In this document: in pieces, positions 1 to 36,054 of the stretch
Layout: every line of letters starts with the position of its first letter
Position numbering within the stretch: position 1 is the stretch's first letter
Assembly: GCA_025462945.1 (NCBI GenBank)
Contig: JAOAPO010000004.1
Coordinates: 1 to 36,054, forward strand
Reading direction: 5' to 3'
DNA from: Bryobacterales bacterium
GTDB taxonomy: Bacteria > Acidobacteriota > Terriglobia > Bryobacterales > Bryobacteraceae
Length of the DNA stretch: 36,054 nucleotides
Notes under the pieces: model-generated
Told to the model about the DNA's origin: nothing
What the model saw: only the letters and a program-made list of their open reading frames with translations
Database searches by the model: none
Made by a program: the position numbers and the translations under genes

Positions 1-184
1 CGAAGGTCGCGGCACCTTTCGCAAGCTCAAAGACACCCCGGGTGACAATCTCACCGATCGAGCCACTGGCGATGTCGTCAGCCGCGACGCCAAATAGTCG
101 GCCGACCAGAACACCGGCGCCGGATACTACCGTATAGGGGGCGGTAACTGTGACCGTTTCGCCCTTGTTGATGAAGTTCAGCAT
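1..184 (-). CDS. DUF2190-type capsid decoration protein (C-terminus cut by window edge)
   Basis: Reading leftwards from an ATG at 184, the 61 visible codons begin MLNFINKGETVTVTAPYTVV and continue with a glycine/alanine-rich stretch (VSGAGVLVGRLFGVA) followed by DDIASGS and a GVFELAK segment. This layout is typical of DUF2190 proteins, small beta-rich proteins found next to major capsid genes in tailed phages and thought to decorate or stabilise the head, in the place of lambda gpD. It lies 66 bp after the protease-capsid fusion gene on the same strand, exactly where a decoration protein is expected. The stop codon and perhaps half of the protein are outside the window. The family assignment is from memory of the pattern; the structural role is inferred from the family and position. 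Confidence 0.85.
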   Translation of the reverse strand, partial: MLNFINKGETVTVTAPYTVVSGAGVLVGRLFGVAADDIASGSIGEIVTRGVFELAKGAATF

Positions 185-250
185 CTCTTGATCTCTCCAG
201 AAGTTGAGGGTTGCAGTTATGGGGCGGGCGAACCCGCCCCACTCAGCCAG

Positions 251-2194
251 TTACACGCCGACGTTTTTGTACATGCCGCGCCAGTCGAGAGCCTTCGCCG
301 CGAAGTCCTCACGCGCCTTCAGTTCCATGCCATCCACCTCGAAGCCCATGCGGGTTTCGAGGTAGACGCCCTCCTGCCCTTCGAGGTAGCAGTACTCGAC
401 GGTGTCGATCTGCGACGGATCAGCGAACAGATACCAGGCCGTTGCGCTGGCGGCATCGAGCCGGGGCTCGCTGATCACGTCCATCGTCCCGTTGTAGGGA
501 TTGAAGTCCGAACCCTTGGTGTAGACGATGGTGGTTGCCGCCACGTACTGCTTCGCGATGGCAGTCAGAGCGACAGGTACGACCAGGTGCTTCGGCTCCA
601 GATTGAGAACGCCGATGCCGCCGAGGCCAGTCTGAAGCCGCATCGCTGACACGCCCACGCCGAGAGAGGCAACAGAGATTGCCGTGCCACTGCCGGTGAG
701 ATTCGCGTGGCTTGCGTGGAACAGAGCGATGGAGTCCGCCATCGCAGCGTTAGCCGTGACAACTCCCCAAACAATGTCCGACTCCATGCGGCGGCCAGCT
801 CGACCCATGCTCTCCGGGATGCGCGTGAACGCCCCCAGATCATCGTCGATCAGGGTTTGGCGGTTGATCGCAAAGATCTTACCGTAGGTTCCGAGCGCGT
901 AGGTTTCCTTCGCATCGGTTGCCTTCGTGTAATCGAACTCTCCGCTGGCGTTGACCTTCGTCAGGGTCGGCACATCGCCGATCTGTGTTCTGCTGATCGT
1001 CTTGAAGTCTGCCGCGGTGCCGCGCTTCGTGAGGGGGAGGAAGGTCTGTGGCTCAGCATCATAGCCGGAGCGCAGGGACTTGTTGGCCACATTCGCGAGG
1101 ATGTTGGCAAAGTCCGTCGTGCCCTGAAAAGCGAGCTCGACCAGCCGATGCTTCGGCATACCCTTCACGGGAATGCCCTTCAGCGTGGCGAGCTCCCGGA
1201 CGATCTCGAGAAGGGCCATGCCCTGGTACTCGCGGCCAGCCTCCAGCTTGAACTTGACCGGATCCCAGCGATGCAGGAGAGCATTCTCCACCTGGGCGCG
1301 CAGGGTTTCGTCCTGATCGCGAGTCACGTTGAGGCTGTGAGCCGATCGCGTGGGATCGGCCTGAGTGATCTCCGCCATCTTGTTCAGGATGGCTGCATTT
1401 GCTGCTTCCACCGTAACGCCGGAGTCGACCAGGTTCTGCCGGAAGGCAGGAGTCAAGGCAGAGAAAGGGGCGCACGCCAGCTGGATGGCCGACACGCGGG
1501 CACGTTCTGCCGCCAATGTTTCTGTGCGGACCGCGTCGAGCCGGGCTTGTTCGTCCGCGCCCGGTGCAGTCTGTTCGTTTAGTTTCACCGTCTTCTCCTC
1601 ATGGGCGGTTGCCCGTTCGATTTGGGGTTCTACACTCTGGTGCGAGAGGAACCCTGCTCCCGCATCCGCCGGAATGGGAACGATGGAGATCTCCATCGGG
1701 CACCAGTCCACCGCCAGAAAACTTTTCATTTCTCCGTCTGGTGCAGTGATGTCCCGGAGCTTTCGAATAGCAGCACCCATCGACACCTTTCGGAGTATCT
1801 TGTTCTTCACGTCCGCACGGACGCCGGCAATATCATCGCGGCCGGAGAAGCGAACAGAGGCCTTGCCCACGCCGTTCTCAATCCGGCCGTTCTCCACCAC
1901 GCCGAGGACGCTCGCCAAGTCATAGCTGCTGTGGTTACCCAGGAGCGGCGCACCGCTGTTCAGCATCGACAGGTCGCAGTGCTCAGGCTCCATCGAGAAG
2001 GTCAGCAGGTACTTTTCTCCGGTCCAGAAATCGCGGCGCTGCACAGCCGCTCCCGTGTAGAAGGCGACTTCAGCCACCAGTTCCTCGTCATCGGGGGCGT
2101 CCTCCGCAGCAAGGCGCGTGATCGGCTGGATCGACGCGGCAAGTAGTTCGAGTTCCGCTGGTTTCTCGGAAGCCTCGGCGGCTTTGTTCTTCAT
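251..2194 (-). CDS. Prohead protease-major capsid protein fusion
   Basis: A 647-residue two-domain head protein. The N-terminal ~200 residues look like an HK97-type prohead protease: a histidine in LLGNHSS (about H88) and a serine in KVSMGA (about S138) match the catalytic pair, followed by a SIVPIPADAGAG segment usual for this family. A charged alanine/glutamate-rich linker (about 200-290, LAAERARVSAIQLA) resembles a scaffolding delta domain. The remainder (about 290-647) reads as an HK97-fold major capsid protein. In most phages these are separate genes; fused protease-capsid proteins are a known variant, so the protein should cut itself to release mature capsid. The ATG overlaps the portal stop (ATGA at 2191-2194), with an AGAGG ribosome site 8 bases upstream, indicating translational coupling. 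Confidence 0.93.
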   Translation of the reverse strand: MKNKAAEASEKPAELELLAASIQPITRLAAEDAPDDEELVAEVAFYTGAAVQRRDFWTGEKYLLTFSMEPEHCDLSMLNSGAPLLGNHSSYDLASVLGVVENGRIENGVGKASVRFSGRDDIAGVRADVKNKILRKVSMGAAIRKLRDITAPDGEMKSFLAVDWCPMEISIVPIPADAGAGFLSHQSVEPQIERATAHEEKTVKLNEQTAPGADEQARLDAVRTETLAAERARVSAIQLACAPFSALTPAFRQNLVDSGVTVEAANAAILNKMAEITQADPTRSAHSLNVTRDQDETLRAQVENALLHRWDPVKFKLEAGREYQGMALLEIVRELATLKGIPVKGMPKHRLVELAFQGTTDFANILANVANKSLRSGYDAEPQTFLPLTKRGTAADFKTISRTQIGDVPTLTKVNASGEFDYTKATDAKETYALGTYGKIFAINRQTLIDDDLGAFTRIPESMGRAGRRMESDIVWGVVTANAAMADSIALFHASHANLTGSGTAISVASLGVGVSAMRLQTGLGGIGVLNLEPKHLVVPVALTAIAKQYVAATTIVYTKGSDFNPYNGTMDVISEPRLDAASATAWYLFADPSQIDTVEYCYLEGQEGVYLETRMGFEVDGMELKAREDFAAKALDWRGMYKNVGV

Positions 2195-3684
2195 TTGGTT
2201 GCCTCTGGTGGTGTCAGTTGAAATGCGCCGCGGTTGCGATCCACGCGGCGAGGATCGATGTCGAGAACAACGCCGGCTGAATCGAAAGCTTTGTTCCGTG
2301 CCGCGATCTGCAGGAGCTGCTTCTCCGGATCGAGGCCCGCTTCAACGCAGGACTGATCCCAGGTCTTGCGACCAACGCGTACATCGAGCAGGTTTGCAGT
2401 GGCGTCCTTCTCGGGGTCGATCGACTGCCACGGGGGAACGGTCCAGCGGCAGCCATAGTTGCGCGACGGAATCCGTCTCGAAACGAAGGCCGCGTCGATG
2501 AACTTGTTCCAGATCGGCCGCAGACCCATGGGTATCAGGGTCTTGGCACGATAAGCTTCCACGTCAGCCCTGAATTCGAGGTTGCCGGCGCGGAAGCTCG
2601 AGTAGTTCACGAGCGAAAGGTCACCGGTCATTTGCTCATACATGACCCCAGCGCCAGCGGCCAGCCGGCGCTCTTGCTTTGTGACGTACTCGCCGTAGCC
2701 GCCGGTCTGGGCCGGGGTCGCCGTCTTGATCGTCTCCCCGGGCTTCAGGTACTCGATCATTCCAGGCTCGACAGTCTCGATCCTTGCGCCGGTGGTCCGG
2801 TCCGTTGTCTCAGCTGCGAGGCCGGGGCCGTCCGGGCCTTCCGCCTGCTCGACAAACACCGACAGGCAGGCTTCGATCTTCTTGCGCATCCGTTCGGCAT
2901 CTTCGTAGCCGTCGAGGTCGTAGGCCGCCAGCATGATGGGCGCAAAACGCGGCACACCACGAACCTGACCCGGGCGGTCCTTCTCGTAGATGTGAGTGAC
3001 CAGCGAAGCCGGAATCTCCTTGCTCGTCCAGCCCGCTCCGGACTTGACGACGTCGCCCGGGTGAAAGGGCCAGAGCCAGTAGCCGCGTCGGACTCCCAGC
3101 TGGTCGAACGTAACGCCGGCGATGTTGGCACCCTGAAACTGATTTGGCCAGAGCTGGCGGGAAGAGTCGATGTAGTCGGGCTCTAATACCTGAACCTGAT
3201 ACGGCACATGAAACCCGTCTTCAGCCCGGCGGTACCGATCGCGAATCACAACCTCGCCAGACTCGCGAATCGTCCGGTCAATCAGTTGCTGGATGCCGAA
3301 GAAATCCAACTGCCCGTCGGCATCGCATTCCAGACACCACTTCTCGAAGGCAGCATCGATCGTGTCATTGAGGGCCTCATTGCCCGTGTCAGCCTCGGGA
3401 CGAATACCAGCCCCGACCGTGTTCGCAACCAGGACCCGGAGAGCCTTGCTGACCAGAGGGTTGTTGCGGACCAGATCCCGGCTTCGCGCACGAAGGTAGG
3501 CGAGATCCGGCCCAATCTCGGCATTGGCCGACCCGCCAGTCGCCATCCAGTTGGCCGTTCGGCGGCCTCGCTGAGCTCCTTCGTACCTCAGAAGCCCCTC
3601 AGTCGCGGCCCGAGCGCGGATCCGCCGCAACCCGGCTTGCGGGTCGAGGAACGTTACCGCTTTGTCTATCCAGTTGGGCTGCAT
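2191..3684 (-). CDS. Phage portal protein (lambda gpB family)
   Basis: A 497-residue portal protein, close in length to lambda gpB (533). It forms the ring at one head vertex through which DNA enters and leaves and to which the terminase docks. Family features seen: N-terminal GGSANAEIG followed by LAYLRARSRDLVRNNPLVSKAL, the segment VLVANTVGAGIRPEAD, QVLEPDYID, and the C-terminal FRAGNLEFRADVEAYRAKT and PIWNKFIDAAF regions, all usual for lambda-type portals. It starts immediately after the stop of the gpW-like gene (TAAATG) and overlaps the capsid fusion by four bases, so gpW-like, portal and capsid genes form one transcription and translation unit. No truncation is evident. Confidence 0.96.
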   Translation of the reverse strand: MQPNWIDKAVTFLDPQAGLRRIRARAATEGLLRYEGAQRGRRTANWMATGGSANAEIGPDLAYLRARSRDLVRNNPLVSKALRVLVANTVGAGIRPEADTGNEALNDTIDAAFEKWCLECDADGQLDFFGIQQLIDRTIRESGEVVIRDRYRRAEDGFHVPYQVQVLEPDYIDSSRQLWPNQFQGANIAGVTFDQLGVRRGYWLWPFHPGDVVKSGAGWTSKEIPASLVTHIYEKDRPGQVRGVPRFAPIMLAAYDLDGYEDAERMRKKIEACLSVFVEQAEGPDGPGLAAETTDRTTGARIETVEPGMIEYLKPGETIKTATPAQTGGYGEYVTKQERRLAAGAGVMYEQMTGDLSLVNYSSFRAGNLEFRADVEAYRAKTLIPMGLRPIWNKFIDAAFVSRRIPSRNYGCRWTVPPWQSIDPEKDATANLLDVRVGRKTWDQSCVEAGLDPEKQLLQIAARNKAFDSAGVVLDIDPRRVDRNRGAFQLTPPEATK

Positions 3685-3927
3685 TTAGGAGTTGGTGTAG
3701 TACGGGTCGACTGTGGTGCGAGTCGGCAATGAGGAGTCTTTCGTAAAGCCCGTCAGGCTGTGACGCGAGCGCCGGGACTGACCCAAGTCCGCTTTCATGG
3801 AGTCAATGGTCCGGTCCATATCCTGCAGCGACCGGAATTCAGTTTTCTTGCCGTCGAACTCCACAATCCGGGCACCGGTGTTGCGGATTCGAATGAGGTT
3901 GTCGAGTTCTGCCTGTGTAGTCGCCAT
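3685..3927 (-). CDS. gpW-like head-tail joining (neck) protein
   Basis: An 80-residue protein placed between the large terminase and portal genes, the same slot as lambda gene W (68 residues). It begins MATTQAELDNLIRIRNTGAR, then has a two-strand segment (ARIVEFDGKKTEFRSLQDM) and a short helix (DRTIDSMKADLG), matching the helix-beta hairpin-helix layout of gpW. gpW joins the completed head, sitting below the portal ring before the tail attaches. The ATG at 3927 lies three bases beyond the terminase stop, so the ribosome binding region is inside the end of the terminase gene. Identification rests on size, order and secondary-structure feel; direct sequence similarity is modest. Confidence 0.8.
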   Translation of the reverse strand: MATTQAELDNLIRIRNTGARIVEFDGKKTEFRSLQDMDRTIDSMKADLGQSRRSRHSLTGFTKDSSLPTRTTVDPYYTNS

Positions 3928-3930
3928 AAC

Positions 3931-5859
3931 CTAGCCCTTCAACCAACCCTTTCGGCGTTCGATCCACTGACCCTCGGCGGGCTTCACGGACGCAACTGGC
4001 TCCGGAGGAGTGATGCGGGCCAGAGCAAGACGCTCAAGGCTTTCGACTTCCTGATTCAGGCGGAGCCCGCCAGCGACCAGTCCCTGCAGCGCCGCGTAGC
4101 TACCACCGCGGCAGTCGAGGATCTCGTTACGCGCTCCGGCCGTCTTCTTCCGCCATTCAAACTTTGCGATCGGCCCGGTGTAGTTTGGGATCCGGATTTC
4201 CGATGTCAGCTGATCGAAGTAGTTGCGGTCATTGTGACCCTTCGAGAAATGCAGGAAGCCGGGCCCGGGGTCGGCCAGGCGAAGCCGAGCGTAGATGTTC
4301 TCTTTGATCGAGTCAACGCCGATGGTGAAGATCGGGGATTTCGTTGCCTTCGTCCGGCCGGGCTTCTTTGGCCAGATTGGATGCCGGCCCGATCTGCCGA
4401 TGGTCGCCCAGATCCGGCGAGTGAATCGGTCTCCGCACCACTTGGCGGCGATGTGAGTGTTGTAGCCGGCATCGACGCACATTGCGGCGACTCGCAGGGG
4501 AATCCCCAGCTCGCTCAGATACTCGCTGCCGAGCCAGTTGTCCAGTTGCTCCCAGGGTGAGGGATGATCGGAGTCAATCCCCACGGATCGCGACGTGTCG
4601 CCCAGGAATACGCGGTGCTCGATGGACCAGCTTTCTTCTTCTTTGCCCCAGCCGACCAGCTCAAGCTCAATCCGGTTCGCCTGCACGTCGGCACCGGCAG
4701 TAAGCACCGCGACCTGCCGCGGGATCTCCGGACCGTACGACTCACAGCGAGCGAGCAACTCATTCGCATCGGCTTTCGCCTCCGCCGGGTCTTTCCACGG
4801 GAGGCCAAGCTTCAGGTTCCAGAACGTCTTTCGCTTGATGGGGTCCGCATGGTCTGCATCCCACGCCGCGGCAAGGTTCGACCAGTTGTTGCCAGGCCAG
4901 CCGTGCGGATAGTAGAGCGCGTTGATCTGGTAGGAGCGGATCTTCCCGCCACCCACCCCGGGAGCCTGTGGCACCCACTCGCCACGCGAAAGGGCCTCGA
5001 TCTTGCGCCACTCTTCGAACTCATCGCCGCAGTACTCACACTGATAGCGGACCTGATCGGGAGAGCCCTTCGGCCAGCGCAGACCGCCGGGCCTGCCCTG
5101 CTTCACCCGGTCTGAACCGAAGATCAGGGCCTGCTCGCGGCCACACAACGGGCACGGCACCATGTAGAGGCGCTGGTCGCCCTTGACGTGCCACTTCGAT
5201 ATCTCGCACATCCCGTCGAGCGTTGGCGTCGACACGAGGCCGATCTTTCGCCCGCGAAAGGAACCCGTGCGCTGAATGACCAGGTCAACGGGGCTGCCCT
5301 CGTGGTCCAGGTCCAGCGGATAGCCGTTGATCTCATCGCATAAAGCGTACTTCGACGGGAAGGAACGCAGATCGGGCCCGGAGTTTGCACCCGTGATCAG
5401 GAGCTGGCAGCCATGAAACTCTTTCATGGTGGTTGTGTTCGACGCCTCGCGCGATCGCGGCTTTGCCACGGCTTCTCGCAACACGGGGCAGATCTCGATC
5501 ATGGGATCAAGCCGGGTCCGAACGAATTTCTTTGCCGTACCCGTTGTCGGCAGAACGAGCATGGCCCCCGCCGGATAGCGGTCCATGATGCAGCCGAGGA
5601 CATTCAGCAGAACTTCAGTGCCGGCACCCTGAGCGGCCTTCATCAGCACGATGATCTCGACCGGAGACATCGGCGAGAAGTTATTCATCAGCTCCCGGGT
5701 GTAAGGCACGACGTCAGTACGCCACGGGCCTTTACGGGCACTGGCGCTGCCCATCATGCGCTTGGCATCAGCCCAGTCCGACACCAGAACCTCCGGCGCC
5801 GGCCGGAAGCCTTTCACGAAGGCCTGACTAAGCTGCCACTCTGCTTGTGTCGATTGCAT
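3931..5859 (-). CDS. Phage terminase large subunit (lambda gpA family)
   Basis: A 642-residue packaging ATPase and nuclease. The reading frame is open further upstream, but the upstream part is a low-quality shadow of the small subunit, so I take the ATG at 5859 (MQSTQAEWQLSQAF), overlapping the small-subunit gene by 32 bases. The nucleotide-binding loop is VLMKAAQGAGTE (about 71-82): the lysine sits at the front of the loop (K74) as in lambda gpA, not before the threonine. CDEING is the likely Walker B region. A CPLC...CEYC four-cysteine knuckle in the middle and the C-terminal AGADVQANRIELELVGWG nuclease segment with its aspartate are typical of the gpA (GpA_ATPase/nuclease) family. It pumps DNA into the prohead and cuts the concatemer. 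Confidence 0.95.
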   Translation of the reverse strand: MQSTQAEWQLSQAFVKGFRPAPEVLVSDWADAKRMMGSASARKGPWRTDVVPYTRELMNNFSPMSPVEIIVLMKAAQGAGTEVLLNVLGCIMDRYPAGAMLVLPTTGTAKKFVRTRLDPMIEICPVLREAVAKPRSREASNTTTMKEFHGCQLLITGANSGPDLRSFPSKYALCDEINGYPLDLDHEGSPVDLVIQRTGSFRGRKIGLVSTPTLDGMCEISKWHVKGDQRLYMVPCPLCGREQALIFGSDRVKQGRPGGLRWPKGSPDQVRYQCEYCGDEFEEWRKIEALSRGEWVPQAPGVGGGKIRSYQINALYYPHGWPGNNWSNLAAAWDADHADPIKRKTFWNLKLGLPWKDPAEAKADANELLARCESYGPEIPRQVAVLTAGADVQANRIELELVGWGKEEESWSIEHRVFLGDTSRSVGIDSDHPSPWEQLDNWLGSEYLSELGIPLRVAAMCVDAGYNTHIAAKWCGDRFTRRIWATIGRSGRHPIWPKKPGRTKATKSPIFTIGVDSIKENIYARLRLADPGPGFLHFSKGHNDRNYFDQLTSEIRIPNYTGPIAKFEWRKKTAGARNEILDCRGGSYAALQGLVAGGLRLNQEVESLERLALARITPPEPVASVKPAEGQWIERRKGWLKG

Positions 5860-6424
5860 CGTTATTGCCGTTAAGAAGAGCAGGAAACTTAGCCGCGATT
5901 TCCCTGCAAACACGTTCGTCCATCGCGGCGAGAACAGTTGCGATGATTCGCTCGATCTCATCGATGTTCTTGCCCATGAGCTGGGGCGCAAGCTCGTCTG
6001 GCAGGGCTTCGCGAGCAGCTCCGTAGATCTTCCCGATCTGCGCGAAGACACCGACAGTTTCAGCACGGTTAAGAAGCTCGCCAGATGCGATCGCATTCTC
6101 GCGGCGGAGCCTCGCAAGTTTTTCGAGCTCGGCGAGCCGCTGAATCTTGGCTGTTGAGAACCGGGATTCATCGTGGCCATCGTCATCGAACAGAGACAGC
6201 AGCGGCGGAGGCTCAAGCGCCGCAGGTTCAGCGGCAACAGGGCGACTCCCAGCTCCGCGAGCTTGCTGATGGATGTTGACGTTTTCATTCCAGGCCGCTT
6301 TAACTTTGTCGAGATCGAACCCACCGTCGGGTTCCCGCTTGATCCGGCCCCTTTCGGCCGCTTTGTTGACCGCCGTGTGCGAAACACCGAGATGTTCCGC
6401 AACCGCCCGCGCGCTCAAATTCAT
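5828..6424 (-). CDS. Terminase small subunit (Nu1-like)
   Basis: A 198-residue protein whose first 30 residues form a clear helix-turn-helix (LSARAVAEHLGVSHTAVNKA), followed by a short wing-like segment (GGFDLDKVKAAWNEN), as in lambda Nu1. The middle is proline/alanine-rich, then a long charged helix (AKIQRLAELEKLARLRRENA) and a C-terminal helical region suited to contact with the large subunit. It recognises the packaging start site on phage DNA and recruits the large terminase. Length is near that of Nu1 (181). It overlaps the start of the large subunit by 32 bases. The start at 6424 is supported by the HTH beginning at once after the methionine, though the ribosome site is weak. Confidence 0.88.
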   Translation of the reverse strand: MNLSARAVAEHLGVSHTAVNKAAERGRIKREPDGGFDLDKVKAAWNENVNIHQQARGAGSRPVAAEPAALEPPPLLSLFDDDGHDESRFSTAKIQRLAELEKLARLRRENAIASGELLNRAETVGVFAQIGKIYGAAREALPDELAPQLMGKNIDEIERIIATVLAAMDERVCREIAAKFPALLNGNNDAIDTSRVAA

Positions 6425-6561
6425 GGTGGAAACTCACACGGAACCACATAAACCCCAATGGAAACCCCGGATTCCGTGTACCCAGATCCGCGCATGTGCG
6501 ATGGATCTACCCGTGCTGGTCAGACATGCCGGAAGGACCCGAAAACGTGGGGAGGGGCTGG

Positions 6562-6831
6562 TTAGCCGCACGGCGGCCCGTCATCCCATGCAACCTCGGA
6601 GCCCCGTCTCGGCAGCCGGCCGTCAACGGCACCCGATAGCGTTTCAGCCACGCACTGACGCAAGCCAAGGCAGCGTTCGTGAAGTCGCTCAATGGCCTGA
6701 TCCGCCTCGGAGGCATCAATCGCTATCCGAACAGTTAGGGCCTCAGTCGAGGGCGCGACGAACGGGTCAATCAGATCCGCTACCTTGCGAAGCGAACGAG
6801 CCGTACGCTGTCTTAGTGACTGGTTGTTCAT
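6562..6831 (-). CDS. Small phage protein of unknown function
   Basis: An 89-residue protein (MNNQSLRQRTARSLRKVADL at its start). I place the start at the ATG at 6831 instead of the in-frame TTG at 6846: the ATG overlaps the stop of the upstream gene (ATGA, 6828-6831) and has a GGAG motif nine bases ahead. The sequence has an arginine-rich N-terminus, a hydrophobic strand (ALTVRIAIDASEADQAIERL) and a short helix with two cysteines (ERCLGLRQC). Similar D-x-S-E-A-(D/E)-x-A-I-E-R-L segments occur in many small phage proteins, but I cannot assign a function. It lies 137 bp before the small terminase gene, as is common for small morphogenesis or packaging-associated genes. Confidence 0.62.
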   Translation of the reverse strand: MNNQSLRQRTARSLRKVADLIDPFVAPSTEALTVRIAIDASEADQAIERLHERCLGLRQCVAETLSGAVDGRLPRRGSEVAWDDGPPCG

Positions 6832-7211
6832 TCTGATTGGCTCCAAAGTTTGCAGACGTCTGCACGGGCGGACGCCTTGATCGAGCCCGGCCTCGGGAAC
6901 TGAACGTTACGAAACGGGGGATGCGTGGCATCGGCGCGCTGGTCTGCGCCGTTCCAATAGACCTGACCGCCTCGCCGGGCCGCTATGAGCTTGTCGTCGG
7001 CGATTCGAATCAACTCATGAGCGAAAGCGGTACGTCCGACCGCACACCCGTGAACGTGTCGCACCATGACCAGCTTGCCCTCGCGTTCAACCGCAACGCC
7101 TCGACCTACCAGACGCGCCGCACTCTTGCGAGTGGTGTAGCGAGCTCCACCGTCAACGGGGTTTGCGATCTGGATAACATCGGCGCGGACGCGCTCTCTG
7201 TTGGGCGACAT
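6828..7211 (-). CDS. Hypothetical phage protein
   Basis: A 127-residue reading (start MSPNRERVRADVIQIANPVD). A longer open frame exists upstream to about 7400 but its extra part has no protein-like character and crosses the repeat-bearing gap, so the ATG at 7211 is preferred. The N-terminal half, with IANPVDGGARYTTRKSAARL followed by a GRGVAVEREGKLVMV strand, looks like the small beta-rich proteins often encoded near phage terminases; the C-terminal half is less structured and ends SARADVCKLWSQSE. Its stop overlaps the next start (ATGA), which supports the frame. An opposite-strand open frame over the same bases is rejected. No function can be named. It is the first gene after the repeat cluster and so heads the head-gene operon. 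Confidence 0.6.
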   Translation of the reverse strand: MSPNRERVRADVIQIANPVDGGARYTTRKSAARLVGRGVAVEREGKLVMVRHVHGCAVGRTAFAHELIRIADDKLIAARRGGQVYWNGADQRADATHPPFRNVQFPRPGSIKASARADVCKLWSQSE

Positions 7212-7729
7212 AAGGGTTTGGACACACGACCGGCGCAACTGAATGCTCCGACCGTTACGGGATCTCAAACGGGTATTCCCGTGAGAATGGAAGTACGTGT
7301 GCCTAACTTTGTCGCAGAGAAGAGGGACTACAGTTTTGTGGGCAGCTTCAGTGAGCCGCCCTATCGATCTGACGTTAGCATCCGGCCAATGGACTGTCAA
7401 ACACTTTTCTCATGAAATGTTTGTTGTGACAACGTGACGACCTGTGACGTCACAAACGACAAAACAAAATCTTCACCCATATGCGCGCTATAGAAAGTCT
7501 TAAGAAACGACGTCACAGTTGTCACTAGTAATAGAATCTTTCACTTACAATTCCTGTTTTTATGGTGTTATTGATGCTAAGTTCTTTCGGCTGAGAGGGC
7601 TACGGCGTGTGACAGCCAATGTGACAAGGTTGTGACAACTGTGACGCCCAAATAGCGCAAACCACCAGACGCACTTAGGGCGGGCTATCGGCGGAGTGAC
7701 CTACCTTCGCCGATGCCCGCCTTGGTGAG
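7212..7729. other. 518-bp gap between replication and head modules
   Basis: No convincing gene is seen. The right half (about 7400-7720) is much richer in A and T than its surroundings and holds the repeat cluster annotated separately. The left part (7212-7400) is only the open upstream extension of the neighbouring gene. All flanking genes run leftwards, so the gap is downstream of the primase-helicase gene and upstream of the head operon. It is therefore the natural place for the promoter of the late genes, a replication origin, or both. Confidence 0.7.
7423..7646. repeat. Cluster of GTGAC-core direct and inverted repeats (candidate iterons or operators)
   Basis: A composite element GTGACAAC(T)GTGACG occurs three times: 7426-7439 (plus orientation, lacking the T), 7511-7525 (inverted; a perfect 15-base reverse complement of the third copy) and 7632-7646 (plus). 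GTTGTGACAAC, itself a 5-1-5 palindrome, occurs at 7423-7433 and again at 7629-7639. TGTGACGTCACA at 7443-7454 is a perfect 12-base palindrome. Further TGTGAC units lie at 7608-7613 and 7620-7625, so the last four units start at 7608, 7620, 7631 and 7640. Repeats like these next to a primase-helicase gene suggest initiator or replication-protein binding sites; regulator operators for the head operon are the alternative. Confidence 0.8.
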
Positions 7730-10564
7730 TTATTCCTCGCTGGAGGAGTAAGTCAGCGTCGGGAAGACTCCCGCTCGCCTGAGCCCGGCCAATATCTCCG
7801 GCCGGATGTTGATCCCTTCCCACGCTCGAGCTTGCTTGCCGTCGATCCGGCGGCTCCTGCTCTGCTTCAGACCCTTGGCCTGCAGGCGCTCATTGAATGC
7901 CTCCCTTCCGAGCGGATACCGCTCTCGATTCTGCTTCGCCCAGTACTCGTACGCCTGGCCGAGTTCGGAGGCCTTGATGTACAGCTCCTCTTCATCCAGC
8001 AGGCAGTAGTCATCCAGAAACTCTTTCAGCGGGTCGTCATGCTCCCGCCACTCCTCACCGGCCGACGCAACCTCGGGAGGATCTCCCAGCCCGTTGCGCT
8101 TCCAGTCGACGCAGCCACGGACGGCCCACGCCAGAATGCCCGCCATCTCAGCGCGCAGCTTGTTCGGGAGGTCGAGATCCTTATCGGCCTCGCTTACGGT
8201 CACATCGAACGGGATCAGCTTCAGCCGGCGCCAGATCGCGTCATCGACGCCCCTGACGACAGGCCGGTGGTTACAGTCCATGAACAGCTTGTGCGTGGCC
8301 GTGAACTCGATCGGGTTCTCGTACTTTCGGCAGCTCTTAATCGAGCCCATCCCGGCCGTGATGTATTTGATCTTGCCTTCGTTAAGCTTGTGTTCCTTCT
8401 CGACTTCGGAGGTGACCACCAGCCGGACGCCGCGCAGATCGGCGAGGTCGGCCCGAGTGGTGGCATCCTGATTCTTCATGCTCATCACCGTGTCGATCAC
8501 CAGCTGGCCCGAGTAGTCGCGTCCAAGCAGATCGCGGAAGAGCGTGAGCAGAGTGGTCTTACCGTTGTTACCCCGCTCACCGTGCAGGATGAAGACGGCC
8601 TTCTCACTGACATCAGAGGTCAGTGAGTAGCCGAACGCCCGCTGGATGAACCCCACCAGACGAGCAGTTCGCTCAGAAATATCCGCTTCTGGATTCGCGC
8701 CCATCGCCCATTCCAGAAAGCCCACAAACCGCGGGCAGATCGCCTTCGGGTTGTAAGGCACCGGGCAGAGCTTTGTGATCAGGAACTCTCGGTTATGGGG
8801 CAGCAGCTTCCCATCCCGCAGATCGACGACACCGTTCGGGCAATTCAGCAGGTACGGGTGCTGATCGAGCTCCGACACCATGATGGGAATTCCGCTGTCT
8901 GTGGCGGCCGAGCCCAGCGCCGCCGACACAGCAGCATAGGATTCAGAGGCCCGCGCCCACCCGCCGAAAGGCGCTTCGCCCTTGGCCTGCGCATACAACC
9001 GCCGCGCCGTCATCTTCGCCTTTTGGCGCATCACGTTCAGTTCGTCGACGGCCCAACGCGCACCGTCCCAGACAAGCCAGCGCTTCATCTCAACGCAATA
9101 CCGGATGTCGGCCCCGAACAGAGCCACGATCCGTTCGCCGTTGCCGGCATCTGTGAGCGGATAACAGAGCAGGTTCGGTTCGTCGGCCGAGGTCTCGGGC
9201 TCTTCGTCATCTTGGGCATCCGGGCGGGCCGTTTCCTCCATCGCCGCGATCGCGTCCTTCATGGCCTTTTCTAGGTCACGCATCGAGAGCCGTCGCTTGA
9301 AGTGTTCGCGAAGCTTCGCCACCACCACGGCCCGCACCATCGGGCGCAACGTGGAGATCTCCGCCGACAGCTTCATGACTTCCACCAGGTCATCAGCTGT
9401 TATCGCCGCGTCGACGGCCGCCTCCACGTCCGCAGGGGACACCGGAATTTCGTCACGGATGTCACTTTCGCCCGGGATGGGAGCGAACGGCTGGGGAGAT
9501 CCAGACGAGCGTTGGTGGACGGGCCGAGCCACCCACTGCTTTCGGTCGGGTTCGTAGAACTCGCGGAACTTCGCCCAGTTCTTGTCGGCGCAACTGTTGT
9601 GTAGACAAACGAAAGCCAACGCCCCGCCAGGTCGGCGGAAGAGGGCAGCATCCGGATGCTTGTGCTCAGGATTGAACGGGCAGGCCTTCAGCACCCACCG
9701 CTCCGACCCGTCGTGAACGTCCGGGCCCCGGTGGATCGGGACGCCCCGCTCGACAAGCCACTGCTCAAGGTGAAACTCGCGAGGCACAGATGCTGGCCCC
9801 GATAAGCGCTGGGTCGGTTGCGCCGGCTTCTCCGGCTTCAGTTCGGCGGCGAGAAGCTGCAGTAGCGCGATCGGCACGGTCTGGATGACGTCCGGCCGGG
9901 AGAGGATCCGGCTTAGCCGATGAGGCCGAGCCGGAGTCGAGTCGCCTTTCTGTGCTGGCGTCCCATAGAGCTTCGAGATCCGGGATGCGTTGAAGACGGT
10001 CAGGTCGACGTCGATCTCCGGCGTTCCATACCGCTGAGCTGCTGCAGCAAGCACAGCCTTCACGAGCGCGGCTGAGTCGGCATCGTTGGGCAGATCGATG
10101 CGGTACAGCAGGTGAGCGCCGTTGCCGGAGTCGCCTAACACCGGTGCTGGCCAGCCATCGTTCGCCAGCCCTTCAGATGCCTGCCGGGCTACGGCGATCG
10201 CTGTGTCGTGTTCGGCTTCGGTGCTCGAAATACCAGCGGACCGGATCGGGTCGAAGTCCAGCAGCAGCCAGACTCTTCGCAGGATCTCGCGATCGATGGT
10301 GAGCGCCTGAGCCTTGGACTTGATCCTGTTATCCGCCCGGGCCAGCAGATCGGCAGGGACCGGGTTGAGGGTGACATAGACGCCCGGAGCTTTGCCACTG
10401 ACGGCCGCCGCGGCTTTGGCCAGGGCGACCGGGTCCGAGAAGTAGCCGGATATCACCCCGTCGTACTGGGTCTTCGGAACGCGAAGCTCGACGATCCCAT
10501 CGGAACCGTCGAGGAACAGCGTTACGGCACGCTTGATCTCTTCTAAGTCGGGCGGAAGCGGCAC
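7730..10564 (-). CDS. Primase-helicase, P4 alpha/D5 type
   Basis: A 944-residue replication protein. The N-terminal ~240 residues look like an archaeo-eukaryotic-type primase: WLLLDFDP gives the metal-binding D103-x-D105, GNGAHLLYRI (H151) the second motif, and EIDVDLTV the third acidic motif. Residues about 275-340 carry a Cys/His segment (CPFNPEHKH...CLHNSC) that may bind zinc. A D5_N-type region (YCVEMKRWLVWDGARW) leads into a superfamily 3 helicase with Walker A GERGNNGKTT (662-671), Walker B near LRGVRLVVTSEVEK and the KLFMDCNHRP / DDAIWRRLKLIPF motifs. Such proteins recognise an origin, unwind and prime it, as in satellite phage P4. The start is GTG at 10564. GTGAC repeats lie on both sides of the gene. 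Confidence 0.95.
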   Translation of the reverse strand: MPLPPDLEEIKRAVTLFLDGSDGIVELRVPKTQYDGVISGYFSDPVALAKAAAAVSGKAPGVYVTLNPVPADLLARADNRIKSKAQALTIDREILRRVWLLLDFDPIRSAGISSTEAEHDTAIAVARQASEGLANDGWPAPVLGDSGNGAHLLYRIDLPNDADSAALVKAVLAAAAQRYGTPEIDVDLTVFNASRISKLYGTPAQKGDSTPARPHRLSRILSRPDVIQTVPIALLQLLAAELKPEKPAQPTQRLSGPASVPREFHLEQWLVERGVPIHRGPDVHDGSERWVLKACPFNPEHKHPDAALFRRPGGALAFVCLHNSCADKNWAKFREFYEPDRKQWVARPVHQRSSGSPQPFAPIPGESDIRDEIPVSPADVEAAVDAAITADDLVEVMKLSAEISTLRPMVRAVVVAKLREHFKRRLSMRDLEKAMKDAIAAMEETARPDAQDDEEPETSADEPNLLCYPLTDAGNGERIVALFGADIRYCVEMKRWLVWDGARWAVDELNVMRQKAKMTARRLYAQAKGEAPFGGWARASESYAAVSAALGSAATDSGIPIMVSELDQHPYLLNCPNGVVDLRDGKLLPHNREFLITKLCPVPYNPKAICPRFVGFLEWAMGANPEADISERTARLVGFIQRAFGYSLTSDVSEKAVFILHGERGNNGKTTLLTLFRDLLGRDYSGQLVIDTVMSMKNQDATTRADLADLRGVRLVVTSEVEKEHKLNEGKIKYITAGMGSIKSCRKYENPIEFTATHKLFMDCNHRPVVRGVDDAIWRRLKLIPFDVTVSEADKDLDLPNKLRAEMAGILAWAVRGCVDWKRNGLGDPPEVASAGEEWREHDDPLKEFLDDYCLLDEEELYIKASELGQAYEYWAKQNRERYPLGREAFNERLQAKGLKQSRSRRIDGKQARAWEGINIRPEILAGLRRAGVFPTLTYSSSEE

Positions 10565-10628
10565 GGGAGGCTACAGCCCCCCCAGCAGCAGAGACTCAGC
10601 GATTCCAATGCAATTTTTCGCGATTGAC

Positions 10629-10638
10629 GTGACGTGAC
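10629..10638 (+). repeat. Tandem GTGAC units upstream of primase-helicase gene
   Basis: Two back-to-back GTGAC pentamers (CGTGACGTGACAAA) lie 65 bases upstream of the primase-helicase start, just beside an A/T tract (attttttttc). The core is the same as in the 7423-7646 cluster beyond the other end of the gene. This suggests that the same protein binds both places, for example to autoregulate the primase gene. A single further CGTGAC is at 10692-10697. Two pentamers alone would be weak evidence; the link to the large cluster is what makes them notable. Confidence 0.5.
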
Positions 10639-10699
10639 AAATTTTTTTTCGCACCCGCGACCCCTTAAGCGTGGACCGAGAGACGCTGGCCCGTGACGA

Positions 10700-10737
10700 G
10701 GGGAGCGGCGGCTGGACTTCAGACCTGACCGCTCCCC
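10700..10737 (-). terminator. Hairpin between ParB-like and primase-helicase genes
   Basis: GGGGAGCGG and CCGCTCCCC pair as a perfect 9-bp stem around a 20-base loop, about 70 bases past the ParB-like stop. There is no T-run after the stem in the leftward direction, so as an intrinsic terminator it is incomplete. It may instead slow RNA decay or partly attenuate transcription into the primase gene. A second tiny hairpin (CCGC TTTC GCGG) lies at 10768-10779. Confidence 0.3.
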
Positions 10738-10809
10738 GTTTGTGATTGAATTGCCCCATGTGGATTGCCGCTTTCGCGGATTGTTGTCTCTCTTTTGATT
10801 TGCCGTCGA

Positions 10810-12531
10810 CTACTTCTTCTTTTGGGGCGCGGGCTTCTTCTTCGGCGTTGCCTTCTTGCCGGTGGCCGTCTTCGCCGGCGTTTTTGGATTAGCTGGCTTG
10901 GCGAGCGCGCCGGCCTTCTTCACGGGTACGGGCTTCTTGGGCGAGTCAGGCTTCACCTCGCGTCGGGTTCCACCCTCCGCTTCCTTCAGCGCTTCCTCTG
11001 CTTTTCGCCGGATCTTGACTGCGTCGACCTTGTAGCGCTTCGCCAGCGCCAGCAGTTTTGTTGGGGAAGCCTCGCGCTTGATCGACCAGGGAGTGAGCTC
11101 TTCAGCAACTGGCAGCTCGACAGCAAGCCTGTAGAGTTCAATCTCCGACATCTTCGGCAGGGCCAGCTCCAGCGCTTCGGCCGCCAGATGATCGCCGACT
11201 CCAGACAGCTCGATGCCACGGAAGCTACAGAGAGCAGGAGCGCTTTCAAAAGAGGTCTCGCGCAGGACATCCTGCAGCAGTTCGCGGACGTCCTCCCGCA
11301 AGAGACAGCTCACTTGAAGCCGGATCTCTTCGAGGATCTTGATACGCACCGCTCGCTCGCGATCAATTGCGGCTTGCTGCTCGCTCGCTGCCCTTTCGCG
11401 CTCTGCTGCGTCTTCCTTGGCTGATCCGCTGGCCGCAGGGGCACTACGCAACTTGACATAGACGACAGATCCAGCGTTGTATCCGTCCACAACGACGGCT
11501 TTGATTGCGCTATTCGTCGCCTCGCTGGCCTGCTGAAAGCCGTCCTGGTTGATCACTCCCTTCTTTACCTTGCCGTAACTCATCGAAACTTCGATGACCT
11601 TCTCACCCGTGTCCTCAATAGCCTTTTTGATTCGAATGAGGTGGTTACCGAGCTTCGTGTTGAAGCAACCCGGATCGGTGCATTCGTCGTCGCTATGAGC
11701 TGTCTCCAACCTCAGCTCCGGAGAATTGCAAGTCCGCTTCGGGCAGGCGGCACAAGTACCGGCAGCGGCCAAGAGAGTCTCGTCAGACAGGTCGAACTTG
11801 GCCTGACCCATGCTCAGATGAACATCACGTTGGATGAAATTCACCAGATCGCGAACGCTCGGCCGCTGATGTGGGCTCCAGCTCGGAGCCTCGCAGGCCT
11901 TCAGCGCATTCTTCTGGTCAGCCGGCTGCAGGCGCGCAATCAAGATCGCATGTCCAGCCGTAATCTCCCCATCGAGGAAAGCTTTTCGGGCAGGCTCGAT
12001 CAGAGCCGAGTACTTGAGGCGCTGGTAAACGTATTCCTTGCTCTGCCCGATCCGTGCAGCGATGTCGTTGACACCATGCCCGGTCTTCTCCATCCAGGCA
12101 ACCCAGCCGGCTGCTTCGTGCAGCGGGTGAACGTCCTCACGCCCGCAGTTGTCGAAGTTCAAGACGTCGAGGAACTCAACATCCGACATCGGCCGGACGA
12201 TACACGGCACGAACTCAATGCCGGCATCACGGGCAGCTCGCGAGCGACGGTGGCCAGCTGCGATCTCGAAGATCGAGTTCTCGATCGACCCGCCGCCAAC
12301 AGGCCGAGCCACAATCGGGAGCCAGGCCCGGAAGCCGCTCTGACGCATGCTCTCCGTCAGCTCGGCCATAGCCGCCTCCGGATAGTACTGCCGCGGATTC
12401 CAGGGGGACTCGCGAAGGTCGGCGATCGCGACCATGCGGATCTCGCCCCCGTCGACGGGCTGGATTGACGCTCCGCTTTGGAGCATTCCGGGCTGAATAC
12501 CGTCAGCCGATTCGGTTTGGATGTCGCTCAT
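10810..12531 (-). CDS. ParB-family DNA-binding protein with Cys cluster and basic tail
   Basis: A 573-residue protein (start MSDIQTESADGIQPG). The open frame runs 28 codons further, but the ATG at 12531 has AAGGA eight to ten bases upstream. Domains in order: a ParB N-terminal nuclease/CTPase-like domain with NPRQYYPEAAMAELTESMRQ and the arginine patch GHRRSRAARDAG; a helix-turn-helix (VNDIAARIGQSKEYVYQRLK); a cysteine cluster (CAACPKRTC ... CTDPGCF) likely binding zinc, as in PRTRC/plasmid-type ParB homologues; a charged helical region; and a C-terminal tail of Lys, Pro and Ala ending PKKKPAPQKKK. ParB proteins spread on DNA from a centromere-like site and aid partition or act as regulators. 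No ParA gene is visible nearby, so a role in gene control or phage DNA maintenance is as likely as partition. Confidence 0.9.
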   Translation of the reverse strand: MSDIQTESADGIQPGMLQSGASIQPVDGGEIRMVAIADLRESPWNPRQYYPEAAMAELTESMRQSGFRAWLPIVARPVGGGSIENSIFEIAAGHRRSRAARDAGIEFVPCIVRPMSDVEFLDVLNFDNCGREDVHPLHEAAGWVAWMEKTGHGVNDIAARIGQSKEYVYQRLKYSALIEPARKAFLDGEITAGHAILIARLQPADQKNALKACEAPSWSPHQRPSVRDLVNFIQRDVHLSMGQAKFDLSDETLLAAAGTCAACPKRTCNSPELRLETAHSDDECTDPGCFNTKLGNHLIRIKKAIEDTGEKVIEVSMSYGKVKKGVINQDGFQQASEATNSAIKAVVVDGYNAGSVVYVKLRSAPAASGSAKEDAAERERAASEQQAAIDRERAVRIKILEEIRLQVSCLLREDVRELLQDVLRETSFESAPALCSFRGIELSGVGDHLAAEALELALPKMSEIELYRLAVELPVAEELTPWSIKREASPTKLLALAKRYKVDAVKIRRKAEEALKEAEGGTRREVKPDSPKKPVPVKKAGALAKPANPKTPAKTATGKKATPKKKPAPQKKK

Positions 12532-12648
12532 AATGTTGTTCCTTTGTGAAGAGTTGACCGGGGAAAAAACGCGGCCCACCAGGTTCAGACTGATGAGCCG
12601 CAAGTGAAACAGCAAGCCCTGCGACAGGCTACTTTCAAAATCGTGAGA

Positions 12649-12894
12649 TTAGGGGACGTCGCCCGCGGCCGCCGCCCGACCATCACGCTGCGCCGGACGG
12701 TCCGGGACAACGGGCCCAAGGTCTGGCAGCACAACGTAAACCGGGCGACCAGTGCGGCAGTTGGTTCCCAGCCAGACACCCGGCGAGGCAATGCTGGTGA
12801 TCTTGACCGGGCAGCGGCGGCCGGCGACCCGGACCTCATACGCCACGCCGAGGCGAACGTCTTTAGCTTTCAGCCGACAGGACGAACGGCTCAC
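12649..12894 (-). CDS. Small phage protein of unknown function
   Basis: An 81-residue protein starting with GTG at 12894; the GTG overlaps the upstream stop (GTGA at 12891-12894). After SRSSCRLKAKDVRLGVAYEV there is a compact beta-strand pattern (VRVAGRRCPVKITSIASPGV) with WLGTNCRTGRPVYVV, the look of a small SH3-like or beta-barrel fold; the last 20 residues are alanine/proline-rich. Proteins of the type K-A-x-D-V-x-x-G-x-x-Y-x-V recur in phage early operons, but I know of no function. The stop-start overlap and the clear fold pattern make the gene believable. It is the last small gene before the ParB-like gene. Confidence 0.6.
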   Translation of the reverse strand: MSRSSCRLKAKDVRLGVAYEVRVAGRRCPVKITSIASPGVWLGTNCRTGRPVYVVLPDLGPVVPDRPAQRDGRAAAAGDVP

Positions 12895-13238
12895 AGGTTC
12901 ACCGCCGGGTTTCCCTCGAGCAGCTGGCCGCGACGCCGGCGGCCGTGGCAGTTACCACGCGCAACGTCGACGCGAATACCAAAGACCTCCGCCGTCCAGT
13001 CCTGCGAGATGTAGGAGTCCCGGTTTTCCAGGTACTTCATAGCCCCATAGAGAACCAGAACGCCGGCGGCCGTCGGCGCAACCTCGCAGAGACGCAATAA
13101 GAGGAATCGAGCTTTCGCATCGGCGTAAGTGAAGTTGAAGTAGAGTTGCGCTTGGTCTGGCGGCAGGGTCCACAGTTCAGGACCATCGGGAATGCGCCTG
13201 AAGAACGTGCGGACGCGCGGATCGAGGGGGAACGTCAT
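12891..13238 (-). CDS. Hypothetical phage protein
   Basis: A 115-residue protein. The frame is open upstream to 13319, but the ATG at 13238 overlaps the preceding stop (ATGA, 13235-13238) and gives the sensible start MTFPLDPRVRTFFRRIPDGP. The middle contains DQAQLYFNFTYADAKARFLL followed by a hydrophobic helix (AAGVLVLYGAMKYL), then SQDWTAEVFGIRVD and a basic C-terminus with GRRRRGQ. I do not recognise the family. It may be a small cytoplasmic early protein; the hydrophobic helix is too short and mixed to be a sure membrane segment. Its neighbours on both sides are coupled by 4-base overlaps. Confidence 0.6.
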   Translation of the reverse strand: MTFPLDPRVRTFFRRIPDGPELWTLPPDQAQLYFNFTYADAKARFLLLRLCEVAPTAAGVLVLYGAMKYLENRDSYISQDWTAEVFGIRVDVARGNCHGRRRRGQLLEGNPAVNL

Positions 13239-13765
13239 TCGGCACCACCAGAAACGGGCGCTTCGGGCTGGGCCTGCGCTAGAAAGGCCACAATGGTCGC
13301 AGCCTCTTCGCGAGCGCAATCGAACGTAGTGACAGTGCCGTTACCGGCGACGCGCTCGATCACGAGGATGTTGTCTTTGCCGTGCTGCTGCTCCGGGTAC
13401 GTCTCCCAGTGGCAGTACACGCCTTCGCGGCGGGTGAGGTCCTTCATGCGACACCGCCGATAGAGGTGAGCCTGTCGCGGCTCAGTGGATAGGATCGAAG
13501 GCCCGACCATGTACGCATCGGTGCCAATCGCGGGAACGTCCGGCCACGTACAGCCGCCTTCATCTACGAACACCTGCCAGACCGCCGAGCGCTGAACCAA
13601 CAGATACTCGTGAGATGGTTGCTTGTCGACCTCTTGGCCTGGCCGATACGTCGCCCAAACGAGGCGCTGGATTTTCGGCTCAACCATCCGCCAGTGCTTC
13701 GCGCACATCAGAAGTTTGGGCGGAACGGAACGGCTGCAGCCGTGCGAATGGCAATGATGACTCAC
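13235..13765 (-). CDS. Cys/His-rich early phage protein (possible zinc binder)
   Basis: A 176-residue protein starting with GTG at 13765, overlapping the upstream stop (GTGA). The N-terminus SHHCHSHGCSRSVPPKLLMC followed by AKHWRMVEPKIQRLVWATYR has the C-x(4)-C...C-x2-H spacing of a small zinc knuckle found in many phage-encoded proteins, ahead of the YRPGQE segment that usually follows it. The C-terminal part (about 50-176) is different: SAVWQVFVDEGGCTWPDVPA, ILSTEPRQAHLYRR and a late segment with TTFDCAREEAATIVAFLAQ. It resembles two pieces joined, the knuckle plus an unrelated extension, as the knuckle proteins are usually only 60-90 residues. Function unknown; nucleic-acid binding is a guess from the cysteine pattern. 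Confidence 0.68.
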   Translation of the reverse strand: MSHHCHSHGCSRSVPPKLLMCAKHWRMVEPKIQRLVWATYRPGQEVDKQPSHEYLLVQRSAVWQVFVDEGGCTWPDVPAIGTDAYMVGPSILSTEPRQAHLYRRCRMKDLTRREGVYCHWETYPEQQHGKDNILVIERVAGNGTVTTFDCAREEAATIVAFLAQAQPEAPVSGGAE

Positions 13766-14319
13766 GAGACACCGCCGGTTTCGGCCTGAGCGGGAGCCGC
13801 TAGAATAGTCGCCAGTCGAGACTTCGCGGCCTCATAGCCCCACGCATGGCAGTACTGGTTGTCTTTGTACCCGCTGCCGACAGTGAAGGCGGCTTTAGGA
13901 AACAACTGCTCACCGCTCTGCTTCACAACCGTTCCAGACCAGTCGATATTGATAACGCTCTTGCGCCAGCCGATCTCGATCCAGCCGCGCCGGGTCAGGA
14001 CACGGAACCACGGCAACTGAGTGCAGCACCAGCGCGGGCAGTACCCGTTCGGGATCTCTTCAACTTCGAAGTACTCAGGGAAGAGATCGAGGACGTTCTG
14101 CCGCTGCTCTGTTCGGTGGGCTTGAGCGGCTGGGTCTAGCCGCATATCCTCCGAGCGAATGGCATGCTCAATGAGGTCAAGCGCCCGGATGAGAGCCAAA
14201 TGCTCTTCATGACCAAGCTCGCGGGTGACCGTCGCTGAAATCGAAATCCCGAAAGCGCCGTGATCGCCGAACGACTCTTTCCAAGTCAGTTCTTTGTAGT
14301 TCTGCAGGCGGTCGCTCAT
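13762..14319 (-). CDS. Hypothetical phage protein
   Basis: A 185-residue protein. The ATG at 14319 (MSDRLQNYKELTWKESFGDH) overlaps the stop of the upstream membrane peptide (ATGA at 14316-14319), so it is preferred over the open frame reaching 14373. The N-terminal half reads as a two-strand-helix segment (GAFGISISATVTRELGHEEH, then LIRALDLIEHAIRSEDM); the C-terminal half is rich in tryptophan and cysteine (YCPRWCCTQLPWFRVLTRRGW) and has a WIEIGWRKSVINIDWSGT strand pair. The charged amphipathic helix is common in phage recombination or single-strand-binding accessory proteins, but no specific motif allows a function to be named. It ends with a GTGA overlap into the Cys/His-rich gene. Confidence 0.6.
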   Translation of the reverse strand: MSDRLQNYKELTWKESFGDHGAFGISISATVTRELGHEEHLALIRALDLIEHAIRSEDMRLDPAAQAHRTEQRQNVLDLFPEYFEVEEIPNGYCPRWCCTQLPWFRVLTRRGWIEIGWRKSVINIDWSGTVVKQSGEQLFPKAAFTVGSGYKDNQYCHAWGYEAAKSRLATILAAPAQAETGGVS

Positions 14320-14555
14320 CTGGCACCGCCGCGATACCATCTCGACCACCCCAAGCACAAGCGCATCCACCACTTAGACCTGTTTGCCTGGTCCCGGAGG
14401 TAGGCGAGAATGGCGCCGTGAATGCCGATCAGCTTCACCACCCTGTCGAGCACCAGCATGTAAAGGCTGAAGAACCAATACAGAAGCGTCAGCGCCACGC
14501 CAAACAAAGCCGCAGCTTCCAGCAGCAGGCGCGATTGCTCAACAGCTTCGCTCAC
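14316..14555 (-). CDS. Small membrane protein, first gene of the prophage early operon
   Basis: A 79-residue protein starting with GTG at 14555. After a short acidic N-terminus (SEAVEQSRLLLEA) comes one clear transmembrane stretch (about residues 14-38, AALFGVALTLLYWFFSLYML), then an amphipathic segment and a basic, tryptophan-rich tail (SKWWMRLCLGWSRWYRGGAR), so the C-terminus probably stays in the cytoplasm. Small single-span proteins at the start of phage early operons often alter the host envelope or exclude other phages, but nothing here fixes a role. It is joined by ATGA to the next gene and is the last phage gene before the host J-domain gene. The ribosome site is weak. Confidence 0.55.
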   Translation of the reverse strand: MSEAVEQSRLLLEAAALFGVALTLLYWFFSLYMLVLDRVVKLIGIHGAILAYLRDQANRSKWWMRLCLGWSRWYRGGAR

Positions 14556-14789
14556 AGCGCACCGCCCAAAAGCTCAGATGTGGAAGGGGTAAAACAGGAG
14601 GGAACTGCAGCCAAAAACGCTGCCCATAACTGCCCAATTGATGTCGCGCGGGCCAGCAAATGACCCAGACTCACAACGAAGAATGAATGACTTACGGGTG
14701 GAAGGTGGGTATCAAAGGCGCATCCGCTACCTTGACACAGTAGCGCCCTGGCTTCGGAGGAAAAAGCCGTCGTCGGCTGGCCAATCCCC

Positions 14790-14805
14790 TTGTACACACG
14801 TACAA
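14790..14805. promoter_or_regulatory. Palindrome TTGTAC-ACAC-GTACAA, operator candidate
   Basis: A perfect 6-bp inverted repeat with a 4-base spacer, followed five bases later by another GTGTACA (14810-14816), giving one full site and one half site. It lies about 240 bases upstream of the first leftward early gene. A dimeric repressor binding such sites would be expected for the control of a lysogenic early operon. No repressor gene is in the window to pair with it. Confidence 0.5.
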
Positions 14806-14850
14806 ATCCGTGTACATTGGTGAACCTAGTGATGCTGGAGCCACGAAAAA

Positions 14851-14865
14851 TCTGTAACTTACAGA
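14851..14865. promoter_or_regulatory. Perfect 7-1-7 palindrome TCTGTAA-C-TTACAGA
   Basis: A perfect 15-base palindrome with a single central base, about 110 bases before the J-domain gene and 295 before the leftward early operon. The sequence differs from the TTGTAC palindrome 45 bases away, so two different dimeric regulators may act in this gap. Alternatively it is a recombination or attachment core. Too short to be a terminator, and no T-run follows on either strand. Confidence 0.45.
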
Positions 14866-14975
14866 CGCTACAAAAGTGCCTTACGTTCGACACCCACTGG
14901 CTTCCGCCATTTCAACCTTGCTATCGTAATGACACCATTCTGTTATAGGGACGAAGGATTCCCTGATCCTGCGAT

Positions 14976-16088
14976 ATGCCCCAGAACCGGGCCGAAGAGC
15001 TAACTTATTACGATGAACTTGGCGTCACGCCTGACGCCAGTCCAGACCAGATTCGCGAGGCTTTTCGTTCTCTCGTCCGCCTGCTGCATCCCGACCACCA
15101 GGTAGACGAACACCTGAAGGCTGTTGCGGAACTGCAGATGCGGAAACTGAACCGCACGTACTCGGTTCTGTCAGATCCAGGTCTGCGCCGCGCCTACGAC
15201 GCAAAAATCCAGCACGGGCCCACGCATCCCCACCCGCAGCCCAGACCCACTCCGCCGCCGGCCGAGCAGCCTCCGGATTTCAGCAACAACCGATCCGTCT
15301 CCCGGTACGCGTGGCTCGTCGCTGCCGTCTGCGGTATCTCGATCCTTCTCTGGTTCACCGCAGAGACATCGGCCGGCTCGTCCGCCGCAACGACACAACG
15401 CCCGGAACCGCCTGCACCCGCGTTCACCGAATCGCCTTCGCAGGCGCGAGTCTGGTCGGCCGAAGTCGCTCAGTTGCGTAACGATCTCCGGATCGCGCGC
15501 TCGGAACGCGACCTTGCAGTCGGTGAACTGATTGCTCTTCGCCAGCAAAATGCCGTTGCGCCGTCGAGGTCCGAAGCGGCGGAGCCGAGGCGCGTCGAAA
15601 CGCCCTCGCCGGTGTCGCTGGCGCCCCCTGCAGAGATTCCTGCCACGCAGTTCGCGGCCGCCCAGCCGCTGACGACCGCGCCTACGTTTCGGGTAGCTCC
15701 GCCACGTCTCCCGGCTCGGACTTTCGGTGGATTCTGGTTTTACGTGCGCGCTAACGGCGACAGGAAATCGTCACAGCTTTATCCGCCGGAATTTATCGAG
15801 GCAACGATCGTGGAGCAGAACGGTCAGGTACAAGGACACTACCGTTCGCGTTATCGCATCGTCGACCGCGCCATTTCACCCGACGTCAACTTCAACTTCA
15901 CCGGGACCGTCAACCTCGGCGCCAACACAGTCACGGCAGACTGGACGGGACCTGGAGGCGCTCGCGGCGAACTCACCATCAAACTGCTGGGCGAGAACTC
16001 TGCGAGAGTCGACTGGTCGGCCGACCGCCTTGGCAACATGCAGGGTTTGACGGCGGGAACGGCAACCCTCACGCGCCGCCTCGACTAG
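14976..16088 (+). CDS. Membrane-anchored J-domain protein
   Basis: A 370-residue protein with an N-terminal J domain (about 10-78) including the essential HPD (38-40, in RLLHPDHQ) and the terminal LNRTYSVLSDPGLRRAYD helix. A proline-rich linker (about 82-100), one transmembrane segment (about 110-128, YAWLVAAVCGISILLWFTA), a coiled-coil stretch (AQLRNDLRIARSERDLAVGE) and a second Pro/Ala-rich linker follow. The C-terminal ~125 residues (from FGGFWFYVRANGDRK) form a beta-rich domain ending TLTRRLD. J domains stimulate DnaK-type ATPases; here in the cytoplasm, with the C-terminal domain likely in the periplasm. It is not canonical DnaJ: there is no Gly/Phe region or zinc repeat. It is the first host gene beside the prophage and converges with the next gene, leaving 9 bases between stops. 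Confidence 0.88.
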   Translation: MPQNRAEELTYYDELGVTPDASPDQIREAFRSLVRLLHPDHQVDEHLKAVAELQMRKLNRTYSVLSDPGLRRAYDAKIQHGPTHPHPQPRPTPPPAEQPPDFSNNRSVSRYAWLVAAVCGISILLWFTAETSAGSSAATTQRPEPPAPAFTESPSQARVWSAEVAQLRNDLRIARSERDLAVGELIALRQQNAVAPSRSEAAEPRRVETPSPVSLAPPAEIPATQFAAAQPLTTAPTFRVAPPRLPARTFGGFWFYVRANGDRKSSQLYPPEFIEATIVEQNGQVQGHYRSRYRIVDRAISPDVNFNFTGTVNLGANTVTADWTGPGGARGELTIKLLGENSARVDWSADRLGNMQGLTAGTATLTRRLD

Positions 16089-16097
16089 CTCCCGACC

Positions 16098-17717
16098 TTA
16101 CCGATCAGGCGCTTCTTTGCGAACCAGCTTGACATGCTCCGTCTGTCCCGACTCAACCGTGATCTTCTCGCCGGAGCCGTTGCGCCGCATCCAGTCCGGG
16201 TTGGCGTACTCTACCTGAGCCATGTCGTCCCAGGCGTAGACCGTGTAGGAACCGGGTGCGACGGAGGGAATCCGGAACATCCCTCTTTCATTCGACGTAC
16301 TGCTGCGAGGCGCACGTCCCTCCTCCACCAGCAGGATCCAGGCCGCCGCAGGTTTGCCTTCACTATCGAAGACCTGACCATTGATTGAGCCGCCCTCCGT
16401 GCCCAGCACCAGTTCGATGCCACCGCCGGGCTGCGTTATGCCCACATCTTCGCGCGAGATATCCCGACCGTTGAACATGGCGCGCTTGATGTAGTAGTTT
16501 CCGCTGCCGAACGATTCCAGACGATAGCTGCCGGGTGTCATGTCGGCCAGCGTAAACGTGCTTCCGTCAGGGGCCCAGTTGACGCGCCCGCCCCCGGCCA
16601 TCGGCTCCGAGGACCGCAGGCTCAGCGCGAACTGCTGGCGGGGAGGCATCGACGCCTCCCCGCCCTCCACACGCACAACTCCGGCAACACTGAAGCCCTG
16701 CACCAGCCTGACGGTCAAACCCTCCACGTCGCTGCTGCCGACATCCACGGGGACCCTGGCGGTGTAGCGCGTATTGTCTTCCCACGCATCAGCGCTCAGC
16801 ATGTAAGAACCGGGCGTCACTCCGCCAATGTCAAACCTTCCCTCGGCGGTTACCGGACCGCTGCGATTCGCGCCCTGCAGTGCCGTACCCCGACGCACCA
16901 GCGTAAGCGAGAGGTTGCGAGCGTTCTGCAGCCCGGCGATCGTGCCGCGGACGTGCAGTGAGCGCGATTCCGGCAGCGTCAGAGGAAGTCGCAGTTCGCG
17001 TCCGGCAGGCAGGTCGAAAGTACTGCTGACACTACCATCCGGAGGACCCGGATAGCATTTCTCACCGGCTCCGAAACCGCCCCGGGGATCGCCCGAGGTC
17101 GCCAACACCATCGCGTCCGCTATGGCCCTCGCACAAACCACGTATCTTCCGGCGGCGAGGCCGTGGATTCGGAACTCGCCCAGATCGTTCGTATTCGCAA
17201 CCTGGGTCTGCTGGAACATCCGCTTGCCCTGCAGCACTCTGGAACTCAGAACGCTCACCTGCGCACCCATGACGGGGTCACCCTGACCATCCGTCACCAC
17301 GCCCACGATCACCGCCTGCGGAGTCAGTGGAACGCGAATGTCATGCACCGTAGTGCCCGCTTCCAGCATCGCTGTAGCTGACCGTACCCCTGCGGTCAGG
17401 CCCGGCCTCGGCACGTTCTGCACGAACCCCGGTTTGGTAGCGAGGGGCACCATCGGCCCACACCGGACGCCCTGTGCGTGAAATCTGCCTCCGGCGTCCG
17501 CCGAAACAACCACGCCGCCCACGCTGACTCGTGCCCGGGGCACGGGCTCGCCAGTGATGGCGTTGACGACGGTGCCGTCCGCCGAGCAGTTGGCTGCAAC
17601 CGGACCGGAACCGTTCACCGGCGTTCCGCCAAGCATGTTTGGTGCCGGTCCGAGCAGTTGCGCCAGGAGCGTCGCATGGAGAGACAGCAGCGCCCAGACG
17701 GTAATCAGCGATCGCAT
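16098..17717 (-). CDS. Secreted carboxypeptidase-regulatory-like domain protein
   Basis: A 539-residue exported protein. A signal peptide is clear (MRSLITVWALLSLHATLLAQ, cleavage near AQ). At about 40-110 lies a carboxypeptidase-regulatory-type beta-sandwich (DGTVVNAITGEPVPRARVSV then GGRFHAQGV), a second at about 130-200 (GVVTDGQGDPVMGAQVSVLS then GEFRIHGLAAGRYVVCARA), and a third near the C-terminus (NGQVFDSEGKPAAAWILLVE then RGMFRIPSVAPGSYTVYAWD). Between them repeated VTPGSYMLSADAW / MTPGSYRLES units occur. Such multi-domain proteins are very frequent in acidobacteria and presumably bind at the cell surface or in the periplasm; no enzymatic domain is seen. The ATG directly follows the stop of the lipid kinase (TAG-ATG), so they share a transcript. 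Confidence 0.85.
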   Translation of the reverse strand: MRSLITVWALLSLHATLLAQLLGPAPNMLGGTPVNGSGPVAANCSADGTVVNAITGEPVPRARVSVGGVVVSADAGGRFHAQGVRCGPMVPLATKPGFVQNVPRPGLTAGVRSATAMLEAGTTVHDIRVPLTPQAVIVGVVTDGQGDPVMGAQVSVLSSRVLQGKRMFQQTQVANTNDLGEFRIHGLAAGRYVVCARAIADAMVLATSGDPRGGFGAGEKCYPGPPDGSVSSTFDLPAGRELRLPLTLPESRSLHVRGTIAGLQNARNLSLTLVRRGTALQGANRSGPVTAEGRFDIGGVTPGSYMLSADAWEDNTRYTARVPVDVGSSDVEGLTVRLVQGFSVAGVVRVEGGEASMPPRQQFALSLRSSEPMAGGGRVNWAPDGSTFTLADMTPGSYRLESFGSGNYYIKRAMFNGRDISREDVGITQPGGGIELVLGTEGGSINGQVFDSEGKPAAAWILLVEEGRAPRSSTSNERGMFRIPSVAPGSYTVYAWDDMAQVEYANPDWMRRNGSGEKITVESGQTEHVKLVRKEAPDR

Positions 17718-18641
17718 CTACTTCTCAGCGTAGCGTTTTGGAAGCAGGAGCGTCAGCGAGTTCGGTACCGCCGTGATCGTCGCCGGGACCCGACCAAGCT
17801 CCTCGCCGTCGGCCTGCATGTACACCGAGTGGTCCTTGATCGCCTCAATACTGACCTCGGCGGCACGGCAGACCGTCACTCCGGGCATTTTGTACAGCCG
17901 ATTCGTCACCACAGCGCCCACCACTCGCAGATAGTCAAGCCACGCGTGGCGTTCGAAGATCACGACCTCGAAATCGGGGTCTGTAAGGCGGATGTTCCTC
18001 GCGATTTCGAAGTCCCCGCCGTAGTTTCGGACCCGCGTCACCAGCACGAAGCTTGATTCCAGATCCTGCCCGTTGACATGCACTCGAAAGCGCTCGAGCG
18101 GTCGGCCCAACTGCCGTGCACCGGCATGCCAGTACGCAAGCTTCCCGACGCGCCTCTTCAGTGCCGGATCGAGGTCCCTGACGATTCGCGCGTCGAGTCC
18201 CACGCCGAGCATGAGTAGAAAATATCGGCGGCTCGTCCCCACATCGAGAGCACCCAGCGAGATGCGAGTCGGCACGGCGTCCAGCAGGAACGGTGCGGCA
18301 AGATCCGGCCGCGCCGGAAGCCCGACCTCAATTGCGAGCACATTCGCTGTGCCTGCGGGCAATGCGCCGAACACCACATCCGAGCCCGCGATTCCATTCA
18401 CGGTCTCGTTGATGGTGCCGTCGCCGCCAGCCGCGAGAACAGCATCACAGCCATCCGCAATCGCCTGCCGCGCCAGTTCGCCTGCCTGACCCGGCGCCTG
18501 AGTCGGGTACAGCGTGACCTGCCTGCCGGCGGCCCGAAAGACCTCGACGGCGCGGTCCAGCCGTGCACGCTTTGATCCCTTGAGCCCGCCCGCATACGGA
18601 TTTAAAACGACGGCAAGTTTTTGAGGAGGGTGCGAGATAAT
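17718..18641 (-). CDS. Diacylglycerol kinase-family lipid kinase (start codon unclear)
   Basis: A lipid kinase of the DgkB/YegS type, which phosphorylates diacylglycerol or a related lipid at the membrane. Conserved motifs: LAVVLNPYAGG near the N-terminus, AAGGDGTINETVNGI (the ATP-binding GGDGT), then LPAGTANVLAIEVG, GVGLDARIVRDLD and the C-terminal YMQADGEELG. The first canonical start in frame is a GTG at 18401, which would cut off both NPYAGG and GGDGT, so the true start must be upstream. The frame is open to 18659 (TGA at 18660-18662) but contains no ATG, GTG or TTG; I give the ATT at 18641 as a nominal start (307 residues, the normal family size). A TATAAT box on this strand lies at 18670-18665. 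A GTG at 18663 in another frame would connect if one A were lost from the A5 run at 18618-18622. Confidence 0.85.
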   Translation of the reverse strand: MISHPPQKLAVVLNPYAGGLKGSKRARLDRAVEVFRAAGRQVTLYPTQAPGQAGELARQAIADGCDAVLAAGGDGTINETVNGIAGSDVVFGALPAGTANVLAIEVGLPARPDLAAPFLLDAVPTRISLGALDVGTSRRYFLLMLGVGLDARIVRDLDPALKRRVGKLAYWHAGARQLGRPLERFRVHVNGQDLESSFVLVTRVRNYGGDFEIARNIRLTDPDFEVVIFERHAWLDYLRVVGAVVTNRLYKMPGVTVCRAAEVSIEAIKDHSVYMQADGEELGRVPATITAVPNSLTLLLPKRYAEK

Positions 18642-22355
<3,714 letters not shown>

Positions 22356-22389
22356 AGCGCGCGGCGTCACAGAAATGTTATAGAAAAGT

Positions 22390-23046
22390 ATGCAATTGGA
22401 CTGGGGTACGTTGCGGAGAACTGAACCGGTCAGCCGCCATTTTGGTTACGACCGCGGCAGGCCGGTGGACCGTTACTACATCGAGCGCTTCCTCGCGAAC
22501 AACGCTGACTGTATCAAGGGCCGTGTTTTCGAGATCGGCGACGATACCTACACACGCCAGTTTGGCGGGGACCGCGTTCGCCGCGCCGACACGTTTCACG
22601 CCCACGCCGGCAGTCCGTCAGCCACGTTCGTGGGGGATCTTGCCACTGACCAGGCGATCCTGCCCGACATCTTCGACTGCGCCATCGTCACGCAGACACT
22701 GCAGTTTATCCCCGACCCGGTCGCCGCGCTCCGAACTCTCCACCGCATTCTCAACCCTGGCGGAGTTTTGCTCTTAACCGCTCCGGCGGTCACTCCCGTC
22801 AGTGCGGAGAGCGACGAATGGAGCCGCATGTGGTATTGGTCGTTCACCGCTGCCTCGATACGACATATGACCGAGTTGGTGTTCGGTGCCGAGGCGACGG
22901 CCATGGAAATCCATGGCAATGTTCTCGCCTGCACCTGCATCCTGGAAGGCATGGCCGTGGAAGATATCAGCACAGCCGAACTGGACACGTTCGATCCCGC
23001 CTACCCGATGCTGTTCACTGTCCGAGCCGTTAAGCAGCCTCGATGA
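22390..23046 (+). CDS. SAM-dependent methyltransferase (glycan locus)
   Basis: A 218-residue class I methyltransferase-like protein. GRVFEIGDDTYTRQFG stands in for the SAM-binding glycine loop but is unusual (EIGDDTY instead of D-x-G-x-G-x-G). FDCAIVTQTLQFIPDPVAAL and LNPGGVLLLTAPA are motif II/III-type segments. The C-terminal part (WSFTAASIRHMTELVFG and HGNVLACTCIL) closely resembles the end of the convergent glycosyltransferase fusion (24,031-25,533). It is coupled to the deacetylase by ATGA (23043-23046), so it likely modifies a sugar or glycan intermediate in the cytoplasm. The altered glycine loop leaves open that it is a poor or non-catalytic methyltransferase. Confidence 0.82.
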   Translation: MQLDWGTLRRTEPVSRHFGYDRGRPVDRYYIERFLANNADCIKGRVFEIGDDTYTRQFGGDRVRRADTFHAHAGSPSATFVGDLATDQAILPDIFDCAIVTQTLQFIPDPVAALRTLHRILNPGGVLLLTAPAVTPVSAESDEWSRMWYWSFTAASIRHMTELVFGAEATAMEIHGNVLACTCILEGMAVEDISTAELDTFDPAYPMLFTVRAVKQPR

Positions 23047-24074
23047 TTCCTGGAGCCCTGCGCCGCTTTCGGTCATGGAACAACAGCCGAAACGCGAGCC
23101 TGATCCTGATGTACCACCGGATCGATGACCCGCCGATCGATCCCTGGAACCTCTGCGTCACACCCGCAAACTTCGCCGGGCAAATGGAGTGGCTCGACCA
23201 GAGCGGTCTTGCCTGCCCCCTTGCAGCAGTCCGAGGCAACGCCGGAAAGATTGCTGTCACCTTCGATGATGGCTACGCGGATAATCTCTACTCCGCGAAG
23301 CCCGTGCTCGCTAAAGAGGGCATTCCGGCAACCGTGTTCGTGGTGATCGGTGCGGTCGGGACAAACGGATTTTGGTGGGATGAGCTGGAGCAAATACTGC
23401 TGCACAGTCCCAGCCTGCCCGCGTCTGGACTCACCCTGCAAATCGACGGCGATCAAATCCGCTGTCAACTGGACGAGCAGGACCTGCGCTTTACCCCAGA
23501 GCGGCTGGCTGAATCAAAGGCGTGGATCGCCTGGCGGGACTCGCCCCCGACGACTCGCCACTCGACCTTTCGAGCGTTATGGGAGAAGCTGCGCGAGTTG
23601 CCTCACGAGGTCCGCGCCCGGCATCTGGCAACCATCCGGGAGTGGGCGAATTCCGCGGACCAGCGCACGAAGTTCCGCCCAATGAACGCGGATGAACTGG
23701 TCAGCCTCGCAGCAGGCGGGCTCGTGGAAATCGGTGCGCACACCGTGACTCATTCCCGGCTATCTGCACTAAGTCCGGAGCAGCAGCAGCAGGAGGTCTC
23801 ACAGAGCCGCCGCTGGCTGATCGACCACACGGGCCAGGCGGTGCGGTCGTTCTCGTTCCCTTTCGGTGGCGCTTCCGACTACTCCGCCGCGACGGTCGAC
23901 TGGGTGCGTTCAGCTGGTTACGCCCGCGCCTGCACGACCGCGGGGCACGCGGTGAACCCGAGCAGCGATCCTTACCAGCTACCGCGGATTCACGTGCCGA
24001 ACCTGCCCGCTGACCAGTTCTCGGCGTGGATCAGCCAGCAGTTCGAACCGGGATCTTCCGCGCAAACACCGTGA
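23043..24074 (+). CDS. Polysaccharide deacetylase family protein
   Basis: A 343-residue NodB-fold (CE4) enzyme. LILMYHRIDDPPIDPWNLCV is the usual entry of this subfamily; IAVTFDDGYADN (TFDDGY about 73-78) supplies the catalytic base and metal aspartate; IGAHTVTHSRLSAL (about 231-244) supplies the two metal histidines (H-x3-H); and RSFSFPFGGASDYS is the motif 3 region. No signal peptide is seen, so it is probably cytoplasmic or an unexported version. It removes acetyl groups from N-acetylated sugars, possibly of the glycan built by the neighbouring enzymes. Its last 44 bases overlap the 3' end of the convergent glycosyltransferase gene, an unusually deep tail-to-tail overlap. Confidence 0.93.
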   Translation: MIPGALRRFRSWNNSRNASLILMYHRIDDPPIDPWNLCVTPANFAGQMEWLDQSGLACPLAAVRGNAGKIAVTFDDGYADNLYSAKPVLAKEGIPATVFVVIGAVGTNGFWWDELEQILLHSPSLPASGLTLQIDGDQIRCQLDEQDLRFTPERLAESKAWIAWRDSPPTTRHSTFRALWEKLRELPHEVRARHLATIREWANSADQRTKFRPMNADELVSLAAGGLVEIGAHTVTHSRLSALSPEQQQQEVSQSRRWLIDHTGQAVRSFSFPFGGASDYSAATVDWVRSAGYARACTTAGHAVNPSSDPYQLPRIHVPNLPADQFSAWISQQFEPGSSAQTP

Positions 24075-25533
24075 TCAGAAGCTGCTGCTGGTTATCGACC
24101 GGCTCGAACTCAATCTCTTCCAGACTGTCGGCCGGCAGTTGATGCAACGCGCCGAGCGCTGTCACTACGTTGCCGTGATGCGACACCTCGACAGCCTCGC
24201 CGAAATGACGGCTGAACAACCGCCTGGCACCAGCCGCAGTGAACCGCCAGTGATCGTCTGTACTTGCAACATTTGACCGCATCACGACCCCTGGGAGCAC
24301 AGCCAGCAGTACGCCCCCGGGCCGCAACACCCTGAAAAACTGCCCGACAGCATCGTCCAGCTCGAAGGTCCCCAACTGGAGAATGCAGGTAACGGAGCTC
24401 TGGCTTGCATCCGCAAGTTTCGAGACTTGCTCCAGTCGCAACTGACCCGGGCCGTCTCCAATGTCGACCGCAGCTTCTGCATCGGACGGATGAGCTGCAA
24501 GGAATCGATGAATATACCGCGAAGCAACAGAATCGCTGGCCGCAGTACTCCCGAGCGGCACAAGGGTGCGGAACGAGCCCGGGTTGACGGATGCGCGCTC
24601 CTCTTGACGCGCCTCTCCACGCAGCGCGCTCCGAACACGCCTTGCCAGGCTTCGCGGACGCAGGGGCGAGTTACGAAGCAACTTCCACGCAAACGGGTAA
24701 CTCCCAATAACCCGCAGCAGCAGCCCAAGCCGCTGCAAATCGAACCCCGGCGCGCTCCGGACCTGCTCCCAAATCTGATCCCCGAAGTATATCCACCATC
24801 CCCGGTGTCCCTGGCGCCACGCAGCCCGCAGTTCCGGATCGTGCTTCACATGTGGATACTGACGGTCATGAACTCGCAGCGCCATCGCGAGCATGTTGCC
24901 GAGTCGAGCCGACATGTTTGTGCCATGCTGCCGGTAGAGAGCCGCAATCTCGCCGTGACACCCAATGGGATATGACCGTGCCATTCGCAGGTAAACGTCG
25001 TAATCCTCACACGCCGTGAGTTCTTCGTCGAAGCCTCCCAAAACCAGCAATGCGGCGCGCCGGTACATGACAGCGGCATGCATCCCGATGTAATTGCCGT
25101 GCAGGAGCGCGCGATAGTGCCGGTCGTGAACGGGCCAGCAACAGTCATGCCCAAGAGGCCGGAGGTCGGCAGCCGCTCGACGATGCCCACCCGACACCAA
25201 AGCCCAGTCCGGATGTGCGGCCAGATACCGCAAGCCCACCTCTATCGCCCGAGGTTCCAATACGTCGTCGGCGTCAAGAAAGACAATGAACTCCCCCACG
25301 CTCGCCCGCAACCCGGCATTTCGCGCTGCTGAGAGACCGCGATTTGGCTGATACAAGTATCGAACCTCGGGATATCCACTTACTAACTGCGCGGTATCAT
25401 CCGTAGAGCCGTCGTCAACCAGCACGACCTCGTACGGAGTCGTACTTTGCGTACGCAGACTCTGCAGCGCGTCCGGTAAAAAGCACGCATGATTGAAACT
25501 CGTCACCACGACAGTAACCCCCGATGACTTCAT
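24031..25533 (-). CDS. GT2 glycosyltransferase fused to a methyltransferase-like domain
   Basis: A 500-residue two-domain protein. The N-terminal ~300 residues are a family 2 glycosyltransferase: VTVVVTSFNHACFLPDALQS, VVLVDDGSTDDTAQLV, and the metal/nucleotide motif FIVFLDADDVLEP (about 83-95), followed by GGFDEELTACEDYDVYLRMA. From about 345 to the end is a methyltransferase-like domain (AAVDIGDGPGQLRLEQ, VLRPGGVLLAVLPG, DHWRFTAAGARRLFSRHFG, HGNVVTALGALHQL) that mirrors the free-standing methyltransferase at 22,390-23,046. It starts at ATG 25533 with AAGGAG six bases ahead. It runs opposite to its neighbours and ends inside the deacetylase gene. It could add and then methylate a sugar, or use the second domain only for binding. 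Confidence 0.9.
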   Translation of the reverse strand: MKSSGVTVVVTSFNHACFLPDALQSLRTQSTTPYEVVLVDDGSTDDTAQLVSGYPEVRYLYQPNRGLSAARNAGLRASVGEFIVFLDADDVLEPRAIEVGLRYLAAHPDWALVSGGHRRAAADLRPLGHDCCWPVHDRHYRALLHGNYIGMHAAVMYRRAALLVLGGFDEELTACEDYDVYLRMARSYPIGCHGEIAALYRQHGTNMSARLGNMLAMALRVHDRQYPHVKHDPELRAAWRQGHRGWWIYFGDQIWEQVRSAPGFDLQRLGLLLRVIGSYPFAWKLLRNSPLRPRSLARRVRSALRGEARQEERASVNPGSFRTLVPLGSTAASDSVASRYIHRFLAAHPSDAEAAVDIGDGPGQLRLEQVSKLADASQSSVTCILQLGTFELDDAVGQFFRVLRPGGVLLAVLPGVVMRSNVASTDDHWRFTAAGARRLFSRHFGEAVEVSHHGNVVTALGALHQLPADSLEEIEFEPVDNQQQLLITVFARKIPVRTAG

Positions 25534-25757
25534 CTATTCTCCTTAAGCGACCGATAGGTGCTCTTAATTACCAGAACTAACTCGCCCTCCTTGCCATTTA
25601 CCGACGCGCACCATCATCATGGGGCAATACAAATCTTTACATGTTACTGGCAGTCATTTCGATGGTACCCGGATTGCTCAATTGCTCTTGTGCCCCACGG
25701 GACTTGCGAGTTAACGAACATGTGCCTGATCTCATCTTCCGGGACATGGGAGCCTGA
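25534..25757. promoter_or_regulatory. Divergent control region of the glycan locus
   Basis: A 224-bp gap between two diverging genes (the GT2-methyltransferase fusion to the left, the ABC exporter operon to the right), visibly less GC-rich than the coding DNA. It must hold at least two promoters, but I could not find boxes good enough to place. On the left a strong AAGGAG serves the fusion gene; on the right GGGAG (25748-25752 region) serves the TTG start of the exporter. No hairpin or riboswitch-like structure is obvious. Confidence 0.5.
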
Positions 25758-27545
25758 TTGTTAACACCTTCACTACGGGCTTACGGATGGACATTGCCGG
25801 TGATTATTCTGCTCGGAACACTTTCTTCCGCTGCGGAGGCGCTGGGAATCGGACTTTTTCTCCCCTTGCTTGATCCCGGCTACCTGTCATCAACGGGGAG
25901 TGGTTCGCACGCTGGGATCATCTCAAGATTTTTCAACGTTACTTCGGCCCTGTTTCCCCAAACCAGCCGGATGACCGTTATGGTTGTCGTGATTCTGATC
26001 GCCTTAGTCGTTAAGGCTGTTGTTTCCTACGCCAGCGCGATCCTGTCAGCCAGGAAGAACCTGGACATCGGCCACGCTCTCCGCTCAGAGGTGTTTTCGC
26101 AGCTTCTCAACAGCGGCTACGCGTTCGTCGCACGCAATGACTGGGGCAAACTTCTCGACGTCCTGTCTACGGAGACATGGCGCAGCACTCAGGCTCTGGC
26201 GGCCGCCACCCTCGCCATCACGGCGCTCTGCACTCTGGTGGTCTTTAGCGCCCTGCTCCTGCTGATCTCATGGCAGCTCACGCTCGCTGTCGCCGTCGGC
26301 ATGGTTCTGCTTTCGCTGGGCGTCCGCTGGGTCACTCGCCCCGTAACGCTCCACGGCGAGGAGGCTGTCCGACTCAACGGAATGCTGGGTGAACACATGG
26401 TCGACGGGATACTCGGCATGCGCACGGCCGAAACCTTCAATCTCCAGGCTCACCTCCAGGACCGCTTCGAAGATGCCTCCGATAAGGTGCGCGCCGCCTT
26501 CCTGCGGGTAGAACTCTGGTCCAATATCGTTAATCCCTGCGCCGATATCTCGTCGTCGGTCCTGCTGCTCGCGCTGATGGTCGTCTCCGCGGGAGTGGGC
26601 ACGCCGTGGCCCGTCCTTGTCGTCACCGTGATGATGATTTATCGTCTGCAGTCGCCGTTCAAACAACTGGAGAACGCGCGCGTCGCGTGGGCAGGCCTCA
26701 GCGGAGCATCGACCAGCGTTCAGGACCTGCTGCAACGCACGGCAGCCAGCCGACCACCGCAAGACCCCGCCGATCGACGGACGTTCCAGCGTCTGGCGCA
26801 TGGCATCGCCTTCGATAACGTCAGCTTTTGCTACACGGGCAAGACCCGCCCCTCGCTGGAAAAGATCAATGTAACCATTCCGAAGGGTCGCGTGACAGCG
26901 ATCGTCGGCCTGTCTGGCGCGGGCAAGACCACCTTCCTCAACCTTCTCTGTGGACTCTACGCACCCGATTCCGGTGCCATCCTCATCGACGGAGTGCCGC
27001 TGAGCAAAATCGACAGCGCCAGTTGGCGCGAGCGGCTGGCACTCGCCGGACAGGACGTCCATCTCTTCAACACCACGGTCCGCGAAAACATTCGCTACGG
27101 TCGTCTTTCCGCCACCGATGCCGACATCATCGACGCGGCCCGGCGAGCCCATGCCGACGAGTTCATCACTGAGTTCCCGCTGGGCTACGACACGCCCGTA
27201 GGCGACAACGGCGGACGCATCTCGGGGGGGCAGCGCCAACGAATCGCCCTCGCTCGCGCCTTCCTTCGAGACCCCGAGATTCTGATCCTCGACGAAGCCA
27301 CCAACGCTCTCGACAGCCTTTCAGAACGCTGGGTGCAGTCCGCGCTCGAAGCGCTCGGCCAAGACCGCACCGTAGTCATCGCAGCCCACCGTTTCTCCAC
27401 CATTCGCCACGCGCACCAGGTGATCGTTCTCGATGGTGGCAAGGTCGTGGAGCAAGGCAGCCCCGCAGCGCTCCGCGTGAAGAACGGCCTGTTCGCGCGC
27501 CTCTATGAATTGCAGTCGCTCACACCGATCACCAGGCTCGCATGA
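25758..27545 (+). CDS. ABC exporter (permease-ATPase fusion), candidate glycolipid flippase
   Basis: A 595-residue half-transporter of the MsbA/PglK type. About six transmembrane segments occupy residues 1-320 (for example LPVIILLGTLSSAAEALGIG, VVVILIALVVKAVVSYASAI, LLLALMVVSAGVG). The nucleotide-binding part has Walker A IVGLSGAGKTTFLN, signature RISGGQRQRIALA, Walker B ILILDEATNAL and the switch histidine in VIAAHRFSTI. The start is TTG at 25758 with GGGAG five bases ahead; no ATG is nearby. It works as a dimer moving lipids or lipid-linked sugars across the inner membrane. Being the first gene of a glycosyltransferase operon suggests a lipid-linked oligosaccharide as cargo, like PglK. It is coupled to the next gene by ATGA. 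Confidence 0.94.
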   Translation: MLTPSLRAYGWTLPVIILLGTLSSAAEALGIGLFLPLLDPGYLSSTGSGSHAGIISRFFNVTSALFPQTSRMTVMVVVILIALVVKAVVSYASAILSARKNLDIGHALRSEVFSQLLNSGYAFVARNDWGKLLDVLSTETWRSTQALAAATLAITALCTLVVFSALLLLISWQLTLAVAVGMVLLSLGVRWVTRPVTLHGEEAVRLNGMLGEHMVDGILGMRTAETFNLQAHLQDRFEDASDKVRAAFLRVELWSNIVNPCADISSSVLLLALMVVSAGVGTPWPVLVVTVMMIYRLQSPFKQLENARVAWAGLSGASTSVQDLLQRTAASRPPQDPADRRTFQRLAHGIAFDNVSFCYTGKTRPSLEKINVTIPKGRVTAIVGLSGAGKTTFLNLLCGLYAPDSGAILIDGVPLSKIDSASWRERLALAGQDVHLFNTTVRENIRYGRLSATDADIIDAARRAHADEFITEFPLGYDTPVGDNGGRISGGQRQRIALARAFLRDPEILILDEATNALDSLSERWVQSALEALGQDRTVVIAAHRFSTIRHAHQVIVLDGGKVVEQGSPAALRVKNGLFARLYELQSLTPITRLA

Positions 27546-28774
27546 ATAACGACACCCCATTCCACCGGATTACGCTTGACGTTGATCAGCCGCTGCCAGC
27601 GGTGCAAGTACCGGTGGGCCACTACGGTCTCGGCGTCTACCTGCGTCGAGAGGGTCGGCCCATCGGGTATTTCCATCACTACACGGCTCCGGGCACCAGA
27701 TACAGTGCTACCGGGCTGGGCAAGCTCATCCTTGATCGCGCCGGGTCGGATATCGTTCGTTCGAGCCTTCGAACCGCTCCCGAGGCCTCAGCAGCCAAGC
27801 CACGGCTTACCATTGCGATCTGTACCAAAGACCGCGCCTGGTCACTGCGGCCGTGCCTCGACAGCCTGACGCCGCTGCAGTTCCCGGAAGGAAAAAACGA
27901 ACCCGAATTCGAAATCCTGGTGGTCGACAACGCCCCCACCGACACCTCCACCCGCGACCTCGCCGAAGCGCAGCGCGCTGTCACTTACGCCGTGGAACCG
28001 CTCGCCGGACTCGACTTCGCCCGCAACACGGCCGTTCGCAGGGCGACCGGCGACTACATCGCCTTCATGGACGACGACGTCCTCGCCGATCCAGCGTGGT
28101 TTGAGGGCCTCGGTCGGGCGCTCGCGAAAAATCCCGACGCCGGCGCTGTGACCGGTCCCGTGATGCCGATGGAACTCGCCAGCAGAGCTCAGGTTTTGTT
28201 CGAAGATCGCGGCGGCTTCAGCCACGGCTTCGGCACCGTGAGGCACACGCAGCACGATCGAGCGGCGGTGACGCACCCCTGCAACGCCGGCACCTTCGGA
28301 GCGGGCTGCAACATGGTCTTTTCCCGGCAACTTCTGCTCCGCATCGGCCTCTTCGACGAAGCGCTCGACACCGGCAGACCTCTTCCCGGCGGAGGCGATC
28401 TCGATATCTTCTACCGGGTGCTCCGCGCGGACAAGCCCCTGATTTATGAAGGCAGCATGGCTGTCTACCATCGCCACCGCCGCGATTATGAGGGTCTGCG
28501 CCGCCAGATGTGGACGTGGGGCCTGGGCTTCATGGCCTTCGTCGCCAAAACCTGGCAAACGGACGCAGCCAGCCGCTTCAAGCTCCGGGTCATGGTCCTC
28601 GGTTTCTTCCGCTACATCACCGCGATGGCGGTCCGCACGACGCTGGGTCGCTACCAGCACCCGTGGTCGCCGGACCTTGCCATATGGGAAGCGGTCGGAG
28701 CCATTCAGGGTCTTTGCGGAGAATACGGTCGAAGTCAGCGACGAAGCCAGGCCATTCGAGAGAGCCACGTATGA
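27542..28774 (+). CDS. GT2 glycosyltransferase with N-terminal extension
   Basis: A 410-residue cytoplasmic or membrane-associated sugar transferase. The GT-A domain starts near residue 85 (KPRLTIAICTKDRAWSLRPC), with FEILVVDNAPTDTSTRDLA, ARNTAVRRATGDYIAFMDDDVLADPAW (DDD metal motif) and PGGGDLDIFYRVLRADKPLI. The ~70-residue N-terminal extension (VPVGHYGLGVYLRREGRPIG) is not part of the usual fold and has a counterpart in the next gene. Start and stop are both ATGA overlaps with neighbours. Donor and acceptor sugars are not predictable. A basic stretch near the C-terminus (KLRVMVLGFFRYITAMAVRT) may touch the membrane. Confidence 0.9.
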   Translation: MNNDTPFHRITLDVDQPLPAVQVPVGHYGLGVYLRREGRPIGYFHHYTAPGTRYSATGLGKLILDRAGSDIVRSSLRTAPEASAAKPRLTIAICTKDRAWSLRPCLDSLTPLQFPEGKNEPEFEILVVDNAPTDTSTRDLAEAQRAVTYAVEPLAGLDFARNTAVRRATGDYIAFMDDDVLADPAWFEGLGRALAKNPDAGAVTGPVMPMELASRAQVLFEDRGGFSHGFGTVRHTQHDRAAVTHPCNAGTFGAGCNMVFSRQLLLRIGLFDEALDTGRPLPGGGDLDIFYRVLRADKPLIYEGSMAVYHRHRRDYEGLRRQMWTWGLGFMAFVAKTWQTDAASRFKLRVMVLGFFRYITAMAVRTTLGRYQHPWSPDLAIWEAVGAIQGLCGEYGRSQRRSQAIRESHV

Positions 28775-30108
28775 CCGCGCCCGTTTCAACACCCTGCCAG
28801 ATCGTCCAGATGGAACTCGCCGAGGGCGCGCAGCCACTCACGCTCGATGCGACTCGTTATCGCGCCGTGGGAGTTTACTTCCTGCTCGATGGTGCGCCGT
28901 TGGGCCATAAGTTCCTGAACGCGGGGGAACTGCCGCTGAACAAAGAGCAGATGTGGGAAGTCGCCATCGAGGCCATCCTGCCCGCGCTCACTGGACACCT
29001 GCTGCAGCACGTTTCCGGCGCTGGTGAGAGCGCCGTTCAACGCCTCGCTGCCCTGAACCCTTTTGCCAGCTTCCGTGAGGCTGTCAGGCAGCAACGCGCA
29101 GTGCGGGTTTCCACAACGATCTCAGTCATCATTTGCACCCGTGAACGGCCTGCGGCCCTCGCCAAATGTCTTGCTTCGCTGCAGAAGCTCGCCGAGCAGC
29201 CTTTTGAGATTCTCGTCGTCGATAATGCCCCCACCACCGACGCCACCCGCCGCGTGGTCAACGACTTCCCCACCGTTCGTTATAAGGTGGAACCCCGTCC
29301 AGGTCTAAGCTTTGCCCGCAATACCGGTGTCCGTGCCTCGCGGGGCGACATCATCGCTTTCACTGACGACGACGTCGAAGTCACAGCGAACTGGCTCAGC
29401 AGTCTGGTCAGGCCCTTCGCCGACCCCGCAGTCGGCTGCACCACCGGCCTTGTGATCCCGGCCGAGATGGAGACAGCCGAACAGTCGCTTTTCGAATCCT
29501 GGCTCTCTTTCCACCGGGGCTACCTGCCCCGGCGCTTCGGACCCGAATGGCTTCGCAACTTCCGCGGCGCTCCCCCGGTCTGGGACTTGGGTGCGGGAGC
29601 CAATATGGCTCTCCGCCGCAGCGCATTCGAGAAGACCGGCCTCTTCGATACGCGGCTGGGAGCGGGTGCGTCCGGGTGCAGCGAGGATTCCGAACTCTGG
29701 TACCGCCTGCTGGCTGCCGGCTACTCCTGTCAATACGAACCCTCATCGCTGGTGCTGCACCACCACCGGGCCAACCGCCGCCAGCTCACCGGACAAATGC
29801 GCATGTACTCTCGCGGTCACGTCGCCGCCCTCCTCATCCAATTCGCCCGCCACCGCAACTTCGGCAACCTGCTGCGAGCCTTCGTCGGTCTGCCAATCTA
29901 TCATCTGCGACGGTTTGGCGCGTCAGTTATGTTCCCGGGAACGGCTTCGTACTGGGCAGCCAGCGCTCAGGGTTACTTCGCCGGTCTGATCTGGCTCGGG
30001 CGCAACTTCCGCGACCGATCCGATGAAGAACTCGTCGAACGCCGGGCACCCGTTCGTACTAAAGCCATCGCGGCATTCCGTCAGGGAGAGACCAATGGCA
30101 AGCAGTAA
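28771..30108 (+). CDS. GT2 glycosyltransferase with N-terminal extension (second copy)
   Basis: A 445-residue glycosyltransferase. The frame is open back to 28510, but the ATG at 28771 overlaps the preceding stop (ATGA) and gives MTAPVSTPCQIVQMELAEGA. The N-terminal ~110 residues include TRYRAVGVYFLLDGAPLGHK, similar in pattern to the extension of the previous enzyme. The GT-A core has STTISVIICTRERPAALAKC, FEILVVDNAPTTDATRRVVN, RNTGVRASRGDIIAFTDDDV (DDD motif) and WDLGAGANMALRRSAFEKTG with CSEDSELWYRLLAAGY. The two enzymes look like diverged tandem copies, probably adding successive sugars. Its 3' end overlaps the following methyltransferase by 14 bases. Confidence 0.9.
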   Translation: MTAPVSTPCQIVQMELAEGAQPLTLDATRYRAVGVYFLLDGAPLGHKFLNAGELPLNKEQMWEVAIEAILPALTGHLLQHVSGAGESAVQRLAALNPFASFREAVRQQRAVRVSTTISVIICTRERPAALAKCLASLQKLAEQPFEILVVDNAPTTDATRRVVNDFPTVRYKVEPRPGLSFARNTGVRASRGDIIAFTDDDVEVTANWLSSLVRPFADPAVGCTTGLVIPAEMETAEQSLFESWLSFHRGYLPRRFGPEWLRNFRGAPPVWDLGAGANMALRRSAFEKTGLFDTRLGAGASGCSEDSELWYRLLAAGYSCQYEPSSLVLHHHRANRRQLTGQMRMYSRGHVAALLIQFARHRNFGNLLRAFVGLPIYHLRRFGASVMFPGTASYWAASAQGYFAGLIWLGRNFRDRSDEELVERRAPVRTKAIAAFRQGETNGKQ

Positions 30109-30871
30109 CCAGCTCTCGAAAGGCAAAGCTGCCCGGAATCTGTTCCTGAGCCGCAACCCGTTCCCGCGGCGATTCACCATCGGCTTTTACTACCGCGAGA
30201 AGATGCGCGCTATCCACGCGGTCACGCCGGAAGGCGAATTCTCGAACGTGCTCGAACTGGGAGGCGGTCAAAGCGGCCTTACACGTCTGCTGTTCCCGAA
30301 CTCCCGAATCCTCAACGTCGACGCCGACCCGGCCCACGGTCACGCTGCGTGCAACCAGCAAGGCGGTGTCGACTTCATCTGCAGCAATGCCGAGAAGCTG
30401 CCTTTCAGCGACGAGAGCTTCGACGCCGTAACCATGTTCGACGTCCTGGAACATGTCCCCGATGACCGCAGCGCGGTCGCGGAGGCTCTGCGTGTCCTGC
30501 GGCCCGGCGGCGTGATTCTGATTAGCGCACCGAACCCGAACTGGCGCTTCCCCTACTACGGCGCACTGAAACCTCTCTGTCCCGGGGAGCAGGACGTGAT
30601 GGCGGAATGGGGTCACGTTCGCCGCGGGTACTCCGTGGCTGAACTTCAGGCATTGCTTAAAGTGCCCTGCGAGGCCAACCACGACTTCATCAACAGAGCG
30701 ACCGTGCTGTCCCATGACATCGCCTTTTCCCGGCTCCCCGGGGCACTGCGGCGTTTGGGCTGTATGCTGCTCTGGCCCCTGACATGGACCGGGTACGCAC
30801 TCCAAAACAGCACGACGATGGGCACCGAGACGGCGAGCTGCTGGAGAAAACAGGGCGGGAGGTCCGCATGA
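30095..30871 (+). CDS. Class I SAM-dependent methyltransferase
   Basis: A 258-residue methyltransferase. The ATG at 30095 (MASSNQLSKGKAARNLFLSR) follows GGGAGAG at a good distance, so it is preferred over the open frame from 30023. The SAM loop VLELGGGQSGLTRLLFPN is normal, followed by ILNVDADP (acidic ribose-binding residue), FICSNAEKLPFSDESFDAVT, MFDVLEHVPDD and VLRPGGVILISAPNPN. This is the standard Methyltransf_11 layout. A C-terminal hydrophobic segment (LRRLGCMLLWPLTWTGYAL) may bind the membrane, fitting an enzyme acting on a lipid-linked glycan. It ends by ATGA overlap with the next glycosyltransferase. Confidence 0.92.
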   Translation: MASSNQLSKGKAARNLFLSRNPFPRRFTIGFYYREKMRAIHAVTPEGEFSNVLELGGGQSGLTRLLFPNSRILNVDADPAHGHAACNQQGGVDFICSNAEKLPFSDESFDAVTMFDVLEHVPDDRSAVAEALRVLRPGGVILISAPNPNWRFPYYGALKPLCPGEQDVMAEWGHVRRGYSVAELQALLKVPCEANHDFINRATVLSHDIAFSRLPGALRRLGCMLLWPLTWTGYALQNSTTMGTETASCWRKQGGRSA

Positions 30872-32019
30872 CTGAGCGCATGCTCCGCCCATTGCCGCTG
30901 AAGCCGCTCAGCCCGGAGCCGCTGGTATCGGTGCTGATGCCTGTTTACAACTACGCCAAATTCCTCGCGATTGCGATCGAGAGCGTTCTCTGCCAGACCT
31001 ACAGCAATCTCGAATTGCTCATCTGCGATGACGGGTCTACCGATAATTCTCTCGCCATTGCACGGCAATTCGCTGCCGACGATGCTCGTGTCAAGGTGGT
31101 GCACAAAGAGAATGCAGGCCAGGCATCGGCGCTGAACGCCGCGTTCGCCCGCCATACAGGCGAGATCGTCTGCATTCTTGACGCGGACGACATCTTCCTT
31201 CCACACAAGCTGCATCGGGTGGTGAAAGAGTACAGGGATCACCCGGACGAAGGCGTCCTCGTCCACTCGATGATCCTGCTGAGCGGCGAAGATAAACCAG
31301 TGGAAACGATCCCGTTCCTCTCGCATTTCGAACGGGGCTGGATTGGCGATAAGCTCATCCGGCGCGGCGGAAGATGGCGCTTCATGCCCTCCAGCGCACT
31401 GTCATTTCGCGCTGAGCTCGGGGTCTGGTGCATGCCCATCCCCGAGGTGCCTTTCCGCAAAAGCGCGGAATCGTTCGTCTTCACCATCCTGCCGCTCTTC
31501 ACGCGAGTCGGCTACGTCGCCGAGCCTCTGTCCTGCTATCGCATGCATGAGAACAATATGACAGGCGAGTTCGCATTCAATCCTGAAACGCTCCGCTATC
31601 GCGAGCGCTGCATGCGGCTGCCGACCAGGGCGGTGAACAACCAGCTCGCCGCGATGGGGTATTCGCAACGCCTGTGCCTGAGCCGCAACCTCGACTTCGC
31701 CATGATCCGCTTCAAGCGCTACATGCTCGAAGCCAAACCCGTCCGCGCGCGCCTCCTTTACTACGGCCACCTTGTCGGCCTCGCCCTGCGCGACGATCTG
31801 CTCAGTTTCGGCGGCAAGCTGCTCGTAATCCTGGGTCACGGCGCGTCGCTTCTGCTGAACCGGGCCGCGCGCCAGTGGCTATTCGACCAGATGATTTCGC
31901 CTCATCCACTGAAGCGCTTCCTGCGCTGGACTCGGACACGCTCACCAGTGGTCGCGCCTCCAGCGGTTGCCCCTACAGCGGTTGCCCCCGCCCGGATCGG
32001 GCATGTTCGGGAGTCATAA
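30868..32019 (+). CDS. GT2 glycosyltransferase
   Basis: A 383-residue enzyme starting at ATG 30868 within an ATGA overlap. The GT-A signature is clear: LVSVLMPVYNYAKFLAIAIE, LELLICDDGSTDNSLAIARQ, NAGQASALNAAFARHTGEIV and CILDADDIFLPHKL (DxD). The region MPSSALSFRAELGVWCMPIP continues the acceptor side. The C-terminus has hydrophobic stretches (LLVILGHGASLLLNRAARQW) and ends with a short VAPxAVAPxAVAPA repeat encoded by a 13-base sequence present twice (31961-31973 and 31976-31988), which looks like slippage expansion. It differs in subfamily from the two preceding GT2 proteins (no N-terminal extension). Confidence 0.93.
   Translation: MTERMLRPLPLKPLSPEPLVSVLMPVYNYAKFLAIAIESVLCQTYSNLELLICDDGSTDNSLAIARQFAADDARVKVVHKENAGQASALNAAFARHTGEIVCILDADDIFLPHKLHRVVKEYRDHPDEGVLVHSMILLSGEDKPVETIPFLSHFERGWIGDKLIRRGGRWRFMPSSALSFRAELGVWCMPIPEVPFRKSAESFVFTILPLFTRVGYVAEPLSCYRMHENNMTGEFAFNPETLRYRERCMRLPTRAVNNQLAAMGYSQRLCLSRNLDFAMIRFKRYMLEAKPVRARLLYYGHLVGLALRDDLLSFGGKLLVILGHGASLLLNRAARQWLFDQMISPHPLKRFLRWTRTRSPVVAPPAVAPTAVAPARIGHVRES
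31961..31988 (+). repeat. 13-base tandem repeat at the 3' end of a glycosyltransferase gene
   Basis: CAGCGGTTGCCCC occurs twice with a 15-base period, encoding the VAP-A-type repeat in the disordered tail of the glycosyltransferase. The period is a multiple of three, so changes in copy number would leave the frame intact. It also lies just ahead of the GTG start of the next gene. Confidence 0.6.
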
Positions 32020-32024
32020 CTGAA

Positions 32025-33023
32025 GTGCCCACCGAACCAATACTCCTCGAAATCGCCATCTGCACGCACAACAATGCCGCGCTCCTTGAGAAGACACTCG
32101 AAACGCTGGCCCGCCAGAAACACTCGCCCGAACCCAAGTGGAGCGTATTGGTTGTTGACAATGCCAGCACCGACGGCACGCCGGCAGTTGTCGACCGCTT
32201 TATTGCTGGCGGGCGTATACCGGCTCTGCGTCGCGTCCGGGAAGCCGAGCAGGGCCTCGTACCAGCCAGGCTCCGCGCTGTCCAGGAGACCACAGCGCCG
32301 TGGCTGGCGTTCGTTGATGACGATTGCCTCCTGTCCGATTCCTGGGTCGAAAACGCGCTGAGCTTCATCGAAAGCCACTGGTCTTGTGGCGCATTCGGTG
32401 GGATTGTGAGGCTGGACTGGGAGGTGCCACCTCCTCCCTGGGTGAAACGGTACGGCTATGCGTTCGCCGAACAGGAACACGGTGACAGCGATGCGCTCCG
32501 TGAGTGGCTGGTGGGTGCGGGACTTGTCTTGAACCGGGCCGCACTGGAGCGCAGTGGCTGGCCCTCACGGCAATACCTGTCAGACCGCAAAGGCGCGCTC
32601 CTGCTATCCGGTGGCGACATGGAGATGGTTTTGCGAATTCGGGCCGCAGGATACCAGCTTTGGTACACGCCCGACTGCGTTATCCGGCATCACATCCCCG
32701 CGCGGCGAACCACGCTCGAGTACCTCCTGAGAATTAATTACGGCCTGGGAATCTCGCAGACCTGGTGCGACCTGCTGGTCTGGAATCGGCCTTACAGCAG
32801 CTTTCTAAAGCAGGGGCTGGCGGCTGTCGTCACCGGCTATCTGCGGTCGGTTAAGAACCTGTTGCGGTTCGCGCTCAGCAAGCGCCGGCTGGAAGAACTG
32901 CGGATTGATCTGAGCTTCACCAACGGTCGCCTGGCAGGGCTCCGGCAAATATTCAGGCTCAATCGCGGACGGCGCGGCGAGGTTCTGGGCTGCGCGCGGA
33001 CCCCAGTTACCGGGGCCACATGA
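32025..33023 (+). CDS. GT2 glycosyltransferase
   Basis: A 332-residue protein. The frame is open far upstream (to 31674) but that part is a shadow of the previous gene. The best start is GTG at 32025 (VPTEPILLEIAICTHNNAAL), five bases after the preceding stop with a GGGAG 11 bases upstream. GT-A motifs: WSVLVVDNASTDGTPAVVDR, EAEQGLVPARLRAVQETTAP, WLAFVDDDCLLSDSWVENAL (DDD) and LLSGGDMEMVLRIRAAGYQL. It belongs to the same broad group as the other operon GT2 proteins. The basic C-terminal part (LRFALSKRRLEELRIDL) could lie against the membrane. It ends by ATGA overlap (33020-33023) with the GT4 gene. Confidence 0.9.
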   Translation: MPTEPILLEIAICTHNNAALLEKTLETLARQKHSPEPKWSVLVVDNASTDGTPAVVDRFIAGGRIPALRRVREAEQGLVPARLRAVQETTAPWLAFVDDDCLLSDSWVENALSFIESHWSCGAFGGIVRLDWEVPPPPWVKRYGYAFAEQEHGDSDALREWLVGAGLVLNRAALERSGWPSRQYLSDRKGALLLSGGDMEMVLRIRAAGYQLWYTPDCVIRHHIPARRTTLEYLLRINYGLGISQTWCDLLVWNRPYSSFLKQGLAAVVTGYLRSVKNLLRFALSKRRLEELRIDLSFTNGRLAGLRQIFRLNRGRRGEVLGCARTPVTGAT

Positions 33024-34327
33024 GTGCCACCTCGCTTAAACACGTTGCGCTGCTCCACTGGGGCGATGTCATTGAGGACTTTCTGTCAGAGATCAATCTG
33101 ACCCTTCAACAATTCCGCGAGGAGATGACAGGCGGCTGGATGTTCGGCTTTATCGAGGCTCTTCGCTCCGCCGGGGTCCGGACGACCCTGATCTGTGTCT
33201 CCGCCCAGGTCGAGCGAATCGAATGCTGGAGGCATACTCCGACCGGCGCGGATATCTGCGTTCTGCCGGCGTCACGCGCCTGGCGCTGGCTTCGCCAGGT
33301 GATCGAAAGGCGTCCAGCCGATGGCGGACTCTTCGCGCGTCAGATTACCCGCATTCTCAAAGACGCGCTGCCCTACCTCGCGACGCCGGTCAGCTTGCTG
33401 CGATCGGAGCTTCGCCGACGAGCCTGCGACGCAGTTCTCTGTCAGGAATATGAACACGCACGGTTCGACTTGAGTGTCCTCGCAGGCATCCTTGGCGGTG
33501 TCCCGGTATTTGCGACCTTCCAGGGCGGCGACACCCGATTCAGCCGCTTCGAGCCATTCTTCCGCGCTCTCTCGGTCCGGAAAAGCGCTGGCCTCATTAT
33601 CGGCTCCAGCCGCGAGCGCGATCGCGTCGAGAAGCGGTATCGCGCTTCCGTCCAGAAGATTGCGACCATCTGCAACCCTCTCGATCTGTCGTTATGGTTC
33701 CCCGAAGACAGGCTCGCGTCACGACGCGCCCTGCACCTCCCGGAAGACGCGGTTTTGCTGATCTGGCACGGTCGCATCGACCTGCGTCGGAAAGGTCTCG
33801 ACATTCTCATTGACGCCTGGCAGCAGATGATCCGGCAACGCCCTGCCGCGAATGCCCTGCTCGTCATCGTTGGCGACGGACCCGACTCCGATAGCCTTCG
33901 AAAGTTGATCGCCGGCAGCAATACGCCCGGGGTCATCTGGCGTAACCAATATGTACTGGACCGCAGCGAGATGCGACGCTATCTCTCCGCAGCCGATATC
34001 TACGCCTTCTCGTCGCGCCACGAGGGCTTTCCCGTGGCGCCGTTGGAAGCCATGGCCTGCGGTCTGCCCGTAGTGGCCACCGACTGCATCGGCATCCGCG
34101 ACATTCTAAGCCACCCGTACGACGGCGGCATCGTGGTACCGCTCGAAGACTCGAGTGCACTGGCGCATGCCTTGGGCGCGCTGGTGGACGACGCCGAGTT
34201 GCGGCTCCGCCTGGGCCAACAGGCGCGCAAACGCGTGGAGCAAAACTTCAGCCTGCCCGTTGTGGGCGAGAAGCTAAAAAACTTCCTGAATCTGCCGCGG
34301 TTGACGCCGCGGGGAGCCGAGCGATGA
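33020..34327 (+). CDS. GT4 family glycosyltransferase
   Basis: A 435-residue GT-B fold enzyme. The N-terminal Rossmann half includes MTGGWMFGFIEALRSAGVRT and GGVPVFATFQGGDTRFSRFE. The C-terminal half is typical of family 4: LIWHGRIDLRRKGLDILIDA, LLVIVGDGPDSDSLRKLI, the EX7E motif in HEGFPVAPLEAMACGLPVVA and IVVPLEDSSALAHALG. GT4 enzymes use nucleotide sugars and usually retain anomeric configuration; it likely extends the same glycan as the GT2 enzymes. Start and stop are ATGA overlaps with the neighbours. The first 15 residues (HVALLHWGDVIEDFLSEIN) are less conserved in my recollection of the family. Confidence 0.93.
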   Translation: MSATSLKHVALLHWGDVIEDFLSEINLTLQQFREEMTGGWMFGFIEALRSAGVRTTLICVSAQVERIECWRHTPTGADICVLPASRAWRWLRQVIERRPADGGLFARQITRILKDALPYLATPVSLLRSELRRRACDAVLCQEYEHARFDLSVLAGILGGVPVFATFQGGDTRFSRFEPFFRALSVRKSAGLIIGSSRERDRVEKRYRASVQKIATICNPLDLSLWFPEDRLASRRALHLPEDAVLLIWHGRIDLRRKGLDILIDAWQQMIRQRPAANALLVIVGDGPDSDSLRKLIAGSNTPGVIWRNQYVLDRSEMRRYLSAADIYAFSSRHEGFPVAPLEAMACGLPVVATDCIGIRDILSHPYDGGIVVPLEDSSALAHALGALVDDAELRLRLGQQARKRVEQNFSLPVVGEKLKNFLNLPRLTPRGAER

Positions 34328-35337
34328 AGAGCATTCTGCTGACGGGAGGAGCGGGCTACATCGGCAGTCACACGGCCAAGGCGCTTGCCGCGGCCGGGCA
34401 TCTGCCCGTAGCGCTCGACAACCTCACTACGGGAAATCGGTGGGCCGTGAAGTGGGGTCCGTTGGTGGAGGGCGATATCGCGGACACGGCTCTGGTCCGG
34501 CGGACGGTGGAAGCTTACCGGATCGAGGCTGTCATACATTTTGCGGCGCGCGCGTATGTGGGTGAGTCGAACGTGGTGCCGAACGAGTATTTCACGAATA
34601 ACGTGGTCGGCTCCCTGGGGCTTTTCCAGGCGCTGGTCGACTGCGGCGTCCGGAACGTGGTGTTCTCGTCGAGTTGCGCCACCTACGGCCACCAGACGAC
34701 GCCACTGCTGACTGAGGAGCACCCCCAAATCCCCGTAAACCCTTATGGCGACTCGAAGCTGTTCGCGGAAAAGGCGCTGAAATGGTACGAACCGGCTTTC
34801 GGACTCCGCTCGGTTTGGCTTCGTTATTTCAACGCCGCCGGTGCTGATCCCGGGCTGGAGACAGGCGAGTGCCACGATCCCGAGACACATCTGATCCCCC
34901 TCGCCCTTCGCGCATCGATGCAGGCGGACGCACACCTTGATGTCTACGGCAGCGACTACCCGACTCCGGACGGGAGCTGCATCCGCGATTACATCCACGT
35001 CATGGATCTGGCCTCGGCCCATATACGCGCACTGGAATACCTGCTCCGGGGCGGGCCGACGGTCGGTCTCAACCTGGGAACTGGCGCGGGCAGCTCGGTG
35101 AAAGACGTGATCGCCATGGCTGAACGAGTGACCGGTCTGCCGGTCAAAGCTCGGTTCCGCGAACGCAGGCCCGGAGATCCGCCATCGCTCGTGGCGGATG
35201 CTTCGAAAGCGAGGCGCGTGCTCGACTGGCAACCCGCTATGTCCGACCTCCGCACCATTATGGATACTGCGTTCAGATGGCACTCGACGCGTGGCTTTCG
35301 CTCAGCGAACCGTGAGTCGCGTACCGTCGCGGCCTGA
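34324..35337 (+). CDS. galE: UDP-glucose 4-epimerase-like protein
   Basis: A 337-residue extended short-chain dehydrogenase. NAD-binding loop LLTGGAGYIGSHTAKAL, VIHFAARAYVGESNVVPNEY, the catalytic serine in FSSSCATYG, the catalytic YGDSK (Y-x3-K), LRYFNAAGADP and SDYPTPDGSCIRDYIHVMDL are all as in GalE. It interconverts UDP-glucose/UDP-galactose or the N-acetyl forms, supplying donor sugar for the preceding transferases. Length is as expected (E. coli 338). It is the last gene of the coupled operon (ATGA with GT4). The 15 residues at the C-terminus (RSANRESRTVAA) look like an unconserved extension. Whether it prefers the N-acetylated sugars cannot be decided by eye. Confidence 0.95.
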   Translation: MKSILLTGGAGYIGSHTAKALAAAGHLPVALDNLTTGNRWAVKWGPLVEGDIADTALVRRTVEAYRIEAVIHFAARAYVGESNVVPNEYFTNNVVGSLGLFQALVDCGVRNVVFSSSCATYGHQTTPLLTEEHPQIPVNPYGDSKLFAEKALKWYEPAFGLRSVWLRYFNAAGADPGLETGECHDPETHLIPLALRASMQADAHLDVYGSDYPTPDGSCIRDYIHVMDLASAHIRALEYLLRGGPTVGLNLGTGAGSSVKDVIAMAERVTGLPVKARFRERRPGDPPSLVADASKARRVLDWQPAMSDLRTIMDTAFRWHSTRGFRSANRESRTVAA

Positions 35338-35396
35338 ACTGGCTTCGTTTTTTCGGCTGCCAACCCGAATTATCACAACATCTTGCATGCCGAATG

Positions 35397-35425
35397 TTGG
35401 TTTTTGCGCAGCATGATGTTAGGAT
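35397..35425 (+). promoter_or_regulatory. Possible promoter of the tRNA-Tyr/tRNA-Thr unit
   Basis: TTGGTT (35397-35402), a 17-base spacer and TAGGAT (35420-35425) fit a modest sigma-70-type promoter in the 179-bp gap between galE and tRNA-Tyr. Transcription would begin near 35432, about 85 bases ahead of the tRNA. No terminator for the glycan operon could be found in the gap, only a T-run without a stem near 35348, so read-through from galE is possible. Confidence 0.4.
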
Positions 35426-35516
35426 TAAAGACGCAGCAATCTGGTGGGAGTTCAGCAGTTTGTCGTCCGGCACTACAGGACGTTCCGACAATGCCTCCAG
35501 CCGGCGGGTTTTACCC

Positions 35517-35604
35517 GGACAGGTGGCCGAGCGGCTAATGGCAACAGACTGTAAATCTGTCGCTCTCCGGAGCTACGGAGGTTCGAATCCTCCCCTGTCC
35601 ACCA
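35517..35604 (+). tRNA. tRNA-Tyr (anticodon GTA)
   Basis: Acceptor stem GGACAGG pairs with CCTGTCC, followed by the discriminator A and an encoded CCA (35602-35604). The anticodon stem-loop ACAGA-CTGTAAA-TCTGT places GTA at 35551-35553. A long variable arm (about CGCTCTCCGGAGCTACG) marks a class II tRNA, as expected for bacterial tRNA-Tyr, and the T-arm has GGTTCGAATCC. Confidence 0.97.
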
Positions 35605-35656
35605 GTTTCTTCGATGCTCCGATCAAACCTTTAAAATGTTTGACGGGCCATAAGAT

Positions 35657-35732
<76 letters not shown>

Positions 35733-35738
35733 TTTTTT

Positions 35739-35788
35739 GCGCGCTGCATGGTCGCTCAGTAAGAGTGACCTGCGCGCGAGGTTTTTTT
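35739..35788 (+). terminator. Strong intrinsic terminator between tRNA-Thr and tuf
   Basis: A bipartite stem: GCGCGC (35739-35744) pairs with GCGCGC (35772-35777), and GGTCGCTC (35750-35757) with GAGTGACC (35763-35770, one G-U pair), followed by a seven-T run at 35782-35788. It ends the tRNA transcript or partly attenuates read-through to tuf, which begins 110 bases further on without an obvious promoter of its own. Confidence 0.75.
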
Positions 35789-35897
35789 GGGCGCAGTATG
35801 CGGCTGTCAACGCGGCCTGTGCGCTCCAGGGTTTGGGCTGCAGAGTCTCAGCCGCAACGCAGGGTTTTCCAACGGATCTTCAAGGACGCGAACGACA

Positions 35898-36054
35898 CTG
35901 GCGAAGGAAAAATTTGACCGCAGCAAGCCTCACGTAAACATCGGGACGATTGGCCACATCGATCACGGCAAGACGACGCTGACGGCGGCTATCACGAAGG
36001 TACTGAGCAAGCACAACCCGAACAACAAGTTCCGTTCGTTCGACACCATCGACA
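35898..36054 (+). CDS. tuf: Elongation factor Tu, N-terminal part (runs off the window)
   Basis: The reading [22 protein letters not shown] is unmistakably EF-Tu, the GTPase that brings aminoacyl-tRNA to the ribosome; the P-loop GHIDHGKTT follows, with isoleucine where most bacteria have valine. The codon at the position of the usual ATG is CTG (35898-35900), with AAGGA at 35882-35886, eleven bases upstream. The frame is open further upstream, with no ATG or GTG; the nearest TTG (35787) is in the tail of the terminator. So the start is either a true CTG or a base error. Fifty-two codons are visible. Confidence 0.96.

Follow-up and report, generated by a model that had tools for sequence, protein, structure and literature searches.

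The window, which is the whole stretch of 36,054 nucleotides analyzed here, carries prophage genes and, from about 14976 onward, host-like genes (DnaJ). A head and packaging operon occupies 251-6424 on the minus strand and encodes TerS (5828-6424), TerL, a head-tail adaptor, a portal, and a protease-capsid protein. The contig begins at the first base of the window; the visible gene set stops at the capsid gene, and any tail genes would lie outside. A primase-helicase of 944 aa, which we propose as the initiator, is encoded at 7730-10564 on the minus strand. Two genes upstream of the repeat cluster described below, a ParB-like protein with ParB_N and HTH_ParB domains is encoded at 10810-12615, also on the minus strand. 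The search for relatives of the ORF adjoining the gap (6837-7415, plus strand) found none, and the orientation of the genes was therefore left out of the argument. The Rfam search gave two tRNAs as its sole matches.

The gap next to the primase gene contains a dense cluster of short repeats. Ten GTGAC pentamers, both strands counted, lie within 224 bp (7423-7646): seven on the plus strand (7426, 7434, 7444, 7609, 7621, 7632, and 7641) and three on the minus strand (7449-7453, 7512-7516, and 7521-7525). The distance from the primase stop codon to the end of the cluster is 84 bp, so the cluster is situated just 3' of the gene. All elements listed by the sequence-only reading were found again in their places, among them GTGACAACGTGACG at 7426-7439, the exact 15-bp inverted pair (7511-7525 and 7632-7646), TGTGACGTCACA at 7443-7454, and two more TGTGAC units at 7608 and 7620. 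GTTGTGACAAC was in both of its places (7423-7433 and 7629-7639), although it is palindromic only apart from its odd central base, and nothing supported the label "phase-variable" that had been given to the cluster. The gap had also been described as AT-richer, and the GC content is indeed 43% in 7423-7646 compared with approximately 61% in the surroundings.

The cluster can be divided into a core and a distal array. The core (7423-7525) consists of two inverted iteron clusters on either side of a spacer. One arm, at 7426-7453 and written on the plus strand, has GTGAC at 7426, 7434, and 7444 and the inverted copy at 7449-7453, the last two of which together form TGTGACGTCACA; the same arm is found in the relatives L039, L040, and L121. 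The opposite arm (7511-7525, minus strand) has two GTGAC, at 7512-7516 and 7521-7525. The spacer between them (7455-7510, no strand) has 37.5% GC with CATATGCGCGCTATAG at its center (7478-7493), and we propose it as the melting region. The distal array (7606-7646, plus strand) has four GTGAC, at 7609, 7621, 7632, and 7641, and separates the core from the primase gene; an extra array of this type is also present in the closest relatives, L039 and L040.

In 200 dinucleotide shuffles of the window, the maximum number of GTGAC was 5, compared with 10 in the real cluster. When any pentamer was allowed, 4 of 60 shuffles had one with at least 10 copies; the window by itself is therefore no proof, and the comparative evidence decides. 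In the 6.5 Mb host genome, the pattern GTGAC-N3-7-GTGAC-N45-75-GTCAC had four overlapping matches at the cluster and one match elsewhere, and the reversed pattern, used as a control, had none. The inverted arrangement is thus less frequent in the rest of the host genome. The cumulative GC skew, which had been suggested as a further check, had no turning point at 7.4 kb and was uninformative.

The element is not absent from close relatives, since L039, L040, and L121 have GTGAC clusters in the same gap, and it was present at many distant loci as well. Many distant relatives have it in a tidy form of two to three iterons, a spacer of 50-70 bp, and two to three inverted iterons, often beginning only a few bases from the primase stop codon. 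We defined a module as one word that occurs at least twice on each side, in inverted orientation. With 5-mers, the module was detected in 44 of 78 regions downstream of the primase compared with 1.0% of shuffles, and with 6-mers in 33 of 78 regions compared with 0 of 1560 shuffles. When 90 loci were scanned whole, 42 had a module near the primase stop, and the remaining 968 kb of the same loci had 27 modules, several of them a short way ahead of the stop codon or immediately 5' of the gene. In larger sets, 156 of 270 and 105 of 201 homologous loci had the module, while the control windows of the same loci had it in 12 of 1395 cases (0.86%). Among non-redundant groups the count was 105 of 204, and approximately 45% of homologous loci were without a module by this one-word inverted-repeat detector. 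The iteron words vary by clade (GTGAC, ATGACGG, GGTGAAC, GGGACA, GTAGAC, and more), whereas the layout is constant. The spacers also share an anatomy: a T-rich left shoulder, an A-rich right shoulder, and, in 34 of 57 spacers (7.2 expected), CGCG at the center (relative position 0.50 ± 0.10).

Some loci had other arrangements. In L145, L149, L152, L155, and L180, an inverted module of the TGTAAC type lies not beyond the primase gene but close to its 5' end, approximately 3.1-3.3 kb ahead of the stop codon. In phage phi105 (L050), the primase gene is followed by an AT-rich stretch with repeats of the AAGTAACA type on both sides, and this is a candidate origin.

The primase-helicase matched D5_N (1.6e-32) and DUF5906 in Pfam, which identifies its helicase as the SF3/D5 type. 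The AlphaFold2 model of the helicase part (pLDDT 88.2) has a fold like that of hexameric AsfvPrimPol and the poxvirus D5/E5 proteins, and profile comparison matched it to the solved primase-helicase 7ola, which we take to be from SaPI5. The N-terminal part (window 9240-10564) had no match in Pfam and none among PDB sequences. When this part was considered alone, relatives were present in other genomes of the family. The C-terminal domain (residues 838-944; 7733-8053, minus strand) was modeled on its own by AlphaFold2 as a winged helix (pLDDT 86.6), and we propose it as the origin-binding domain. In structural comparison it matched RFX5 (Z 9.4), the P4 origin-binding domain 1ka8 (Z 8.7; 82 of 100 residues aligned, rmsd 3.0), and RFX1-DBD (Z 8.6). 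A fold similar to that of the P4 origin-binding domain is therefore predicted for this domain, with comparable scores for the RFX domains.

The wing of RFX1 reads the major groove of DNA. In the present family, one wing residue tracks the first base of the iteron; in the window it is Arg905 (codon 7850-7852, minus strand). Three pairs of near-identical proteins differ at this one wing position: L011 (Arg, GTGACGG) and L016 (Met, ATGACGG), L084 (Lys, GTGACGG) and L092 (Met, ATGACGG), and L173 (Lys, GTGTA) and L192 (Met, ATGTA). The rule is that K, R, H, or N goes with G, M with A, and D or E with C. Among 37 groups, 28 were concordant (20 K/R/H/N-G, 4 M-A, and 4 D/E-C), which none of 100,000 permutations reached, with residue classes that were partly post hoc and related sequences that are not independent. 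Because the classes were partly picked after looking at the data, two controls were used. In the first, this wing residue (+7) ranked first among 432 columns in mutual information with the first iteron base. In the second, all 11 predictable groups among loci fetched afterwards were correct, for which the chance is 1 in 495 when the bases are dealt at random. The window (Arg905 and GTGAC) fits the rule, and so does P4, whose iteron is GGTGAACA and whose corresponding wing residue is Lys in a by-eye alignment (KRHTKQG, compared with KRHTMQG in L016). In a sliding-window partial Mantel test, the signal was not confined to the C-terminal domain. In L499, L503, L509, and L543, TTGAC iterons occur with Gly at the wing position, which may be a fourth letter of the rule.

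In our view, the repeat cluster very probably serves as the prophage's origin of replication, at which the adjacent primase-helicase would bind, unwind, and prime. The sequence-only reading had made the same suggestion, and it gains support from the module in the same gap of relatives and from its rarity elsewhere in the host. The C-terminal winged-helix domain would bind the GTGAC iterons, partly through its wing, with Arg905 reading the first G. The two oppositely oriented clusters may load helicase hexamers face to face, and the AT-richer spacer around CATATGCGCGCTATAG may then melt. The same primase-helicase would go on to unwind the DNA and prime replication.

Three other explanations were considered. 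The GTGAC region could serve as an operator or promoter for the head operon or for a regulator, in which case a repressor or an activator would bind GTGAC. The cluster is upstream of the minus-strand head genes, and palindromes such as TGTGACGTCACA resemble dimer sites. However, the module is retained at loci where the primase is followed by different genes (invertase-like and kinase genes in L112, ParB/methyltransferase in L125, and methyltransferase in L168), there is no sigma-70-like promoter in 6400-7800, and the iteron base tracks a residue of the primase. We consider this earlier alternative unlikely, because the module is kept where the downstream genes are different. A parS-like centromere bound by the ParB-like protein of 10810-12615 is more doubtful still. 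Tandem sites are common in plasmid centromeres and the encoded protein has the ParB_N and HTH_ParB domains, but among relatives with short flanks a ParB relative was found in L040 only, while the module is present in well over 100 loci, and we do not favor this protein as the iteron binder. The least probable explanation is a stem-loop origin in which structure and not iterons would be recognized, as in the pRN1 minimal replicon, which requires a stem-loop 3' of the primase-helicase gene (PMC4234260); the inverted clusters are able to pair, but the single-strand fold of the core is unexceptional (z -1.44), and the direct repeats inside each arm together with the residue-base association point to duplex readout.

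The proposed replication origin belongs to the known P4/SaPI kind. As in P4 alpha/ori/crr, short iterons in opposite orientations form inverted clusters 3' of the initiator gene; P4 crr is located immediately 3' of alpha, is annotated as required in cis for replication, and has repeats annotated as origin repeats. The C-terminal origin-binding domain of P4 (1ka8) also matches the model of the prophage enzyme. P4 differs in its iteron (GGTGAACA instead of GTGAC) and in having a second, distant ori. P4 is a satellite. Satellites of the PICI/SaPI kind lack a full set of head and packaging genes of their own, whereas TerS, TerL, portal, and capsid genes are present in the window as far as the contig reaches. 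In L111, L115, and L134, a major-head-protein-like gene follows soon after the primase, and these loci are possibly satellites. The primase of P4 is of the Toprim type (PMC4234260); the N-terminal part of the prophage enzyme is the one that had no Pfam or PDB-sequence match.

In SaPIs and other PICIs, the origin is directly 3' of the initiator gene, and two iteron sets flank an AT-rich region (PMC6092414; PMC7581432). The cluster has the same placement and the same paired sets around an AT-rich region, and the helicase is related to 7ola. The differences are the iterons and the terminase, portal, and capsid genes near the prophage cluster. In pRN1 and Bordetella phage BIP-1, a primase-SF3-winged-helix protein likewise has its replication region just 3' of the gene, but a stem-loop was proposed there and no iterons were recognized. 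The SCCmec Cch2 helicase has its binding sites, a set of direct repeats, downstream of the gene that encodes it (PMC7581432), which resembles the repeats just 3' of the helicase gene in the window, although it has only three iterons and its primase is a separate protein.

It is probable that the phage members of this SF3 primase-helicase family have a portable origin module in common and that one wing residue sets the first iteron base (K/R/H/N-G, M-A, D/E-C). The protein sequence could then be used to locate a phage origin and to predict its specificity, and the inverted-iteron layout would be common in tailed phages and not a hallmark of PICIs. The spread of the layout to loci with terminase, portal, and capsid genes, including the window, contradicts the published view that it is restricted to PICIs. 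In the literature searched, mostly outside subscription journals, we found no description of the residue-base rule or of the spread of the module among phages. The proposed origin is testable and offers a simple route to the origins of other phages with such an enzyme, and with the residue-base rule, origin specificity could in part be read from sequence.
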